NCBI RefSeq assembly: GCF_014204815.1 | Contig: NZ_JACHMC010000001.1 | Coordinates: forward strand, 434,001 to 498,000 | Length of the DNA: 64,000 nt | Reading direction: 5' to 3' | Source: Micrococcus flavus | GTDB taxonomy: Bacteria; Actinomycetota; Actinomycetes; Actinomycetales; Micrococcaceae | Shown here: piece by piece, positions 1 through 64,000 of the stretch | Position numbering within the stretch: the stretch's first letter is position 1 | How the letters are laid out: each line of letters opens with the position of its first letter | Notes under the pieces: generated by a model | Told to the model about the DNA's origin: nothing | Database searches by the model: none | Seen by the model: only the letters and a program-made list of their open reading frames with translations | Program-made: the position numbers and the translations under genes

Positions 1-943
1 CGCGCTTCTGCAGGAACGCGTCCCGGCCCTCCACGGCCTCGTCCGTCATGTAGGCCATGCGCGTGGCCTCGCCGGCGAAGACCTGCTGGCCGGCCATGCC
101 GTCGTCGGGAAGGTTGAACGCGAACTTGAGCATGCGCAGGGCCTGCGGGGACTGACGGTTGATGTCCGCGGCGTACTCGAGGGCCACCTCCTCGAGGCGC
201 TCGTGGTCCACGGCCTGGTTGACGGCCCCGAACTCCGCCATCTGCTCGGCCGAGTACTCGCGCGCCGTGAAGAAGATCTCGCGGGCGCGCTTCTGGCCCA
301 CCTGCCGGGCGAGCAGGGCCGAGCCGTAGCCGGCGTCGAAGGAGCCCACGGTGGCGTCCGTCTGCTTGAACCTCCCGTGCTCGCGGGAGGCGAGGGTGAG
401 GTCCGCGACCACGTGGAGCGAGTGGCCGCCGCCGGCCGCCCATCCGTTCACGACGGCGATGATCGCCTTGGGGGAGGTGCGCATCAGGCGCTGGACCTCG
501 AGGATGTGGAGGCGTCCGGCGCGGGCCGGGTCGATGGTCTCGGCCGTCTCCCCCTCGGCGTAGCGGTAGCCGTCGCGGCCGCGGATGCGCTGGTCCCCGC
601 CGGAGCAGAACGCGTGGCCGCCGTCCTTGGGGGAGGGGCCGTTGCCGGTGAGCAGCACCGTGCCCACGTCCGGGGTCATGCGGGCGTGGTCGAGAGCGCG
701 GTAGAGCTCGTCCACGGTGCCGGGGCGGAACGCGTTGCGGACCTCGGGGCGGTCGAAGGCGATGCGCACCGTGGGCAGGTCGCGCACCCAGCGGCCGTCG
801 GCGTCGCGCTCCACCTGGCGGTGGTAGGTCAGGTCCTCGAAGTCGAAGCCCTCGACCACGCGCCAGCGCGTGGGGTCGAAGATGTCGGAGACCTGCTCGG
901 GCAGGCGGTCGCGGTCGGGGCGGGCGGCGGTCGGCTCGGTCAT
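1..943 (-). CDS. menB: 1,4-dihydroxy-2-naphthoyl-CoA synthase MenB (3' end cut by window edge)
   Basis: MenB closes the second ring of the menaquinone headgroup, converting o-succinylbenzoyl-CoA to 1,4-dihydroxy-2-naphthoyl-CoA. The 314 visible residues read as a crotonase fold with the MenB oxyanion motif AFCSGGDQ at about residues 111-118 and GWAAGGGHSL downstream. The family is about 310-330 residues long, so probably only the last ten or so are missing beyond position 1. The ATG at 943 is chosen because a TAGACT hexamer ends exactly 7 nt upstream and there is no Shine-Dalgarno, which fits a leaderless message. menC, menD and menJ lie 18-25 kb away on the other strand, so the pathway is dispersed but local. 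Identification is confident. Confidence 0.93.
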   Translation of the reverse strand, partial: MTEPTAARPDRDRLPEQVSDIFDPTRWRVVEGFDFEDLTYHRQVERDADGRWVRDLPTVRIAFDRPEVRNAFRPGTVDELYRALDHARMTPDVGTVLLTGNGPSPKDGGHAFCSGGDQRIRGRDGYRYAEGETAETIDPARAGRLHILEVQRLMRTSPKAIIAVVNGWAAGGGHSLHVVADLTLASREHGRFKQTDATVGSFDAGYGSALLARQVGQKRAREIFFTAREYSAEQMAEFGAVNQAVDHERLEEVALEYAADINRQSPQALRMLKFAFNLPDDGMAGQQVFAGEATRMAYMTDEAVEGRDAFLQKR

Positions 944-950
944 GGGGCCG

Positions 951-956
951 AGTCTA
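951..956 (-). promoter_or_regulatory. -10 hexamer of menB
   Basis: TAGACT on the minus strand, 7 nt before the ATG at 943. The spacing places the transcription start at or next to the start codon. Confidence 0.6.
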
Positions 957-1087
957 GTGAGGGCCGCGGACGGAGAGGGGGGGGTGGGGCTGTCACCACG
1001 CGATGCCCGCGCTCGGCGTCGGCGCAGAGGAGCAACGAACGGGCCGATTTGGCACGTGACTCGTCCACGTCCGTCCTACGGGGTGGT

Positions 1088-1093
1088 TAGCAT
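1088..1093 (+). promoter_or_regulatory. -10 hexamer of the DUF6492-like gene
   Basis: TAGCAT, 6 nt before the ATG at 1100, the same leaderless spacing as other genes in the window. Confidence 0.55.
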
Positions 1094-1099
1094 GCATCA

Positions 1100-1730
1100 A
1101 TGACCCAACCCAGCCGTACCACCGTGGCTTCCATCACCTTTGAGGGAGACCATCGGCTCACCGCCCTGCAGGCCCTCTCGGTCGACCGTCTCTTCGAACT
1201 CGATGAGCTGGAGGAGTATCTGATCGTCCTCAATGGCCGGGACAACAGCGACCTGCGGGTTACTCTCGCCGGGCTGCTCTACGGTGCTGTCAGTGCCGAG
1301 CTGTGGGATCGTATCCGGTTCCTGGTCCCGGCGGACGTCCCGCGCGGAGGCGATGGCCAGGGATGGCATGGACAGCAAGCACTCAAACTGGGCCTGGCCG
1401 ATCTCGTCCGCACCGATACTTACCTTATGCTAGACGGCAAAAATCATTTCGTGCGTCCAGCCGGGGTAGCGGACTTCTACGAGACGGGACGCCCGAAGAC
1501 CGTATGGTCTGACACCTCGCCGTACTGGGATAAGTATGTAAGGGCATCCCTAGATGCTTTCGACGTCCTCACGGACGAGAACGCGCGGCGGATGATGCCC
1601 ACCACGACGCCATACCTCTTCATCAGCGAAGAAGTACGTCGCACTATTGACGGGCTTGAGTCGAAGTACGGAATACCCTTGAAGTCGGCCATGGGTAAGA
1701 CGAAGTGGGGGACCGAGTTCTTCCTTTACT
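1100..1730 (+). pseudogene. DUF6492-like protein, 5' fragment, interrupted by an ISL3-family element
   Basis: This is the N-terminal 210 residues of a gene cut by the insertion sequence at 1731-3173. Removing the element and one copy of the 8-bp target duplication joins 1100-1730 to 3182-3447 in one open frame of 298 residues, so the gene was intact before insertion. Residues 90-120 (WHGQQALKLGLADLVRTD, then LMLDGKNHF) resemble DUF6492, a group of glycosyltransferase-A-like proteins; this is recognition from memory. As it stands, translation runs six codons into the left inverted repeat and stops at 1754-1756. The sequence is visibly less GC-rich than its neighbours, with codons such as aaa, tta and gat, which suggests acquisition by transfer. 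Function is unknown; a role in surface polysaccharide is only a guess. Confidence 0.75.
1723..1730. repeat. Target site duplication, left copy
   Basis: CCTTTACT abuts the left end of the insertion sequence and is repeated exactly at 3174-3181. Eight base pairs is the usual duplication length for ISL3-family elements. Confidence 0.93.
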
Positions 1731-3173
1731 GGCCCTTCACAGATGAGCATGGGTAGGGGTCTTGCGCCACGGCCGGTGTCCGCCGGCGGCGAGCAGGGCG
1801 CGTAGGCGGTAGTTGTCGAAGTTCCGGAAGCCGCGGGCGACCCGGCGCATCGTCTCGATGACCCCGTTCACGGCCTCGGTGGGCCCGTTCGAGGCCCCGG
1901 CGGTGTCGAAGTAGGCCAGGATCGCGGCCTTCCACCGGCGTAAGGTCCGCCCGAGCCGGGCGATCTCCGGGATCGGGCAGGACGGGAAGGCGGCAAGGAT
2001 CTCGGCGACCAGCCGGCGGCCGGTCTCGGGGCGGGCGTGGTAGACCGCGCGCAGCTTCTGGTAGCAATGCCAGGCAAGGGTGACCTCGTGGTGCGGGTCC
2101 CCGGCCTCGAGCTTGGTGTTGAGCCGGGTGATCTGTTTGGCGGTGAGGTGCTCGGCGCCGATCTGCAGGGTGCGGCGGATCCCGTAGAGCGGGTCCCCGG
2201 CCCGGCCCCGGTGGCCCAGAGTGTCCTGCTGCACCCGACGACGCACCTCGTCCACGACCTGCCCGCCGAGCTTGACCACATGGAAGGCGTCGAGAACGGT
2301 GATCGCCTCCGGGAGTTCGTCGCGGATGGCGTTGGCGTAACCGTGGAACGGATCCAGCGTCGCCGTGCGGATCCCGCTCGTGAACGCCGGCCCCTGCTCG
2401 GTGAGCCAGTCGCCGTAGGCCGCCCCCGTGCGCCCCTTGACCAGGTCCAGCAGTCGTGCCCGGGGCCGGCCGTCCTCGCCGCGGGAGTGGTCCACGATCC
2501 CGGTGACCAGCCCAGTGCCGGGTGGGCCCACGTGGCGCCAGACGTGCTCGTCCACGCCCAGGGCGTCCACCCCGGCCAGCCGATCCTCCGCGGCCAGCTG
2601 GGCCTCGATGACTGGAGTGATGGCGTCCCAGACGGTGTTCCAGGCGACCCCGAGCATCTCGGCCAGGGCGGAGACCGCGATGTCATGGCAGCGCAGCTGC
2701 GTCACCGCCCAAGCAATCGCGCGGGTGGTGAGCTTGGCCCGCGGCGCGGCCAGCTCGTGGACCTCACTGAACGTCACGACCTCGCAGGCGTCCTCCCGGC
2801 ACCTGAAGATCCGCTTGCGCCACACCACCCGCACGGGCACCCCAGCGCAGGGCAGATCGTGGAGCACGACCTCCCGGCGGCCGTGGCCGGTGGCGAGCAC
2901 CCCGCAGGACGGGCACCCCACCAGCGTCGGAGAAGTCTCCACCACCACGGTGAACGAGCGTGGTCCGCGTTCCACGGCCCTGACATGGACGTCGGGCAGG
3001 TCGAAGAGCGCGCACGCGGGCGCGCAGATAGCATGAGACACGTCGAGGCCTTCATGGATCGGGTTGCTTGGTCGCTACCCATCCTGGAGGCCTCGACCTC
3101 CACCCAGACCTCACAACACACCCCTCGAGACGCCCACGCGCACACCGCTACCCATGCTCATCTGTGAAGGGCC
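1731..3173 (-). mobile_element. Complete ISL3-family insertion sequence (1443 bp)
   Basis: The ends are perfect 26-bp inverted repeats at 1731-1756 and 3148-3173 (both read GGCCCTTCACAGATG inward), flanked by identical 8-bp target duplications at 1723-1730 and 3174-3181. One transposase gene fills the element and its stop codon lies inside the left repeat. Perfect ends, an intact transposase and an undegraded target duplication suggest a recent and possibly still mobile copy. It disrupts the DUF6492-like gene. Confidence 0.95.
1737..3041 (-). CDS. ISL3-family transposase
   Basis: A 434-residue DDE transposase that excises and reinserts its own element. The N-terminal zinc ribbon shows CPSC at about residues 43-46 with two further cysteines at 81 and 86. 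A helix-turn-helix-like stretch covers residues 105-140. Likely catalytic acidic residues are D164 (GVDEHVW), D230 (TLDPFHGY) and E390 (SNGPTEAVNGVI), the expected ISL3 pattern. Length and architecture match full-length family members, and no frameshift or stop is seen. Its last codons are formed by the left inverted repeat. It is the only gene in the element. Confidence 0.95.
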   Translation of the reverse strand: MSHAICAPACALFDLPDVHVRAVERGPRSFTVVVETSPTLVGCPSCGVLATGHGRREVVLHDLPCAGVPVRVVWRKRIFRCREDACEVVTFSEVHELAAPRAKLTTRAIAWAVTQLRCHDIAVSALAEMLGVAWNTVWDAITPVIEAQLAAEDRLAGVDALGVDEHVWRHVGPPGTGLVTGIVDHSRGEDGRPRARLLDLVKGRTGAAYGDWLTEQGPAFTSGIRTATLDPFHGYANAIRDELPEAITVLDAFHVVKLGGQVVDEVRRRVQQDTLGHRGRAGDPLYGIRRTLQIGAEHLTAKQITRLNTKLEAGDPHHEVTLAWHCYQKLRAVYHARPETGRRLVAEILAAFPSCPIPEIARLGRTLRRWKAAILAYFDTAGASNGPTEAVNGVIETMRRVARGFRNFDNYRLRALLAAGGHRPWRKTPTHAHL

Positions 3174-3181
3174 CCTTTACT
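3174..3181. repeat. Target site duplication, right copy
   Basis: CCTTTACT directly after the right inverted repeat, identical to 1723-1730. Confidence 0.93.
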
Positions 3182-3447
3182 ACGCCCACCTGGTGGCCGA
3201 GGACAAGTTGGGTCTTTATGTCGATGCCCCCAGTCCGGTACGGACTCTCTTCACCTCGTGGCCTCAGGACCCCGCGGCGGTGCTGCGGATGATCGCAGAG
3301 GCGACGTCGGGGGAGGTTGTCATGTTCGGCCTGCACCGGAATCGCCTTTCCCAGCTGACTGAGGAGCAACGAAACGCAGTCACATCGATGTGGCACCAGG
3401 ACCTGCTCAAGCCATGGGAACAGGGAGACTGGTTCATGGAGCAGTGA
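3174..3447 (+). pseudogene. DUF6492-like protein, 3' fragment beyond the insertion sequence
   Basis: This is the C-terminal part, about 90 residues, of the gene whose 5' part is at 1100-1730. In the pre-insertion frame it reads on from FFLY as YAHLVAEDKLGLYVD and ends with WEQGDWFMEQ at a TGA (3445-3447). An open frame running out of the element's right end (ATG at 3064) happens to be in register, so an outward promoter could express this fragment. It is unlikely to be functional alone because the LDGKNHF region lies in the other half. The interval 3448-3565 that follows contains no recognisable gene. Confidence 0.75.
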
Positions 3448-3565
3448 GCGCGGGTGCGCCCATAGCAGCAACGACGCTCACGCAGTGTGTCGGGTGCGCA
3501 GGCGTCGTCGTGATGATGCCCGATGCCGACTTGGCCCGGGATCATCCGGTCGGCTGGGTCACCTC

Positions 3566-5026
3566 TCAGCGGGAGGACGCCCAGCCCTCCGGCCCGGGCG
3601 AGCCAGCCTCGTATGCCTCGAGCGGGACTAGGCCGGCGTCCCACGCCCGCCGCACCGGCTCCACGATCCGCCAGCACTCCTCGGCCACGTCCCCGCGCAC
3701 GGAGAGCAGCGGGTCGCCCAGGATGATCCCCCGCAGCACCTCTCCGTAGGCGTCGCGGGAGGCCGGCGGCAGGTCGGCGTCCAGCGCGGCCCGGTCGGCG
3801 TCGAACGGCTCCCCGGTGCCGTCCACGGACAGCTCGAGGGCCAGGCGGGCCGGATCCAGACCGACGCGCACGCGGTCCCGGCCCGCGGTGGCGTCCATGC
3901 CCTCCGGCACGAACCGCGGCGGGCGGAGCGTCAGCACGACCTCCCACCGGTGCTCGCCGAGGGCCTTCCCCGAGCGCAGCGTGAACGGCACCCCGGCCCA
4001 CCGCTCGGTGTCCACCGCCAGCACGAGCTCCGCGAGCGTCTCGGTTCCGCGGTCCGGGTCCACGCCGTCCTCGTCCGCGTAGGAGGGCACCTGCCGCCCC
4101 CGCACGGCGCCGGCCGTGTACCGGGCGCGGCGCGTGTGGGCGGCGACGTCGTCCTCCCACACGTGGGTCGCGCGCAGGGCGGCGGCGACGGCGTCGTGCA
4201 GGTCCACGGAGCGGATCTCGGCGGGGGTCTCGAGCACGGTCATGGCGAGCACGGCCAGCAGGTGGGACTGGTGCATGTCCAGCATCGCCCCGGTGGCGTC
4301 GTAGAACCCGGCGCGGCCCTCCAGGGCGAGCGTCTCGTCCGCCCGGATCTCCACGGCCTCCACGTCCTCGGCGCTCCACACCCCGCCGATGGCCCGGTTG
4401 AGGGTGCGGATGCCCAGCAGGGCCGTCACCATGGCCAACCCCAGGAAGTGGTCCACGCGGAACACCCGCTCCTTGCCGGCCACCTCCGCCACGGCGGCGT
4501 TCAGGTCCCGGGCGCTCTCCAGCCCGGTCCCGAACGGCTTCTCCAGGGCGAGCCGCAGCCCGTCCGGCAGATCCGCCATGCTCCGCAGCGCGTCCACTGA
4601 CCGCACGGTCACGGCCGGCGCGAGGGCGAAGTACAGCACCGACACCGCCCCCTCGCCCGCGCGCTCGCGGGCCACGTCGAACAGAGCACGGAGACCGTCG
4701 GCGTCGGTGGCGTCGGCCGTGCGCCAGACGGCCCGCCCCACGATCCCGGCCCGGATGTCGTCGGGCACGTCGGCGCCGTCGAGAGCCTCCGCCACGAGCT
4801 CCCGCCACCGCTCGTTGCCCATCTCCGTGATCGACGAGCCCACGAGCGTCAGCTCCGGCAGCTGTCCGGCCGCGAACGCGGTCGCCAGCCCGGGCAGGAG
4901 CAGGCGGGACGTGAGGTCGCCGCTCGCGCCGAGGATGATCAGCGCCACGGGTCGCCCGTCCGCGGGTTGGGCGCCGCGTGCCGCTCCGGAGGGACGGTCC
5001 TGGGGTCGGGTCGTCTGCTGGGTCAT
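3566..5026 (-). CDS. zwf: Glucose-6-phosphate dehydrogenase family protein, divergent paralogue
   Basis: A 486-residue member of the G6PD family, which oxidises glucose 6-phosphate to 6-phosphogluconolactone with NAD(P). The Rossmann motif GASGDL is at residues 33-38, the EKPFG motif at 162-166, and the general-base histidine at about H255 (MHQSHLLAVL). The signature RIDHYLGKE is altered to RVDHFLGLA at 190-198, so the lysine that normally contacts the substrate phosphate is replaced by leucine. This suggests a changed substrate, possibly unphosphorylated glucose or another hexose derivative. It is not in an operon with 6-phosphogluconate or transaldolase genes as a housekeeping zwf usually is. 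It is divergent from a GH15 glucan hydrolase gene. A GGGA sequence precedes the ATG at 5026. Confidence 0.8.
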   Translation of the reverse strand: MTQQTTRPQDRPSGAARGAQPADGRPVALIILGASGDLTSRLLLPGLATAFAAGQLPELTLVGSSITEMGNERWRELVAEALDGADVPDDIRAGIVGRAVWRTADATDADGLRALFDVARERAGEGAVSVLYFALAPAVTVRSVDALRSMADLPDGLRLALEKPFGTGLESARDLNAAVAEVAGKERVFRVDHFLGLAMVTALLGIRTLNRAIGGVWSAEDVEAVEIRADETLALEGRAGFYDATGAMLDMHQSHLLAVLAMTVLETPAEIRSVDLHDAVAAALRATHVWEDDVAAHTRRARYTAGAVRGRQVPSYADEDGVDPDRGTETLAELVLAVDTERWAGVPFTLRSGKALGEHRWEVVLTLRPPRFVPEGMDATAGRDRVRVGLDPARLALELSVDGTGEPFDADRAALDADLPPASRDAYGEVLRGIILGDPLLSVRGDVAEECWRIVEPVRRAWDAGLVPLEAYEAGSPGPEGWASSR

Positions 5027-5060
5027 CGGGGAGGTCCCTTCGCGCGGCGGTCCGTGGTGC

Positions 5061-5083
5061 GCCGGCCCGGGGGCCGGGCCGGC
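5061..5083. promoter_or_regulatory. Palindrome between zwf and the GH15 gene
   Basis: GCCGGCCCGG and its reverse complement flank a GGG loop in the divergent intergenic region. It may be a regulator site, or an mRNA hairpin in the zwf leader. No function is established. Confidence 0.35.
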
Positions 5084-5176
5084 GTCGTCATGCCCCAGTC
5101 TCCCGTCTGCGCTCCCGCCGGGCCAGGCGGGGACGTCGCCTGGCGCCCGTCCGGCGGAACGTGGTGGGCTGGGGAC

Positions 5177-6985
5177 ATGACGACCTCACCCCTGATCGAC
5201 GACCTCGCCTACCTCTCCGACCAGCACGCCGGAGCCCTGGTGACCCGGGACGGGACCGTCGTCTGGCTCTGCCTGCCCCGGTACGACTCGCCCGCGGTGT
5301 TCACGTCCCTGCTCGGGGAGCCCGAGCACGGCCAGTGGTCCCTGCGCATCGCGGGCGGCGAGGTGGTGGAGCGCGCGTACGTGCCCGGCACGCTCGTCCT
5401 GCGCACGCACTGGCGGGGCCCGGAGGGGGAGGCCGAGGTCCTCGACCTCATGCCGCTCGGCGAGGAGGCCGACGACGACGTCCGGGCCGACCTGGTGCGG
5501 ATCGTCCGGTGCACCGCGGGCACGGTCCGCCTGGAGCAGGAGCTCCGTCTGCGGAACGACTACGGCGAGGTGGTGCCGTGGGTCCACCGGGGGGCGGACG
5601 CCCACGGGGAGCCGGCGCTGATCGCCGTGGCCGGCGGGGACGGCGTCGTGTTCCACGGCGGCGGATTCGCGGCGGACGGCGCGGCGCACCGGTCCGTCCA
5701 GGAGCTGGCGGCCGGGCAGGCGGAGGCCGCCTCTCTGGCCTGGTTCCCCTCGTGGGAGACGCCGCCGGCCGCCCCGGACGCGGAGCAGGCCCGCGAGCGC
5801 ACGGAGGCGGACTGGCTGCAGTGGCTCGGCGGCCCCGTGGCGCGGGGGCCGCGGGCCGAGCGCGTGGAGCGGTCCCTGCTGACGCTGCGCGGTCTCACGC
5901 ACCGGGAGACCGGCGGCATCGTGGCGGCGGCCAGCACCTCCCTGCCGGAGGAGATCGGCGGGGTCCGCAACTGGGACTACCGGTACGTGTGGCTGCGGGA
6001 CACGGCCCTGACGCTGGAGGCGCTGATCGCCCACGAGCACGTGGAGGAGGCGACCCTGTGGCGGGACTGGCTGCTGCGCGCCGTCGCTGGCGACCCGGAG
6101 GAGCTGAAGATCATGTACACGCTCGCGGGAGAGCGGCACATGCCCGAGTTCGAGCTGCCGCACCTGCCCGGGTACGAGGGCTCGCGGCCGGTGCGCGTGG
6201 GCAACGGTGCGGCCGGGCAGTGGCAGGCGGACGTCGTCGGGGAGGTGATGATCGCCCTCGAGACCCTGCGCGAGGCCGGCGTCGAGGAGACCCGCGGCTC
6301 GTGGGCTCTCCAGCGGCGCCTGGTGGACCAGGTGCTGGCCCACTGGGACACCCCGGAGCACGGCCTGTGGGAGATGCGCGGGGAGCCCGCGTTCTTCACG
6401 CACGGCCGCGTCATGATGTGGGCCGCCCTGGACCGGGCGGTGCACGCCGTCGAGCGCCACGGCCAGGACGCGCCCGCGGAGGAGGTGGACCACTGGCGTG
6501 AGCGGCGCGAGGCCCTGCGTGCGGAGGTGCTGGAGCGCGGCGTCGACGGGACCGGCGCCTTCACGCAGACCTACGGATCCACCGAGACGGACTCGTCCCT
6601 GCTGCAGATCGCCCACACCGGCTTCGTCCCGTTCGACGACCCGCACATGCTGGCCACCGTCGCCCGGATCGAGGAGGACCTGCTCTCCCCGACGGGCCTC
6701 GTCCACCGCTACCGGATGACGGGCACGGACGGCCTGCCGGGCGAGGAGGCCCCGTTCGTCCTGTGCTCGTACTGGCTCGTGGAGCAGTACGCGCGCTCAG
6801 GCCGCACGGAGGACGCCGAGCGGCTCATGGAACGCCTGGACGAGTGCTCCTCCGACTTGCACCTGCTCGCCGAGGAGTACGACGACGAGGCCGGCCGCAT
6901 GCTCGGTAACGTCCCGCAGGCCTTCAGCCACCTGGGCCTGATCCGCGCCGCGGACGCGCTCGAGGACGTGCGGGGCGAGGGCTGA
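5177..6985 (+). CDS. Glycoside hydrolase family 15 protein (glucoamylase/trehalase-like)
   Basis: A 602-residue cytosolic GH15 enzyme of the actinobacterial trehalase/glucoamylase-like group, which releases glucose from alpha-glucans or trehalose by inversion. The N-terminal beta-sandwich covers about residues 1-220 and the (alpha/alpha)6 barrel follows. RNWDYRYVWLRD at 264-275 is the family's first catalytic-acid region. A second acidic cluster (AEEYDDEAGRMLGN) near residue 565 holds the likely catalytic base. No signal peptide is present. Upstream in-frame sequence is open only because of high GC; ATG 5177 begins the conserved N-terminus. The divergent dehydrogenase paralogue may act on the released sugar. 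Its stop abuts that of ptrB, which converges on it. Trehalase versus glucoamylase cannot be settled from sequence alone. Confidence 0.85.
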   Translation: MTTSPLIDDLAYLSDQHAGALVTRDGTVVWLCLPRYDSPAVFTSLLGEPEHGQWSLRIAGGEVVERAYVPGTLVLRTHWRGPEGEAEVLDLMPLGEEADDDVRADLVRIVRCTAGTVRLEQELRLRNDYGEVVPWVHRGADAHGEPALIAVAGGDGVVFHGGGFAADGAAHRSVQELAAGQAEAASLAWFPSWETPPAAPDAEQARERTEADWLQWLGGPVARGPRAERVERSLLTLRGLTHRETGGIVAAASTSLPEEIGGVRNWDYRYVWLRDTALTLEALIAHEHVEEATLWRDWLLRAVAGDPEELKIMYTLAGERHMPEFELPHLPGYEGSRPVRVGNGAAGQWQADVVGEVMIALETLREAGVEETRGSWALQRRLVDQVLAHWDTPEHGLWEMRGEPAFFTHGRVMMWAALDRAVHAVERHGQDAPAEEVDHWRERREALRAEVLERGVDGTGAFTQTYGSTETDSSLLQIAHTGFVPFDDPHMLATVARIEEDLLSPTGLVHRYRMTGTDGLPGEEAPFVLCSYWLVEQYARSGRTEDAERLMERLDECSSDLHLLAEEYDDEAGRMLGNVPQAFSHLGLIRAADALEDVRGEG

Positions 6986-9334
6986 TCAGCCGTCCACCCG
7001 CTCCGTCGCCCCCAGCGCCGTGAGCAGGAAGGCGTACTCCCACGCGGTGTCCTCCCAGCCCTGGTACCGGCCGGACGCGCCGCCGTGGCCGCCGTCCATC
7101 TCGGTGCGCAGCAGGATCGGGGCGCCGCCCTCGGCCAGGGGCGTGGCCTGGTCCGAGGTGACCGTGCGGCGCAGCTGCGCCACCCACTTGGCCGGCTCCA
7201 CGTAGAGCACGCGGGTGTCGTGCAGGCTGGTCACCGCGGCGATCGCCGGGTAGTCCACCGCGCGGATGTTCTCGTACGGGGTGTACGCCTTCATGGCGGC
7301 GTAGACGGCCGGGTCCTCGATGGGGTTGCCCCACTCCTCCCACTCCAGCGCGGACAGCGGCAGGTCCGGGTCGAGGATGGAGGTCAGCGCGTCCACGAAC
7401 GGCACCACGGCCAGGCACGCCCGGTACAGCTCCGGCGCCCGATTGAGGACGGCGCCCATGAGCAGGCCGCCGGCCGAGCCGCCCGTGGCCGCGATCCGCG
7501 CCGGGTCCACCCAGCCGGAGTCCGCGACGAACCGCGTGGCGTCCACGAAGTCCGTGAACGAGTGGTGCTTGGCGGCCTTCTTGCCGTCCTCGTACCAGGC
7601 CCGGCCCAGCTCGCCGCCGCCGCGCACGTGCGCCACCACGTACACGACGCCGCGGTCCAGCAGGGACAGCCGCGCGACCCCGAACACCGGGTCCATGGAC
7701 ATCTCGTACGAGCCGTAGCCGTACACCACGGCCGGCGCGGTGCCGTCCTGCGCCACGTCCCGCCGCCGGATCACGGTCAGCGGGATCCGCACGGCCTCAC
7801 CCGTGATCGAGCTCGGCTCCGAGGCCGGGGCCCACCACCGCTCGGCCACGTAGAGGTCCCGGTCGAAGCCGGGCACCTCCACCTCTCGGCGCAGGCGCAC
7901 CTCGCCCGTGGCCGCGACGACGTCCAGCACCCGCGCCGGCGTGGTCCAGGAGACGTACGTCAGGCGCAGGAAGGGGGAGTCCTGGCTCACGGGCGCCAGG
8001 CGGCACGTGTAGAGCTCCTCGTCGAACTCCGGCTCGGACCAGGCGAGGGCATCGGCGGAGGCGGCGCCGCCGTCGTCGTCCGCGGACGACGTGGGGGCCG
8101 GCGCCGCGAGGACGGTCCGCAGCCCGTCCAGCGGCGCGACGAGCACGCGCGGCGTGGTCTCCCGGCGCACCGCGAGCGCCACGTGCGTGCGGGTGACCAT
8201 GACGCCGTCCACGCGCACGGTCTCCGAGTGCGGCACCACGGTGCGCCACGCGGCGCGGTCGGACACGTCCGCCTCCCGCACCACGGACAGCAGGGAGTTC
8301 GGGGCCTTCGTGCCGTCGGCGAGGCGGTCGTGGACGATCAGCAGGACGCGCTCGCCGTCCAGGTCGAGGGGCTCGACATCGGCCAGCATGCGGGCGTCCC
8401 GCCCGATCAGCAGGCGCGGGGCGGGCAGGGGGGCGTCCGCGGACTCCGGCAGGTCGAGGGCCCAGGTCTCGGAGACCTCGGAGTTGCCGACGCCGATCAG
8501 CAGCTGCGTGCGGTCCGCGGTCCCCTCGAACCCGGTCCACATGCCGGGGTCGTCCTCCTGGAACAGGACCTCGTCCTGCGCGGCGTCCGTGCCCAGCACG
8601 TGGACGCGCACCTGGTAGGGCCGCCAGGTCTCGTCCCACACGGTGTAGAACACCCGGGTTCCCGAGCGGTCGAAGCGCACGCCCGGGGCGATGCCCGGCA
8701 CGGTGTCCGGCAGGTCCTCGCCCGTGGCGATGTCCCGGATCCGCAGGGTGTACCGCTCGTCGCCGGTGGTGTCCACGGCGTAGGCGGCCAGCGCGGCGTC
8801 CGGGCTGAGGTGCATCCCGCCGAGGGAGAAGAACGGGTGGCCCTCCGCCTCCGCGTTGCCGTCCAGGATGACCTGCTCGCCGGGCAGGCCCTCGCCCGCA
8901 GGCACGACGGGCGGTGTCCAGTCCGCCTCCGCGTCCCCCGTCTCCTGGGCCGGGACGCGGCAGTGGATGCCGTAGTCGGCGCCCTCCCGGGTGCGCACGA
9001 AGTACCACCAGTCGTCCCGGCGGACGGGCACGGACTGGTCCGTCTCCACCGTGTGGGCCTTGATCTCCCCGTAGATCGCCGCCCGCAGACCGGCCTGGTC
9101 CGCGGTGACGGCCTCCGCGTACGCGTTCTCCGCGTGCAGGTGGTCCAGCACCTGCTGGTCCTCCTTGGCGCGCAGCCACTCGAAGTCGTCCGTGAACGTC
9201 TCCCCGTGGAACGTCCGGGCGGTGGGGACCTCGGCCGCCGTCGGGGGTACGGGCGCGGCCCCCGGCGACGTGGGAGAGGTGCCCGGCGTGGCGGGGGCGG
9301 TGGCGGCGTCGTCGTGCGCGGTGGTCTCGGTCAT
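6986..9334 (-). CDS. ptrB: Oligopeptidase B (S9 family serine peptidase)
   Basis: A 782-residue prolyl-oligopeptidase-family enzyme that cleaves short peptides after basic residues in the cytosol. The N-terminal half is the beta-propeller. The C-terminal alpha/beta hydrolase domain carries the nucleophile motif GGSAGGLLMG (Ser near residue 621) and the catalytic histidine in DGGHGGASGR near residue 749. Length is slightly above the usual 680-720 because of a low-complexity Ala/Pro/Thr N-terminus (about residues 5-35). ATG 9334 is preferred over an ATG ten codons upstream because a short G-rich ribosome site precedes it; this choice is uncertain. It converges with the GH15 gene with no gap between the stop codons. 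Confidence 0.9.
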   Translation of the reverse strand: MTETTAHDDAATAPATPGTSPTSPGAAPVPPTAAEVPTARTFHGETFTDDFEWLRAKEDQQVLDHLHAENAYAEAVTADQAGLRAAIYGEIKAHTVETDQSVPVRRDDWWYFVRTREGADYGIHCRVPAQETGDAEADWTPPVVPAGEGLPGEQVILDGNAEAEGHPFFSLGGMHLSPDAALAAYAVDTTGDERYTLRIRDIATGEDLPDTVPGIAPGVRFDRSGTRVFYTVWDETWRPYQVRVHVLGTDAAQDEVLFQEDDPGMWTGFEGTADRTQLLIGVGNSEVSETWALDLPESADAPLPAPRLLIGRDARMLADVEPLDLDGERVLLIVHDRLADGTKAPNSLLSVVREADVSDRAAWRTVVPHSETVRVDGVMVTRTHVALAVRRETTPRVLVAPLDGLRTVLAAPAPTSSADDDGGAASADALAWSEPEFDEELYTCRLAPVSQDSPFLRLTYVSWTTPARVLDVVAATGEVRLRREVEVPGFDRDLYVAERWWAPASEPSSITGEAVRIPLTVIRRRDVAQDGTAPAVVYGYGSYEMSMDPVFGVARLSLLDRGVVYVVAHVRGGGELGRAWYEDGKKAAKHHSFTDFVDATRFVADSGWVDPARIAATGGSAGGLLMGAVLNRAPELYRACLAVVPFVDALTSILDPDLPLSALEWEEWGNPIEDPAVYAAMKAYTPYENIRAVDYPAIAAVTSLHDTRVLYVEPAKWVAQLRRTVTSDQATPLAEGGAPILLRTEMDGGHGGASGRYQGWEDTAWEYAFLLTALGATERVDG

Positions 9335-9400
9335 GCGCCCCATCCCATCACAGCACCCGGACACGCCAGCGACCCGGGCCCCCGGCCGACCCCGGAGGAA

Positions 9401-9457
9401 CAGCGCCCCGGCGACATTCCAGCGCGGCAGGACCGCGGGAATGTCGCCGGGGCGCTG
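9401..9457 (-). terminator. 20-bp hairpin terminator after the purine permease
   Basis: Perfect 20-bp arms (9401-9420 and 9438-9457) with a 17-nt loop, lying just after the permease stop and before ptrB. No long T tract follows, as is common in high-GC actinobacteria. The arm contains GGCGACATT, similar to the hairpin at 21972-22010. Confidence 0.8.
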
Positions 9458-9467
9458 CGGATCGGGC

Positions 9468-10970
9468 TCAGTCGAGGCCGAGCAGCCCGCGGAACACGCC
9501 CATCCCGAAGAACAGCACGAACGCGGCCGCCACCACCCACAGCAGCGGGTGGACCTCCTTCGCGCGGCCCTGGCCGGTCCTGATCACGGCGTAGGCGATC
9601 ATGCCGGCACCGATCCCGTTGGCGATCGAGTACGTGAACGGCATGAGGATGAACGTGAGGAACGCGGGCAGGGCGGCACCCGCGTCGGTCCAGTCGATGC
9701 GCACCACCTGGGAGGCCATCATGAAGCCCACCACCACGAGCGCGGGGGCCACGGCCTCGAACGGCACGAGGTGGATCAGCGGGGTGAGGAACACGGCCAC
9801 CAGGAACAGCAGGCCGGTCACCACGGAGGCCAGGCCCGTGCGGGCGCCCTCGCCGATGCCGGTGCCGGACTCCACGTAGATCTGCCCGGCCGACACGGAC
9901 GCGCCGCCGCCGGCGGTGACGGCCAGGGCGTCGGTCATCAGGACGCGGTCCTGGTGGGGGATGGTGCCGTCCTCGCGCATGGTGCCGGCCTCCCGCGCCA
10001 GGCCCACCATGGAGCCCATCGCGTCGAAGAACACGGACAGCAGGATCGCGAACACCAGCAGGGCCGCCATGAGCCAGCCGAGCTTCTCGACGGCGCCCGT
10101 CAGGGACACCTGTCCGAGCAGGGACAGGTCCGGGGCAGTCCACTCGGGCAGGGACGGGGCCACGAGGGACCAGCCGTGCGGGTTCACGGTGCCGTCCGCC
10201 GCCACGGACGGGCCGATGTGGAACACCGCCTCGAGGATGTTGGCCAGCACGGTGGCCACCACGATCCCGATCAGGATGGCCCCGCGCACGCCGCGGACCA
10301 CCAGGATCGACGTCACCAGCAGGCCCACGATGAACACCAGCACGGGCCAGCCGGCCAGCTCGCCGCCGGCGCCCAGGCCCACCGGCACGGTGGTGCCCGC
10401 CGCGTCCGGCACACGCCGCACGAACCCGGCGTTGACCAGGCCGATCAGGGCGATGAACAGGCCGATGCCCACCACGATCGCCGTCTTCAGCGTCTCCGGG
10501 ACGGCGTTGAACACGGCCGTGCGGAAGCCGGTGGCCACCAGCAGGATCATCACGAGGCCCGCGAGGACCACGAGGCCCATCACGTCCGGCCAGGTCAGGC
10601 CGGGCGTCGTCGCCACGGTGATGGCCACGAAGGCGTTGACGCCCAGCCCCGTGGCCAGCCCGAAGGGGTGCCGGGCCCACAGGCCCATCAGCAGCGTGGC
10701 CAGGGCGGCCACGAGCGCCGTGGCGGCGGCGACGCGCGGGATCCCCAGGGTGGCACCCGTGGAGTCCGGCGCGGAGAGGATCAGCGGGTTGAGCACGATG
10801 ATGTAGCTCATCGCCAGGAACGTGGCGACGCCGCCGCGCACCTCCTGGCCGGGGGTCGAGCCGCGCTCGGAGATGGCGAAGTACCGGTCGAGCCCGGAGC
10901 GGGCGGCGGGCGGGTGGGCGGCATGAATCGAGGGCCCCGGCGCGGGGACCCCGGCGGTGCGGGAGGACAT
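9468..10970 (-). CDS. NCS2-family purine permease (guanine/hypoxanthine, AzgA-like)
   Basis: A 500-residue polytopic membrane protein of the nucleobase-cation symporter 2 superfamily, AzgA-like branch, which imports purine bases with protons. It begins with a short cytosolic tail. The early motif GVATFLAMSYIIVLNP and the later GLGVNAFVAIT are typical of this branch. About 12-14 hydrophobic segments follow, with the substrate-binding region around FFDAMGSMVGLA. The start at 10970 is set by a TAGGCT hexamer 7 nt upstream and absence of a Shine-Dalgarno. It is a single-gene transcript ended by the hairpin at 9401-9457. Substrate preference is inferred from family resemblance; no purine riboswitch is possible if the message is leaderless. 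Confidence 0.88.
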   Translation of the reverse strand: MSSRTAGVPAPGPSIHAAHPPAARSGLDRYFAISERGSTPGQEVRGGVATFLAMSYIIVLNPLILSAPDSTGATLGIPRVAAATALVAALATLLMGLWARHPFGLATGLGVNAFVAITVATTPGLTWPDVMGLVVLAGLVMILLVATGFRTAVFNAVPETLKTAIVVGIGLFIALIGLVNAGFVRRVPDAAGTTVPVGLGAGGELAGWPVLVFIVGLLVTSILVVRGVRGAILIGIVVATVLANILEAVFHIGPSVAADGTVNPHGWSLVAPSLPEWTAPDLSLLGQVSLTGAVEKLGWLMAALLVFAILLSVFFDAMGSMVGLAREAGTMREDGTIPHQDRVLMTDALAVTAGGGASVSAGQIYVESGTGIGEGARTGLASVVTGLLFLVAVFLTPLIHLVPFEAVAPALVVVGFMMASQVVRIDWTDAGAALPAFLTFILMPFTYSIANGIGAGMIAYAVIRTGQGRAKEVHPLLWVVAAAFVLFFGMGVFRGLLGLD

Positions 10971-10977
10971 GCCGCAC

Positions 10978-10983
10978 AGCCTA
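10978..10983 (-). promoter_or_regulatory. -10 hexamer of the purine permease
   Basis: TAGGCT, 7 nt before the ATG at 10970; predicts a leaderless mRNA. Confidence 0.6.
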
Positions 10984-11049
10984 GTGATCCCCCGGCCCCC
11001 GCCCGTCCTTCTGCACGGTCCGGGTCGGCGTGGGGCAGACTCGTCCGGG

Positions 11050-12351
11050 ATGAACCGTCCTCGCCTGCCCGCGGCCCTCGCCGCCGCCGTCCAGATCTAC
11101 GCCCCCTCCACCGTGTACGCGGTGGGCCTGGGTGCGATGACCCCGGCCATCGCCTCGGCCGCTCTCGCGCTCGGCCTCGGGGCGGCGCAGGCGGCCGCCG
11201 TCGTCGTGCTGGTGGGGCTGGGCTCGCTGCTGGCCAACACGCCGGTGTCCCTGCTGGCGGCGCGCGCGGGGGAGCGGCGGACTATGGTGCTCTCCGCAGC
11301 GCTCGGCACCCTGGGTGCGGGGCTGGCGTGGGCGGCCACCGCCCCGCTGACCGCCGGCGGCGTGCGCGCGGGGGGCCTCGACGACCCGGCCCGCCTCGCC
11401 GTGCTGCTGCTCGGCGTGCTCACGGTGGGCGCCGCCGGCGCCGGCTTCAACCTGGCGCGGCAGTCCTACCTGGCCGTGGCGGTCCCGGCCACGCACCGGG
11501 CCCGCGCGATGTCCACGCTCGGGGGCACCATCCGGATCGGCGTGTTCCTGGGCCCGTTCCTGGGCGCCGCGCTCCAGGCGCTGCTCGGCCTGAGCGGGGC
11601 GTTCGCCGCGGCCACGGCCATGATGGCCGCCGGTGCCGTCCTGTGCGTGCGGATCCGTGAGCTGTCCGCGCCCGACGACGACGGCGCCCCCTCCGCCTCG
11701 GGGGGAGCCCCCTCCGCCGCCGGCTCCGCCCGCCGACGACCCCGCCTGGCGGACGTGGCCCGGGCCCGGCGTGGCGTGCTGGCGACCGCGGGGTTCGGCG
11801 TGGTGGCCGTGGCCGGGGCGCGGGCCGCCCGCAACGCGGTCATCCCGCTGTGGGCGGCGCACCTGGGGATGACCCCGGCGGCGGCCTCGCTCGTGTTCGG
11901 GATCGCCGGGGCCGCGGACCTGCTACTGTTCTACCCCGCGGGCCGCCTCATGGACCGGCGCGGCCGCCGCGCGGTGGCCGTGCCGTGCCTGACGCTGCTC
12001 GGCGCCGGGTTCCTCGCGGTGTCCCTGACGTCGGAGCCGGTGGGGTTCGCCGCCGCCGCGCTGCTGCTGGGCGTAGGCAACGGGTTCGGCGCCGGGATCG
12101 TGATGACCCTGGGCGCGGACTTCTCCCCGCCGGACGCCCGCCCGGAGTTCCTGGGGCTGTGGCGCTCCATGTCGGATGCGGGCATGCTCACCGGCCCGCT
12201 GCTGGTCTCCGCGGTGACCGCCGCGGCGGGCCTGGGCGTCGGCGTCGGGGTCATGGCGGTGGTGTGCGCCGGCGGGGCCGCGGTGTTCGCCCGGGTCCTG
12301 CCGCACGGCCCCGGCCCGGTGGACGACCCGGCGCCCCTGGGGCGGCGCTGA
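11050..12351 (+). CDS. MFS transporter (drug-efflux-like)
   Basis: A 433-residue major facilitator with about 12 hydrophobic segments in two halves. A charged, proline-rich cytosolic loop (about residues 203-240) lies between helices 6 and 7. MDRRGRRAVAVP in the second half matches the conserved loop motif of the family, and RAGERRT takes its place in the first half. No substrate can be named. The ATG at 11050 is chosen because a CAGACT hexamer ends 8 nt before it, and the 5' extension of the open frame is proline-rich and not membrane-like. It is divergent from the purine permease, and the two promoters share an 80-bp gap. Confidence 0.8.
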   Translation: MNRPRLPAALAAAVQIYAPSTVYAVGLGAMTPAIASAALALGLGAAQAAAVVVLVGLGSLLANTPVSLLAARAGERRTMVLSAALGTLGAGLAWAATAPLTAGGVRAGGLDDPARLAVLLLGVLTVGAAGAGFNLARQSYLAVAVPATHRARAMSTLGGTIRIGVFLGPFLGAALQALLGLSGAFAAATAMMAAGAVLCVRIRELSAPDDDGAPSASGGAPSAAGSARRRPRLADVARARRGVLATAGFGVVAVAGARAARNAVIPLWAAHLGMTPAAASLVFGIAGAADLLLFYPAGRLMDRRGRRAVAVPCLTLLGAGFLAVSLTSEPVGFAAAALLLGVGNGFGAGIVMTLGADFSPPDARPEFLGLWRSMSDAGMLTGPLLVSAVTAAAGLGVGVGVMAVVCAGGAAVFARVLPHGPGPVDDPAPLGRR

Positions 12352-12357
12352 TCCGGC

Positions 12358-12855
12358 TCAGCCCGCCGCGGCGCCCTGCGTCGGGTCGTCCGAGGGCTCC
12401 GGCGGCAGGGTCTGGCCGGAGGCGTGGTCGTCGAAGATCATGTACGTCTGCGTGTCCACCACGGCCGGCAGCGGCTGGAGCCGTTCGAAGATCACGTGGC
12501 GCAGGTCCGCGGTGTCCCGGGCGCGGACCAGCAGGATGACGTCCATGTTCCCGCCCACCAGGGACACGTGCCACACCTCCGGGATCGCCAGCAGGGTGGC
12601 GCGCAGCTCGCGCCAGTCGTGCTGGCGCAGCTTGAGCATCACGTGCGCGGATGCCGTGAAGCCGGTCTTGACGGGGTCCACCCGGGCGGAGAAGCCGGTG
12701 ATCACGCCGGTGTCCTGCAGGCGGTTCAGGCGGGAGTAGCAGTGGGCGCGGGAGACGTGCACGCGCTCGGCGAGCGCCGCCACGGACAGGCGGCCGTCCT
12801 GGGAGAGCTCGCGGACGATCGCGCGGTCCACGCGGTCGAGGGGGGACGGGGCCAT
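12358..12855 (-). CDS. AsnC/Lrp-family transcriptional regulator, probable bkd regulator
   Basis: A 165-residue feast/famine regulator. The N-terminal helix-turn-helix covers residues 5-50 (LSVAALAERVHVSRAHCYSR is the HTH core). The C-terminal RAM domain (about 65-145) would bind an amino acid effector. ATG 12855 is chosen because an excellent ribosome site (GGAGGTGA) lies 6 nt before it; the open frame upstream is not conserved in character. It is transcribed divergently from the branched-chain 2-oxoacid dehydrogenase operon. The pairing, plus palindromes in the gap, supports local control in response to a branched-chain amino acid or 2-oxoacid, as for BkdR in other bacteria. Confidence 0.88.
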   Translation of the reverse strand: MAPSPLDRVDRAIVRELSQDGRLSVAALAERVHVSRAHCYSRLNRLQDTGVITGFSARVDPVKTGFTASAHVMLKLRQHDWRELRATLLAIPEVWHVSLVGGNMDVILLVRARDTADLRHVIFERLQPLPAVVDTQTYMIFDDHASGQTLPPEPSDDPTQGAAAG

Positions 12856-12933
12856 GGCGGTCACCTCCGGGTCGGACCTGCGCGGGCCCGGCGGGGCGGG
12901 GCGCGTGCCGTCAGGACCCGACGCACCGTCCTC

Positions 12934-12947
12934 GTGACCCGGGTCAC
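12934..12947. promoter_or_regulatory. Perfect palindrome in the Lrp/bkd intergenic region
   Basis: GTGACCCGGGTCAC is a 14-bp perfect palindrome 79 bp upstream of the regulator start, a candidate operator. Confidence 0.45.
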
Positions 12948-12952
12948 CTCGA

Positions 12953-12990
12953 CAGGATGTCTCTCCAGGATGCCCGGAAAGAGCATCCTG
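12953..12990. promoter_or_regulatory. Three-copy CAGGATG element, candidate Lrp operator
   Basis: CAGGATG occurs at 12953-12959 and 12966-12972 and inverted at 12984-12990. The last two form GCATCCTG/CAGGATGC arms around a 9-nt spacer. Multiple phased half-sites are typical of Lrp-type binding. Confidence 0.5.
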
Positions 12991-13067
12991 TCCGGTGATT
13001 ATCCCACATGCGGTGACGAAGTGTTGTCTCCGCTGCACACTGGTGCCCACAGATCGAGAGGACACCC

Positions 13068-14276
13068 ATGACCAGCACCAGCCCCGCCGCGCCCGCGGGC
13101 GACGGCGCCCCCGCGCCCGACGCCGGCACGCGGGCGGCCGCCGCCGCCGCGTTCGGCATCTCGCTCGAGGAGTACCTGCTCCCGGCGTCCCGCCGCATCC
13201 AGCTGATCTCCGAGGACGGCAACGTCCTTCCGGTGGACCAGCAGGGCACCTCCCCGGGCCACGAGTACCCCCTGCCCTCGGACGAGGAGCTCCTGGCGGC
13301 CTACCGCCACCTCGTGATCGGCCGCCGCGTCAACGACCAGGCCTACGCGCTCGTGCGCCAGGGCCGCATGGCGGTCTACCCGTCCTCGCACGGCCAGGAG
13401 GCCTCCGAGGTCGCCGCCGCCGTGTGCCTGGGCGAGGACGACTGGCTGTTCCCCACCTACCGGGACACCGTGGCCGTCCTGGCCCGCGGCGTGGACCCGC
13501 TGCAGGTCATGGTCGCCTACCAGGGCACGTGGCATCAGGGGTACGACCCCAAGGAGCACCGCGTCTCGGTGCAGTCCACGCCCCTGACCACGCAGATGCT
13601 GCACGCGGTGGGCATGGCCAAGGCCGCGAAGCTGCGCGGCGAGGACGTCGTCACCCTCGCCATGGTGGGCGACGGCGGCACCTCCGAGGGCGACTTCCAC
13701 GAGGCCCTGAACTTCGCCGCGGTGTTCAAGCTGCCGGTGGTCTTCTTCGTGCAGAACAACAAGTACGCCATCTCGGTGCCGTTCGCGAAGCAGTCCGCGG
13801 CGCCGTCGCTGGCGCATAAGGCCGTGGGCTACGGCCTGGCCGGCGAGCGCGTGGACGGCAACGACCTCGCGGCCCTCCTGGCCGTGCTCGGCCGCGCCGT
13901 GGACCTGTGCCGCGAGGGCAAGGGCCCGTTCCTGGTGGAGGCGGACACCTACCGCATGCAGTCCCACACCAACGCCGACGACGCCACGCGCTACCGCGAG
14001 GCCGCCGAGGTGGCGGAGTGGGAGGCCCGCGACCCGCTGCGCCGCATGACCGCGTACCTCACCTCCACGGGCGCCCTCACCGAGGAGCTCGCGGAGCGGT
14101 ACCGCCAGGACGCCGACGACGTCGCCGCCTCCCTGCGCGACGCCATGAACGCGGAGGCCGAGCTGGACCCGCTCGAGCTCTTCGACCACGTGTACACCGT
14201 GCAGACCCCGCAGCTCGCCGCCCAGCGCGCGCAGCTGGCCGAGGAGCTGTCCCGTTCCGAGAACCAGGAGGCCTGA
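13068..14276 (+). CDS. bkdA: Branched-chain 2-oxoacid dehydrogenase E1 alpha subunit
   Basis: A 402-residue E1alpha that, with E1beta, decarboxylates branched-chain 2-oxoacids using thiamine diphosphate. The ThDP/Mg motif starts at GDGGTSEGDFHEA (about residue 201) and ends in VQNNKYAIS. The downstream DTYRMQSHTNADD region resembles the E1 phosphorylation-loop segment. A GAGAGGAC ribosome site precedes the ATG. It is the first gene of a three-gene operon; one base separates its stop from the E1beta start. Pyruvate dehydrogenase of the alpha2beta2 type is the alternative. The adjacent Lrp regulator, and actinobacterial use of AceE for pyruvate, favour branched-chain substrates that prime iso/anteiso fatty acids. 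Confidence 0.87.
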   Translation: MTSTSPAAPAGDGAPAPDAGTRAAAAAAFGISLEEYLLPASRRIQLISEDGNVLPVDQQGTSPGHEYPLPSDEELLAAYRHLVIGRRVNDQAYALVRQGRMAVYPSSHGQEASEVAAAVCLGEDDWLFPTYRDTVAVLARGVDPLQVMVAYQGTWHQGYDPKEHRVSVQSTPLTTQMLHAVGMAKAAKLRGEDVVTLAMVGDGGTSEGDFHEALNFAAVFKLPVVFFVQNNKYAISVPFAKQSAAPSLAHKAVGYGLAGERVDGNDLAALLAVLGRAVDLCREGKGPFLVEADTYRMQSHTNADDATRYREAAEVAEWEARDPLRRMTAYLTSTGALTEELAERYRQDADDVAASLRDAMNAEAELDPLELFDHVYTVQTPQLAAQRAQLAEELSRSENQEA

Positions 14277-14277
14277 G

Positions 14278-15342
14278 ATGGCGGCACTGACCTTCGCGGC
14301 CGCGCTCAACGCGGCCCTGGCCGACGAGATGGCGGCCGATCCCATGGTGGTGGTGTTCGGCGAGGACGTCGGCACCCTCGGCGGCGTCTTCCGCATCACC
14401 GATGGCCTCACGAAGCGCTTCGGCGAGGAGCGCTGCTTCGACACCCCGCTCGCGGAGTCCGGCATCGCGGGCCTCGGCGTGGGCATGGCCCTCGGCGGCG
14501 CCCGCCCCGTGATGGAGATGCAGTTCGACGCGTTCGCCTACCCGGCGTTCGAGCAGATCGCCTCCCACGCGGCGAAGATGCGCAACCGCACTAAGGGCGC
14601 CGCGCCCATGCCGCTGACCATCCGCATCCCGTACGGCGGCGGCATCGGCGGCGTGGAGCACCACTGCGACTCGTCCGAGTCCTACTACGCCCACACGCCG
14701 GGCCTGAAGGTGTACACCCCGGCCTCGGTCAAGGACGCCTACCTCATGCTCCGCTCGGCGATCCGCCTGGACGACCCGGTGATCTTCATGGAGCCCAAGA
14801 AGATGTACTGGACCAAGGCGGACCTCGACCTGGACGAGCTGCGCGCCGAGTTCGACGCGCAGTGGGCCCGTGTGGAGTCGGAGGCCGAGCACGGCGAGGC
14901 CTGGGCGCGCGCCGCCGTCGTCCGCCCGGGCACGGACGTCACCCTGGTCTCCTACGGCCCCTCCGTGCCCACGTGCCTGGCCGCCGCCGACGCGGCCGCC
15001 GAGGAGGGGTACTCGGTGGAGGTCGTGGACCTGCGCACCGTGAACCCGCTGGACGAGGACACGATGGCCGCGTCCGTGGCCAAGACCGGCCGCGCCGTGG
15101 TGGTCGCCGAGCCGCAGGGCTTCGCCTCCGTCGCCTCGGAGCTGGTGGCCCGCATCCAGCAGCGCTGCTTCCACTCCCTGGCCGCCCCCGTGGGCCGGGT
15201 GACCGGCTGGGACATCCCCTACCCGGCGCCCAAGCTCGAGGAGCACCACCTGCCGTCCGTGGACCGGATCCTGGACGCGATCGAAGACCTGAACTGGGAC
15301 CTCGACGCCGAGGCCCCCGCCGCCGAGGAGGCCCGCGCATGA
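14278..15342 (+). CDS. bkdB: Branched-chain 2-oxoacid dehydrogenase E1 beta subunit
   Basis: A 354-residue transketolase-like E1beta that completes the ThDP site with E1alpha. It opens with VVVFGEDVGTLGGVFRITDGL, the conserved E1beta start. DTPLAESGIAGLGVGMALGG supplies the glutamate that activates ThDP, and a transketolase C-terminal domain follows (about 205-330, including VVDLRTVNPLDED). It sits between E1alpha and E2, and its TGA overlaps the ATG of E2 (ATGA), showing translational coupling. Length and motifs are normal. Confidence 0.9.
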   Translation: MAALTFAAALNAALADEMAADPMVVVFGEDVGTLGGVFRITDGLTKRFGEERCFDTPLAESGIAGLGVGMALGGARPVMEMQFDAFAYPAFEQIASHAAKMRNRTKGAAPMPLTIRIPYGGGIGGVEHHCDSSESYYAHTPGLKVYTPASVKDAYLMLRSAIRLDDPVIFMEPKKMYWTKADLDLDELRAEFDAQWARVESEAEHGEAWARAAVVRPGTDVTLVSYGPSVPTCLAAADAAAEEGYSVEVVDLRTVNPLDEDTMAASVAKTGRAVVVAEPQGFASVASELVARIQQRCFHSLAAPVGRVTGWDIPYPAPKLEEHHLPSVDRILDAIEDLNWDLDAEAPAAEEARA

Positions 15343-16868
15343 GCAGCACGTTCACCCTTCCGGACCTGGGGGAGGGCCTCACTGAGGCCGACCTCGTCCG
15401 CTGGCTCGTCGCCGAGGGCGACGAGGTGGCCGTGGACCAGCCGATCGTCGAGGTGGAGACCGCCAAGGCCCTCGTGGAGGTGCCCTGCCCCTACGCCGGC
15501 ACGGTGCTGACCCTGCACGGCGCCGAGGGCGAGACCATGATCGTGGGCGAGCCCCTCATCACGGTCGGCTCCGCGGACGAGGTCGACGCCGCCGGCCCGG
15601 CCGAGACGCCCGCCGCGCCCACGGCGGAGAAGCCCGGCGCCCTGTCCTACCGCGAGGAGGAGCGCGCCGGGGTCATGGAGCCCGGCACCGCCCAGCCCGC
15701 CCCGGACAAGGCCCGCGGCGGCGACGGCGACGTGGCCGGCTCCGACGCGGAGGCCTCCGGCAGCGTCCTGATCGGCTACGGCACCTCCGGCCATGGCGCC
15801 AAGGGCCGAACGCGCCCGTCCAAGCGCGTGCGCGGCGGGGCCCCCGCGGCGGCCGCGACGACGCCGGCCGCCCCGGCCGACGGCGCCGCCCGCGCCCCGC
15901 GCGTGAGCTCGCCGATCGTCCGCAAGCTGGCGCGCGAGCGCGGCGTGGACGTGGCCGCCCTCACCGGCACCGGCCCGGACGGCCTGATCACCCGAGCGGA
16001 CGTGCTGGCCGCGGCCGAGGGCGGGGTGGGCGCACCGGCGTCGCCCGCGGCGTCGGCGGCGCAGGACGCAGCCGCGGCCCCGTCCCCCGCGGCCGCCTCC
16101 GCGACATCGGCCGCCCCGGCGGCCACCGCCGGGGTCGGCGGGACGGACACCCGTTCCGGGCTGACCGTGGCCTCGCGCACCCCGCTGACGGGCGTGCGCC
16201 GCGTGATCGCCGACCAGATGGTGCGCTCGCGGACCGTGGTCCCGGACGTCACCGCGTGGCTGGACGTGGACGTCACCGGGCTGCTCGAGCTGCGCTCGGC
16301 GCTCAAGGCGAAGGGCCCGGAGAATGTGCCGTCCCTGCTGGCCCTGATCGCCCGCTTCACGCTCGCGGGCCTGCAGCGGTACCCCGTGATGGCCGCCCGC
16401 ATCGAGCACGCTGAGGACGGGCGTGAGGAGGTCGTGGAGTTCGACGGCGTCCACCTCGGCCTGGCCGTGCAGACGGACCGGGGCCTGATGGTCCCGTCCG
16501 TGGAGCACGCCGAGCGCCTCTCCGCCGAGGAGCTCACCCGTGCGATCGGCGAGACCATCGCCCGGGCGCGCGAGGGCAAGTCCGCTCCGGCCGAGCTGAC
16601 CCGCGGCACCTTCACGCTGAACAACTACGGGCCGCTGGGCACGGACGGCGCCACGCCGATCCTCAACCACCCCGAGGTGGGCATGCTCGGCATCGGCCGG
16701 ATCATGGACCGCCCGTGGGTCGTGGACGGCCAGATCGTGGTCCGCAAGGTCGCCGAGATGACCGTCTCCTTCGACCACCGCGTCACCGACGGCGCCACCG
16801 CGAGCGCATTCCTCACGTTCGTGGCGGACTGCCTGAACGACCCGACGGCGGCCCTCGCCCGGATCTGA
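15339..16868 (+). CDS. bkdC: 2-oxoacid dehydrogenase E2 (lipoyl acyltransferase)
   Basis: A 509-residue dihydrolipoamide acyltransferase that moves the acyl group from E1 to CoA. One N-terminal lipoyl domain (about 1-80) carries the lipoylated lysine in ETAKALVEV. A long Ala/Pro-rich linker follows. The E3-binding domain covers about 188-222 (SSPIVRKLARERGVDVAALT), and after a second Ala-rich linker comes the catalytic domain. The active-site motif FDHRVTDG is near residue 478. No E3 gene is present here, so the complex must borrow a lipoamide dehydrogenase encoded elsewhere. Its ATG overlaps the E1beta stop. A strong terminator follows. Confidence 0.92.
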   Translation: MSSTFTLPDLGEGLTEADLVRWLVAEGDEVAVDQPIVEVETAKALVEVPCPYAGTVLTLHGAEGETMIVGEPLITVGSADEVDAAGPAETPAAPTAEKPGALSYREEERAGVMEPGTAQPAPDKARGGDGDVAGSDAEASGSVLIGYGTSGHGAKGRTRPSKRVRGGAPAAAATTPAAPADGAARAPRVSSPIVRKLARERGVDVAALTGTGPDGLITRADVLAAAEGGVGAPASPAASAAQDAAAAPSPAAASATSAAPAATAGVGGTDTRSGLTVASRTPLTGVRRVIADQMVRSRTVVPDVTAWLDVDVTGLLELRSALKAKGPENVPSLLALIARFTLAGLQRYPVMAARIEHAEDGREEVVEFDGVHLGLAVQTDRGLMVPSVEHAERLSAEELTRAIGETIARAREGKSAPAELTRGTFTLNNYGPLGTDGATPILNHPEVGMLGIGRIMDRPWVVDGQIVVRKVAEMTVSFDHRVTDGATASAFLTFVADCLNDPTAALARI

Positions 16869-16917
16869 CCGGGTCCGGGTCCGCCCGGTCCCCGCGGGCA
16901 GCCAGCCCCTGCACGAC

Positions 16918-16948
16918 GGCCCCGCCGGCCCCCGCCGCCGGCGGGGCC
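16918..16948 (+). terminator. Terminator of the bkd operon
   Basis: Perfect 12-bp arms (16918-16929 and 16937-16948) with a 7-nt loop, 50 nt after the E2 stop. It also sits at the 3' end of the converging PAP2 gene. Confidence 0.75.
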
Positions 16949-16980
16949 GCGGTGCGTCCGGGGGCGGCGCGTCCGGAGCC

Positions 16981-17889
16981 TCAGCGGATGCGGCGGGCGT
17001 CCATGCGGCGCAGCAGGCTCAGCAGCAGCCCGACCAGCACGGCCGCGGGGGAGGCGCTGAGCAGCACCCCGCCGACCGCGGCCAGGGGGTGGGCGGCCCC
17101 GGCCACGGCGGGCGCCGACAGGGTCAGCGCGAGCAGCACCCCGCCCGCCGCGAGGCCGCCCAGGCCCGCCGCCCACAGCAGCGCCTCGACGGTCCGCTCG
17201 AGGGCCGAGGCCCGGCGTCGACCGGCCCGGAGGCCGCGCCGCCACGGGGCCACGAGGACGGCCCACAGTCCGGCCACGGCGACGGCCGCCGCCATGTCCG
17301 AGGGCCGGTGCCACGCCTCGAGGTAGGCGGCGGCGCCGGTGAACGCCGTGGCCGCGGCGCCGGCCACGGCCGCGGCGGGCCGCCACCGGGACGGCACCAG
17401 CAGCAGGACCGTGGCCGCGGCGGCGGCCACGAGGGTGGTGTGGCCGGAGGGCAGGGAGTTGCCGCCGGCCCACGGCACCCCGTTCTCCAGGGCGGGGCGC
17501 GGCAGGACGTGCTTGAGGACCTGGGTGGTGGCGTTGGCCCCCACCAGGGCCACGAGCGCGAGCACGCCGCGTCCCCGTGTCCGCCGGGAGGGCAGGCAGG
17601 CCAGCGCGGCGAGTCCCGCGCCCACGGCCAGCGCGGGCGGCAGCAGCCGGACGAGGCGCGGGGCGAGACCGACGGCCGGGACGCCCCAGCGGTCCTCGAC
17701 CGCGGCGAACAGCTGGTACTCGAGCAGCTGGCCGGTGCTGGTGGTCACCAGCAGGGTGTACAGCAGGGCCACCGCGGCCGCGCAGGACGCCGCGGCCAGC
17801 GCCCACACGGGGTCCGCGCGGCGGGCGGGACGACGCGCGGGTGCGGCCGGGGCCGTCCCGTGGGGGTCGCGTGCGTCGTGGGGGTCCAT
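16981..17889 (-). CDS. PAP2-family membrane phosphatase
   Basis: A 302-residue integral membrane phosphatase, probably acting on lipid phosphates such as undecaprenyl diphosphate or phosphatidic acid. The three PAP2 signature blocks are present: KHVLPRP at 126-132, PSGH at 147-150, and AWHRPSD at 192-198 with the catalytic histidine. A basic N-terminal tail and about six hydrophobic helices surround them. The C-terminal hydrophobic part beyond residue 220 is longer than in minimal PAP2 enzymes. The start at 17889 has CAGAAT 6 nt upstream, fitting a leaderless transcript. No operon partner is seen and the substrate is unknown. Confidence 0.85.
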   Translation of the reverse strand: MDPHDARDPHGTAPAAPARRPARRADPVWALAAASCAAAVALLYTLLVTTSTGQLLEYQLFAAVEDRWGVPAVGLAPRLVRLLPPALAVGAGLAALACLPSRRTRGRGVLALVALVGANATTQVLKHVLPRPALENGVPWAGGNSLPSGHTTLVAAAAATVLLLVPSRWRPAAAVAGAAATAFTGAAAYLEAWHRPSDMAAAVAVAGLWAVLVAPWRRGLRAGRRRASALERTVEALLWAAGLGGLAAGGVLLALTLSAPAVAGAAHPLAAVGGVLLSASPAAVLVGLLLSLLRRMDARRIR

Positions 17890-17895
17890 GCCCCC

Positions 17896-17901
17896 ATTCT
17901 G
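17896..17901 (-). promoter_or_regulatory. -10-like hexamer of the PAP2 gene
   Basis: CAGAAT, 6 nt before the ATG at 17889; matches TANNNT at all but the first base. Confidence 0.4.
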
Positions 17902-17985
17902 GCCGAGTCGGCGCGGTCATGCAGGCTCCACCGGGTGGTCACCGGACCGTCCCGCCCCCGTGGCCCCCGGGTGCCGGGCCGCCCC

Positions 17986-17991
17986 TAGCCT
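17986..17991 (+). promoter_or_regulatory. -10 hexamer of the 17998 gene
   Basis: TAGCCT, 6 nt before the ATG at 17998. Confidence 0.6.
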
Positions 17992-17997
17992 GGCCGC

Positions 17998-18639
17998 ATG
18001 GACCGTCATCACCCCGCCCCCGGCGCGGCCGACGCACGAGCCCGTATCGTCCTCGACCCGCACGGGCTCGCCACGGCCCGCGCGGCGCTCGCGGTCTTCG
18101 GGCCCGTCCAGCGCCAGGAGCCCATCGAGTGGGCGGCCGAGGAGCCGCTCGCCCCGGACCTCGCCGACTTCTACCGACACGTGGGCCCGGAGTGGGTCGA
18201 GATCGACACCCTGGGGCTGCCCTTCCTCCTGTTCCCGCTCGAGCGGCTGTGGGACGAGCAGGCCGGGTACCGCTGGAGCCGACGCACCGGTGCGCTGCTG
18301 GCCGACTGGGACGAGGACTGGACGGTGGTGGCCACCCAGGGGGCCGATCCGTTCATCCACCAGGCCTCCACGGACCGCGTCCTCATGGCCCTCGGCGAGG
18401 ACGGTTGGGAGGACCGCCTCGACGAGCCCGTCCCCGTGTTCACGGACGTCGTGGAGATGACCCTGGCCCTGTGCGCGGTGGGCGCCGCCTGGGCCGGGGC
18501 GGACGAGCCGTTCACCCCGGACTGGCACGTGCGCCCCGAGGTGACGGACGCCGTCGTCGCGGGCTTGACGGGGGTGCTGGGCACCGCCGAGCGGGCCGTC
18601 CCGCTCGCCCGCTCCCTCGGGTACCCGGCCGCGGGCTGA
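17998..18639 (+). CDS. Hypothetical protein, possible SUKH (SMI1/KNR4) fold
   Basis: A 213-residue soluble acidic protein. The segment PDLADFYRHVGPEWVEIDTLGLPFLLFP (residues 53-80) resembles the helix and first strands of SUKH/SMI1 domains, as does the later HQASTDRVLMALGEDGWED with a conserved-looking tryptophan. SUKH proteins often serve as immunity proteins to secreted toxins, but no toxin gene is nearby, so that role is not supported. A leaderless promoter precedes it and menC follows with its own promoter. The assignment is tentative; it is best treated as a conserved hypothetical. Confidence 0.5.
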   Translation: MDRHHPAPGAADARARIVLDPHGLATARAALAVFGPVQRQEPIEWAAEEPLAPDLADFYRHVGPEWVEIDTLGLPFLLFPLERLWDEQAGYRWSRRTGALLADWDEDWTVVATQGADPFIHQASTDRVLMALGEDGWEDRLDEPVPVFTDVVEMTLALCAVGAAWAGADEPFTPDWHVRPEVTDAVVAGLTGVLGTAERAVPLARSLGYPAAG

Positions 18640-18649
18640 CCGGCCCTTC

Positions 18650-18668
18650 GGGCCCCGTGGCGGGGCCC
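18650..18668 (+). terminator. Short hairpin between the 17998 gene and menC
   Basis: An 8-bp GGGCCCCG stem with a TGG loop. A smaller GGCCC stem-loop precedes it. It directly adjoins the menC -10 hexamer. Confidence 0.5.
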
Positions 18669-18673
18669 GTTCC

Positions 18674-18679
18674 TAGACT
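18674..18679 (+). promoter_or_regulatory. -10 hexamer of menC
   Basis: TAGACT, 7 nt before the ATG at 18687. Confidence 0.6.
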
Positions 18680-18686
18680 GTCCCGC

Positions 18687-19799
18687 ATGGATCCCGCCGC
18701 CGCCCTGCCCCCGCTGCCCGGCTCGCCGGGCGGCCCCGCCCTCCCGGACGTGGAGGAGCTGCTCGAGCACGCCGTGGCCGTATCCCTGCCGATGTCCGTG
18801 CGGTTCCGGGGCACGGACGTGCGCCGCGCCCTGCTGCTGCGCGGCCCGGCCGGCTGGGCCGAGTTCTCCCCGTTCCCCGAGTACGGCCCGGTCGAGGCCT
18901 CCCGGTGGCTGGCGGCCGCCGTCGAGGCCGGCTGGCAGGGCTGGCCGGCGCCCGTGCGGGAGGCGGTGCCCGTCAACGCGACCGTCCCGGCGGTGGCCGC
19001 GGACGACGTCGAGGGCGTCCTGGCCCGGTACGGCGAGGGGATCGCCGCGGTGAAGGTGAAGGTGGCAGAGCACCGCCCCGGCGGCGGCCTGGTGCCCGGG
19101 TCCCACAGCGCGGACCTGGCCCGGGTGCGCCGGGTGCGGGAGCTGCTGCCGGACGCGGCGGTGCGCGTGGACGCCAACTGCGGGTGGACGGTGGCCCAGG
19201 CCGTGGCCATGCTCACCGAGCTGCAGGACGTGGGCCTCGAGTACGCCGAGCAGCCGGTGCCGGGCATCCGGATGCTGGCCCGGGTGCGGCGGATGCTGCG
19301 CGAGCGCGGGGTCGCCACCCCGATCGCCGCGGACGAGGCCGTGCGGAAGGAGACGGACCCGCTCGCCGTCGCCCAGGCGGACGCGGCCGACCTGATCGTC
19401 GTGAAGGTCCAGCCCCTCGGTGGGGTGCGCCGCGCCGCGGCGATCGTCGAGGCGGCGGGGCTGGACGCCGTCGTCTCCTCGGCCCTGGACACCTCCGTGG
19501 GCATCGCCGGGGGAGCGGCGCTGGCCGCGCACCTGCCCCGCCTGCCGCACGCGTGCGGCCTGGGCACCGCGGCGCTGTTCGCCGCCGACGTCGTCTCCCC
19601 GCCCTGGCGCCCGCGCGGCGGTGCCCTGCCCGCCCCGGGCGGGGTCGCGCCCGCGCCGGACCCGGACCTGCTCCGGCGCGTGCGGGACGACGCGGACGGG
19701 CAGCGGTGGTGGGCCGAGCGCGTCCGCGCGGCCCACGCCGTGCTCGCGGGCACGGCGCCCGACGGGACCCGAGGTGCGGGGGCCGACGGCGTCCAATAG
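18687..19799 (+). CDS. menC: o-Succinylbenzoate synthase MenC
   Basis: A 370-residue enolase-superfamily enzyme that dehydrates SHCHC to o-succinylbenzoate in menaquinone synthesis. Catalytic and metal residues are in place: KVK at 123-125, VDANCGW with D162, E188 in YAEQPVP, D216 in IAADEAV, and K240 in IVVKVQPLGG. It belongs to the shorter actinobacterial MenC type. The C-terminal extension after residue 310 is Pro/Ala-rich. A leaderless promoter sets the ATG at 18687. Its product feeds MenE (not in this window) and then MenB at the window's left edge. Confidence 0.92.
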   Translation: MDPAAALPPLPGSPGGPALPDVEELLEHAVAVSLPMSVRFRGTDVRRALLLRGPAGWAEFSPFPEYGPVEASRWLAAAVEAGWQGWPAPVREAVPVNATVPAVAADDVEGVLARYGEGIAAVKVKVAEHRPGGGLVPGSHSADLARVRRVRELLPDAAVRVDANCGWTVAQAVAMLTELQDVGLEYAEQPVPGIRMLARVRRMLRERGVATPIAADEAVRKETDPLAVAQADAADLIVVKVQPLGGVRRAAAIVEAAGLDAVVSSALDTSVGIAGGAALAAHLPRLPHACGLGTAALFAADVVSPPWRPRGGALPAPGGVAPAPDPDLLRRVRDDADGQRWWAERVRAAHAVLAGTAPDGTRGAGADGVQ

Positions 19800-19818
19800 G
19801 GCACGGCCCCGGGACTCA

Positions 19819-21948
19819 ATGCCCTGGACGAGAGGAGTTCGGCTCCGATTCACCTCCGCGCCGTCGGACGCTTCCTCGGGTGCGCCACGGTGGGCGACGA
19901 GACGAGGCCCCCGGCCCGTCGCCGAGCGCGCCATCTCCCGTCGCTCCGCCCTCGCCGGCGGCACCGGCCTGGCCGCGGCGGTCGTGATCGGCGGCCAGGT
20001 GGCCCAGGCCCCCGAGGCGCTCGCGGACAACGGCCGCCCGCCCCGCGGCGGCGGCAAGCTCGACTTCGAGCCCATCGCGCCCGTGATGCGCACCGTGGAC
20101 GACGTCACCGTCCCCGCCGGCTACGACTGGGGCACGATCATCCGCTGGGGCGACCCGCTGTTCGCCGACTCGCCCGAGTTCGACATCCGCCACCAGACCG
20201 GCGCGTCGGCCGCGGCCCAGTTCGGCTACAACAACGACTACCTGAACATCATCTCGGACGGCGGCAACGACCGCCGCGGCTACCTCGTGTCCCACCACGA
20301 GTACACGAACGAGTACATCATGTTCTCCCCGGAGTACATCGCCTCGAACCCCCAGGACGTCGTCGACGCCGGCATCCAGTCCCACGGCCTGTCCATCGTG
20401 GACCTGGAGCGCGCCGAGAAGGGCGGCAAGTGGGACTACGTGCGCGGCGGCCGCCGCAACCGCCGCATCACGGGCACCACGCCGTTCCGCGTCACCGGCC
20501 CCGCCGCCGGCAGCGACCTGCTGAAGACCGTGGAGGACCCCACGGGCACCCGCGTGCTGGGCACCCTGAACAACTGCGCCGGCGGCACCACCCCGTGGGG
20601 CACCGTGCTCTCCGGCGAGGAGAACTTCAACCAGTACTTCGTGGGCCGCGGCACCCCCGAGGAGGCGCGCTACGGCATCGGCACCAAGCCGACCTCCCGC
20701 GGCTAGGAGCGCCACTACGACCGCTTCGACCTCACCAACGAGGGCTACGAGAACGAGGCCCACCGCTTCGGCTGGATCGTCGAGGTCGACCCGGAGGACC
20801 CGACCTCCACCCCGGTCAAGCACACCCTCCTGGGCCGCTTCAAACACGAGGCCGGCACCGCGATCCTCTCCGAGTCCGGCCGCGCCGTGGTCTACTCCGG
20901 CGACGACGAACGCCACGACTACCTCTACAAGTTCGTCTCCGCCAAGACGTTCCGCAAGGGCGACAAGAAGCACAACATGACCCTGCTGGACTCCGGCACG
21001 CTGTACGTCGCCACGTTCCACGGCGACTCCCCGGCGCGCGAGATCGACGGCGTCGGCACCCTCCCCTCCGACGGCGCCTTCGACGGCCGGGGCGAGTGGA
21101 TCGCCCTCGCCACGGACAAGAAGTCCCTGGTGCCCGGCATGTCCCTCGAGGAGGTCCTCGTCTTCACCCGCCTCGCCGCGGACAAGATGGGCGCCACCGC
21201 CATGGACCGTCCGGAGGACGTGGAGACCAACCCGGTCAACGGCAAGGTCTACATGGCGCTGACCAACAACACCAAGCGCACCGCGGTGGACGAGGCCAAC
21301 CCGATCGTGGGCAACCGCGACGGCCACGTCATCGAGCTCACCGAGAAGCACGGCGACCACACCGCCACCCGCTTCGACTGGGTCATCCTGCTGCTCGCCG
21401 GCGACCCGGCGGTGTCCTCCTCGGCCTACTTCTCGGGCTACCCGAAGGAGCTCGTCTCCCCGATCTCCTGCCCGGACAACGTGGCCTTCGACTCGGAGGG
21501 CAACCTCTGGATCTCCACCGACGGCCAGCCGGGCACCATCGGCTACGCCGACGCCCTTCACAAGGTCACCCTGGACGGCCCGGAGCGCGGCCGCGTGCAG
21601 CAGTTCCTCGCCGTCCCGCGCGACGCCGAGACCTGCGGCCCGGTCATCCACGACCGCGACAACTCGGTGTTCGTCAACGTCCAGCACCCGGGCGAGGACG
21701 GCACCTGGGGCGCCCACACCTCCTACTTCCCGGACTTCCTGAACCCGGCCGGCCCGGTGCAGGTCGGCGACGAGGTCGCGGCCCCGCGTCCGTCGGTCGT
21801 CCAGGTCTTCAACGTGACCGGCAACAACGGCGTGGGCCAGGGCTCCGGCACGCAGAAGGGCGCCCAGGGCCACGGCAAGGGCAAGGGCGGCAACGGCGAG
21901 GGCAACTCCGCCTTCGGCCACGCCCAGGGCAAGGGCCCGAAGCGCTGA
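19819..21948 (+). pseudogene. PhoX-like phosphatase (DUF839), interrupted by an in-frame amber codon
   Basis: The frame reads as a Tat-exported PhoX/DUF839 phosphatase. A twin-arginine signal (AISRRSALAGG, then an Ala-rich hydrophobic stretch) leads into KLDFEPIAPVMRTVDDVTVPAGY, typical of the family. At 20704-20706 a TAG splits it, with TSRG before and ERHYDRFDLTNEG after. Family members have Trp here, so a single TGG to TAG change explains it. The frame is open on both sides, with strong codon bias and a Lys/Gly-rich C-terminus. Sequence before the Tat motif is short and unlike the usual N-terminus, so the true start is unclear; ATG 19819 is provisional. PhoX enzymes are Ca/Fe-dependent alkaline phosphatases of phosphate scavenging. 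Sequencing error or readthrough are alternatives. Confidence 0.8.
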
Positions 21949-21971
21949 TCCGGTGCGGATGACCGACCGCT

Positions 21972-22010
21972 CGCGACATCGCCGCCGTTCTGCCCGGCGG
22001 TGATGTCGCG
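21972..22010 (+). terminator. 16-bp hairpin after the PhoX-like gene
   Basis: Arms 21972-21987 and 21995-22010 pair over 16 bp with one G-T pair and a 7-nt loop. It separates the PhoX-like gene from the menD promoter. Confidence 0.75.
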
Positions 22011-22092
22011 CAGGCTGGGTCCTCCCCACGGGACCCCCTCGACGCCGCCGCGGCCGCACGCCGCGGCGGCGTCGCCGTGCCCGGGGCCCGCC

Positions 22093-22098
22093 TAGACT
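22093..22098 (+). promoter_or_regulatory. -10 hexamer of menD
   Basis: TAGACT, 10 nt before the ATG at 22109; the mRNA leader would be only a few nucleotides. Confidence 0.55.
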
Positions 22099-22108
22099 GG
22101 CGACCACC

Positions 22109-23965
22109 ATGTCTTCCGTCGATTCGACCACCCTGGCCCGCACCGTGGCCGCCGCCCTGATCGAGGGCGGCATGCGGGAGGCCGTGATCTGCCCCGGCTC
22201 CCGCTCCGCCCCGCTCGTCTACGCGCTCGCGGAGCACGAGCGCGCCGGGCGCCTGCGGCTGCACGTGAGGATCGACGAGCGCTCCGCCGGCTTCCTGGCC
22301 CACGGCCTGTCCCTGTCCACCGGGCGCCCGGTGGGGGTGCTGACCACCTCGGGCACCGCCGTCGGGAACCTGCTGCCGGCCGTGATGGAGGCCTTCCACG
22401 CGGGCACGCGCCTCGTGGCGCTCACCGCCGACCGCCCCGCCGAGCTGCACGGGACCGGGGCCAACCAGACCACCGTGCAGGAGGGCCTGTTCGCCCGGCA
22501 CACGCGGGCCGCGGCCTCCGTGGACGGGGACCCCGCTCCGGGAGTGCACGCCGACGAGCACCTGCGCGCCGTCTCCTCGGCCGTGCGGGGGGCGCTGCTG
22601 CGCGCGGACGGGTTCGCGGCCGCGGACGCCGCGGTCGCCGTCGCCGTGGCCGAGGCCCCCGCCGGACCCGTGCACCTGAACCTGCGCTTCCGCGACCCGC
22701 TCGTCCCGGACGCGGACCAGCTCGCGGAGATGGCCGCCGTCGTGCCCGCGGAGGACGCCGGCCCGGACGATCCGCGCCTGCCGTGGCGTGCCCCGGGGAT
22801 GGACCTCTCGGGCGGGCCCGAGCTGGACGTCTCCCGCCGGGACGCCCGCTGCACCGTGGTGCTGGCGTGCCACGGGGCCGGCCCGGTGGCGGCCGCGTTC
22901 GCGGTGTCGCTGGGGCTGCCGCTGCTGGCCGAGCCCAGCTCCGACGCCCGGTTCAGCGTCAACGCGATCGCCGCCTACCCGCTGCTGCTCGGCCCGGGCG
23001 GGGGCACGAGCCCGCGGGCCCACCCGCTCGCGGCGCGCATCGAGCGGGTGGTGCTGTTCGGCCGGCCGACCCTCACCCGGCCCGTCACCGCCCTGCTGCG
23101 CCGCCCGGACGTGGAGACCGCGCTGTTCGCCCCCGAGCCGGCGCCGTGGTTCGAGCCCGGCCGGCGCGCCGAGCGCATGATCGCGGACCCCGCCGAGCTG
23201 GCCGCGTTCGCCGGCCAGGGCCGGCCCGGTTGGCTGGTCGCGTGGCAGCGGGCGTCCATGCGCGCGCAGGCCGCCCTCGAGGACGTGCTCGCCCGCCGGG
23301 ACCGGGACCACGGCCTGAGCCCGCAGTCCGTGGCGCACGTGGTGCCGGCGGTGACCCGCGGGCCGCTGGTGCTCGGCTCGTCCTCCCTCATCCGGGACGT
23401 GGACCTGACCTGGCGCCCGCCGGCGGCCCCGGACGTGCAGGTGTTCGCCAATCGCGGGCTCGCCGGGATCGACGGGACGATCGCCACCGCGGCCGGCGTG
23501 GCCCTGGGCACGGGCCGGCGCACCGTGGCCCTCGTGGGGGACCTCACCGCCCTGCACGACTCCGGCGGCCTGCTGCAGGGGCCGGGGGAGCCGGAGCCGG
23601 ACCTGGACGTGGTGGTGGTCAACGACGCCGGCGGTGCCATCTTCGCCGGGCTCGAGCACGGCCAGGTGGCCCGCGCCGAGGGCATGGCCGACACCGTGGA
23701 GCGGTTCTTCGGCACCCCGCACACGGTGGACTTCGCCGCGCTGGCCGCCGCCCACGGCCTCGCGCACGTGCCCGTGGACACGCGGGTGGGCCTCGTGCAC
23801 ACGCTCTCCGACCCGGTCCGCGGCCGGCGCCTCGTGGAGGTCCGGTGCGACCGCGCGGACCGACCCGGGGTCACCGCCGCGATCGCCGAGGCCGTCGCGG
23901 CCACGTTCGAGGCGGCGCCGGAGTGCCACCCGGACGATCTGGCCCTGACCGAGGAGGAGTCATGA
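22109..23965 (+). CDS. menD: SEPHCHC synthase MenD
   Basis: A 618-residue thiamine-diphosphate enzyme that adds decarboxylated 2-oxoglutarate to isochorismate, the committed step to menaquinone. The N-terminal domain has CPGSRSAPLVYAL (about 31-43), with ERSAGFLAHG and TTSGTAVGNLLPAVMEA following. The C-terminal ThDP domain has ANRGLAGIDGTIATAAGVAL, and GDLTALHD marks the ThDP/Mg motif near residue 475. It is somewhat longer than the usual 550-580 residues, with extra loops around residues 220-240 and 285-300. Its stop overlaps the ATG of menJ (ATGA), so the two are translationally coupled. Confidence 0.93.
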   Translation: MSSVDSTTLARTVAAALIEGGMREAVICPGSRSAPLVYALAEHERAGRLRLHVRIDERSAGFLAHGLSLSTGRPVGVLTTSGTAVGNLLPAVMEAFHAGTRLVALTADRPAELHGTGANQTTVQEGLFARHTRAAASVDGDPAPGVHADEHLRAVSSAVRGALLRADGFAAADAAVAVAVAEAPAGPVHLNLRFRDPLVPDADQLAEMAAVVPAEDAGPDDPRLPWRAPGMDLSGGPELDVSRRDARCTVVLACHGAGPVAAAFAVSLGLPLLAEPSSDARFSVNAIAAYPLLLGPGGGTSPRAHPLAARIERVVLFGRPTLTRPVTALLRRPDVETALFAPEPAPWFEPGRRAERMIADPAELAAFAGQGRPGWLVAWQRASMRAQAALEDVLARRDRDHGLSPQSVAHVVPAVTRGPLVLGSSSLIRDVDLTWRPPAAPDVQVFANRGLAGIDGTIATAAGVALGTGRRTVALVGDLTALHDSGGLLQGPGEPEPDLDVVVVNDAGGAIFAGLEHGQVARAEGMADTVERFFGTPHTVDFAALAAAHGLAHVPVDTRVGLVHTLSDPVRGRRLVEVRCDRADRPGVTAAIAEAVAATFEAAPECHPDDLALTEEES

Positions 23966-25365
23966 CCGAGCACCCCGACCCCACGGCGGCCCCGTCCGCG
24001 CCCCACCGCGCCCGCCGCGCGGACGTCCTGATCTCCGGGGCCGGTCCGGCCGGCGCCACCGCGGCGGCGCACCTGGCGGCGGCGGGCCTGGACGTCGTCG
24101 TCCTGGAGAAGGCCGCGTTCCCGCGGGAGAAGGTCTGCGGGGACGGACTCACGCCGCAGGCGGTGCAGGAGATCCGGAACCTGGGGATCGAGCACCGCGG
24201 CGGGCCCGGCGACGACGGCGGCTGGCAGGTGGTCCGCGGCCTGCGCCTGCGCGCCGGGGAGCGGTCCGTGGACGTGCCCTGGCCGGCGACGGCGAGCTGG
24301 CCCGACTACGCCCTCACCCGCACCCGGAAGGACTTCGACGCGCTCCTCGCGGACACGGCCCGCGAGCGCGGGGCCACGGTGCTGGAGCGACACGCCGTCA
24401 CGGGCGTCACCCGGGACGAGGCCGGACGCGTGGACGGGCTCACGGCCGAGCTGATCGCCCCGACCGGTCGCAAGACGGGGGAGAGCGTCACATGGCACGC
24501 GCCGATCGTGCTGGCGTGCGACGGGGTCTCCGCCCGCGCCGCCGTCTCCCTGGACGTGCACCGACGGACGGACCGCCCGATGGGCGTGGCCGTGCGGGCG
24601 TACTACACCGCCGGCCCGGTGGGCGCGGACGGCACCGTCCCGCGTCCGCCCGGGGACCGCGGCGAGTGGATGGAGTCCTGGCTGCGCCTGCCGGACGAGG
24701 ACGGGAACCCGCTGCCCGGCTACGGCTGGCTGTTCCCGCTCGCGGACGGCACCGTCAACGTGGGCCTGGGCATCCTGGACACCTCCCCGCTGTTCGGCAG
24801 GCTCGACTACCGCGCCCTGCTGCGGCAGTGGTCCGGCGCCCTGACCGAGGACTGGGGGATCTCCGAGGACACCCGCACCTCGAAGATCCTGGGCGCGGCC
24901 CTGCCCATGGCGTTCAACCGCACCCCGCAGCATCTCCCGGGGATGCTGCTGGTGGGCGACGCCGCGGGCATGGTCTCCCCGTTCAACGGCGAGGGGATCG
25001 GGTTCGCGATGGAGGCCGCGCGGATCGCGGCGGAGCTGTCCGTCGATGCGCTCGCCGCCGGCTCGCCCGCCGCGGCGGACGCCGTCCTCTCCCGCTACCC
25101 GGTGATCACCCAGCACCTGTGGGGCGCGCATTTCCAGCTCGGCGCCCGCTTCGCGCAGCTGATCGGCCAGCCGCGCGTGATGCGCGCGGCCCTCGCCACC
25201 GGGATGGCCGCGCCGCCGCTGTTGCGCACCGTGGCCCGCGTGATGGGCAACGTGGTGGACCGCTCCGGCGGCGACGTCGTGGACCGCGCGGTGCGCATCC
25301 TGGAGTCCGTGACGCCGTCGCTCACCACCGCCGACGAGCCCCGGCCGGGTAGGCTTGACCGGTGA
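23962..25365 (+). CDS. menJ: Menaquinone reductase MenJ (geranylgeranyl reductase family)
   Basis: A 467-residue FAD-dependent reductase that saturates one isoprene unit of the menaquinone side chain, giving MK-n(H2). The Rossmann motif GAGPAGATAAAHLA is near residue 26, the family block EKVCGDGLTP near 57-66, and the second FAD block LLVGDAAGMVSPFNGEGIGFAMEAA near 330-355. It is closest in character to mycobacterial MenJ. It lies between menD and the polyprenyl synthase, overlapping both by 4 bp (ATGA and GTGA). Partially saturated MK-8(H2) is a known chemotaxonomic feature of Micrococcus, consistent with this gene. Confidence 0.88.
   Translation: MTEHPDPTAAPSAPHRARRADVLISGAGPAGATAAAHLAAAGLDVVVLEKAAFPREKVCGDGLTPQAVQEIRNLGIEHRGGPGDDGGWQVVRGLRLRAGERSVDVPWPATASWPDYALTRTRKDFDALLADTARERGATVLERHAVTGVTRDEAGRVDGLTAELIAPTGRKTGESVTWHAPIVLACDGVSARAAVSLDVHRRTDRPMGVAVRAYYTAGPVGADGTVPRPPGDRGEWMESWLRLPDEDGNPLPGYGWLFPLADGTVNVGLGILDTSPLFGRLDYRALLRQWSGALTEDWGISEDTRTSKILGAALPMAFNRTPQHLPGMLLVGDAAGMVSPFNGEGIGFAMEAARIAAELSVDALAAGSPAAADAVLSRYPVITQHLWGAHFQLGARFAQLIGQPRVMRAALATGMAAPPLLRTVARVMGNVVDRSGGDVVDRAVRILESVTPSLTTADEPRPGRLDR
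25350..25355 (+). promoter_or_regulatory. Internal -10 hexamer before the polyprenyl synthase
   Basis: TAGGCT inside the 3' end of menJ, 6 nt before the GTG at 25362. It suggests an extra leaderless transcript in addition to readthrough from menD-menJ. Confidence 0.55.
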
Positions 25366-26426
25366 CCACGTCTGAGCCCGGCTTCGCCCTGCCCTCCGGA
25401 TTCGACCTCCTGGCCGAGCACGGCCCGGTGGTCGAACCGGTCCTGACGGCGCTGGGACGGGTCGAGGAGCAGCTGACCGAGTCCCTGGCCTTCGACGACG
25501 AGTTCTCGCAGACGGCCACCCGTCACCTGGCCGCGGCCGGCGGCAAGCGCATGCGGCCCGTGCTGACCGTCCTCGCATCCCTGCTGGGGGACCCCGGCCT
25601 CGCCGCGGGCGAGGTCGGCGAGGTCGGCCCCGAGGTGCGGCAGGCCGCCGTCGTCATGGAGCTGACCCACCTGGCCACCCTGTACCACGACGACGTCATG
25701 GACGAGGCGCCCGTGCGCCGGGGAGCGCCGGCCGCGCACCGGCTGTGGGGCAACGCCCAGGCCATCCTGGCCGGCGACCTCGTCTTCGCCCGGGCCTCCC
25801 AGCTCATGTCCGAGCTCGGCACGCGCGCCGTGCGCATCCAGGCGGAGACCTTCGAGCGCCTCGTGCAGGGGCAGCTGTGGGAGACCCGCGGTCCCGCGGC
25901 GGGGCAGGACCTCCTGGAGCACTACTACCGGGTCCTCGGCGGCAAGACCGGCTCCTTGATCTCCGCGGCCGGCGTCCTCGGCGCGTTCCTCGGCGGCGCG
26001 GACGAGGCCGCCGTGCAGGTGATGGCGGACTACGGCGAGAGGGTGGGCCTGGCGTTCCAGCTGGCCGACGACCTGATCGACCTGACGAGCACCGCCGCCG
26101 AGCTCGGCAAGACCCCGGGGACGGATCTGCGCGAGCGGGTGCCCACCCTCAGCACCATCCTGGTGGGTCGCGCCGCCGCAGGGGACGGGCCGGACGCCGA
26201 CGAGGCGCGCCGCGTCCTCGCGCTCATCGACGGCCCTCTGGACACGGACGAGCAGCTGGCCACGGCCGTCGCCGCCCTGACCGCCCATCCTGCCTTCACC
26301 GAGGCCGGGGCGGTGACCCGGCGCTGGGCCGAGGACGCGAAGACCGCCCTGGAGCCCCTGCCCGAGTCCGTGGTCAAGGACGCGCTCGCGGCGTTCGCCG
26401 ACTACGTCGTCTCCCGCGCCGCCTGA
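25362..26426 (+). CDS. Long-chain polyprenyl diphosphate synthase (menaquinone side chain)
   Basis: A 354-residue trans-prenyltransferase that builds the polyprenyl diphosphate joined to the headgroup by MenA. The first aspartate-rich motif DDVMD is at 110-114 and the second, DDLID, near 236-240. GGKRMRP at 60-66 is the IPP-binding block. The residues just before the first DDxxD (LATLY) do not carry the bulky double aromatics of short-chain enzymes, so a long product is expected, probably C40 given MK-8 in Micrococcus. The GTG start overlaps the menJ stop and has its own -10 hexamer. The last codons lie in a 19-bp tandem repeat. Confidence 0.88.
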   Translation: MTTSEPGFALPSGFDLLAEHGPVVEPVLTALGRVEEQLTESLAFDDEFSQTATRHLAAAGGKRMRPVLTVLASLLGDPGLAAGEVGEVGPEVRQAAVVMELTHLATLYHDDVMDEAPVRRGAPAAHRLWGNAQAILAGDLVFARASQLMSELGTRAVRIQAETFERLVQGQLWETRGPAAGQDLLEHYYRVLGGKTGSLISAAGVLGAFLGGADEAAVQVMADYGERVGLAFQLADDLIDLTSTAAELGKTPGTDLRERVPTLSTILVGRAAAGDGPDADEARRVLALIDGPLDTDEQLATAVAALTAHPAFTEAGAVTRRWAEDAKTALEPLPESVVKDALAAFADYVVSRAA

Positions 26427-26459
26427 CCCTCCCCGCGCCGCCTGACCCTCCCCGCGCCG
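26413..26459. repeat. 19-bp tandem repeat over the polyprenyl synthase stop codon
   Basis: CCCGCGCCGCCTGACCCT is repeated with a 19-bp period (starts 26413 and 26432), followed by a partial third copy. The first copy encodes the last residues and the TGA. A short duplication by replication slippage explains it. Confidence 0.85.
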
Positions 26460-26473
26460 AAAGGGCCCCGACG

Positions 26474-27712
26474 ATGACCCTCCCCTCCCGCCGTTCGCTC
26501 ATCACCGGGGCCGCCGCCGTCGCTTGCGCCGCCGCCCTGCCCGCCGCCGCCTCCGCCGCCATGTCGGCGGAGGTCACCCTCGCCGTGTACCTCCGGGCCA
26601 CCCCGACATGGGGCGCGGTCCGACTGCACGTGATCCCGCAGGGGGCCCTCGTGTCCCTGACGGGCCGCACGAGCGGCGGCTGGAACGAGGTCGTGCACCT
26701 CGGGCGCACCGGCTGGGTGGCGAGCATCTACCTCGTCCCGGCCGCGGGCGCGGCCACGCCCACGGACGAGACCACCCTGCACGTGTGGCTGCGGGCCACC
26801 CCGTCCTGGTCCGCCGCCCGGATCGTCGTGGTCCCTGCGGGGGAGTCCGTGGCACGCACGGGCCGGGTCTCCGGTGCCTGGGTCGAGGTCCAGTGGCAGG
26901 GGCGGACCGGCTGGATCGCGGACGACTACCTCCGGCCCCTGGCGACGACGGCGGCGGCGGACACGCGCCTGACGGCCTCCACCGTGCTGCACCGGACCTT
27001 CACGTCCGGCGACCAGTCCTCCGTCTACCACGTGTGGGCGGACGGCATCGACTGGTCGACGCCGGTCGGAGTGCTGTTCTACCTCGACGGCGACTACTTC
27101 ACCCGGTCGACGTCCCGGATGCACAACCCCACCGCCGCCCCCCTCGCGGACATCGCGGCCGAGGCGAACCGCCGCAACCTGGTGTGCATCGCTGTCGACA
27201 CCCCGGACGTCTACCGCACCGGCCTCGGGTACACGTGGTGGAAGGACAAGGCCCGGACCTCCGCGTACTTCCGCGCGTTCGCGGCGCACATGACGCGCAC
27301 GTACCGGCTGGCCGCGGACCGGCAGTGGCTCTACGGCTACTCCGGCGGCGCGGAGATCATCACCATCAGCCTCATGGCGCAGGAGCAGGACGCGTGGGGG
27401 TTCGCCGGCGGCGGCGCCGTGATCCTGGCTGGCGGCGGCGTCCCGGCCACGTACAGCGAGACCCGCCTGACCCCCGCCTTCCGCGCCCTGCGGGCCACCT
27501 GGGTGGTGGGCTCGGAGGACACCGCGGGCGAGACCTACCCGCAGACGTGGTCGGCGCTGGGTGCGGCGACGGCGGGTCACCGGTTCTACGCCGACCGGGG
27601 CTTCACGCGGGCCCGGCTCGACGTCCTCCCGGGGCTCGGCCATCACGACTACGACCTCGCGGGCGTCCTGCAGGCCTCGCTGGACGCGGCCGGCGTCACG
27701 CGGCGGCGCTGA
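26474..27712 (+). CDS. Tat-exported protein with two SH3 domains and an esterase-like domain
   Basis: A 412-residue predicted secreted protein. A twin-arginine signal (SRRSLITGAAAVACAAAL, cleavage near ASA-AM) is followed by two bacterial SH3 repeats at about 33-92 and 98-155. Each has LRATPxW at the start and GRTGW at the end. An alpha/beta hydrolase of the esterase-D/enterochelin-esterase type occupies 165-412. The nucleophile motif GYSGGAE is near residue 290 and a C-terminal histidine lies in GLGHHDYD. The SH3 repeats probably hold it to peptidoglycan, so it may be a wall-associated esterase; the substrate is unknown. A GAAAGGG ribosome site precedes the ATG; upstream open frame is a shadow of the synthase. 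Confidence 0.75.
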   Translation: MTLPSRRSLITGAAAVACAAALPAAASAAMSAEVTLAVYLRATPTWGAVRLHVIPQGALVSLTGRTSGGWNEVVHLGRTGWVASIYLVPAAGAATPTDETTLHVWLRATPSWSAARIVVVPAGESVARTGRVSGAWVEVQWQGRTGWIADDYLRPLATTAAADTRLTASTVLHRTFTSGDQSSVYHVWADGIDWSTPVGVLFYLDGDYFTRSTSRMHNPTAAPLADIAAEANRRNLVCIAVDTPDVYRTGLGYTWWKDKARTSAYFRAFAAHMTRTYRLAADRQWLYGYSGGAEIITISLMAQEQDAWGFAGGGAVILAGGGVPATYSETRLTPAFRALRATWVVGSEDTAGETYPQTWSALGAATAGHRFYADRGFTRARLDVLPGLGHHDYDLAGVLQASLDAAGVTRRR

Positions 27713-27734
27713 GCCCCCTGCGCCCCGCCCGGCC

Positions 27735-28241
27735 TCAGATCCGGGTGGGCCCCATGTCCAGGACGGCGGCGAGCTCGCGCGCCTTCGCGGCTCGGACCTC
27801 GGGCGCCACGGCGTGGCGCAGCTGCCGGTAGAGCAGGTCGTCCTCGTAGCGGGGGAAGACGTGCAGGTGGTAGTGCCACACGTGCTGGTTGCCGGCGGGC
27901 TCGTTGTGCTGGCGGGTGGAGACCCCGTCCGGCGCCCACGCCTCCTTCATGGCCAGGGCCACCTGCTTGGCGGTCAGGGCGATGCGCTGCAGCACCCGGG
28001 AGGGCAGGTCGTAGAGGTTCTCGTAGTGCTCGGCCGGGCACACCATGGCATGGCCCTCGTGGTCCCCGAAGCCGTCCACGGCGATCAGCACGATCACGTC
28101 CTCGTCCTGGTACACCGTGTCCGCGGGCTCGCAGCGGTTGCCCGGGTCGGCGGTGTCCCCGGCCACGAGCCCGCAGAACGGGCACACGTAGCCCTCGGGG
28201 GCGTGGGAGATCCGTGCAGAGGGGCCGGCCGGAGCGGTCAT
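27735..28241 (-). CDS. HIT-family nucleotide hydrolase/transferase
   Basis: A 168-residue histidine-triad protein. The triad HYHLHVF (H123, H125, H127) matches HxHxHxx, and a zinc-ribbon-like CPFC at 20-23 with a later cysteine is common in the actinobacterial branch. Members hydrolyse adenylyl conjugates or dinucleoside polyphosphates; the exact substrate is not predictable. The ATG at 28241 overlaps the stop of the upstream gene (ATGA), so it is the second gene of a two-gene leaderless operon with the SUKH-like protein. Confidence 0.88.
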   Translation of the reverse strand: MTAPAGPSARISHAPEGYVCPFCGLVAGDTADPGNRCEPADTVYQDEDVIVLIAVDGFGDHEGHAMVCPAEHYENLYDLPSRVLQRIALTAKQVALAMKEAWAPDGVSTRQHNEPAGNQHVWHYHLHVFPRYEDDLLYRQLRHAVAPEVRAAKARELAAVLDMGPTRI

Positions 28242-28726
28242 CGGTCCGCGGCCCCGTCGTCGTCCGCCTCGAAGGTCCACACCAGCAGGTCCGTGACGAA
28301 CTCGCTGAACGTGCCGCCCTCGTCCTCCCACGTGCCCTCCTCGGCCTCGGCGCCCGTGGAGCGGCGGTGCACCAGCGGGTCCGGCAGGGACAGGTTCTCC
28401 ACCGGCAGGCCCCACACCACGGTCTCCCCGGCGTCCTCGAGGAACATCAGGAACCCGTCCCTGACCTCGAGGTCGTCCGGGTCCCACACGTAGTGGTCCG
28501 TCTCCAGCAGGTCGCCGCAGTTGCCCAGGGCCCGGTAGAACTCCCGCAGCGCGGTGGGGAGCACGAGCTCCCCGCCCAGCTGGCCGGCGGCGGGGGCGGC
28601 GGCCAGGCGCGCGTCGATCTCGGCGTCGGTCAGGCCGTCGTCCTCCTGCCAGGGCTCGCCCAGCAGGTCCGGCACGAGCTTCTGGAACGCGGGCAGGTAC
28701 ACGGGGGCGGGGGGCTTGGGGGGCAT
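28238..28726 (-). CDS. SUKH/SMI1-like hypothetical protein
   Basis: A 162-residue acidic soluble protein. LPTALREFYRALGNCGDLLE (residues 57-76) and FLMFLEDAGETVVWGLPV (about 92-109) match the core of SMI1/KNR4 (SUKH) domains more clearly than the protein at 17998. It starts a transcript with a TAGACT hexamer 6 nt before the ATG and is translationally coupled to the HIT protein. No polymorphic toxin is adjacent, so an immunity role is only a possibility; a housekeeping regulatory role is equally open. Confidence 0.6.
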   Translation of the reverse strand: MPPKPPAPVYLPAFQKLVPDLLGEPWQEDDGLTDAEIDARLAAAPAAGQLGGELVLPTALREFYRALGNCGDLLETDHYVWDPDDLEVRDGFLMFLEDAGETVVWGLPVENLSLPDPLVHRRSTGAEAEEGTWEDEGGTFSEFVTDLLVWTFEADDDGAADR

Positions 28727-28732
28727 GGCGTC

Positions 28733-28738
28733 AGTCTA
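28733..28738 (-). promoter_or_regulatory. -10 hexamer of the SUKH-like/HIT operon
   Basis: TAGACT, 6 nt before the ATG at 28726. It overlaps the stop codon of the upstream rarD-like gene. Confidence 0.6.
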
Positions 28739-29731
28739 GGCGGCGGCCCGCCGCCCGGCCCGGTCCGCCCGACGGCGCACCCGGCCCTCCCGGAGCTGGT
28801 CCAGCGTGAACACGGCCAGGGAGGTCCAGATCAGCCCGAAGCCGATCCACCGGGCGGCGGGCATGTGCTCGCCGAGCACCAGGACGGCCACGAGGAACTG
28901 CAGCATCGGGGCCACGTACTGCAGCATGCCGAGCGTGGTGAGCGTGAGCTCCTTGGCGGCCGCGGAGAACAGGATCAGGGGCAGCGCCGTCAGGATGCCG
29001 GAGGCGGCCATGAGCCAGAAGTGGCCGGGGCCCTCCGTCACCGTGGTCAGCGCGCCGGCGCGCGCCAGCAGCACCGTGCCGACGACGAACACGGGGGTGA
29101 GCACCGCGGTCTCCGCCGTCATGGTGGTCACCGGGTGCACCGGCACGGGGAAGCGCTTCTTCACGAATCCGTACAGCCCGAACGAGGACGCGAGCCCCAG
29201 CGAGATCCACGGCACCTGCCCCAGCGCCGCGGACATCACGACGACGGCGACCACCGCGATCCCCACCGCGGCCCACTGGCCGCGGCGCAGGCGCTCGCCG
29301 AGGAACACCACGCCGAGCAGCACGTTCACGAGCGGGTTCATGAAGTAGCCCAGCGAGGCCTGGAGGACGTTCCCGCTGGTGACCGAGAGGGCGTAGAGCA
29401 GCCAGTTCGCCGCGATCAGGGCGGCGGCCAGTGCCGTGGTGCCCCAGCGGACCGGCGTCCGCAGCGCGGTGACGAGCTCGGGCAGGCGGCGCATGAGCAG
29501 CAGCAGGACCAGGCAGAACAGCAGCGAGAACCCGATCCGCACCACCACGATCTCCACCGCGGAGGCCGGGTCCAGGGCCGCCATGTAGAGCGGCAGCAGA
29601 CCCCAGATCAGGTAGGCGCCGAAGCCGTGGGCCAGGCCGCGGGGGGAGGAGGACTCCGCCGCGGCGCGGACGGTGGGCAGGGCCCCGGTGTCCGGGGAGG
29701 AGGGTGTGGGGGCGGAGGCGCGGCGGGTCAC
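28736..29731 (-). CDS. rarD: RarD-like EamA/DMT permease
   Basis: A 331-residue ten-helix drug/metabolite transporter. After a charged 20-30 residue tail comes GLAHGFGAYLIWGLLPLYM, the RarD signature start. Two EamA repeats follow with LLYALSVTSGNVLQASLGYF in the first and MLQYVAPMLQFLVAVLVLGE in the second. RarD proteins are named for chloramphenicol sensitivity but their physiological substrate is unknown. The GTG at 29731 is preferred over the longer frame because a TACCCT hexamer ends 6 nt before it. Confidence 0.85.
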   Translation of the reverse strand: MTRRASAPTPSSPDTGALPTVRAAAESSSPRGLAHGFGAYLIWGLLPLYMAALDPASAVEIVVVRIGFSLLFCLVLLLLMRRLPELVTALRTPVRWGTTALAAALIAANWLLYALSVTSGNVLQASLGYFMNPLVNVLLGVVFLGERLRRGQWAAVGIAVVAVVVMSAALGQVPWISLGLASSFGLYGFVKKRFPVPVHPVTTMTAETAVLTPVFVVGTVLLARAGALTTVTEGPGHFWLMAASGILTALPLILFSAAAKELTLTTLGMLQYVAPMLQFLVAVLVLGEHMPAARWIGFGLIWTSLAVFTLDQLREGRVRRRADRAGRRAAA

Positions 29732-29737
29732 CCGATC

Positions 29738-29743
29738 AGGGTA
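29738..29743 (-). promoter_or_regulatory. -10 hexamer of rarD-like gene
   Basis: TACCCT on the minus strand, 6 nt before the GTG at 29731. Confidence 0.5.
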
Positions 29744-29820
29744 GGCCCCGGGACGTCCACGCCCGGGGGCCCGCCCCTCCGCGGTGAGCGGACTCACGGC
29801 GGCCCGCGCGGGCGCGCGGG

Positions 29821-29826
29821 TAGACT
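29821..29826 (+). promoter_or_regulatory. -10 hexamer of fprA
   Basis: TAGACT about 108 nt before the GTG at 29935, giving a leader of roughly 100 nt that ends in a good ribosome site. Unlike most genes here, fprA is not leaderless. Confidence 0.5.
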
Positions 29827-29934
29827 CGGGGGCTGAATCCCAGGAACGGACGGGCCCCCGCGCGGCCCCGCGCCCCGGCGTCGCGCGCCCGCCGCGTCCT
29901 GCCTCCCCGACCGCCGTTGGAAGGACCCCCCGCC

Positions 29935-31347
29935 GTGACCGAACGCCCTGACCGCCCGCTGCGCATCGCCGTCGTCGGCGCCGGCCCCGCCGGCGTCTAC
30001 ACCGCGGACATCCTCACCAAGGAGGAGCGGGACTTCCGGGTCAGCATCGACCTGTTCGACCGCTACCCGGCCCCGTTCGGCCTGATCCGCTACGGCGTGG
30101 CCCCGGACCACCCGCGCATCAAGGGCATCGTGAACGCCCTGCACAAGGTCATGGACCGCGGGGACATCCGCTTCCTCGGCAACGTGGACGTGGGCACCAC
30201 GGTGTCCCTCGAGGACCTGCGGCGGCTCTACGACGTCGTCGTCTTCACCACCGGCGCCGTCAAGGACGCGGAGCTGGACGTGCCCGGCGTCGAGCTGGAG
30301 GGCTCCTTCGGCGGCGCCGACTTCGCCTCCTGGTACGACGGCCACCCCGACGTGCCGCGCGAGTGGACGCTGGATGCGCAGTCCGTGGCCGTGATCGGCA
30401 ACGGCAACGTGGCCCTGGACGTCGCCCGCATCCTCTCCAAGCACGCGGACGACCTGCTGGTCACCGAGATCCCGGACAACGTGTACCAGGCGCTGAAGGC
30501 CTCGCCCGTGACGGACGTGCACGTGTTCGGCCGCCGCGGCCCCGCCCAGATCAAGTTCACCCCGCTCGAGCTGCGCGAGCTGGCCCACTCCCGCGACGTG
30601 GACATCGTGCTCTACGAGGAGGACTTCGACTTCGACGCCGCCTCCGAGCAGGCCATCGAGGAGAACAACCAGGTCCGGACCATGGTCGGCACGCTGACCA
30701 ACTGGCTCATGGAGCAGGAGGACCGCACCGAGCAGGCCTCCCGCCGCCTGCACCTGCACTTCCTCCAGGCGCCCGAGGCGTTCCTGGACGAGGACGGCGA
30801 CGGCCGCCTGGACAAGCTCCGCATGCGCCGCATGGAGCTGGACGGCCAGGGCGGCATCACCGCCACGGACGACACCGTGGACTACGACGTGCAGGCCGTC
30901 TACCGCGCGGTGGGCTACTTCGGCTCGCCCGTCGAGGGCGTGGAGTTTGACGACGTCCGCGGCGTCATCCCCAACGCCGAGGGCCGCGTGCTCAACGCGC
31001 AGGGGCAGCCCGTGCCGGGCCTCTACACCTCGGGCTGGATCAAGCGCGGCCCCGTGGGCCTGATCGGCTCCACGAAGGGCGACTCGCTCGAGACGATCAA
31101 GCACCTGATCGAGGACGAGCCCGGCCTCTACACTGCCCAGGACCCGTCCGAGGACGCGATCCTGGATCTGCTGACCGAGCGCGGCGTGGAGTACACCACG
31201 TGGGAGGGCTGGCAGGCCCTGGACGCGCACGAGAGGTCCCTCGGCGCCGCCGCCACGCAGGCCGGCCCGGTGGAGCGCGAGCGTGTGAAGGTCGTGGACC
31301 GCGAGGAGATGACCCGCATCTCCCGTGCGGGCGCCGGCCTGGCCTGA
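29935..31347 (+). CDS. fprA: Ferredoxin/adrenodoxin-type NADP reductase FprA
   Basis: A 470-residue FAD flavoprotein that passes electrons between NADPH and ferredoxin, like mycobacterial FprA and mitochondrial adrenodoxin reductase. The FAD-binding AVVGAGPAGVYTADIL is at about 10-25 and the NADP-binding VIGNGNVALDVARIL near 152-166. APFGLIRYGVAPDHP near residue 44 is diagnostic. SGWIKRGPVGLIGSTKGDS near 364-382 is the conserved C-terminal block. GTG 29935 follows a GGAAGGA ribosome site. Its ferredoxin partner is not in the window. Confidence 0.92.
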   Translation: MTERPDRPLRIAVVGAGPAGVYTADILTKEERDFRVSIDLFDRYPAPFGLIRYGVAPDHPRIKGIVNALHKVMDRGDIRFLGNVDVGTTVSLEDLRRLYDVVVFTTGAVKDAELDVPGVELEGSFGGADFASWYDGHPDVPREWTLDAQSVAVIGNGNVALDVARILSKHADDLLVTEIPDNVYQALKASPVTDVHVFGRRGPAQIKFTPLELRELAHSRDVDIVLYEEDFDFDAASEQAIEENNQVRTMVGTLTNWLMEQEDRTEQASRRLHLHFLQAPEAFLDEDGDGRLDKLRMRRMELDGQGGITATDDTVDYDVQAVYRAVGYFGSPVEGVEFDDVRGVIPNAEGRVLNAQGQPVPGLYTSGWIKRGPVGLIGSTKGDSLETIKHLIEDEPGLYTAQDPSEDAILDLLTERGVEYTTWEGWQALDAHERSLGAAATQAGPVERERVKVVDREEMTRISRAGAGLA

Positions 31348-31365
31348 TCCGTCCGGCGGGCCGCA

Positions 31366-31371
31366 TAGAGT
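31366..31371 (+). promoter_or_regulatory. -10 hexamer of the 31378 MFS gene
   Basis: TAGAGT, 6 nt before the GTG at 31378. Confidence 0.6.
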
Positions 31372-31377
31372 GCTCCG

Positions 31378-32673
31378 GTGGCCCGCCTGCTGATCGACCT
31401 CACCCCACTGCGACGGTCGCCGGAGTTCCGACGGCTGTGGCTGGGGAACGTGCTGGCCTCGGTGGGGACGCAGCTGACCCTGGTGGCCGTCAGCCTCGAG
31501 GTGTTCGCCCTCACCGGATCGTCCTTCGCGGTGGGCCTGCTGGGCCTGGCGGCGCTGGTGCCGCTGGTGGTGGCCGGACTGTACGGCGGGGCGGTGGCGG
31601 ACCGGTACGACCGCCGTCGGGTGGCCCTGGCCTCCTCCACCGTGATGTGGCTGACCGTCGGCGGCATCGCCGCGCACGCGTGGGCGGGGATCGAGTCCGT
31701 GGCGCTCCTGTACGCCCTGACGGCACTGCACTCGGCGGCGTCCGGCATCAACCAGCCCACCCGCGGCGCCATCATCCCCGCGCTCGTGGGCCCGGCCCTG
31801 CTGCCGGCGGCCAACGCCCTCGCCATGCTCACGTTCTCGGTGGCCATGATGGTCGGCCCCGTGCTGGGCGGGGTGCTCGTGGCCTCCGTGGGGTATGCGT
31901 GGACGTACTCGATCGACGTGGTCACGTTCCTGGCCGCGCTGTACGCCCTGTGGCGGCTGCCCGCCCTGCCCCCGGGTGCCGGGGACGGCGCGCCCGCGCC
32001 GACGGGCCGGGTGGGGCTGGCCTCCGTGGTGGAGGGGCTGCGCTTCCTGGCCACCCGACCGAACCTGCGCATGACGTTCGTCGCGGACATCGTGGCCATG
32101 GCCACCGCATTCCCGCGGGCGCTGCTGCCGGCCGTCGGCGGGCCGATCCTCGACGGGGGCGAGTCCGCCGTCGGGCTGCTCCTGGCGGGGATGGCCGCCG
32201 GGTCGTTCCTGGCCGGGCTGTTCTCCGGGTCCTTCACCCGGCTGCACGCGCACGGCTGGGGCGTGGCCGTGGCGATCGGCGTGTGGGGCGCCTCCGTGGC
32301 GGCCTTCGGCGGCGTCGTGTGGTGGGCGTCCACGCTGCCCGACGGCGACCCGCGCCTGGCCCTGGCGCTCGCCGTCGGCATCGGCTGCCTCATGGTGGGC
32401 GGCGCGGCGGACTCCGTCTCCGGGGTCTTCCGCAGCACGATCCTGCAGTCCGCGACCCCGGACCGGCTGCGCGGGCGGCTGCAGGGGGTGTTCATCGTGG
32501 TGGTGGCCGGCGGCCCCCGCGTGGGCGAGATGGTGACCGGCTCGGCCTCGCTGGTCCTGGGGGAGGGCCTCACCCTGGTGGTCGGTGGAGCGCTGTGCGT
32601 GGTCGGCGTCGTCCTGCTGATGTCCCGGCACCCCGACTTCCTCCGCTATGACGCGAGGAGCCCCACCCCCTGA
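31378..32673 (+). CDS. MFS exporter (EntS-like, MFS_3 type)
   Basis: A 431-residue twelve-helix major facilitator. It begins LTPLRRSPEFRRLWLGNVLASVG, as in EntS and related siderophore or drug exporters, with the loop motif ADRYDRRRV near residue 77 and QPTRGAIIPALV near residue 125. The substrate is unknown, and no siderophore synthesis genes are nearby. The GTG start is fixed by a TAGAGT hexamer 6 nt upstream. Its stop codon lies in the loop of the terminator hairpin, so the last five or so codons form one stem arm. Confidence 0.82.
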   Translation: MARLLIDLTPLRRSPEFRRLWLGNVLASVGTQLTLVAVSLEVFALTGSSFAVGLLGLAALVPLVVAGLYGGAVADRYDRRRVALASSTVMWLTVGGIAAHAWAGIESVALLYALTALHSAASGINQPTRGAIIPALVGPALLPAANALAMLTFSVAMMVGPVLGGVLVASVGYAWTYSIDVVTFLAALYALWRLPALPPGAGDGAPAPTGRVGLASVVEGLRFLATRPNLRMTFVADIVAMATAFPRALLPAVGGPILDGGESAVGLLLAGMAAGSFLAGLFSGSFTRLHAHGWGVAVAIGVWGASVAAFGGVVWWASTLPDGDPRLALALAVGIGCLMVGGAADSVSGVFRSTILQSATPDRLRGRLQGVFIVVVAGGPRVGEMVTGSASLVLGEGLTLVVGGALCVVGVVLLMSRHPDFLRYDARSPTP

Positions 32674-32692
32674 GCGGGGGGCGGGGCTCCTC
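32655..32692 (+). terminator. Terminator overlapping the MFS stop codon
   Basis: Arms 32655-32670 and 32676-32692 pair over 15 bp with one mismatch; the five-base loop contains the TGA stop (32671-32673). It may serve the converging 32721 gene as well. Confidence 0.75.
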
Positions 32693-32720
32693 GGCGGACG
32701 GCGCGGCCGTCAGCGGCGGG

Positions 32721-33212
32721 TCACTCGGCGTCGATCGTCTCCGGCAGCGTGCCGCCCAGGCCGCGCCAGTGGGCGAGCAGCTCGCGGCGCGGAGCGGCCT
32801 GGAGGGCCTCGCGGGCGTCCTTCTCGGCCTGCTCGATCCGCTTGTCCAGGGCGCGCGGGGCGCCCTCGCGGACCACGTCGCGGTGGTGGCGCTTGACCGG
32901 CTCGTCCTCGGTGTACCGCTCGACGGGCTCGAGCTGCGCCGCGGTGGCGTCCTGGTTCGAGCGCTGGGCCTTGAGCGTGGCGGGCTTGAGCACCTGGCTG
33001 ACCCAGCTGCCGTCCAGCAGGATCCCGCGCGGGGCGGCCAGGCCGTGGCGCAGGGCCAGGTCCAGGGCGTCGGCGGGGTCGATCTCGAGGCGGGCCGTGG
33101 TCAGGGGCACGTCGTCCACGGGTCGGCCGTCCACGCGCTGCCGGGCCACGGCCCGGGCGAGCGTGTAGTCGGACTGCCACACGGCGCCGCGCGGGTCGAT
33201 CAGATAGAGCAT
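32721..33212 (-). CDS. Conserved hypothetical protein
   Basis: A 163-residue soluble protein of unknown function. The N-terminus (MLYLIDPRGAVWQSDYTLARA) is beta-rich, the middle reads GLAAPRGILLDGSWVSQVLKP, and the C-terminal 60 residues are charged and helical (DKRIEQAEKDAREALQ), perhaps a short coiled coil. Codon use matches its neighbours, so it is probably real. It lies 48 bp downstream of yajQ on the same strand and may be co-transcribed with it. No domain was recognised. Confidence 0.65.
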   Translation of the reverse strand: MLYLIDPRGAVWQSDYTLARAVARQRVDGRPVDDVPLTTARLEIDPADALDLALRHGLAAPRGILLDGSWVSQVLKPATLKAQRSNQDATAAQLEPVERYTEDEPVKRHHRDVVREGAPRALDKRIEQAEKDAREALQAAPRRELLAHWRGLGGTLPETIDAE

Positions 33213-33260
33213 GCGGACTCCTCGGTCGGCTGCGCCCGCCGGGCGGACGCGGGGGGCGGA

Positions 33261-33749
33261 TCAGCGGAAGTTGATGAACTGCAGGTCGGCGTCCTCGAAC
33301 TTCTTGAGCATCGCGATGACCTCCTGCAGATCGTCGCGGGACTTCGAGGACACGCGCAGCTCGTCGCCCTGGATCTGGGCCTTGACGGACTTGGGGCCCT
33401 CGTCCCGGATCAGCTTGGTGATCTTCTTGGCGGTGGGCTGGTCGATGCCCTCCTTGATGGAGGCCTCCAGACGGGTCTCCTTGCCGGAGGCGTAGGGCTC
33501 GCCCGCGTCGAGGGACTTCAGGGAGATGCCGCGCTTGACCAGCTTGGACTCGAACACGTCCAGCACAGCCTTCACGCGCTCCTCGGAGGAGGCCTTCATG
33601 AGGATCTTCTCCCCGGAGAAGTCGATCTCGGCGCCGACGCCCTTGAAGTCGTAGCGCTGGGCGATCTCCTTCTGCGCCTGGTTCAGGGCGTTGGACACCT
33701 CCTGCTTGTCCACCTTGCTGACGACGTCGAACGTGGAATCGCTGGCCAT
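33261..33749 (-). CDS. yajQ: YajQ family nucleotide-binding protein (UPF0234/DUF520)
   Basis: A 162-residue protein with two ferredoxin-like domains, opening [20 protein letters not shown] and ending ADLQFINFR, both highly conserved in the family. QRYDFKG near residue 31 and the central [20 protein letters not shown] are typical. Xanthomonas and Pseudomonas members bind cyclic di-GMP, while others bind nucleotides or RNA; the role here is not known. ATG 33749 follows a near-perfect AGGAGGA ribosome site. Unlike the GC-heavy neighbours it is Lys-rich, as the family is generally. Confidence 0.93.
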
Positions 33750-33871
33750 GGGTCCTCCTGGGTCTCGGGGCTCGGAATGCTCCGGCCAGCCTATCCGGCA
33801 CGACGGGCCCGGGCGGAGGGCTCCGCGACGGTCACCGCCGCCGCGAGTGGCGGCCGGGCGCGGGAGTGCTG

Positions 33872-33877
33872 TACAGT
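33872..33877 (+). promoter_or_regulatory. -10 hexamer for tRNA-Tyr
   Basis: TACAGT, 60 nt before the mature tRNA start. The same hexamer precedes tRNA-Thr at 45228. Confidence 0.5.
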
Positions 33878-33936
33878 CGACTCTCGCCTGATCGGTTGAC
33901 CGTGTGATCCCACATGCATCGCCGACGCGGCGGCCC

Positions 33937-34018
33937 GGCAGATTACCCGAGCGGCCAAAGGGGGCTGACTGTAAATCAGCTGGCATTGCCTACGGGGGTT
34001 CGAATCCCTCATCTGCCA
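33937..34018 (+). tRNA. tRNA-Tyr (GTA)
   Basis: An 82-nt class II tRNA with a long variable arm. Acceptor strands GGCAGAT and ATCTGCC pair, the anticodon is GTA (in CTGACTGTAAATCAG), the T-loop is GTTCGAATC and the discriminator is A. CCA is not encoded. Confidence 0.96.
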
Positions 34019-34026
34019 CGGGAGCG

Positions 34027-34060
34027 AAGGCCCCGGGACCGGACACGGTCCCGGGGCCTT
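34027..34060 (+). terminator. Terminator after tRNA-Tyr
   Basis: Perfect 15-bp arms (34027-34041, 34046-34060) with a GACA loop, ending in TT, 8 nt after the tRNA. Confidence 0.85.
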
Positions 34061-34202
34061 CCGCATGCCCGGGGCGTCTGATCCCGGGGAGGGGCTGGGC
34101 GCGGAGGGTCGTCTCGGGTAAGTTCTCGGACAGTCACCGGCTGTGATCCGCGCCACACGGAGGGGGTCCGGCCGCCTGCCACCGGACGACCAGGAGATCA
34201 CC

Positions 34203-36005
34203 GTGAGCCCCACCCCCGACGCGTCCACCACCGACGTGTCCGCTGCCGAGTCCTACACCGCCGGTCCGCAGGACATCGACCTGCTGGACCAGACGCTCGC
34301 CCAGAACCTGGACGCCACCGCCGAGCGGTTCCCGGGCGCCGTGGCCCTCGACGAGCGCGTCACCGGCAGGCGGTGGACGTACGCCCAGCTCGCGGACGAG
34401 TCACGACGCGTGGCCAAGGCGCTGATCGCCGCCGGCTACGAGCGCGGCGACCGACTGGGCATGTGGAGCCCCAACGTGGCCGAGTGGGCCACCCTGCTCT
34501 ACGGCGCCGCGCGGGCCGGGGTCATCCTGGTCAACCTCAACCCCGCCTACCGGGCGCACGAGCTCACCTACGTGGTGGAGCAGTGCACCATGCGCGGCCT
34601 CGTCGTCGCCTGCCCGGATGCGCGCACGGACCCGCCGCAGATCGCCCGGCAGGTGGCCCGGGAGGGCGCCCCCGCGCTGCGGCAGCTGATCCTCCTGCCC
34701 GCGGACGCGGACGCGGACGCGGATGCCGTGCCGGTCGGCGGGCCGGCCCCGGTCGCGCCCGAGGGGGCGGCGGCGGGCGGGGACGCCGTCGTCGCCGGCC
34801 GCGCGGGCGAGCCGGTGGCCGAGATCGGCTGGGCGGCCTTCCTGGCCGCCGGCGCCGAGATCAGCGACGCCGAGCTGGCCGCGCGCGAGGCGGAGGGCGG
34901 TCCGGACGACCCGGTCAACCTGCAGTACACGTCCGGCACCACCGGCTTCCCCAAGGGGGTGACCCTGACCCACCGCAACGTGCTCAACAACGGCTTCCAC
35001 ATCGGCGAGCTGCTGCGCTACACGGACGAGGACGGGGTGGTGATCCCCGTGCCGTTCTTCCACTGCTTCGGCATGGTGATCGGCCTGATCGCCGCCGTCT
35101 CCCACGGCACGGCCTCGATCCTCCCCTCGCGCTCCTTCGACCCCGCCGCGGCCCTGCGGGCGGTCACGGAGACCGGCGCGACGAGCCTCTACGGCGTGCC
35201 CACCATGTTCATCGCCATGCTGGCCCGGCCGGAGGTGGCCGACCTCGACCTCTCCACGCTGCGCACCGGCGTGATGGCCGGCTCCACGTGCCCCGTGGAG
35301 GTGATGGAGCAGGTCATCGAACGCCTCCACATGGCCGAGGTGGCCATCTGCTACGGCATGACCGAGACCGCGCCGGTGTCCACCATGACCCGGGCGGACG
35401 ACTCGCTCGAACGGCGCACGCAGACCGTCGGACGGTCCATGCCGCACGTGGAGACGAAGATCGTCGACCCGGCCACGGGTGAGCCCGTGCGCCGCGGCGC
35501 CACCGGTGAGCTCTGCACCCGCGGCTACTCCGTGATGTCCGGGTACTGGGAGGAGCCCGAGCGCACCGCGGCCGTGATCGACGAGGACGGCTGGATGCAC
35601 TCCGGAGACCTCGCCTCGATGGACGAGGACGGCTACGTGCGCATCGAGGGGCGCATCAAGGACCTGATCATCCGCGGTGGGGAGAACATCTCCCCGCGCG
35701 AGGTGGAGGAGTTCCTCTACCGCCACCCCGACATCCAGGACGTCCAGGTGATCGGCGTCCCGGACGAGCGGTACGGCGAGGAGCTGATGGCCTGCATCAT
35801 CCTGAAGCCGGGCGCCGCCGCCCTCACGGCGGAGGACCTGAAGGAGTTCGCCGACGGGCGGATCGCCCACTACAAGGTCCCCCGCCACGTGAAGCTCCTC
35901 AGCGCGTTCCCCATGACCGTCTCCGGCAAGGTCCGCAAGGTGGGGCTGCGGGAGGAGGCCGCCGCCGAGCTCGCCGGGCGGTCCGGCGGGGGCGGCGCCG
36001 GCTGA
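34203..36005 (+). CDS. AMP-dependent acyl-CoA synthetase (FadD-like)
   Basis: A 600-residue ANL-superfamily ligase that activates a carboxylic acid, probably a medium- or long-chain fatty acid, as acyl-AMP and then acyl-CoA. The P-loop YTSGTTGFPKGVTLTHRN is near residue 242. YGMTETAPVS lies near 384, YWEEPERTAAVIDEDGWMHSGDLA near 450, and the hinge RIKDLIIRGGENISPREVEEF near 485-505. The catalytic lysine is in SGKVRKV near the C-terminus. Residues about 168-220 form an unusual Ala/Asp/Gly-rich insertion that includes a DADADADA tract. GTG 34203 follows AGGAGATC. No beta-oxidation genes are adjacent. Confidence 0.88.
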   Translation: MSPTPDASTTDVSAAESYTAGPQDIDLLDQTLAQNLDATAERFPGAVALDERVTGRRWTYAQLADESRRVAKALIAAGYERGDRLGMWSPNVAEWATLLYGAARAGVILVNLNPAYRAHELTYVVEQCTMRGLVVACPDARTDPPQIARQVAREGAPALRQLILLPADADADADAVPVGGPAPVAPEGAAAGGDAVVAGRAGEPVAEIGWAAFLAAGAEISDAELAAREAEGGPDDPVNLQYTSGTTGFPKGVTLTHRNVLNNGFHIGELLRYTDEDGVVIPVPFFHCFGMVIGLIAAVSHGTASILPSRSFDPAAALRAVTETGATSLYGVPTMFIAMLARPEVADLDLSTLRTGVMAGSTCPVEVMEQVIERLHMAEVAICYGMTETAPVSTMTRADDSLERRTQTVGRSMPHVETKIVDPATGEPVRRGATGELCTRGYSVMSGYWEEPERTAAVIDEDGWMHSGDLASMDEDGYVRIEGRIKDLIIRGGENISPREVEEFLYRHPDIQDVQVIGVPDERYGEELMACIILKPGAAALTAEDLKEFADGRIAHYKVPRHVKLLSAFPMTVSGKVRKVGLREEAAAELAGRSGGGGAG

Positions 36006-36032
36006 TCCTCCGGCGCGACCCGGCAGAGGGGC

Positions 36033-36491
36033 TCAGCACGCGGCCGGCAGCGGGTACACGTCCCACACCGTCCCCAGGCTGCCCGGCGCGGCCGCCCGCT
36101 GCAGGCGGTGCACGTGCCAGGCCCACGTGTTCGCGGACGAGCCCTCCGGTGCCGCCGGACAGGTGCCCCGGTGGTGCCACACCCCGTCCGCCCACACGAA
36201 GTCCAGGTGCGCGGCGATCCCCTCGTCCGTCTCGTCCGGCTCCTCGAGGACGAGCCCGGACATCTCCGCCACGGCGTACAGGCTCGTGGCGTCCGGGTCC
36301 AACACCAGGCCGCAGTCCTGCTCGAACGCGGTGATCCACGCGACCGCGTGGGCCATGCCCTCCTCGGCGGAGCCGGGCGGCGAGAGCACGAGCACGGAGC
36401 CGCGCTCGCCCGGGCGCAGCGTGGCGGGCGTCCCCGGCCCGTGGGGCTCGGCGGCGTCGGCGGTGGGGGCGGGGTGGTGCTGTGCGGTCAT
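36033..36491 (-). CDS. Hypothetical protein
   Basis: A 152-residue acidic soluble protein with no recognised domain. After a His/Pro/Thr-rich tail it reads ATLRPGERGSVLVLSPPGSAEEG and later VLEEPDETDEGIAAHLDFVWADG and HRGTCPAAPEG, with two C-terminal cysteines. ATG 36491 is chosen because GGAGGACAG lies just upstream. Codon use is typical for the genome, which supports a real gene. It is alone between converging fadD and the upstream glycosylase gene. Confidence 0.6.
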   Translation of the reverse strand: MTAQHHPAPTADAAEPHGPGTPATLRPGERGSVLVLSPPGSAEEGMAHAVAWITAFEQDCGLVLDPDATSLYAVAEMSGLVLEEPDETDEGIAAHLDFVWADGVWHHRGTCPAAPEGSSANTWAWHVHRLQRAAAPGSLGTVWDVYPLPAAC

Positions 36492-36514
36492 GGCTGTCCT
36501 CCGTAAGACTCGAC

Positions 36515-36646
36515 GCCGGACCCGTCGGGTCCGGCGGGCGGGGTGGCGGCCGCCCCGGTCGGGACGGCCGTGGTCCACGTTCCCGGAGTGGGCACCGGTC
36601 CGCAGGTGGCGGATCGTTGCCGGGGGACGGCCGGGACCCGGCCGTC
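36515..36646 (-). terminator. Two hairpins in the 36492-36703 intergenic region
   Basis: A 9-bp stem with GTC loop (36515-36535) and a 10-bp inverted repeat with one spacer base (36626-36646). They lie after the glycosylase stop and before the 36491 gene. No open frame of note is seen in the gap. Confidence 0.5.
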
Positions 36647-36703
36647 GCCTGTGCAGGAGCCGTCGGTCTTGCGACGCCGGCCTGGCAGCCCCGTGGCCCG
36701 GCG

Positions 36704-37702
36704 TCAGATCCGCCGGTGGTCGGCCGGGGTCAGCTTCGGTCCGAACGCCTGCTTCCGCTCACCCGAGAGCCCGATCAGCCGCACCACCCGCTGACGGTGC
36801 CCTGCCCAGGGCGCCAGCAGCCGCAGCATGCCGGCGTCGTCCGTGCGCCGACCCGTGAGCACCTGCCCCACGAACTGCGCCAGGTGGTAGTCGCCCACGG
36901 ACACGATGTCCGCGGCGCCGTGGCTGCGCTGCAGGGCCTCGGCCGCCGTCCACGGCCCGATCCCGGGCACCCGCAGCAGCATCCGGGCCAGCCGGGCGGC
37001 CGCGGCCGCGTCCCCCGGCGGCGTCGCCTCGCCGAGGCGGTCCAGGGTCGACGCGCGGCGGGCCACCTCCAGCACCGCCCTCGACTGGGCGGGCTGCACC
37101 CAGGCGCGCGCATGCCAGTCCCAGGACGGCACGCGCAGCACCGCGTCCGGGGTCGGCGGCAGGAGCATGCCCGCCGGGGCGGGGCCGGGCGGCGTGGCGT
37201 CGTCGATCCGGTGGGACAGGCGCACGAGGGTGCGCCAGCCGTGCCGCGCCTGGTCGTGGGTGACCTTCTGCTCGAGCACCACCGTCATGAGCTGGCGGGC
37301 CAGCTGGCCGCCGGCCGGCAGGCGCAGGCCCGGCCGGCGTCGCCGGGCCTCCCGCACGTGCCAGGGGAGGACGGGCCGGCCCGAGTCGGGGGCGAGCAGC
37401 GTGTCGAAGGCGGCCCAGCCGTCGTCGTGCAGGCCCAGCAGGAGGTCTGCTCGGGCCGCCGCGAGCGCCGCGCCCGGGCCCCACGCGCGCGCCAGGACCC
37501 GCCCGCCGGCCTGCGGGGAGACCAGCAGCGTGGCGGGCAGGGTCCGGCCACGCCCGTCCGGCTCCCGGCGGGTCAGCCACACGCCCTCCGGGGCCGCCCG
37601 TACCGTGGGGTCCGCCGCGCCGCGCTGCAGGGGGCGCAGGGTGAGCGCCACGTCCACGGGCCCGGGGGGCTCCAGCAGGCGCGCGGCGTCGGGGTCGGTC
37701 AT
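36704..37702 (-). CDS. DNA-3-methyladenine glycosylase, AlkA-like (HhH-GPD)
   Basis: A 332-residue base-excision repair glycosylase. The helix-hairpin-helix reads RVPGIGPWTA at 244-253, and the catalytic aspartate is D271 in SVGDYHLAQF. LARQLMTVVLEQKVTHDQARHGW near residue 137 matches the GPD helical domain. The first 120 residues fit an AlkA-type N-terminal domain. It would excise alkylated purines. The ATG at 37702 has TACGGT ending 7 nt upstream. It is divergent from cbs with about 110 bp between them. Confidence 0.82.
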   Translation of the reverse strand: MTDPDAARLLEPPGPVDVALTLRPLQRGAADPTVRAAPEGVWLTRREPDGRGRTLPATLLVSPQAGGRVLARAWGPGAALAAARADLLLGLHDDGWAAFDTLLAPDSGRPVLPWHVREARRRRPGLRLPAGGQLARQLMTVVLEQKVTHDQARHGWRTLVRLSHRIDDATPPGPAPAGMLLPPTPDAVLRVPSWDWHARAWVQPAQSRAVLEVARRASTLDRLGEATPPGDAAAAARLARMLLRVPGIGPWTAAEALQRSHGAADIVSVGDYHLAQFVGQVLTGRRTDDAGMLRLLAPWAGHRQRVVRLIGLSGERKQAFGPKLTPADHRRI

Positions 37703-37709
37703 GGGGCGC

Positions 37710-37715
37710 ACCGTA
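37710..37715 (-). promoter_or_regulatory. -10 hexamer of the AlkA-like gene
   Basis: TACGGT, 7 nt before the ATG at 37702. Confidence 0.55.
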
Positions 37716-37799
37716 CACGGCGCCCCGGACGCCGCACCGCGGGCCGGCGCCACATGGCCCCCGGTGTCCCGAGCCCGGCACGGCGTCCGCCCCCTCGCG

Positions 37800-37805
37800 T
37801 AGCGT
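37800..37805 (+). promoter_or_regulatory. -10 hexamer of cbs
   Basis: TAGCGT, 7 nt before the GTG at 37813. The earlier in-frame GTG at 37804 overlaps this hexamer and is therefore an unlikely start. Confidence 0.55.
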
Positions 37806-37812
37806 GGTCACC

Positions 37813-39435
37813 GTGACTGACACGACCTCCTCCGCCCCCGGCGACCTGCGCTGCGCCCAGACCGTCCTCGACCTGATCGGGCACACCCCGCTCGTGAAGC
37901 TCAACCGTGTGACCGAGGGGGTGCAGGCCACCGTGCTCGTCAAGGTGGAGTACCTGAACCCCGGCGGCTCCGTGAAGGACCGCATCGCACTGCGCATGGT
38001 CGAGGCCGCGGAGCGGGACGGGAAGCTGGCCCCCGGCGGCACCGTGGTGGAGCCCACCTCCGGCAACACCGGCGTGGGCCTGGCGCTCGTGGCCCAGCAG
38101 AAGGGCTACCGGGCCGTGTTCGTCACCCCGGACAAGGTGGGCCAGGAGAAGCGCGACGTCCTCACGGCGTACGGCGCGGAGATCGTGGTGACCCCCACCG
38201 CCGTGGATCCGGCCTCGGAGGAGTCCTACTACGGCGTGGCGAACCGCCTGGAGCAGGAGATCCCCGGCGCCTACCAGCCCAACCAGTTCTTCAACCCGGC
38301 CGCCCCGGACTCGCACTACGAGACCACGGGCCCGGAGATCTGGCAGGACACCGCCGGGCGCGTGACCCACGTGGTGATCGGCGCCGGCACCGGCGGCACC
38401 ATCACGGGAGTCGGCCGGTACCTGAAGGAGGTCTCGGCGGACCGTCCCTCCGGACCCGTGCGCGTGATCGGCGCGGACCCGGAGGGCTCCGTCTACTCCG
38501 GCGGCACCGGCCGCCCGTACTTCGTGGAGGGCGTCGGCGAGGACATCTGGGTGGGCAACTACGACCCGTCCGTGCCGGACGAGGTGATCGCCGTCTCCGA
38601 CGACGAGGCGTTCGCCATGACCCGCCGCCTCGCCGCGGAGGAGGGCCTGCTGGTGGGCGGCTCCTCCGGCCTGGCCGTGGTGGCCGGCCTGCGTGTCGCG
38701 AAGGACCTGGGCCCGGACGACGTGATGGTGATCGTGCTCCCGGACTCCGGCCGCGGCTACCTGGCCAAGATCTTCAACGACGAGTGGATGGACGAGCGCG
38801 GCTTCCACCACGCCGAGCAGCCCACCGTGCTGCCCGGCTGGGCGCGCGGCCGCACCCGCTCCGCCGTGCCCGCCGCCCAGGACGGCGGGGACGGCCGCGA
38901 GGGCGCCGTCGGCGGTGCCGGCACGCCCGTCGAGGCGCTCGAGCAGGCGCGGGAGGAGACGCAGCACACCGTGGCGGACGCTTCCGCCCCCAGGACGACG
39001 CCGGCCGGCTCCCGCTGGGACGCCTCCCTCGCGGACGTGCTCGCGGACAAGGAGGACCTGTTCCCCGGCTCCGTGCCCACCCTCGTCACCGCGTCCCCGC
39101 AGACGACGGTGGCGGACGCCGTCGCCACCCTGAACCGGTACGGCGTGGACGGCCTGCCGGTGATCGCCGAGCCGCGCCACGACCTGCGCGTGGGCGAGGT
39201 GCGCGGCACCGTGTCCGCCGCCGCGCTCGCCGCCGGGCTCGCGGCCGGGCGCATCACCGGCGAGACCCCGGTGGGCGAGGCCATGGAGCCGGCGCTGCCC
39301 GGCGTCGGCGCCCGCACCGGTCTGCGCGCCGCCGCCCGCCGCCTCCAGGACGAGCGCACCCTGCTGGTCATGGACGCCGGCGTGGTGCAGGGCGTCGTGA
39401 CGCTGCACGACGTCCTGGCCTACGTGACCGCCTGA
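37813..39435 (+). CDS. cbs: Cystathionine beta-synthase
   Basis: A 540-residue PLP enzyme joining serine (or O-acetylserine) and homocysteine to cystathionine in reverse transsulfuration. The PLP lysine is K55 in NPGGSVKDRIAL; TSGNTGVGLALVAQQKGY and GAGTGGTITGVGRYLKE are the other cofactor blocks. Two C-terminal CBS repeats occupy about 410-535. It is some 75 residues longer than typical actinobacterial enzymes of about 465 because of a variable Ala/Gly/Glu-rich linker (about 345-405) between the catalytic and CBS domains. It is followed by metB after 37 bp, forming a transsulfuration operon. Confidence 0.92.
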   Translation: MTDTTSSAPGDLRCAQTVLDLIGHTPLVKLNRVTEGVQATVLVKVEYLNPGGSVKDRIALRMVEAAERDGKLAPGGTVVEPTSGNTGVGLALVAQQKGYRAVFVTPDKVGQEKRDVLTAYGAEIVVTPTAVDPASEESYYGVANRLEQEIPGAYQPNQFFNPAAPDSHYETTGPEIWQDTAGRVTHVVIGAGTGGTITGVGRYLKEVSADRPSGPVRVIGADPEGSVYSGGTGRPYFVEGVGEDIWVGNYDPSVPDEVIAVSDDEAFAMTRRLAAEEGLLVGGSSGLAVVAGLRVAKDLGPDDVMVIVLPDSGRGYLAKIFNDEWMDERGFHHAEQPTVLPGWARGRTRSAVPAAQDGGDGREGAVGGAGTPVEALEQAREETQHTVADASAPRTTPAGSRWDASLADVLADKEDLFPGSVPTLVTASPQTTVADAVATLNRYGVDGLPVIAEPRHDLRVGEVRGTVSAAALAAGLAAGRITGETPVGEAMEPALPGVGARTGLRAAARRLQDERTLLVMDAGVVQGVVTLHDVLAYVTA

Positions 39436-39472
39436 CCCGCACCCCGCCCCCGAACCCCGAGGAGGTCCCCTC

Positions 39473-40729
39473 GTGACCGAGCAGAACGTGAACGAGCAGC
39501 CCCATCCCACCGCCCCCGCCGCCGCGGCGGGCGACGCCGCCTCCGGGCCCCAGCAGGGCTTCGCCACCCGCGCCGTCCACGCCGGGCAGCACCTGGACGA
39601 GGTGTACGGGGCTGTGGTGCCCCCGCTGCACATCTCCAGCACCTACGCGCCCACGGCCATCGGCGAGCTGCGCCGCGGCTACGACTACGGCCGCGGCACG
39701 AATCCCACCCGTGACGCGCTCCAGGAGCAGCTCGCGGCCCTCGAGGCCGGAGTGGACGAGGACGGCACGCCGAGGGCCACCGGCCTGACGTTCGCCTCCG
39801 GCCTGGCGGCCGAGACCGCGCTCATCATGGGCGCCGGCGCGCCCGGCATGACCATCGTGATGGGCAACGACGTCTACGGCGGCTCCTACCGGCTGATCTC
39901 GAAGGTCCTCGCCCCGTGGGGCGTGCGGCACGCCGTGGTGGACATGGCGGACGCGGACCGGGTGGCCGCCGCCGTCGAGCAGGCCGCGGGGGAGGGGCCC
40001 GTGATGGTGTGGCTGGAGACCCCCTCCAACCCCATGATGAAGGTCTCCGACATCGCCGCGGTGGCGGACGTGGCTCACGCCCACGGCGCCCTGCTGGTCG
40101 TGGACAACACCTTCGCCACCCCGTACCTGCAGAACCCGATCGCCCTCGGCGCGGACGTGGTGGTGCACTCCACCACCAAGTACATCGGCGGGCACTCGGA
40201 CGTGATCGGCGGTGCGCTCGTGATCCCGGACGCGGAGCTCGCCGAGAAGGTGAAGTTCCAGCAGTTCGCGGCCGGCGCCGTCAACGGCCCGTTCGACGCG
40301 TACCTCACCACGCGGGGGCTCAAGACCCTGGGCGTGCGCATGGACCGCCACCAGGCCAACGCCCAGGCGATCGCCGAGTGGCTCACCGGCCGGGCCGGCG
40401 TCGCGCAGGTGCTGTACCCGGGCCTGCCGGACCACCCCGGGCACGAGCTGGCGAAGACCCAGATGCGCGGCTTCGGCGGCATGGTGTCCGTCCGGTTCAC
40501 CGGCGGCGCCGCGGCGGCCAAGCGGGTCGCCGAGGCCACCCGCCTGTTCCAGCTCGCCGAGTCCCTCGGCGGCATCGAGTCCCTGATGAACTACCCCGCG
40601 GAGATGACCCATGCTTCCGTGGCCGGCACCGAGCTGGCCGTCCCGAACGACCTCGTGCGCCTGTCCGTGGGCATCGAGGACGCCACGGATCTGATCGCGG
40701 ACCTGGACCGGGCCATCGGCTCGCTCTGA
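39473..40729 (+). CDS. metB: Cystathionine gamma-synthase / gamma-lyase family
   Basis: A 418-residue PLP enzyme of the Cys/Met metabolism family. The PLP lysine is K236 in HSTTKYIGGHSDVIGG, with YDYGRGTNPTRDALQ near 70-84 and VVDNTFATPYLQNP near 209-222. Sequence resembles actinobacterial MetB, which can also show gamma-lyase activity. With cbs directly upstream, the lyase direction (cystathionine to cysteine) is plausible; specificity cannot be read from sequence. The N-terminal 25 residues are an Ala/Pro-rich extension. GTG 39473 follows GAGGAGGT. Confidence 0.88.
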   Translation: MTEQNVNEQPHPTAPAAAAGDAASGPQQGFATRAVHAGQHLDEVYGAVVPPLHISSTYAPTAIGELRRGYDYGRGTNPTRDALQEQLAALEAGVDEDGTPRATGLTFASGLAAETALIMGAGAPGMTIVMGNDVYGGSYRLISKVLAPWGVRHAVVDMADADRVAAAVEQAAGEGPVMVWLETPSNPMMKVSDIAAVADVAHAHGALLVVDNTFATPYLQNPIALGADVVVHSTTKYIGGHSDVIGGALVIPDAELAEKVKFQQFAAGAVNGPFDAYLTTRGLKTLGVRMDRHQANAQAIAEWLTGRAGVAQVLYPGLPDHPGHELAKTQMRGFGGMVSVRFTGGAAAAKRVAEATRLFQLAESLGGIESLMNYPAEMTHASVAGTELAVPNDLVRLSVGIEDATDLIADLDRAIGSL

Positions 40730-40745
40730 CCCCTCCTCGGTGGCG

Positions 40746-40751
40746 TACGGT
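40746..40751 (+). promoter_or_regulatory. -10 hexamer of the amidohydrolase
   Basis: TACGGT, 6 nt before the ATG at 40758. Confidence 0.55.
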
Positions 40752-40757
40752 GAAGTG

Positions 40758-41966
40758 ATGAGCATCACCGCCTATATCAACGCCCATGTCGTCCCCGTGA
40801 CCGCCGAGCCCTTCGACGGCACCCTGATCGTGGAGGACGGGAGGATCACCGCCCTCGGCCCGGACGTCGAGGCCCCCGCCGGGGCCGAGACGATCGACTG
40901 TGAGGGCCGGTGGCTGCTGCCCGGCTTCGTGGACGCGCACGTTCACCTGGGCATGCACGCCGAGGGCGAGGTCGGCGCCACCGCCGACGTCAACGAGATG
41001 ACGGACCCGGTCATGGCCGGCGTCCGCGCGATCGACGCGATCGATCCGAACGAGCCCGGCTGGCGGGACGCCCTCGCCGGCGGCGTCACCACCGTCAACG
41101 TCAACCCCGGCTCCGGCAACCCGATCGGCGGGCAGGCCGTGGCCTTGCACACCCACGGCCGCACGGTGGACGAGATGGTCCTGCGCAGCCCCTCCGGACT
41201 GAAGTCGGCCCTCGGCGAGAACCCCAAGAACGTCTACAAGGAGAAGGGCCGGACCCCCTCCACCCGCCTGGGCACCGCGCTCGTGATCCGCCAGGCGTTC
41301 CAGAAGGCGCAGGGGTACATGGCGCGCCGCGCCGAGGCCGAGGCCGAGGGCAAGCCCTTCACCCGGGACCCCCACATGGAGGCCCTCGCCCTGGTGCTCG
41401 AGAAGAAGATCCCGTGGCGCCAGCACTGCCACCGCACGGACGACGTGGCCACCGCGCTGCGCCTGGCCGACGAGTTCGGCTACGACCTGGTCCTGGACCA
41501 CGGCACCGAGGCGCACCCGATCGCGGACGTGCTCGCCGAGCGGGGCGTGCCCGTGCTGATCGGCCCCCTGTTCACCACGAAGTCCAAGCCGGAGCTGCGC
41601 GGGCGCTCGCTGCGCAACCCCGGCCGCCTGGCCCGCGCCGGCGTGGAGATCAGCATCATCACCGACCACCCGGTGATCCCGATCGACTTCCTCGTCTACC
41701 AGGCCGCGCTCGCGGTGAAGGAGGGCCTGGACCGGGACATCGCCCTGCGCGCCATCACGATCAACCCCGCGACGGTGCTCGGCCTCGACGGCCGCCTCGG
41801 GTCCCTCGAGACCGGCAAGGACGCGGACCTCGTCCTGTGGACCGGAGACCCGCTGGACGTCATGCAGCGCGCCCTGCGCGTGTGGATCGGCGGGCGGCAG
41901 GTCATGGAGTACGACGTCGACGCCCACCGGCCCGTGGTCGCCCCGGCCCGCCCTGTGGAGGACTGA
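40758..41966 (+). CDS. Imidazolonepropionase-like amidohydrolase
   Basis: A 402-residue metal-dependent hydrolase of the amidohydrolase superfamily. The metal motif DAHVHLGM is at about 61-68, further ligands are likely in RQHCHRTDD near 219 and LDHGTEAHPIAD near 245, and the catalytic aspartate in IITDHPVIPID near 298. The N- and C-terminal strands form the small composite beta-domain (GKDADLVLWTGDPLD). This branch is often called imidazolonepropionase-like, but no histidine-degradation genes are adjacent, so the substrate is unknown. The ATG is set by the leaderless hexamer. Confidence 0.82.
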   Translation: MSITAYINAHVVPVTAEPFDGTLIVEDGRITALGPDVEAPAGAETIDCEGRWLLPGFVDAHVHLGMHAEGEVGATADVNEMTDPVMAGVRAIDAIDPNEPGWRDALAGGVTTVNVNPGSGNPIGGQAVALHTHGRTVDEMVLRSPSGLKSALGENPKNVYKEKGRTPSTRLGTALVIRQAFQKAQGYMARRAEAEAEGKPFTRDPHMEALALVLEKKIPWRQHCHRTDDVATALRLADEFGYDLVLDHGTEAHPIADVLAERGVPVLIGPLFTTKSKPELRGRSLRNPGRLARAGVEISIITDHPVIPIDFLVYQAALAVKEGLDRDIALRAITINPATVLGLDGRLGSLETGKDADLVLWTGDPLDVMQRALRVWIGGRQVMEYDVDAHRPVVAPARPVED

Positions 41967-41970
41967 GCGC

Positions 41971-42735
41971 TCAGCGGCGCACGCGGGAGCGCACGGGCGG
42001 CAGCCACAGGAGCACCGCGCCGAGCGCCATGACCAGGCCCAGCACGAGGAACAGCGCGTTGGGCCGGGTCGCCGCGGGGATGGCCAGCAGCACCGCGACG
42101 GTGGTGAGGGTGGAGATCGCCGAGCGGCGGCGGCGCAGGAGCCCGATCCAGCCCCACAGGGTGACGAGCGCGAGGGCGATCAGCACGCCGCCGAGGGTGT
42201 ACTGGCCCGTGGCACCGCCGAGCGGGCCGACGGACTCCAGGCCGGTGAGCGGGTCGATGACCCTGCCGCCGCGGGCCTCCGCCCGGAGCCCGTTGGCGAT
42301 GAACGTCCCGCCCAGGGCGGCCAGCAGCAGGCCCACGGCCAGCCACCACACGCGGGTCAGGCGCAGCAGCGGGTGGACGCGCCCGGCCTCGGCCGCGTCC
42401 CGTTCCTCGAGCTCGCGCGCCCGGCTCTCCCGCCGCTGCGCCCGCTGGGCCTCGTCCTCCTCCCGGACGCGGGTGCTCACCTCGGCGAGGCGCTCGGCGT
42501 CCCTCGCCTGCCCCTCGCGGAAGGCGCGTCCTGCCTCCCCGGCGGCGTGGCCCACGCGCTCGCGCACGGGCCCGACCCGCTCGGCGGCCTGCGCGGCGCG
42601 GTCCTTGAGGCCGGGCCGGTCCGCGGAGGGGGTGCGCCGAGCTCGCTCGTCACGTTCGGCGGTCTGGTTCTCACGGAAGGCCCGGGCGGCGCGGCCGGCG
42701 GCGCGGGCGATGCGGTCGCTGCTGTTCTCTGGCAC
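41971..42735 (-). CDS. Hypothetical membrane protein with charged helical N-terminus
   Basis: A 254-residue protein. Residues 1-120 are hydrophilic and strongly charged (repeats of AGRAARAFRENQ and AGRAFREGQ, then EEDEAQRAQRRESRARELEER), likely a long helix or coiled coil in the cytosol. Four hydrophobic segments follow at about 131-150, 180-200, 208-222 and 226-244, ending in an arginine-rich tail. No domain was recognised. It converges with the amidohydrolase and starts at a GTG 6 nt after TAGGCT. Confidence 0.65.
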   Translation of the reverse strand: MPENSSDRIARAAGRAARAFRENQTAERDERARRTPSADRPGLKDRAAQAAERVGPVRERVGHAAGEAGRAFREGQARDAERLAEVSTRVREEDEAQRAQRRESRARELEERDAAEAGRVHPLLRLTRVWWLAVGLLLAALGGTFIANGLRAEARGGRVIDPLTGLESVGPLGGATGQYTLGGVLIALALVTLWGWIGLLRRRRSAISTLTTVAVLLAIPAATRPNALFLVLGLVMALGAVLLWLPPVRSRVRR

Positions 42736-42741
42736 GGCCCG

Positions 42742-42747
42742 AGCCTA
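42742..42747 (-). promoter_or_regulatory. -10 hexamer of the 42735 gene
   Basis: TAGGCT, 6 nt before the GTG at 42735. Confidence 0.6.
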
Positions 42748-42839
42748 ACGGGCACGCCGCCCCCGGGGCCCGGGGCGGTCCGCGCGGCGGGGTGGGCGAG
42801 CGCACACCCGGCGAGGGCCGGGGGAGGCGGGACGTCGCG

Positions 42840-42845
42840 TAGACT
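42840..42845 (+). promoter_or_regulatory. -10 hexamer of deaD
   Basis: TAGACT about 226 nt before the deaD ATG; transcription would start near 42852. Confidence 0.55.
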
Positions 42846-42851
42846 GGGCGG

Positions 42852-43071
42852 ACCGGATCCGGTCATTTCCCCCTGTGTTGAAGAGCGTGGACGCGTGAGC
42901 CATGCCGTTGGATGCAGATGTCGTGCAGATGTGTGTGAGGGGTCGCGAACGTCGCGGCCCGCGGGGGTTCTCCGGCTGGACGGTGCACCATTCCCAGCAG
43001 CCCCCGCGCCCCACGACGACGACCCGCGACCGTCGTCCTGGCGCGCGCCTGCGCATCCCCAGGAGGACGTC
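42852..43071 (+). promoter_or_regulatory. Long 5' leader of deaD
   Basis: About 220 nt of untranslated leader, exceptional in a window full of leaderless genes. It is locally less GC-rich and contains the direct repeat GCAGATGT at 42915-42922 and 42926-42933. It ends in a strong AGGAGGA ribosome site. A 57-codon open frame (ATG 42902, TGA 43073-43075) overlaps the deaD ATG as ATGA and could be a coupled leader peptide. Leaders of cold-shock helicases in other bacteria control expression through mRNA structure, so regulation here is likely but unproven. Confidence 0.55.
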
Positions 43072-45135
43072 ATGACGACCCAGAACGAGACCACCACCCC
43101 CGCCCCCGTGGAGGACCCCGAGCTCGTGGAGACCGAGGCCGAGGTCGATGCCGACGTCGAGACCCCCGAGCCCGCCGGCCCCACCTTCCTCTCCCTCGGC
43201 CTGGACGCCCGCGTGCTGGCCGCCGTCGAGGACCTCGGCTACGAGCGCCCCTCGCCCATCCAGGAGGCCACGATCCCGCTGCTGCTCGAGGGCCGCGACG
43301 TCGTCGGCCTGGCGCAGACCGGCACGGGCAAGACCGGCGCGTTCGCGCTGCCGGCGCTGTCCCGGCTCGCCGAGATCCAGGACGTCAACGGCCGCTCCGG
43401 CGCCCCGCAGATCCTGGCGTTGGCCCCCACCCGCGAGCTCGCCATCCAGGTGGCCGAGGCCTTCGACACCTACGCCAAGCACCTCGACGACGTGTCCGTG
43501 CTGGCCGTCTACGGCGGCTCGCCGTACGGCCCGCAGCTGTCGGCCCTGCGCCGCGGCGCCCAGGTCATCGTCGGCACCCCCGGCCGCGTGATCGACCACA
43601 TCGAGCGCGGCTCCCTCGACCTGTCCCAGCTGCAGACCCTCGTCCTGGACGAGGCGGACGAGATGCTGCGCATGGGCTTCGCGGAGGAGGTGGACAAGAT
43701 CCTCGCGGAGACCCCGAAGGGCAAGCAGACCGCGCTGTTCTCCGCCACCATGCCCCCGGCCATCCGCCGCATCTCCGCGCAGTACCTGAACGACCCGGAG
43801 GAGGTGGCGACGGCCCGCCAGTCCACCACCGGCACCAACATCCGGCAGCGGTACGTGCAGGTCGCGCACCAGTGGAAGTTCGAGGCCATGACGCGCATCC
43901 TCGAGACCGAGGACCACGAGGGCGTCATCGCCTTCGTGCGCACCCGCGCCGGCACGGACGAGCTCGCCCAGCGCCTGAACCAGGCGGGCTTCTCCGCGGT
44001 CGCCATCTCCGGCGACGTCGCGCAGAAGCAGCGCGAGAAGACCGTGGAGGACCTCAAGTCCGGGCGCGTGGACATCCTGGTGGCCACCGACGTCGCCGCC
44101 CGCGGCCTGGACGTGGAGCGCATCTCCCACGTGGTGAACTACGACATCCCCCAGGACGCCGAGTCCTACGTGCACCGCATCGGCCGCACCGGCCGCGCCG
44201 GCCGCACCGGCGACGCGGTGCTGTTCATGACCCCGCGCGAGCGCTTCCTGCTCAAGCAGATCGAGCGCACCACCCGCCAGTCGGTCGAGGAGATGCAGGT
44301 GCCCACCGTGGCGCAGGTCAACCAGGCCCGCCAGAAGGCCGTGGTCGCCTCGATCTCCCGCACCCTCGAGGAGGCCGACCGCGGCGATCTCGACACCTTC
44401 GAGGCGCTCGTCACGGAGTACGTGGACGAGCACGGCGTCAGCGCCGCCCGCGCCGCCGCGGCCCTGGCCCTGATGGCCCAGGGCGGCCGTCCGCTGCTCA
44501 CCCCGGACCAGGAGATCCCCCAGGGCGGCGGCCGTGGTCGCCGCGACCGCGACGACCGTCCCGAGCGCGGCGGCCGCGGCGACCGGGCGGAGCGCCCCGA
44601 GCGCGACGGCGACGGTCGCGGCTCGCGCGGTCCGCGCCGCGAGCCGGCCGCCGGCAACGCGACCTACTGGATCGCCGTGGGCCACCAGGACCGCGTGCGC
44701 CCCGGCAACATCGTGGGCGCCCTCGCCAACGAGGTGGGCCTGCCGGCCTCCGCGATCGGCGCGATCGACCTGCGCGGCAACCACTCGCTCGTCGAGCTGC
44801 CCGCCGACCTGACCCCCGCCCAGCTGGAGGCCGCCGCGAACACCGAGATCGGCGGTCGCCGCCTGGGGCTGCGCAAGGACACCGGCCGCCCCACCCGCCA
44901 GGAGCGCGACGGCGGCCACGACGGCGAGCGCGGCGGGTTCCGCAAGGAGCGCGACGGGTTCCGGAAGGACCGGGAGGACCGTGGCGGCTTCCGGAAGAAC
45001 CGGGAGGACCGCGGCGGCTTCCGCAAGGAGCGCGAGGAGCGCGGCGGATTCCGCTCCGACCGGGCCGGCCGCGGCGCCGGGCGCAAGCCGCGCTGGGGCG
45101 CCGAGGACCGCCGGGATCGCGGCCCGCGCCGCTGA
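43072..45135 (+). CDS. deaD: DEAD-box RNA helicase DeaD/CsdA
   Basis: A 687-residue ATP-dependent RNA helicase for ribosome assembly and mRNA turnover at low temperature. Motifs in order: Q motif around YERPSPIQEATIP (residue 58), AQTGTGKT (82-89), PTRELAIQ, TPGR, DEAD (193-196), SAT, and HRIGRTGRAGRTG. A DbpA/CsdA-type RNA-binding domain follows at about 520-600 (YWIAVGHQDRVRPGNIVGAL). The C-terminus has repeated GGFRK units separated by charged residues (about 622-671), a likely RNA-binding tail. ATG 43072 is preferred because of the AGGAGGA site; the frame upstream is open only by composition. Confidence 0.94.
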   Translation: MTTQNETTTPAPVEDPELVETEAEVDADVETPEPAGPTFLSLGLDARVLAAVEDLGYERPSPIQEATIPLLLEGRDVVGLAQTGTGKTGAFALPALSRLAEIQDVNGRSGAPQILALAPTRELAIQVAEAFDTYAKHLDDVSVLAVYGGSPYGPQLSALRRGAQVIVGTPGRVIDHIERGSLDLSQLQTLVLDEADEMLRMGFAEEVDKILAETPKGKQTALFSATMPPAIRRISAQYLNDPEEVATARQSTTGTNIRQRYVQVAHQWKFEAMTRILETEDHEGVIAFVRTRAGTDELAQRLNQAGFSAVAISGDVAQKQREKTVEDLKSGRVDILVATDVAARGLDVERISHVVNYDIPQDAESYVHRIGRTGRAGRTGDAVLFMTPRERFLLKQIERTTRQSVEEMQVPTVAQVNQARQKAVVASISRTLEEADRGDLDTFEALVTEYVDEHGVSAARAAAALALMAQGGRPLLTPDQEIPQGGGRGRRDRDDRPERGGRGDRAERPERDGDGRGSRGPRREPAAGNATYWIAVGHQDRVRPGNIVGALANEVGLPASAIGAIDLRGNHSLVELPADLTPAQLEAAANTEIGGRRLGLRKDTGRPTRQERDGGHDGERGGFRKERDGFRKDREDRGGFRKNREDRGGFRKEREERGGFRSDRAGRGAGRKPRWGAEDRRDRGPRR
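44935..45085 (+). repeat. GGFRK repeats in the DeaD C-terminus
   Basis: Five imperfect repeats, coding for GFRK(E/D/N)RE(D/E)RG-like units, within the deaD coding sequence. They are basic, glycine-rich, RGG-like units. Confidence 0.8.
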
Positions 45136-45150
45136 CCCGCTGCCCGGGAG

Positions 45151-45203
45151 ATCGGGGCCGTGGCGGTCCGTCGGCGTGTGCCGCAAGTCGCCACGGCCCC
45201 GAT
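45151..45203 (+). terminator. Terminator of deaD
   Basis: Perfect 15-bp arms (45151-45165 and 45189-45203) followed by TTT, a classic intrinsic terminator. Confidence 0.9.
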
Positions 45204-45204
45204 T

Positions 45205-45233
45205 TTGCATCCGGGTGGAACGTGGTGTACAGT
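45205..45233 (+). promoter_or_regulatory. Promoter of tRNA-Thr
   Basis: -35 TTGCAT (45205-45210), 17-nt spacer, -10 TACAGT (45228-45233), 11 nt before the mature tRNA. The -35 begins in the T tract of the deaD terminator. Confidence 0.75.
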
Positions 45234-45244
45234 CTTACCTCGTT

Positions 45245-45316
45245 GCCCCGATAGCTCAGTGGTAGAGCGCCATCTTGGTAAGATGGAGGTCCCGGGATCG
45301 ATTCCCGGTCGGGGCT
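45245..45316 (+). tRNA. tRNA-Thr (GGT)
   Basis: A 72-nt tRNA. Acceptor GCCCCGA pairs with TCGGGGC, the anticodon GGT lies in CATCTTGGTAAGATG, the T arm is CCGGGATCGATTCCCGG and the discriminator is T. CCA is not encoded. Confidence 0.96.
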
Positions 45317-45374
45317 CTGACGTGAGAGCCCGTTCTCTCGGCTTGCGCCGCGAGCGCGGGCGTTCTCATGTCGT

Positions 45375-45451
45375 GGCGGCGTAGCTCAGCTGGTTAGAGC
45401 GCACGACTCATAATCGTGAGGTCGAGGGATCGAGTCCCTCCGCCGCTACCA
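45375..45451 (+). tRNA. tRNA-Met (CAT), with encoded CCA
   Basis: A 74-nt tRNA body plus an encoded CCA (45449-45451). The anticodon CAT lies in CACGACTCATAATCGTG. Acceptor GGCGGCG pairs with CGCCGCT, with one G-T pair at the end. The paired first acceptor base and non-initiator anticodon stem suggest elongator Met. Confidence 0.94.
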
Positions 45452-45460
45452 CCAGGCGGA

Positions 45461-45484
45461 GGCCCGGACCAGTCGGTCCGGGCC
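45461..45484 (+). terminator. Terminator after tRNA-Met
   Basis: Perfect 10-bp arms GGCCCGGACC and GGTCCGGGCC around an AGTC loop, 10 nt after the CCA. Confidence 0.75.
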
Positions 45485-45523
45485 TTCGTCGTCCCCCGGG
45501 CCCGGGCGTCCCGCGGGGCTCCC

Positions 45524-45529
45524 TAGACT
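45524..45529 (+). promoter_or_regulatory. -10 hexamer of the 45536 gene
   Basis: TAGACT, 6 nt before the ATG at 45536. Confidence 0.6.
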
Positions 45530-45535
45530 GGCCCC

Positions 45536-45826
45536 ATGTCCCGTCCCTCCCGCCCCCCGGCCTCCTCCGACGCCCGCCCCGGCTTCGTCTCCCCGTGGGA
45601 GAACGGCTCGCCCGTGTACCGCCGGATGGTGCTGGCGGGCTCGGGGCTGTTCCTCCTGGGGATCGTCCTGTCCGTGGTCGGCGCTCTGACCGAGCGGCTG
45701 CCGCTGTCCTGGGCGGCGCTGGCGATCCTCGCCGTCGGGGTCCTGGTGCATCTGACCGCGCAGACGGTGCGCCTGCGGGAGGCCGGCCGTCGGCAGGCCG
45801 AGGGGGAGCGCGGCCGGTCCCGCTGA
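45536..45826 (+). CDS. Small two-helix membrane protein
   Basis: A 96-residue protein. A proline/serine-rich tail (1-28) precedes two hydrophobic helices at about 31-52 and 57-75, and a basic tail ends it. Family unknown. A leaderless promoter marks it as an independent gene between the tRNA pair and the hot-dog protein operon. Confidence 0.7.
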   Translation: MSRPSRPPASSDARPGFVSPWENGSPVYRRMVLAGSGLFLLGIVLSVVGALTERLPLSWAALAILAVGVLVHLTAQTVRLREAGRRQAEGERGRSR

Positions 45827-45844
45827 CGCAACCGGCCCGACCGA

Positions 45845-45850
45845 TAGGCT
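45845..45850 (+). promoter_or_regulatory. -10 hexamer of the MaoC-murB operon
   Basis: TAGGCT about 54 nt before the GTG at 45904; the message has a short leader with an AGGAG ribosome site. Confidence 0.5.
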
Positions 45851-45903
45851 GGGGCCCCGCCCGCCGCACGGGTCGGCGGACCCCTCGAGACCCAGGAGCA
45901 CGC

Positions 45904-46353
45904 GTGAGCGACCCCCAGACCCTCGCCGGGCGCACCTATCCGCCGGCGCCCCCGTACCAGGTCGGCCGTGAGGCCGTGCGCGCGTTCGCGGACGCCGTGC
46001 AGGCCCGGCATCCCGCCCACCACGACGTCGAGGCCGCCCGCGCTCTCGGGCACGCCGACGTCGTCGCGCCCCCCACGTTCGCCGTGGTCGTGGCCCAGCG
46101 CGCCGAGGCGGCCGTGGTGGCGGACCCCGAGGCGGGGATCGACTTCTCCCGCGTGGTGCACGCGGACGAGCGCTTCGTCCACCACCGGCCGATCGTCGCG
46201 GGGGACGAGCTGACCGGCACCGTCCGCATCCACGCGGTCAAGGAGCTCGGCGGCAACCGGATGGTCACCACCGTCACGGAGATCACCGACGCCGGCGGCG
46301 CCCCCGTCGCCGACGTCACGTCCACCCTGCTGGTCCGGGGAGAGGAGTCCTGA
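45904..46353 (+). CDS. MaoC-like hot-dog protein, HadA/HadC-type non-catalytic subunit
   Basis: A 149-residue single hot-dog protein resembling mycobacterial HadA/HadC (UPF0336). It has YPPAPPYQVGREAVRAFADAV at the N-terminus and VVHADERFVHHRPIVAGDEL in the middle but lacks the catalytic hydratase motif. In mycobacteria HadA pairs with catalytic HadB to dehydrate 3-hydroxyacyl-ACP. Micrococcus makes no mycolic acids, so a role in another fatty-acid step is implied. Its stop overlaps the next ATG (TGATG). Confidence 0.82.
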   Translation: MSDPQTLAGRTYPPAPPYQVGREAVRAFADAVQARHPAHHDVEAARALGHADVVAPPTFAVVVAQRAEAAVVADPEAGIDFSRVVHADERFVHHRPIVAGDELTGTVRIHAVKELGGNRMVTTVTEITDAGGAPVADVTSTLLVRGEES

Positions 46354-46865
46354 TGAGCGAGTCCACCGCCGCCCGTCCCGTCCTGGCCGAGCTGGAGAAG
46401 GGGCAGGCCATCGGCTCCCGCCGGGTCCCGCTGACCCGTGCGGACCTGATCGCCTACGCCGCCGCCTCGGGAGACCACAACCCCATCCACTGGAACCAGA
46501 CCTTCGCCGAGTCGGTCGGCCTGCCGGGTGTGATCGCCCACGGCATGCTCACCATGGGCGCTGCCGTGCAGCTGGTCACCGACTGGGCGGGGGACCCGGG
46601 CGCCGTCGTGGACTACCAGACCCGCTTCACCGCCATGGTCCCGGTCGAGGACACCACGGGCCGCATCGGCGACGACGGCGCGCCCGTGCCCGGGTCCGTC
46701 CTGGAGGTCTCGGGCGTCGTGGGCGCGGTGGACGCCGCGGCCGGGACGGTGCGGATCGACCTCACCGTGAACGACCCCGCACAGGACAAGCCCCGCGTTC
46801 TGACGAAGGCGCAGGCCGTGGTGCGCCTGGCGGAGCCCGAGGAGACCGAGGAGGAGCACGCGTGA
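46353..46865 (+). CDS. MaoC-like dehydratase, HadB-type catalytic subunit
   Basis: A 170-residue hot-dog dehydratase with the catalytic hydratase motif ASGDHNPIHWNQTFA (about 34-48), where Asp and His perform the reaction. GVIAHGMLTMG follows, as in HadB. It should form a heterodimer with the preceding protein and act on (3R)-hydroxyacyl thioesters. Overlaps on both sides (TGATG upstream, GTGA into murB) show tight translational coupling. Residues 90-125 form a longer loop than in HadB. Confidence 0.87.
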   Translation: MSESTAARPVLAELEKGQAIGSRRVPLTRADLIAYAAASGDHNPIHWNQTFAESVGLPGVIAHGMLTMGAAVQLVTDWAGDPGAVVDYQTRFTAMVPVEDTTGRIGDDGAPVPGSVLEVSGVVGAVDAAAGTVRIDLTVNDPAQDKPRVLTKAQAVVRLAEPEETEEEHA

Positions 46866-48010
46866 GCGAGCGCCTGGCCGACCACACCACCACCCGCGTC
46901 GGCGGGCCCGCCCGCGCGTGGGTGACCGCCCGCACCGAGGCCGAGGCCCTCGAGGCCGTGCGCGCCGCGGACGCCGCCGGCGACCCCCTGTTCGTCCTCG
47001 GGGGCGGCTCCAACACCCTGATGGCGGACGCCGGCTTCGACGGCACCGTCGTGCGTCTGGCCTTCGACGGGATCGAGGTGCTCCGCGAGGACGGCGGGGA
47101 CGTCCTCGTCCGCGTGGCCGCCGGCCACGCCTGGGACGAGGCCGTGGCCTGGACCGTGGAGCAGGGCCTCGGCGGGGTCGAGGCGCTCTCCGGGATCCCC
47201 GGATCCGCGGGCGCCACCCCCGTCCAGAACGTCGGGGCGTACGGGGCGGACGTGTCCCAGGTGCTCGTGTCCCTGCGCGCGTGGGACCGGCAGGCCCCCG
47301 GGGGAGGGGCCGTGGTGGAGCTGGGCGCGGACGAGCTGCGCTTCGGGTACCGCGACTCGATCATCAAGCGCTCGATGGTGGAGGGCGGCGCCCCGAGTCC
47401 GCGGTGGATCGTCCTCTCGATCGACCTGCGTCTGCGCCGCGCCGCCGCCGGCGCCGAGCCCACGGCCCCCGTGCGCTACGCCCAGCTGGCCCGGGCCCTC
47501 GGCGTGGAGGAGGGCTCGCACGCCACCCTGCGGACCGTCCGGGAGCAGGTGCTGGCGCTGCGTGCGTCCAAGGGCATGGTGTGGGACGAGGCGGACCGGG
47601 ACACGTGGTCCACCGGCTCCTACTTCACCAATCCCATCGTCCCCGCCGCGGTGCGCGCGTCCCTGCCGGAGGGCGCCCCGGCGTTCGCCGCCGGCACCGC
47701 CGAGGACGGCACGGAACTCGTGAAGCTGTCGGCCGCGTGGCTGATCGACCACGCCGGCTTCGGCAAGGGCTTCGGCCTGCCGGACGCGGAACCCCGCGAG
47801 GGGGACGTGGACGGCCGCGGCCCGGACGGCGCCGGCCTGGCCGGGGGCCGCGCGTCGCTGTCCACCAAGCACACGCTCGCCGTGACCAACCGGGGGGACG
47901 CGTCCACGGAGGACGTGCTCACCATCGCACGCGCGGTGCGGGACGGGGTGAAGGCCCGCTACGGCGTGGACCTGCACCACGAGCCGATGATCATCGGCAC
48001 CGCCCTCTGA
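46862..48010 (+). CDS. murB: UDP-N-acetylenolpyruvoylglucosamine reductase MurB
   Basis: A 382-residue FAD enzyme that reduces UDP-GlcNAc-enolpyruvate to UDP-MurNAc in peptidoglycan synthesis. It opens LADHTTTRVGGPARAWVTA, has LGGGSNTLMADAGFDGTVV (about 41-59), ALSGIPGSAGATPVQNVGAYG (about 112-132), GYRDSIIKR and the catalytic serine in GSYFTNPIV (near 253). The C-terminal STKHTLAVTNRGDA block is typical of type I enzymes. The GTG start overlaps the preceding stop, so peptidoglycan and hot-dog proteins share a transcript. Confidence 0.93.
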   Translation: MSERLADHTTTRVGGPARAWVTARTEAEALEAVRAADAAGDPLFVLGGGSNTLMADAGFDGTVVRLAFDGIEVLREDGGDVLVRVAAGHAWDEAVAWTVEQGLGGVEALSGIPGSAGATPVQNVGAYGADVSQVLVSLRAWDRQAPGGGAVVELGADELRFGYRDSIIKRSMVEGGAPSPRWIVLSIDLRLRRAAAGAEPTAPVRYAQLARALGVEEGSHATLRTVREQVLALRASKGMVWDEADRDTWSTGSYFTNPIVPAAVRASLPEGAPAFAAGTAEDGTELVKLSAAWLIDHAGFGKGFGLPDAEPREGDVDGRGPDGAGLAGGRASLSTKHTLAVTNRGDASTEDVLTIARAVRDGVKARYGVDLHHEPMIIGTAL

Positions 48011-48015
48011 CCCCA

Positions 48016-48155
48016 CCCCCCCGTTTTCGTTCGGGAAACGGCGCACCCCGGGGCGTTTTCGTTCGGGAAACAGCACGTCCGGCCGGCCAATGGCACCGTT
48101 TCGCGAACGAAAACGTGCATTGCGCCGCCGTTTCCCGAACGAAAGCGCCGGGGGG
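48016..48155. repeat. Nested inverted-repeat cluster with four copies of an 18-bp core
   Basis: Four copies of CGTTTTCGTTCGGGAAAC or close variants: direct at 48022-48039 and 48054-48071, inverted at about 48097-48114 and 48130-48147. Copies one and four extend to GGCGCA/TGCGCC and C-rich/G-rich outer flanks, and copies two and three pair inside them, giving a hairpin within a hairpin. AT-content is far above the surroundings. It fills the gap between converging murB and asd, so it may terminate both. It looks like a REP- or MITE-like unit. Confidence 0.8.
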
Positions 48156-49328
48156 TCAGAGGTTGCCGGTCGCGATCATGAGCATGCGGCGCAGCGGCTC
48201 CGCGGCGCCCCACAGCAGCTGGTCGCCCACCGTGAACGCCGAGAGGTACTCCGGGCCCATCTTCATCTTCCGCAGCCGCCCCACGGGGATCTGCAGGGTG
48301 CCGGAGGCGGCCACCGGGGTGAGGTCGCGCATCGACGCCTCCTTCTCGTTCGGCACCACCTGCGCCCACGCGGTGCCGTTCGCCACGATCTCGGTGATCT
48401 CGTCGATCGGCACGTCCCGGGTGAGCTTGAGGGTCAGCGCCTGGGAGTGGGAGCGCATGGCGCCCACGCGCACGCACAGCGAGTCGAACGGGATGCGCTC
48501 CTCCCCGCGCAGGCCGAGCACCTTGTTGGTCTCGTCGTAGGCCTTCTGCTCCTCGCGGGACACGCCGTTCCCGAGGTCCGCGTCGATCCACGGGATGAGT
48601 GAGCCCCCCAGGGGCACCCCGAAGCGGCTGGCGTCCAGTCCGCCGCGCTGCAGCTCGGTGACCTTGCGGTCGATCTCGAGGATCGCCGACGACGGGTCCG
48701 CCAGCTCCTCCGCCACGACGCCGCCCAGGGCGGCGTACTGGGTCAGCAGCTCCCGCATGTGCTGGGCGCCGCCGCCGGAGGCCGCCTGGTAGGTCATGGC
48801 GGTGCCCCACTCCACGAGCCCCTCGCGGAACAGCCCGCCCAGGCCCATGAGCATGCAGGACACGGTGCAGTTGCCGCCGATGAACTCCTTCACGCCGCCG
48901 GCCAGGGCCGCGTCGATCACGGGGCGGTTCACCGGGTCCAGCACGATCACGGAGGAGTCCTCCATGCGCAGGGTGGAGGCGGCGTCGATCCAGATCCCGT
49001 CCCAGCCGGCGGCGCGCAGCCGCGGGTACACGTCCTTCGTGTAGTCGCCGCCCTGGGCGGTCACGATGATCGGCAGGGCCTTCAGCACGTCCACGTCGAA
49101 GGCGTCCTGCAGGGCGCCGGGGTCCCCGGCCATGCCGTCGAAGGTCGGCGCGGGCCCGCCCGCGGCGGAGGTGGAGAAGAAGACGGGCCGGATCCGGGCG
49201 AAGTCGCCCTCCTCGGCCATGCGCTGCATCAGGACGGAGCCCACCATGCCGCGCCAGCCCACGATGCCCACGGTGGGCACGGCGGCCGGGTCGGCGGCGG
49301 TCACGGCGGCGGAGGCGGTGTCAGTCAT
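48156..49328 (-). CDS. asd: Aspartate-semialdehyde dehydrogenase
   Basis: A 390-residue enzyme reducing aspartyl phosphate to aspartate semialdehyde for lysine, methionine, threonine and diaminopimelate. NADP binding [17 protein letters not shown] starts near residue 21. The catalytic cysteine is C154 in [17 protein letters not shown], and the catalytic His is probably in [13 protein letters not shown] near residue 285. The WRGMVGSVL and GGNCTVS blocks are those of the Escherichia coli type rather than the shorter type of mycobacteria. The Ala-rich first 17 residues are an extension. TAGCCT ends 7 nt before the ATG. Confidence 0.92.
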
Positions 49329-49335
49329 GCCGTCC

Positions 49336-49341
49336 AGGCTA
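49336..49341 (-). promoter_or_regulatory. -10 hexamer of asd
   Basis: TAGCCT, 7 nt before the ATG at 49328. Confidence 0.55.
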
Positions 49342-49352
49342 CCGGTCGCCCG

Positions 49353-49574
49353 TCAGCGGCCGCGGGACCTCTTCCGCCGGTTCCAGGTGATGAGACCGCC
49401 CACCGCGGACAGCTGCGTGAGGACCAGCAGGAACACCAGACCGCCCACCGTCTTCCCCTGCAGCACGAGGATCAGGCCCAGCACGGCGCACGCGAACGCG
49501 AGCACCGGGAACGCCACGAGCGCCAGGAACGTCAGGGCCTGCGGGGTGAGCAGGCCGGGACCGTCGTCGTTCAT
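49353..49574 (-). CDS. Small two-helix membrane protein
   Basis: A 73-residue protein with two hydrophobic helices (about 13-38 and 42-61) and a basic C-terminus (NRRKRSRGR). It is the last gene of the thyA-folA operon; its ATG overlaps the folA stop (ATGA). Function unknown. Coupling and normal codon use support expression. Confidence 0.7.
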   Translation of the reverse strand: MNDDGPGLLTPQALTFLALVAFPVLAFACAVLGLILVLQGKTVGGLVFLLVLTQLSAVGGLITWNRRKRSRGR

Positions 49575-50134
49575 GCGTCCCTCTCCCAGCGTTCGAAGCG
49601 ATGCCGCAGGCCGTTGGAGGCGGTGTGCCAGTCGTCCGGGGCGGGGTCCGCCCCGACCAGGTGCCAGCGCGCGTCCAGGGCGGGAGCGTGGGTGTCGCCG
49701 TCGGCGTCCGTGTCGATCACGGTGACCTCGGCGAGCGTGGCCACGTCCAGGGCCTGCTCATAGAGGGTCGCCCCGCCGATCACCCACACCAGGTCCAGGC
49801 CGTCGGCCTCGTCGGCGGCGGCCAGGGCCGCGCCGAAGTCGGGGACGACGACGGCGCCCGCCGTCCGCGCGTCGGGCCCGTCCTCCGCCAGTGCGGCGAG
49901 GGTGCGGGAGACCACGATGTTGGTGCGCCCGGGCAGGGGGCGGAAGCGCGCGGGGAAGGACTCCCACGTGCGTCGGCCCATGATCACGGGGTGGCCGAGG
50001 GTGCGCGCCTTGAAGTGGGCGAGGTCCTCAGGCAGGTGCCAGGGCATGGTCCCGTCCCGGCCGATCACCCGCTCGGGGGTCTGCGCCCAGATCATGCCGA
50101 CGGTCTGGCGGGGCGCGGCGTCGCGGGGGCCCAT
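49571..50134 (-). CDS. folA: Dihydrofolate reductase
   Basis: A 187-residue NADPH-dependent enzyme that regenerates tetrahydrofolate from the dihydrofolate made by ThyA. Typical blocks: MIWAQTPERVIGRDGTMPWHLPEDLAHFK (the Asp/Glu region at about 35), VIMGRRTWESFP, LPGRTNIVVSR and VWVIGGATLYEQAL. The ATG overlaps the thyA stop (TGATG). The order thyA-folA is the common arrangement. The C-terminus is normal, ending RHRFERWERDA. Confidence 0.95.
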   Translation of the reverse strand: MGPRDAAPRQTVGMIWAQTPERVIGRDGTMPWHLPEDLAHFKARTLGHPVIMGRRTWESFPARFRPLPGRTNIVVSRTLAALAEDGPDARTAGAVVVPDFGAALAAADEADGLDLVWVIGGATLYEQALDVATLAEVTVIDTDADGDTHAPALDARWHLVGADPAPDDWHTASNGLRHRFERWERDA

Positions 50135-50955
50135 CAGACGGCTACCGGGGCGGAGATGGCGGGGTGGTGGCGGTAGTCGAGGACCTCGATGTCCTCGTAC
50201 TCGTAGTCGAAGATCGACGCCGGGGTCCGGCGCAGCCGCAGCCGCGGGTACGGGTACGGCTCCCGGGAGAGCTGCTCGCGCACCTGGTCCTCGTGGTTGG
50301 CGTAGATGTGGCAGTCCCCGCCGGTCCAGATCAGCTCGCCGGGGGTCAGGCCCGTCTGCTCGGCGACCATCACGGTGAGCAGGGCATACGAGGCGATGTT
50401 GAACGGCACCCCGAGGAAGAGGTCCGCCGAGCGCTGGTACAGCTGGCAGGACAGGCGGCCGGGGCCGCCGTCGGGGTCCGGGGTGACGTGGAACTGGAAG
50501 AGCGCGTGGCAGGGCGGCAGGGCCATCTCGTCCACCTCGGCCGGGTTCCACGCCGTCACGATGTGTCGGCGCGAGTGCGGGTTCGCGCGGATCTGCTCGA
50601 CGACCCTCGCGATCTGGTCGATGTGCCCGCCGTCGGGGGTGGGCCAGGACCGCCACTGCACGCCGTAGACGGGGCCGAGCTCGCCGTCCTCGTCCGCCCA
50701 CTCGTCCCAGATGGTGACCCCGCGCTCCTGGAGCCAGCGCACGTTGGACTCGCCGCGCAGGAACCACAGCAGCTCGAGGGCCACGGACCGGAAGTGCACC
50801 CGCTTGGTGGTGATCAGCGGGAACGACTCGGCGAGGTCGAAGCGCAGCTGCCGCCCGAACACGCTGCGCGTGCCCGTGCCGGTGCGGTCGGTCGTGACGG
50901 CGCCGTTCTCCAGGACGTCGGCCAGCAGGTCCTCGTAGGGGGTGGGGATGCTCAC
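50134..50955 (-). CDS. thyA: Thymidylate synthase ThyA
   Basis: A 273-residue enzyme methylating dUMP with methylene-tetrahydrofolate. The catalytic cysteine is C149 in [11 protein letters not shown], preceded by [36 protein letters not shown] and HIYANHEDQ are further conserved blocks. GTG 50955 is chosen because TAGAGT ends 7 nt before it; an in-frame GTG at 50964 overlaps that hexamer. The TAG of the hexamer is also the stop codon of the upstream GntR gene. ThyX is not seen here. Confidence 0.95.
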
Positions 50956-50962
50956 CCGCGCC

Positions 50963-50968
50963 ACTCTA
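50963..50968 (-). promoter_or_regulatory. -10 hexamer of thyA, sharing bases with an upstream stop codon
   Basis: TAGAGT, 7 nt before the GTG at 50955. Its first three bases (50966-50968) are the TAG stop of the GntR regulator. Confidence 0.6.
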
Positions 50969-51370
50969 GTCAGGACGGCGGGCGTCCAGCTCGTCCCGCA
51001 CCGCGCTGTGGATCCGGTCGGTGTCCCAGCCCGCGGCGACGGCGGCGCGCACGGCCTGGGCCAGCGCCGCCCGCACCTCGTCCGCGGCGGGGGCGGGCGG
51101 GGAGTCCGCCACGCGGGTGCCGCGGCCGCGGAGGGTCCGCACGACGCCGGCCGCCTCCAACTGCCGGTACGCGCGCGCCACGGTGCCCGGCGCGATCCCG
51201 AGGTCCTGGGCCAGGGCGCGCACCGACGGCAGGGGGGCGCCCGGCGCCAGGTGCCCGGTCTGCACGAGGGCCGTGACGCCGGCCCGGATCTGCTCGAACG
51301 GCGGCACGGCCGAGCGCAGGTCCACCTCCAGTGCCGGTTCGCGCGCCGGCGTGGGGCCCGGGCCGCTCAC
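50966..51370 (-). CDS. YtrA-subfamily GntR regulator, module 2
   Basis: A 134-residue GntR-family repressor. The winged helix (about 19-85) has [22 protein letters not shown] followed by [22 protein letters not shown]. The short C-terminal tail (about 45 residues) is the YtrA type, which lacks a large effector domain. The GTG start overlaps the stop of the membrane protein gene (GTGA). Its close paralogue lies at 52424-52801 in the same arrangement. The promoter ahead of the pair carries the TGTA-N12-TACA element, so autoregulation is likely. Confidence 0.88.
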
Positions 51371-52341
51371 GGCCGGTCCGTCCGCAGCACCCGCAGCGCC
51401 CGGGGCCGCCAGAGCACCAGGACCACCATGACGGTGAGGGTGAGCCACGGGCCCGCGGTGCCGAGGGCCTCGATCACGCGGGCCGCCCCACCCAGTGGCA
51501 GGGCGGACGGGTGGTCCGGAACGAACCGGGCGAGGACGTCTCGGGCGTCGCGGGAGGCGATGACCGCGTTGGCGGCGGCGACGATCAGCAGCCACAGCAT
51601 CCACAGGCCCGTGCGCAGCATCCGGTGCGCGGCGACCTCGCGGGCGGCCCGGTCCTGCGCCGGGGTGAGCCCCTCGACGGCCCGCCGCCGGGCGGCTGCG
51701 CTCACCCCGGCGAGGACGGCCGCCAGGGTGGCCGCCCAGGCCAGCGCGAACCAGGGCAGCAGCTCGCGGCCTGCGGCGGTGGCGTGGTGGGCGAGCACGT
51801 CCGGGTCGGGGGTGCCCCGCCGCTCCACCGGCTCGATGAGCATCGGCGTGCTCGGCTCGGCGGCCAGCACGGCGAGCACCGCCACCAGTGCCGCCGTCAG
51901 CACCGCCGCTGCGAGGGCTGGGTCCCGCGGCACCAGCCGCCCGGCGGACCGGGGAGCCAGCGAGGCCCGCCGCACCACGCCCCGCGGCTCCGGGAACGTC
52001 AGCTGTCCTACCACGTGGACGGCCGCCACCATGAGCGGCCCGGCGAGCGAAAGCAGCCACGGACCCCACGCGGCCCACAGGGTCACGTCCACGGTCATCC
52101 ACCCGCCGGCGTGCTCGGTCACCTGCCCGTTCGGGTCCGCGTGCAGGGTGCTGAAGATCAGCTGGTCGAGGCCGCCGGCGAACACCGTGAAGAAGAGGGC
52201 GGCCACCGCAGTGACGAGCCCGTGGATCCGCACGCCGCGCAGGGCGTCGGCGTGCAGCCGCCCCGAGGTGCGCAGGACGGCGTACACCACCGTCAGGACG
52301 AGGGCGGTGAACAGCGGGACGATGAGGGCGAATCCGGTCAT
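51367..52341 (-). CDS. Polytopic membrane protein, module 2
   Basis: A 324-residue membrane protein with about seven hydrophobic segments. It opens LIVPLFTALVLTVVYAVLR, then has GVRIHGLVTAVAALFFTVF. Near residue 234 REVAAHRMLRTGLWMLWLL is a block also found twice in the 641-residue protein of module 1 (VAVNRILRT and SAVNRFLAL). Neither has an ATPase domain, though YtrA-type regulators usually sit with ABC transporters. The family is not recognised. The leader is about 40 nt with a CCGGAGG ribosome site. Confidence 0.75.
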   Translation of the reverse strand: MTGFALIVPLFTALVLTVVYAVLRTSGRLHADALRGVRIHGLVTAVAALFFTVFAGGLDQLIFSTLHADPNGQVTEHAGGWMTVDVTLWAAWGPWLLSLAGPLMVAAVHVVGQLTFPEPRGVVRRASLAPRSAGRLVPRDPALAAAVLTAALVAVLAVLAAEPSTPMLIEPVERRGTPDPDVLAHHATAAGRELLPWFALAWAATLAAVLAGVSAAARRRAVEGLTPAQDRAAREVAAHRMLRTGLWMLWLLIVAAANAVIASRDARDVLARFVPDHPSALPLGGAARVIEALGTAGPWLTLTVMVVLVLWRPRALRVLRTDRP

Positions 52342-52385
52342 GCGGGCCTCCGGGAGGACGGGGTCGGGCGGTCCCGACGCGTGTC

Positions 52386-52407
52386 ACTGTATCAACACGC
52401 AGATACA
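52386..52407 (-). promoter_or_regulatory. Operator/-10 of module 2
   Basis: TGTATCAACACGCAGATACA (52388-52407) is an imperfect palindrome, TGTA-N12-TACA. The -10 hexamer TACAGT (minus strand, 52391-52386) overlaps its downstream half. The same element lies before module 1 at 54772-54791. Confidence 0.7.
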
Positions 52408-52423
52408 CCTGCCAGGGGTCCCC

Positions 52424-52801
52424 TCAGCCCTCCCATGCCCGCTTCATGGCCTCGAGCACGCGACTGCGGTCCCAGCCGGCCCCGCGCGCGAGGGCCACCG
52501 CACGCGCCACCGCGGCGTCCACCGCGTCCGCGCTCGCGGTCGGCGGCGCCGGCGCCACCACGGTCCCGCGTCGCCCGGCGGTCACCACGACGCCGTCGCC
52601 CTCCAGCTCCTTGTAGGCCCGGGCCACCGTGCCGGCGGCCAGGCCCAGGTCCGCGGCCAGCGACCGGACCGGAGGCAGGCGCGTGCCGGGCGTCAGGACG
52701 CCCTGGGCGACGCGGTCGGCGATCTGGGCGCGCAGCTGCTCGAACGGCGGGACGGGGGAGCGCAGGTCCACCTCGAGGGCGGCCCCCGCGGCGGCGGTCA
52801 C
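52424..52801 (-). CDS. YtrA-subfamily GntR regulator, module 1
   Basis: A 125-residue GntR regulator, paralogous to 50966-51370. The first 30 residues share [18 protein letters not shown] with it, and the HTH reads LPPVRSLAADLGLAAGTVARAYKELE. The YtrA-type tail contains ADAVDAAVARAVALARGAGWD, matching the paralogue's helix. The GTG start overlaps the stop of the 641-residue membrane protein gene. It probably represses its own operon and may also bind the promoter of module 2. Confidence 0.88.
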   Translation of the reverse strand: MTAAAGAALEVDLRSPVPPFEQLRAQIADRVAQGVLTPGTRLPPVRSLAADLGLAAGTVARAYKELEGDGVVVTAGRRGTVVAPAPPTASADAVDAAVARAVALARGAGWDRSRVLEAMKRAWEG

Positions 52802-54723
52802 GCGGCCGGCCCCGTCGCCGAGGGCTCCATGGTCCGGTGGGCTTCGACCTCCGCCCGGGACGGCTCCTCGCCCGCGGTCCGGCCGGTGCGCGGGTCCACG
52901 GACATCCCGGGCAGGAAGGCGAGGAGCAGGCCCAGTCCGAGCAGGAGCCAGGGCTGCTGCCACGTCTCGCCGGTCGCCCACCCCGGGGAGCCGGCGGCCA
53001 CCACACGTGCCTGATGCAGCAGCGGCCAGGCCTGACCGGCGAACGCCACCACGGCGCCGGTGCCCAGGGCCAGGAACCGGTTCACGGCCGAGCGGCGCAG
53101 CACCGCGTCCTCGACGGCGTCGGCCCGGGTCAGCGGACCGCGTCGACCCGCCCCGTGCGCGGCCGCGAGGGCGAGCAGTGTCACCACCGCCACGGGCAGG
53201 AGCATGCCGGCGGCGGCCGCCGCGTCCACCCCGCGCGCCTGGACGTGGCCGATGACCAGGGGCAGCTGGTGGTGGGCCGTCCATGCCGCCGCCGGCACGG
53301 CCACGACGGCGGCCAGCGCCAGCAGGACCCGGCGCCACCGGGACGCGGCCCCCAGTCCGGGCCCGGCCGGCGCGGGAGTGGTGTGGTGGCGCCGCACCCG
53401 CACCTCGGCGGCCGCCAGCACGAGCATGCCCAGTAGGAATGGTCCCGTCGTGACCAGTGCCGACGCCGAGGTCCGGGCCGCCGCGCCGTCACCGGCAACC
53501 AGCAGGAACCCGCCCGTCGACAGGAGCAGGGTGCTCAGGAGCGTGAGGGAAAGAGCTGTCATGCCCGAGCGATCCCGCAGCGCCCGGACGGCCCGCGCCG
53601 TGCCCGGGGCTGCGGACGGGGCAGGCGTCCAGGGCCGCCCGTCCAGGCCTGCCGCGCCGGGGGCCTCGGCGAGGACGGCCAGCGCGGGGGAGCGCCACAG
53701 TGCGGCCGCGATCAGCGTCACGATCATCAGTCCCACGGCGGGGAGCGCGAGGGAGGAGACCGACGTCGAGACGCCGGCGACCGCCTGGGACGCCTCCGGC
53801 CATCGCTCCCCGGTGGGGTCGAGGGCGTGGCCGCGGGCGGTGCGCTCCAGGCGGTCCCACGTCCACACGACGCTGAGGCCGATGCCCACGACCGCCACGA
53901 GGGCGGTCCGCAGGATCCGGTTGACCGCCACGCGCCGCACGGCCAGGTCCGTGGCGGGGTGCAGTCCCGCGAGGACGGGGCGGCGCAGCACGGCCCGGAC
54001 GGCCAGCACCGTCGTGGCCACCCATCCGGCCAGCACCAGGAGGAGGATTCCGGCGATCGCCGCGCCGGACTGGGCGCCGTCGACGGCGACCACCTGGGTC
54101 TGCCACTCGGCCGGCCCCGCAGGGAGCGCGTTCCCGGCCTGGGCGACGTCCACCTCCATGGTGATGCGCCGCGCGGGGACCGCCGCCAGGCCGGAGGCCG
54201 CCAGCGCCGCGACGGCGCCGGCGGACGCGAGGGTCGCCGCGGCGCAGGTCCACGTCAGTGCGCGGGGCAGGACGTCCCGGAGCTCGAGTGCGGTGAGGCG
54301 TCCCTGCCGGACGGGACCCGTGGACCGCGGCCAGGTGTGCTGGCCGATCCACCAGACCAGCAGGAACAGCGCGGCCGGCGCCAGGGCCGTCAGGAGGGGC
54401 CAGAGCGCCGGCTCGGGGAACGGCAGGGCCTCGACCCCGGTCACCCGGGTGACCAACGGGTCCAGCACCACCGCCCCCGGGCTGTCGGGCGCCGGCCTGT
54501 CGGCGCCGGCGTCGAGGACGCCGTCGGCGGGCTCCTGCCGCGGGGAGCAGCTCACCAGGAAGGCGATGAGCGCCACCATCAGGCCGTGGACGCGCGCCGA
54601 GCCCACCGGACTGGCGCCGCGCGGGGTCCAGGCGAACCAGCGCAGCAGCGCGTAGAGGACGGCGAGCCCGAGGCCGGCGGGCGCGAGCAGGGCGAGGGCT
54701 GCGAGGGGACTGACCGTGGACAT
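52798..54723 (-). CDS. Large polytopic membrane protein, module 1
   Basis: A 641-residue protein with some 12-14 hydrophobic segments, apparently an internal duplication of the 324-residue protein of module 2. The block VRRVAVNRILRTALVAVVGI near residue 264 recurs as LRRSAVNRFLALGTGAVVAF near 546. Each is preceded by a helix-loop and followed by two helices and a short cytosolic tail. No ATPase or enzyme motif is visible. It is coupled by a 4-bp overlap to the GntR gene. No function can be assigned; a stress-responsive membrane system is a guess. Confidence 0.75.
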   Translation of the reverse strand: MSTVSPLAALALLAPAGLGLAVLYALLRWFAWTPRGASPVGSARVHGLMVALIAFLVSCSPRQEPADGVLDAGADRPAPDSPGAVVLDPLVTRVTGVEALPFPEPALWPLLTALAPAALFLLVWWIGQHTWPRSTGPVRQGRLTALELRDVLPRALTWTCAAATLASAGAVAALAASGLAAVPARRITMEVDVAQAGNALPAGPAEWQTQVVAVDGAQSGAAIAGILLLVLAGWVATTVLAVRAVLRRPVLAGLHPATDLAVRRVAVNRILRTALVAVVGIGLSVVWTWDRLERTARGHALDPTGERWPEASQAVAGVSTSVSSLALPAVGLMIVTLIAAALWRSPALAVLAEAPGAAGLDGRPWTPAPSAAPGTARAVRALRDRSGMTALSLTLLSTLLLSTGGFLLVAGDGAAARTSASALVTTGPFLLGMLVLAAAEVRVRRHHTTPAPAGPGLGAASRWRRVLLALAAVVAVPAAAWTAHHQLPLVIGHVQARGVDAAAAAGMLLPVAVVTLLALAAAHGAGRRGPLTRADAVEDAVLRRSAVNRFLALGTGAVVAFAGQAWPLLHQARVVAAGSPGWATGETWQQPWLLLGLGLLLAFLPGMSVDPRTGRTAGEEPSRAEVEAHRTMEPSATGPAA

Positions 54724-54769
54724 GCGTGCGCCTCCGGGAACGGGGACACCGACGGCATCCGATGCGCCG

Positions 54770-54791
54770 AATGTACCGCCCGATCAATACA
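54770..54791 (-). promoter_or_regulatory. Operator/-10 of module 1
   Basis: TGTACCGCCCGATCAATACA (54772-54791) has the same TGTA-N12-TACA form as the module 2 element. The minus-strand -10 TACATT (54775-54770) overlaps its downstream half, and an unusual A/G-rich run lies upstream (54790-54805). Confidence 0.7.
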
Positions 54792-54830
54792 AAGAAAAGA
54801 GGGAGATCACAGCCGCGCCCGTGGAGCGGC

Positions 54831-55187
54831 TCAGACCTCGCGCACCATGTCCCGGTACTCGGGGTAGCGGCGCAGGTAGTCCTCCACGTACGAGCACTCG
54901 GGGGAGACCTTCTCGCCCTCGGCGCGCAACCGGTCCAGGACGATCGTCACCAGCGCGCGGGCGTAGCCCTGGCGGCTGTGGGCCTCGTCGATGATCGTGT
55001 GCTGCAGGCGGACCACGGTCTCGTCCTCGCCGCCATCGGCCGCGGGGACCTCGTCCTGGGTGTAGCCGAGGAAGCCGATGAACCGGCCGTCCTGGCGCAT
55101 CTCGAACCGACCGCGGTCGGGGTCGCGGGTCACGGCGAGGCGCTCGTGGACGATCTTCTCGGGCTGCTGCGTCGATGCGGTGTCCAT
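54831..55187 (-). CDS. Small GNAT-family N-acetyltransferase
   Basis: A 118-residue protein of the short GCN5-related type (YjdJ/Gly-Nat-like). GRFEMRQDGRFIGFLGYTQD begins the fold near residue 25, and HTIIDEAHSRQGYARALVTIVLDR (about 63-86) is the acetyl-CoA-binding region. CSYVEDYLRRYPEY at the C-terminus is characteristic of this small family. The substrate is unknown. The start is set by TAGGCT 6 nt upstream. Confidence 0.85.
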   Translation of the reverse strand: MDTASTQQPEKIVHERLAVTRDPDRGRFEMRQDGRFIGFLGYTQDEVPAADGGEDETVVRLQHTIIDEAHSRQGYARALVTIVLDRLRAEGEKVSPECSYVEDYLRRYPEYRDMVREV

Positions 55188-55193
55188 GACCCG

Positions 55194-55199
55194 AGCCTA
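55194..55199 (-). promoter_or_regulatory. -10 hexamer of the GNAT gene
   Basis: TAGGCT, 6 nt before the ATG at 55187. Confidence 0.6.
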
Positions 55200-55249
55200 G
55201 GCCCGAGGATGCGCGTGCTCAACGCCGCACATCCGGACCGGGGCGGGAC

Positions 55250-56263
55250 TCAGTCGTCCCAGGGGTCGTAGACCTCCACGGCCACGACCGCGCCGTCCGC
55301 GTCGAGGCCCTGGTGGAGGACCAGGACGCCGCCGGGACGCAGGTGCGGGTCCTCGCGGGGCAGCGCCCGCAGCACATCGCCCGCCGGCCGGGCCGCCCAC
55401 CCGTCGATCTCCGCCAGGAGCGCGGCGATCACGGGACGGTGCACGCACACCACGAGCGGCTGCCGGCGTCCGAGCAGGTCGCGCATCGCGCGGCGCGTCC
55501 GCTTGGGCTTCTCCCGCGCCGTCGTCTCGGTGAACGCGGACTTCGTCTTCAGGGGCAGGCGGGTGTGCTTCACCACCGGGGCGAGGGTCTCCACACAGCG
55601 CCGCCAGGGCGAGGACACCAGTCGCTCTGGTGCCCACACGCCCACCAGGTCCCGCACCGCCAGCGCCTGGCGCCGCCCCGTGGCGGCCAGCGGACGCTCC
55701 TGCTCGGCCCGCGACCACGAGGAGCGGGGTTTGGCCTTGGCATGACGCAGCACCAGCAGGGGCGTGGTCCGCAGGCGGCCTCGGCGGTGCAGCTCCAGGA
55801 GCGCATCGAGGGGCTCCGCGTCCGTCTCGTTCGTCAGGATCCCGCGCGCCGCGTCCGGGGACATCCAGCGGACCTCGTCCACCTCGTCCCCGTCCGGCAC
55901 GGCCCGTTGGCCCGCCACCTCGGCGGCCCAGTACCAGACCTCCTTCGACACCTCGCCCTTGCCCTTGCGGGCGGGCAGGGTGTAGCGGGTGACCGCCAGG
56001 GGGACTCCGGGCCGCAGGTCGAGGCGCACCTCCTCTGCGAGCTCGCGCACCGCGCACTCGGGCAGGGTCTCACCCGGGTCCAGCTTGCCCTTCGGCCAGG
56101 ACCAGTCGTCGTAGCGCGGGCGGTGGATCACCATGACCTCGAGCCCGTCGGCGCCCTGCCGCCAGGGGAGCATGCCGGCAGCCAGGACCTCGGCGGCGGG
56201 ACCGGTCACGGCCCGGTCCTGCGTGGACCAGGCGGCCGTGCGGTCAGGGGAGTCGGTGGACAT
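55250..56263 (-). CDS. mutT1: MutT1-like Nudix hydrolase fused to a histidine phosphatase
   Basis: A 337-residue two-domain protein like mycobacterial MutT1, which clears oxidised nucleotides (8-oxo-dGTP to the diphosphate and on to the monophosphate). The N-terminal Nudix domain has the box GKLDPGETLPECAVRELAEEV starting at G59, with E77 and E78 as metal ligands. The C-terminal phosphohistidine domain begins LLVLRHAKAK (R173, H174). A VCVHRPVI segment near residue 280 holds the second histidine. The start follows no strong ribosome site; ATG 56263 is the first reasonable codon. Confidence 0.9.
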   Translation of the reverse strand: MSTDSPDRTAAWSTQDRAVTGPAAEVLAAGMLPWRQGADGLEVMVIHRPRYDDWSWPKGKLDPGETLPECAVRELAEEVRLDLRPGVPLAVTRYTLPARKGKGEVSKEVWYWAAEVAGQRAVPDGDEVDEVRWMSPDAARGILTNETDAEPLDALLELHRRGRLRTTPLLVLRHAKAKPRSSWSRAEQERPLAATGRRQALAVRDLVGVWAPERLVSSPWRRCVETLAPVVKHTRLPLKTKSAFTETTAREKPKRTRRAMRDLLGRRQPLVVCVHRPVIAALLAEIDGWAARPAGDVLRALPREDPHLRPGGVLVLHQGLDADGAVVAVEVYDPWDD

Positions 56264-56364
56264 CAGCGAGCGGTTCCTCCAGCGCGGGTCCCGGCCGATG
56301 CCGGGGAGGGGCGGGACAAGGATATAGGGGACGGTCGGCGATCCCGCTCCCGCCTATCGGCCGG

Positions 56365-57300
56365 TCACCCCGCCGCGGGCCGGTACTGGACGTCCGCCGC
56401 GGCGAGCACGAAGCCCAGGGAGTCGTACAGCCGCACGGCCGGGACGTTGCCCGCGTCCACATACAGGTCGACGCCGGCCACCGACCGCTCCGCCATGTGG
56501 TGCAGGCCGGCCAGGGTGAGCGTCCGACCCAGCCCGCGACCCTGCGCGGCCGGGGACACCCCGACGGCGTACACCTCGCCCTCCGGCTCCCCGCCGGCGT
56601 CGTCGGTGACCTTGGTCCAGTGGTAGCCCACGGCCGTGCCGTCCTCGTCCTCGGCCAGCAGCAGCCCCTCCGCGGAGAACCACTCCTGGGCCATGCGGGC
56701 CTCGAGGTCCGCGCGGGTCAGCGAGCCCTGCTCCGGGTGGTCGGCGAAGGCGTCGGCGTTGAGCCCCAGCCACGTGTCCTCGTCCCGCCCCGGCGCGAAC
56801 GGGCGGATCCGTACGCCCGCCGGCAGCACGGCCGGCGGCAGGTCCGCGAGGCCCGCGGCGTCGATCCGCATCCGTCGCAGCTCCCGCGCCGCCTCCAGGC
56901 CGTGCCGCCGGGCCAGCGCGGCGGAGCCGGGGAGGTCCCCGTGCGCCCACGCGCTGGTCTCCGCGCCCTCGTCGCGATCCCGGACGGCGCGGGCGGCGGC
57001 CGCGGCGAGCGCGCCCCCCAGCCCCGCGCGCCGGTGCGCGGGGTCCACGGCCAGCTCCACGACGCCGGGCCCGTCCTCCGCCGCCTCGGGCACCAGGGCG
57101 GCCGCCCCCGTCAGCGTCCCGTCGGCGTCGCGGGTGACCCCCCACCAGCGCTGGCCGCCCCGGGCCAGCACGGCACGGGTCTGGTCGTTCAGCGGCGGGT
57201 GCCCGTCCGCGGCCTGGACCCGGTCGGCGAGGGCCAGGACGGCCGGGACCTCCTCGGGGCGGGGGACGTGCACGGCGGGGGAGGCGGAGGTCTCAGGCAT
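56365..57300 (-). CDS. mshD: Mycothiol synthase MshD
   Basis: A 311-residue acetyltransferase that acetylates Cys-GlcN-Ins to finish mycothiol, the main low-molecular-weight thiol of actinobacteria. Two GNAT domains are visible. The first has [24 protein letters not shown] near 80-103, the second [27 protein letters not shown] near 247-273. The ending [14 protein letters not shown] is family-typical. The leaderless hexamer shares bases with the stop codon of the upstream glnR, as the two genes are adjacent on the same strand. Confidence 0.93.
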
Positions 57301-57306
57301 GCCGAC

Positions 57307-57312
57307 AGCCTA
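57307..57312 (-). promoter_or_regulatory. -10 hexamer of mshD, sharing bases with the glnR stop codon
   Basis: TAGGCT, 6 nt before the ATG at 57300; its TAG (57310-57312) is the stop codon of glnR. Confidence 0.6.
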
Positions 57313-58014
57313 GGTGGGGGAGCCGGCCGCGGTCTCGCCGGCATCGCCCCGCGGGGCGAACCGGTAGCCCACGTTGCGGACCGTCACGATCAGCTGCTCG
57401 TGATCTGCGCCGAGCTTGGCGCGCAGACGTCGCACATGCACGTCCACGGTGCGGGTGCCCCCGAAGTAGTCGTAGCCCCACACCTCCTGGAGCAGCTGCT
57501 CCCGCGTGAACACCCGGCCGGGACTCTGCACGAGGTGCTTGAGCAGCTCGAACTCCCGGAAGGTCAGGTTCAGGGAGCGCCCGTCCACGCGGGCCCGATA
57601 GCCTGCCGCGTCCACCTCGAGCCCGCCCGCCGTCAAGGGCCGGTCGTCCGGGGCCGGGCCCGGGCCCGCGCCGGGGACGCGCAGGAGTCGGATGCGGGCA
57701 TCCACCTCGGCGGGTCCGGCGGAGGCCAGCACGACGTCGGCCAGGGACCACTCCGGTCCGACCGCCGTCAGGGCCCCCTCGGTCAGGACGGCCAGGACGG
57801 GCACCTGCGGGCACAGCGTGGACACGTCCCGGGCCACCGTCCGCGCGTCCGCCAGGGCCGCGGTGGCGTCGAGAAGGACCGCCTCGACATCGGGATGGGC
57901 GGGGACCAGGGCGGCGCGGGGCTGCGCCACGCGCACCTCGTGGGTGAGCAGGTCGAGGGCGGGCAGCACCTCGACGGCGCGGGCCGCCCGGGTGAGCATG
58001 AGCAGACGGGTCAT
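57310..58014 (-). CDS. glnR: GlnR-like winged-helix regulator
   Basis: A 234-residue OmpR-type protein. The receiver-like domain (1-110) keeps D49 in AVLLDA but has no obvious phosphorylation pocket, as in the atypical GlnR receivers. The C-terminal winged helix (about 126-225) reads LTFREFELLKHLVQSPGRVFTREQLL and later TRTVDVHVRRLRAKLG. GlnR controls nitrogen assimilation in actinobacteria, and glnR next to mshD matches Mycobacterium (Rv0818-Rv0819). The start has a GGAGAGGAG ribosome site. No partner sensor kinase is present, as expected for this orphan type. Confidence 0.85.
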   Translation of the reverse strand: MTRLLMLTRAARAVEVLPALDLLTHEVRVAQPRAALVPAHPDVEAVLLDATAALADARTVARDVSTLCPQVPVLAVLTEGALTAVGPEWSLADVVLASAGPAEVDARIRLLRVPGAGPGPAPDDRPLTAGGLEVDAAGYRARVDGRSLNLTFREFELLKHLVQSPGRVFTREQLLQEVWGYDYFGGTRTVDVHVRRLRAKLGADHEQLIVTVRNVGYRFAPRGDAGETAAGSPT

Positions 58015-58092
58015 CCCGCTCCTCTCCCCGGTCCACGGCTCCACGACGCGCGTGGGCGTCGTCGCCGAGCATAGCCTCGTTCGGTGCCCTGG

Positions 58093-58098
58093 CAGGAT
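58093..58098 (+). promoter_or_regulatory. -10-like hexamer of the 58106 gene
   Basis: CAGGAT, 7 nt before the GTG at 58106; one mismatch to TANNNT. Confidence 0.4.
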
Positions 58099-58105
58099 GG
58101 GGGTC

Positions 58106-58915
58106 GTGATGCGTCTGACCATGGCCCTGAGCGCCGCCCTCGCCGCCCTCGTGCTCGGCGGTGCGGCGCTGCTGGGCCCCGTTCCCGCCGCCGTCGCCGT
58201 CGTGGTGGTGATCGCCGTCATCGCCTGGGGATGGCCCCGGCAGATGGGCGCGCCGGCCCGCGTGTCCCTGAGCGTCACCCTGTTCACGGCGGGCGTGCTG
58301 GGCGTCGCGGTCATGCTCGCCTGGCCCCGCGGCGACGACGGCCTGCGGCAGTCCTGGGAGCTGTTCGAGCCGCTGGCCGTCCTGATGGCGTGGGGCACCA
58401 TGGCCGCCTTCGTGGTCCAGCTCGTGCGCGGCACGGGCCGTCCGCTGCGCATCGAGTCCACCGTGGCCACGATGGGCGGCGTGCTGCTGTGCCTGTGCGC
58501 CGCGTGCTGGGTGCCGTTGGCCCGCTACGCGGAGGTGCCGCGCGTCGCCGGCCTGACGCTGACGCTCGCGCTCGCGGTCGCCGGCACGGCGCTCGTCGGT
58601 CTGACCCCGTGGATGCAGGGCCGTCCCCGCGTGCTGGCGCTCGTCATGATCCCGTCCAGCGGGCTCGTCGCGTGGCTGGTCTCCGTGCTCGTCGGCGCGT
58701 CCAGCGGGGTGGCCGTCGTCCACGTGGTGGCGGCGCTGGGAGCCGCCACCCTCGTGGCGCTGACCGCCGCCACCGCGCCCACCAGCCGGCCCCGGCCGGA
58801 GGACCGGCCCGTGGGCACCACGCTGCGGCCCCGACGCGCGGGCTACGCCCTCGCCATGGCGCCGGTCGGCGCGGCGGGGGTGGTGGGCCACGTCATGCTC
58901 GGCTTCCTGGCCTGA
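58106..58915 (+). CDS. Hypothetical polytopic membrane protein
   Basis: A 269-residue protein with about eight hydrophobic helices and short loops. A charged, proline-rich loop (about 222-240) precedes the last helix. No motif points to a function. Either the GTG at 58106 or the following ATG (58109) could start it; the former keeps the 7-nt spacing to the hexamer. It is divergent from glnR. Confidence 0.65.
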   Translation: MMRLTMALSAALAALVLGGAALLGPVPAAVAVVVVIAVIAWGWPRQMGAPARVSLSVTLFTAGVLGVAVMLAWPRGDDGLRQSWELFEPLAVLMAWGTMAAFVVQLVRGTGRPLRIESTVATMGGVLLCLCAACWVPLARYAEVPRVAGLTLTLALAVAGTALVGLTPWMQGRPRVLALVMIPSSGLVAWLVSVLVGASSGVAVVHVVAALGAATLVALTAATAPTSRPRPEDRPVGTTLRPRRAGYALAMAPVGAAGVVGHVMLGFLA

Positions 58916-58934
58916 CCAGGCTCCGCCCGGCGGG

Positions 58935-58940
58935 TAGGAT
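58935..58940 (+). promoter_or_regulatory. -10 hexamer of the 38-residue gene
   Basis: TAGGAT, 7 nt before the ATG at 58948. Confidence 0.6.
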
Positions 58941-58947
58941 GCGGGCC

Positions 58948-59064
58948 ATGGACTCCCTTGTTGCTCTCGAGATCTTCTTCCTCGTCCTCGTCGTCCTCGC
59001 CGGCATCGGCATGGCGGCGGTCGCGGCCGTCGTCATCGGCGGCCTCTTCAAGGGCCAGCGCTGA
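58948..59064 (+). CDS. Single-helix membrane microprotein (38 aa)
   Basis: A tiny gene: MDSLVALEIFFLVLVVLAGI begins it, and a hydrophobic stretch of about 29 residues ends in FKGQR. The helix has glycine spacing (AGIGMAA) that could favour packing. It has its own leaderless hexamer. Single-helix microproteins often regulate a partner membrane protein; the 58106 protein just upstream is a candidate. Function unknown. Confidence 0.65.
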   Translation: MDSLVALEIFFLVLVVLAGIGMAAVAAVVIGGLFKGQR

Positions 59065-59100
59065 GCAGCGCGGCCCCGCGGGGCCGCGCCGTGATCTCCC

Positions 59101-59781
59101 ATGGCCACTGAACTCCCGTACGACCTCACCCCCGAGCTCGCCCCGCTGTCCTGGCTGATCGGCAGCTGGGAGGGGCAGGGCCGTCTCGGCGACGGCACGG
59201 AGGGGACCGAGATCTTCTACCAGCGCGTCGACTTCGTCGAGCACGGGCTGCCCTTCCTCGAGTACCGCGCCGAGTCGTGGCTCTGCGAGGCCGACGGCAC
59301 CCTGGTCCGCCCGCTCACGGTGGAGTCCGGCTTCTGGCAGGTGGACCGGCCCCGGCAGGACGGCGACGTCGGCCCGGGCATGGTTCCGGCCGGCATCGTG
59401 CCCCCCTACCGCTCCGCCGAGGACGTCGAGGGGCTGCGCGGCGAGGACGACGCCTTCCGCATCACGGCCACGATCGTCCACCCCGGGTCCCTCGCCGAGC
59501 TGTACTACGGACGGATCAAGGGCCCGCAGGTGCAGGTCGTCGCCGACTCCCTCCTGCGCGGCTCCGCCGCCGGCGAGTACGCCCGCGCCACCCGCATGGC
59601 GGGACTCGTGAACGGCCAGCTCTTCTGGCGCTGGGACTCCTCGCCCGCCGAGACCGGCCCCCTGGAGGCGCACGCCTCCGCGATCCTCGACCGCATGCCG
59701 GACCCGTCCGAGGGTCGGCTCGCCCCGGGTGCGCCCCGTCCGCGGGGGGAGCGCGGGCAGAGCCCGGAGCAGTCGGCGTGA
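59101..59781 (+). CDS. Nitrobindin-like FABP-family heme protein
   Basis: A 226-residue ten-strand beta-barrel protein of the nitrobindin/DUF1794 family (like mycobacterial Rv2717c/Rv0813c). LSWLIGSWEGQGRL near residue 17-30 carries the family motif GxWxGxG. FDAVDF-like strands follow (FYQRVDFVEHGLPFLEYRAE), and a histidine near the C-terminus (LEAHASAILDR) may be the heme ligand. Such proteins isomerise peroxynitrite. It is coupled to ygfZ by a GTGA overlap. A C-terminal Pro/Arg/Glu tail extends beyond the family fold. Confidence 0.85.
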   Translation: MATELPYDLTPELAPLSWLIGSWEGQGRLGDGTEGTEIFYQRVDFVEHGLPFLEYRAESWLCEADGTLVRPLTVESGFWQVDRPRQDGDVGPGMVPAGIVPPYRSAEDVEGLRGEDDAFRITATIVHPGSLAELYYGRIKGPQVQVVADSLLRGSAAGEYARATRMAGLVNGQLFWRWDSSPAETGPLEAHASAILDRMPDPSEGRLAPGAPRPRGERGQSPEQSA

Positions 59782-60968
59782 GCGGCGCACGGCGCAGCCC
59801 GCTGCTGGACGGCCCGGCCGCCGCGGAGGGGGGACCCGCCCACGGCGCCGTCGAGGCGGAGGGACATGACGCGGGCGTGGCCGCGCACTACGGCCGACCG
59901 CTCCCGGAGCAGCGGTCCCTCGCCCGCGGCCGCGCCCTCGTGGACCTGTCCACCCGGGCGGTCCTCTCGGTGTCCGGCCCGGACCGGCTGACCTGGCTGC
60001 ACACCCTCGGCAGCCAGCACCTCGAGGGGCGCCCGCCCGGCTCCAGCACCGAGACCCTCTTCCTGGACGCGAACGGTCGCATCGAGGCCGCGGTGCACCT
60101 GCTCGAGGACGGCGCCGCCACGTGGCTGATCGCCGACGCCGCCCACGCCGCCACGCTGGCGTCGTGGCTGCGGTCGATGGTCTTCTCCCACCGGGTGACG
60201 CTGCGGGACCACTCCGGCGCGGTCGCCGTCGTCGGCGCCACGGCCCCCGTGCCGGGCTGGGAGGACCGCACCGTCTGGGTGGACCCCTGGCCGCACGTCG
60301 ACGCCGGCGGCTGGGCGTACACGGCGGATCCCGACCCCGCCGCCCACCCCGGCGCCGACTGGTCCTGGCGGGAGTACCTGGTCACGCACGCCGACCTGGT
60401 GGCGACCGTCGGCCGCCTCGGCACGGGGGAGCTGGCCGGGTGGGGCCTCGCCGGCGCTCTGGCCGCCGAGGCGCTGCGGATCGCGGCGGGCCGTCCCCGC
60501 CCGGCCGTCGACGGCGACGAGCGCACCATCCCCCACGAGCTGGACCTGATCCGCACCGCGGTGCACCTCGAGAAGGGGTGCTACCGCGGCCAGGAGACCG
60601 TGGCACGGGTCCACAACCTGGGACGGCCGCCTCGTCGCCTGACGCAGCTGCTGCTGGACGGCTCCTCCCACGCGCTCCCGGCCCAGGGTGCGTCCGTGAT
60701 CGTCCGTCCCGAGCCGGACACGGACGACGCGCGGGCCGCCGCACGGCCCGTCGGCACGGTCACCAGCGCCGCGCAGCACCACGAGGCCGGCGCCGTCGCC
60801 CTGGCGATGCTCAAGCGCGCGGTCCCGGCCGACGCCGTGCTGCTGGTGCGTGAGGACGCCGCCCAGGACGGCGAGCCGGCGTGGATCGCCGCGACCCAGG
60901 ATCTGCTCGTCTCCCCGGACGCGGGCCAGGTCGTCGGCCGGCCGCGGGGGGTCGGCCGCCGCGGCTGA
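59778..60968 (+). CDS. ygfZ: YgfZ/GcvT-like folate-binding protein
   Basis: A 396-residue tetrahydrofolate-binding protein assisting iron-sulfur cluster assembly or repair. The signature KGCYRGQETVARVHNLG starts near residue 266. RLTWLHTLGSQHL and ETLFLDANGRIEA in the N-terminal half are typical of the actinobacterial branch. A 30-residue variable N-terminus precedes the conserved fold. The GTG start overlaps the stop of the nitrobindin-like gene; this pairing is common in actinobacteria and suggests a joint role in redox stress. Confidence 0.9.
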   Translation: MSGARRSPLLDGPAAAEGGPAHGAVEAEGHDAGVAAHYGRPLPEQRSLARGRALVDLSTRAVLSVSGPDRLTWLHTLGSQHLEGRPPGSSTETLFLDANGRIEAAVHLLEDGAATWLIADAAHAATLASWLRSMVFSHRVTLRDHSGAVAVVGATAPVPGWEDRTVWVDPWPHVDAGGWAYTADPDPAAHPGADWSWREYLVTHADLVATVGRLGTGELAGWGLAGALAAEALRIAAGRPRPAVDGDERTIPHELDLIRTAVHLEKGCYRGQETVARVHNLGRPPRRLTQLLLDGSSHALPAQGASVIVRPEPDTDDARAAARPVGTVTSAAQHHEAGAVALAMLKRAVPADAVLLVREDAAQDGEPAWIAATQDLLVSPDAGQVVGRPRGVGRRG

Positions 60969-61037
60969 GCGTCGCCGGCGGACCGGGAGGGCCCGCCGGC
61001 GGCCGCCCGCACGGCCCGGGCGCCATGAGGCCGCGGC

Positions 61038-62069
61038 TCAGCGGCCGAAGAGGACCTTCGCCTCGTCGTAGCGCGCCTGCGGAACGGACTTGAGGCCCCT
61101 GAGGGCGGCGCGCATGGGGATGGAGATGATCTCCGTGCCGTTGGCCGCGACCATCTGGCCCCACCGCCGCTCCGCGACGAGGTCCACGGCCCCCATGCCG
61201 AAGCGGGTGGAGAGCACGCGGTCGGTGGCGGTGGGGGCGCCGCCGCGCTGGATGTGGCCGAGCACGGTGTTGCGCGTCTCGATGCCAGTCATCTGCTCGA
61301 TCTCGCGGGTCACCCACTCGCCGATCCCGCCGAGCCGCGGGCGGCCCGAGGCCTCCACGCCGGCCTCGGACAGCGGGTCGTCGTGGCCCTCGGGGATGAA
61401 GCCCTCCGCCACCACCACGAGCGGCGAACGGCCCTTCTCGTGCACCTGGGAGACCCACTCGGCCACCTGCTCCATGGGGGTGCGGACCTCGGGGATGAGG
61501 ATCGCGTGGGCGCCGGCCGCCATGCCGGAGTGCAGGGCGATCCAGCCCACGTGTCGGCCCATCACCTCGGCCACCATGCATCGGTGGTGGGACTCACCCG
61601 TGGTGCGCAGCCGGTCCATCGCGTCGGTGGCGATCTGCACCGCGGTGTCGAAGCCGAACGTGTAGTCGGTGCCCTGCAGGTCGTTGTCGATCGTCTTCGG
61701 CACACCGACCACCGGCAGGCCGTCCTGGGCCAGGCGGTCGGCGCCGGCCAGGGTGCCCTCGCCGCCGATGGCGATCACCGCGTCGAGGCCCAGCTCGCGC
61801 AGGTTGCGCAGCATGTTCTCCGAGCCGCCGCCGTCGGCGTCATAGGGGTGGGTGCGGGAGGTGCCGATGATGGTGCCGCCCTGCTTGGCGAGCCCGCGGA
61901 CGCGGGTGCGGGGGAGCTCTTCGACGTTCTTGTCGATCAGGCCCGCCCACCCGTCCCTGATGCCCACCATCTCCATGTCGTGGGTCTTGATGCCGTGCAG
62001 CACGGCGGCTCGGATCACGGCGTTCAGTCCGGGGCAGTCGCCGCCCGAGGTGAGCAGTCCGACGCGCAT
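61038..62069 (-). CDS. pfkA: 6-Phosphofructokinase
   Basis: A 343-residue glycolytic enzyme. LLTSGGDCPGLNAVIRA starts at about residue 5, GGEGTLAGADRLA lies near 100, and PKTIDNDLQGTDYTFGFDTAV near 122 with the catalytic aspartates. Glycine at the E. coli position 104 equivalent fits ATP rather than pyrophosphate as donor, while PKT rather than GTI is shared with pyrophosphate enzymes; this mix is usual in actinobacterial group III PfkA. ATG 62069 follows AGGAGGAA; the longer open frame upstream is ruled out by that site. Confidence 0.93.
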   Translation of the reverse strand: MRVGLLTSGGDCPGLNAVIRAAVLHGIKTHDMEMVGIRDGWAGLIDKNVEELPRTRVRGLAKQGGTIIGTSRTHPYDADGGGSENMLRNLRELGLDAVIAIGGEGTLAGADRLAQDGLPVVGVPKTIDNDLQGTDYTFGFDTAVQIATDAMDRLRTTGESHHRCMVAEVMGRHVGWIALHSGMAAGAHAILIPEVRTPMEQVAEWVSQVHEKGRSPLVVVAEGFIPEGHDDPLSEAGVEASGRPRLGGIGEWVTREIEQMTGIETRNTVLGHIQRGGAPTATDRVLSTRFGMGAVDLVAERRWGQMVAANGTEIISIPMRAALRGLKSVPQARYDEAKVLFGR

Positions 62070-62124
62070 GGGTGTTCCTCCTGGTTCGGGGTGCGGGGTC
62101 GGGGGCCGAGGGGCGCCCACGCCC

Positions 62125-62130
62125 ACCCTA
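62125..62130 (-). promoter_or_regulatory. -10 hexamer of pfkA
   Basis: TAGGGT about 56 nt before the ATG at 62069; a short leader with a strong ribosome site follows. Confidence 0.45.
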
Positions 62131-62189
62131 GCCAGGCCGGGCGCGGGACCGTCAGGCCTCGCGCACCCGGCCCGTGCCGGGGCCTCGGG

Positions 62190-63398
62190 TCACTCGGAGA
62201 GCAGGGCCCGGATGCGTTCCACGCCCTCGGCGAGGTCGTCGTCGCCGAGGGCGTAGGACAGGCGGAGGTAGCCGGACGGCCCGAAGGCCTCGCCGGGCAC
62301 CACGGCCACCTCGGCCTGCTCGAGGATGAACGCGGCGAGCTCGGCGGAGGTCGTGGGGGTCACGCCTCCGCGGTAGGTGCGGCCGAGCGCCTCGCGCACG
62401 TCCACGTACGCGTAGAAGGCGCCCTCCGGCGTCGGGCAGGAGAAGCCCGGGACCGCGTCCATGGCCGCCACCATGGCGCGGCGCCGCCGATCGAACGCGG
62501 TCTTCATCTCGTCCACGGCGTCCAGGGGGCCGGCGACGGCGGCCAGCGCCGCCCGCTGGGAGACGTTGGCGACGTTCGAGGTGGCGTGGGACTGCAGATT
62601 GGTGGCGGCCTTGATCACGTCGACGGGCCCGGCCATCCAGCCCACGCGCCAGCCCGTCATGGCGTAGGTCTTCGCGACGCCGTTCAGGATGACGGCCTGG
62701 TCCGCGAGCCCGGGTACGGCCGCCACGATCGAGGTGAAGGGCATGCCGTCGTAGGTGAGGTGCTCGTAGATCTCGTCCGTGACCACCCAGAGGCCGCGCT
62801 CGAGGGCCCACTCGCCGATCGCCCGGGTCTCCTCGGGGGAGTACACGGCGCCGGTGGGGTTGGACGGGGACACGAAGAGGAGCACCTTGGTGCGCTCCGT
62901 GCGGGCGGCCTCGAGCTGCTCCACGCTCACCTTGTAGCCCGTGTCGGGGCCGGCGAACACGTCCACGGGCACGCCGCCGGCGAGCCGGATCGCCTCGGGG
63001 TACGTGGTCCAGAACGGGGAGGGGACGAGCACCTCGTCCTGCGGGTCGAGGAGCGCGGCGAAGGTGTTGTAGACGGCCTGCTTGCCGCCGTTGGTCACGA
63101 GGACCTGGGCGGGCTCCAGCGCCACGCCGGAGTCGCGGAGGGTCTTGGCGGCCACGGCCTCCCGCAGCTCGGGCAGGCCGGCGGCGGGGGAGTAGCGGTG
63201 GTTGCGCGGGTCGCGGGCGGCCTCGACGGCGGTCTCGACGATGTAGTCCGGGGTGGGGAAGTCGGGCTCGCCGGCGCCGAAGCCGATCACGGGCCGGCCG
63301 GCCGCCTTGAGGGCCTTGGCCTTCGCGTCGACGGCGAGGGTCGCCGAGGGGGCGATGGCGGAGAGCCGGGCGGACACGCGGTGGGCGGGGGCAGCCAT
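62190..63398 (-). CDS. aspC: Class I aminotransferase (aspartate aminotransferase-like)
   Basis: A 402-residue fold-type I PLP enzyme. [19 protein letters not shown] begins the Igamma-type domain, with [10 protein letters not shown] near 42. [17 protein letters not shown] binds the cofactor phosphate region, [14 protein letters not shown] lies near 175, and the PLP lysine is near 241 in [16 protein letters not shown]. It transaminates aspartate or another amino acid with 2-oxoglutarate. The ATG follows AGAAGG. It is divergent from the tRNA-Trp/secE unit. Confidence 0.9.
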
Positions 63399-63456
63399 GG
63401 GGACCTTCTTCGTCTGGGGCGGACTGGCGCGCGGGCGGCGCACGCCCGCGCGCCCC

Positions 63457-63462
63457 AGCCTA
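63457..63462 (-). promoter_or_regulatory. -10 hexamer of the aminotransferase gene
   Basis: TAGGCT, about 58 nt before the ATG at 63398. Confidence 0.45.
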
Positions 63463-63567
63463 CTGAGCGGGGCCGTGTTCGACATGTCCCGCGGGGATGG
63501 CGTATCCTGGATCCTCGGTACCGCGAGATCGGTCCCGGGCGTGCCCGGGGTGGATCGGCGGGCACCT

Positions 63568-63640
63568 AGGGTAGTGGCGCAATTGGTAGCGCAGCGGTCT
63601 CCAAAACCGCAGGTTGCAGGTTCGAGTCCTGTCTGCCCTG
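63568..63640 (+). tRNA. tRNA-Trp (CCA)
   Basis: A 73-nt tRNA. Acceptor AGGGTAG pairs with CTGCCCT (one T-G), the anticodon CCA lies in GCGGTCTCCAAAACCGC, the T-loop is GTTCGAGTC and the discriminator is G. A TATCCT hexamer about 60-65 nt upstream may be its -10. tRNA-Trp before secE is the conserved actinobacterial order. Confidence 0.96.
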
Positions 63641-63644
63641 CTCG

Positions 63645-63668
63645 GTGCCGGACCTGTCGGTCCGGCAC
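63645..63668 (+). terminator. Hairpin between tRNA-Trp and secE
   Basis: Perfect 10-bp arms GTGCCGGACC and GGTCCGGCAC with a TGTC loop, 5 nt after the tRNA. No T tract; it may be a tRNA-processing or partial termination site. Confidence 0.6.
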
Positions 63669-63711
63669 TGGACGTGCAGAGCGTTCCGGCGATCCGATCG
63701 AGTGAGGCCAC

Positions 63712-63972
63712 GTGACTGAGATGGCGGCGACCCACGGGAGCTCGACTCCCGAGCCCGAGTCCCAGCGGCGTGGACCGTTCGGTCGGATCGTGCTGTTCCT
63801 GCGCCAGGTGGTCGACGAGCTCCGCAAGGTGGTCACGCCCACCAGCGAGGAGCTGATCCGCATGACCGGCGTCGTGCTCGCCTTCGTGGCCGTCATGATC
63901 CTCCTGGTCATGGGTCTGGACTGGGTGTTCGGCACCCTCGCCGGTCTGCTGTTCGGCGCGGGTCCCGCCTGA
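63712..63972 (+). CDS. secE: Preprotein translocase subunit SecE
   Basis: An 86-residue SecE that clamps SecY in the Sec channel. The amphipathic region [22 protein letters not shown] (about 28-49) precedes a single hydrophobic helix (52-72), the reduced form typical of actinobacteria. The GTG at 63712 follows a GAG-G ribosome site, and an in-frame ATG three codons later is possible. nusG and the ribosomal protein genes would be expected just beyond the window. Confidence 0.94.
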
Positions 63973-64000
63973 GCGGCCCGGCCGGCGGGAGCGGCGGCGC

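Follow-up and report, generated by a model that had tools for sequence, protein, structure and literature searches.

The MIRU of Mycobacterium tuberculosis are tandem intergenic units that are oriented with genes and tied to stop codons; their units are longer than those considered in this report, and they overlap start or stop codons. The GTAG and CGTC classes of REP, with the related REPIN, are described in the portions of PMC3733652 available to us as quasi-palindromic sequences of 20–40 bp, which are dispersed, differ in version between species and in some cases lie in ORFs; the paper contains no word that begins with Micrococc or Actinobacter. The Rickettsia palindromic elements (RPE) are sequences of 105–146 bp with terminal inverted repeats (PMC2229807, accessible portion). 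Below, we compare with these and with the DUS of Neisseriaceae a repeat that lies between the genes murB and asd of a Micrococcus genome, and of which we found no account in the open-licence Micrococcus literature searched.

The window analyzed here is the whole stretch of 64,000 nt at G000:C1:434001-498000; 33 of its long ORFs served to train the simple codon-usage caller with which genes around the arrays were predicted. The convergent genes murB (UDP-N-acetylmuramate dehydrogenase, 46862..48010, + strand; NF010478, E 1.9e-124) and asd (aspartate-semialdehyde dehydrogenase, 48156..49328, - strand; TIGR01745, E 1.5e-169) are separated by a 145-bp gap that is filled by 2 direct and 2 inverted copies of CGYTTTCGTTCGGGAAACGG. 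On the murB side, unit 1 (CGTTTTCGTTCGGGAAACGG; 48022..48041, +) begins 12 bp past the murB stop and unit 2 (48054..48073, +) lies 32 bp from unit 1; on the asd side, unit 1 (CGCTTTCGTTCGGGAAACGG; 48128..48147, -) lies 9 bp past the asd stop and 32 bp from its neighbour, unit 2 (CGTTTTCGTTCGCGAAACGG; 48096..48115, -). The 18-base core is exact in both + units and has one mismatch in each - unit, and these 4 core matches in the window compare with 0 in 100 dinucleotide shuffles of it, so that the arrangement of copies claimed in an earlier note on this DNA was confirmed. The stop codons are at 48010(+) for murB and 48156(-) for asd, and each array is oriented as its own gene. The nested inverted repeat (48016..48153, assigned to no strand) is two separate tandem pairs, one per stop codon, that face each other.

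The hairpin within a hairpin that had been proposed for this gap was likewise borne out by its complementarity and predicted folding. The inverted arms, 48016-48071 and 48098-48153, are 79% complementary over 56 nt, and RNA of the segment 48008-48158 folded strongly from either strand, with -90.3 kcal/mol (z -6.9) for + and -91.6 kcal/mol (z -5.8) for -. The composition, which had been called sharply different from the surroundings, is so for the units (GC 0.50–0.60 against 0.746 for the window) and less so for the stretch 48016-48155 as a whole (0.66). A scan of 46800-49400 for intrinsic terminators of the T-tract type (GC hairpin plus T run) gave none, a scan for sigma-70 promoters found none near the murB-asd gap, and at gathering score an Rfam scan of the window returned four tRNAs and nothing else.

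At up to 3 mismatches, the core occurs at 47 sites in the 2.55-Mb G000 genome, where a reversed-pattern control gave 0, and at 71 and 58 sites in the related genomes G006 and G002, respectively (G001 to G010 are other genomes of the genus). The genome-wide count proposed in the earlier note thus turned up a core that is neither restricted to this locus nor, as described below, part of an ordinary terminator conserved in the gap of all relatives. We conclude that the murB-asd site is two members of a dispersed, turning-over, Micrococcus-wide repeat family. A member is a tandem pair, in some cases a single unit or a set of 3 or 4, and its asymmetric units of ~20 bp have starts 31–33 bp apart; the unit consists of CGYTTTCG followed by a version-specific half, a two-unit array spans 52–53 bp, and terminal inverted repeats are absent from single arrays. 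In G000, G006 and G002 together, all 71 same-strand neighbour distances below 200 bp were 31 (1), 32 (38) or 33 bp (32), and all 19 opposite-strand neighbours within 200 bp were inward-facing. These 71 distances were counted unconditionally; array-based spacing counts used a linking rule of 30–35 bp and include one spacing of 34 bp. Three helical turns of DNA measure ~31.5 bp, and we therefore read the phase of 31–33 bp as that of a putative paired binding site. The protein-binding array suggested in the earlier note, with a putative protein, agrees with this fixed phase. The cores of neighbouring units were 89% alike (102 neighbour pairs, four genomes) and the spacers (11 nt after the unit) 60% alike, as compared with 44% for spacers of random array pairs, which suggests that spacer length is held while spacer sequence drifts. 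Also, 3 of the 4 units at 239799-239934 of G000, which include both orientations, carry the local variant TGYAAG, as though conversion had taken place at this locus, and near 144492 a lone unit is followed by other imperfect repeats (CTGTCGAGATGCARCGA, twice), with no called stop codon ahead of it.

The family is placed largely with respect to the ends of genes. In G000, 18 of 25 arrays start 7–27 bp past a same-strand stop codon (the rule applied was within 60 bp), another 5 are found in sense within ORFs, and the remaining 2 are placed otherwise. The same rule, sense and within 60 bp of the stop, held for 12 of 14 arrays in G006 and 10 of 12 in G002, sampled at 9 and 7 loci rather than over whole genomes. 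It held for 30 of 57 arrays in 20 sampled stretches of G007, where 6 others had an opposite-strand stop only, 1 was antisense in an ORF and 20 lay elsewhere; some of the misses were 60–110 bp past a same-strand stop, and others lay between divergent genes (9 arrays). Of the 108 arrays of the four genomes, 56 were in convergent gaps, where 49 were nearer the stop of their own gene and 7 nearer that of the facing gene. Co-directional gaps contained 33 (24 in sense and 9 antisense), divergent gaps 11 and ORFs 7 (5 in sense and 2 antisense), and the last array lay at an edge; among the 96 that could be classified, 78 were in sense or nearer their own stop, and 18 were not. Convergent gaps made up 8,621 of the 31,710 intergenic bases, a rough background since the stretches were chosen around arrays. 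No common function emerged among the 22 flanking or host proteins scanned, which belong to unrelated families (one had no Pfam match and one was matched solely in Pfam). The origin-proximal half of the chromosome, with reference to dnaA, holds 91 of 109 clusters: 15 of 18 in G000, 21 of 27 in G006, 24 of 27 in G002 and 31 of 37 in G007, with one-sided binomial p values of 0.0038, 0.003, 2.5e-5 and 2.1e-5, respectively. This count took about one site per array, used 100 of the 111 G007 sites and was made post hoc with gene content uncontrolled.

Arrays inside ORFs were distinguished by their spacing: in G000, a spacing of 33 bp was found in 6 of 6 cases within ORFs but in 2 of 20 among the arrays that follow stop codons (Fisher p 1.2e-4), and the 5 ORF arrays have all their 11 units in one codon phase, with a translation of roughly AFVRET. 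The four host proteins scanned against Pfam were an ABC transporter, a heavy-metal P-type ATPase, TilS and one without a match; in the ABC transporter, the array lies near codon 404, between Pfam domains at 53-362 and 460-608. The array in this gene (53993) is a coding insertion present in G000 and G006 and missing from G003 and G009. By these features the ORF arrays look like DNA inserted into proteins under reading-frame selection, which suggests that some in-frame repeats of Micrococcus proteins are DNA-level insertions and not protein motifs. In the P-type ATPase gene (G000 82528-82613), each of five species has 2–3 in-frame units in versions that differ, those of G000 and G003 being alike, those of G002 and G006 partly alike and that of G009 different. 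The versions at this one ORF position (82613) look more like in-place rewriting than independent insertion.

When the 25 G000 arrays were folded singly, the median z was -0.64, and 6 of 25 reached z <= -2. Strong separate hairpins (z -3.9 to -5.7) follow 4 of the 18 stop-codon arrays, those at 212033, 318842, 593027 and 2296151. We also considered an RNA hairpin within the unit, a possible stem of six pairs: among 210 units (TTCGGG/TGCGGG-type only), 156–203 can pair at each position, one candidate pair reads A-C in 35, and 0–3 were changed on both sides. We regard this hairpin as a candidate structure, mostly pairable but without covariation, in arrays that singly fold mostly like shuffles.

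The contents of the murB-asd gap vary among relatives. G006 has the same four-unit arrangement, and G007 has three + units and one - unit of the TGCGGG version (3–5 mismatches); by eye, G003 and G009 carry the version CGYTTTCGCTGACGCAACACGCG, the G009 contig covering the asd side only. G002 has a hairpin with one weak unit match, G010 and G008 have in common a perfect hairpin of ~27 bp (by eye) without family units, G005 has several copies of an unrelated direct repeat of ~65 bp (GAACCAGAAGCTTCGGCTG..., by eye), and the gaps of G004 and G001 are short and without units. Elsewhere, presence and absence of members could be followed between species. At 212033, a 56-bp segment directly after TGACC in G000 is missing from G009 and G006, and a downstream terminator hairpin is found in all three; because the segment varies and the hairpin stays, the module is separable from the terminator at this locus. 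At 1601359, G009 has no unit, G006 one, and G000 and G003 two, and at 318842, G003 has neither the pair nor the hairpin. The target duplications that the earlier note had proposed to look for in such comparisons were not seen: four empty-site alignments, judged by eye and with ambiguous GC-rich flanks, gave no clear case.

Beyond the arrays at murB-asd, 2308580 and 2309141, we compared 18 of the 25 G000 arrays with their orthologs (239934, 2146061 and 2296343 were left out), labelling each unit by the nearest of seven consensi at up to 5 mismatches; labels at 4–5 mismatches are weak, and the 'same' group spans four sub-versions. With these labels, the 17 usable orthologs of G003 comprised 9 of the same version group, 5 of another, 1 mixed and 2 with none, and the 17 of G009 comprised 3, 7, 2 and 5, respectively; for G002 (14 usable) the numbers were 9, 0, 2 and 3, and for G006 (11 usable) 8, 0, 0 and 3. 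At 2308580 and 2309141, the G003 ortholog, as in the murB-asd gap, has the version other than that of G000, in one case behind a stop codon and in the other inside an ORF. The exact CTGACG/CTCGCG version occurs 10 times in G009, 8 times in G003, once in G000 and not in the eight other genomes. Exact generic units were most numerous in G007 (111), followed by G006 (62), G002 (38), G000 and G005 (22 each), G003 (8), G010 (7), G004 and G009 (5 each) and G008 (4), with 0 for G001. Among the 100 of 111 G007 sites listed, the TGCGGG version predominates, and several versions coexist in one genome. Related species often retain the layout at orthologous places in a different sequence version.

The family appears to be a property of the genus. 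Of the 11 genus genomes, 10 contained the generic pair pattern, versus 1 of 186 others of the family, sampled evenly, and the lone match among the 186 looks unrelated; G001 gave no family match in the generic-unit, generic-pair or CTGACG/CTCGCG-version scans. A stricter exact pair was found in 5 of 11 genus genomes and in 0 of 48 outside the genus, and an exact-pair scan of named genomes gave no match. The exact 19-mer occurred in 12 named stretches, 7 of them Micrococcus, including M. lacusdianchii, M. lylae and Micrococcus sp. EYE_212. Occurrence in other genera was rejected, as none of the five non-Micrococcus contigs with the exact 19-mer has a partner unit; a phage origin was rejected likewise, two viral contigs having an exact 17-mer and neither a partner unit within 5 mismatches.

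In the aggregate, these comparisons of DNA sequence show a family with a fixed phase, a sense bias, mostly post-stop placement, presence or absence between species, and differing versions at the same addresses. We give about even chances to an explanation in which the pair is recognized by one putative factor and is spread or rewritten through it. The two units would then form a paired recognition site, with one sequence-specific factor reading both at a distance of some three helical turns, and the family would be spread or overwritten through the pair by some form of recombination or transposition. Insertions would survive mainly between stop codon and terminator, and would be tolerated in protein loops if their length were divisible by three; upon a change of the factor or of a master copy, a new version would replace the old one, locus by locus. 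At murB-asd, where two members meet face to face, the hairpin probably has a secondary role in terminating transcription from both sides. Several observations count against this explanation. A freely settling repeat should not favour the sense strand, so that the bias of 78 versus 18 is unexpected. In G007 the stop rule is looser (30 of 57) and 9 arrays lie in divergent gaps; G001 gave no match, and the generic units of G004, G008 and G010 number 4–7 per genome. Target duplications were not visible by eye in the four empty-site alignments, and the versions at 82613 look rewritten in place more than independently inserted. Neither a transposase or recombinase nor a binding protein came to light, Y1_Tnp being the sole family searched. 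We consider rather doubtful a further extension, by which the pairs are recognition sites of a putative factor whose specificity drifts between Micrococcus species, the genomic set being rewritten at conserved addresses with the three-turn geometry fixed, and would act as a species-specific self-mark at gene ends, possibly tied to natural competence or to the way in which the origin region of the chromosome is organised.

Other explanations account for parts of these observations. By one of them, the repeat would be a transcript-level 3' UTR element, in which two protein- or sRNA-binding sites between stop and terminator affect stability or termination; the sense placement 7–27 bp past the stop in 18 of 25 G000 arrays, the strong separate hairpins behind 4 of 18 stop-codon arrays and a unit stem pairable in 156–203 of 210 units per pair agree with it, but the stem is without covariation (0–3 of 210), arrays mostly fold like shuffles, some lie in ORFs or between divergent genes, and the flanking genes have no obvious function in common, and we regard it as unlikely. 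The repeat might also be an ordinary bidirectional terminator of murB and asd, in favour of which the whole gap folds strongly from both strands and, by eye, most relatives have some inverted repeat there. Yet the same pairs are also found one-sided and inside ORFs, most single arrays fold no more strongly than shuffles and a T-tract terminator was not found. The double terminator of the earlier note is plausible where the arrays face each other, at murB-asd, but less so for single arrays, given their mostly weak folding, and at 212033 the module was gained or lost while the terminator hairpin persisted. An ordinary terminator is insufficient as an account of the whole family, and we judge this explanation extremely improbable.

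By analogy with DUS dialects, the pair might instead be a self-recognition sequence for natural transformation, read by a surface or competence protein, with each species favouring its own version. Micrococcus luteus is naturally transformable (PMC8467076 and PMC4322843, available portions), and species-biased versions at conserved addresses, together with inverted pairs at gene ends, parallel the dialects as described in the accessible part of PMC3630211. However, the 47, 71 and 58 sites and the 0–111 exact generic units per genome, in which versions are not summed, stand against 1543–5918 DUS per genome in that part of PMC3630211, and the phrase 'uptake sequence' is absent from PMC8467076 and PMC4322843. 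Several versions per genome also speak against uptake. To our knowledge, a strong sense bias and a fixed tandem phase are not familiar features of DUS, and we think this origin of the repeat quite unlikely. A nucleoid protein might also bind the repeat as a site that organises the chromosome around its origin, which would fit the origin-proximal position of 91 of 109 clusters in four genomes and a spacing of 32–33 bp, about three helical turns; but this explanation leaves the sense bias and the stop-codon placement unexplained, the sites turn over between close species, and the origin bias was spotted post hoc, without a control for gene content. We hold it to be very unlikely.

With regard to known systems, the family shares with MIRU the occurrence of tandem intergenic units in an actinobacterium, oriented with genes and linked to stop codons, and differs in having ~20-bp cores with diverging spacers. 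Like RPE, which in the accessible portion of PMC2229807 are small repeats located in intergenic DNA as well as in frame within protein-coding genes, it includes in-frame ORF copies (5 G000 arrays) with absence in relatives at 53993; unlike RPE, its arrays are direct pairs of ~52 bp, spaced by 33 bp in ORFs, and lie mostly behind stop codons. It resembles DUS in having species versions with a common core and inverted pairs linked to terminators (PMC3630211, in part) and in a naturally competent host genus (PMC8467076 and PMC4322843, in part), and differs from them in far fewer copies, a tandem phase, a sense bias and several versions per genome. With REP and REPIN it has in common small dispersed units, versions that differ by species and some copies in ORFs (PMC3733652, in part). 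Mobilisation of the RAYT/REP type was rejected: Y1_Tnp (PF01797) was found in 0 of 11 genomes at E <= 0.001 by a search that was positive in 5 of 14 named controls, yet CGTC REPs, too, seem to be without a dedicated transposase in the available text of PMC3733652. Head-to-tail dimers are absent, under-represented or negligible in REPs according to the same text, whereas in the Micrococcus family they are the rule, at 31–33 bp. Of the REP/MITE-like unit that the earlier note had suggested, dispersal and presence or absence between species were upheld; a Y1 transposase, terminal inverted repeats of single arrays and target duplication were all unseen, and the units run head to tail. The filled, empty and re-written sites form a natural series in which the spread of such repeats, and the possible part of a co-evolving binding protein in driving it, could be studied. 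In summary, the family is of the dispersed small-repeat kind and resembles several known kinds without showing all of their tested defining features: most of the small repeats compared here are either dimers in inverted orientation or longer elements that end in terminal inverted repeats, and the Micrococcus family is distinct from them as a direct pair, held in a near-invariant phase of 31–33 bp and tied to the direction of transcription, whose versions vary at the same addresses.
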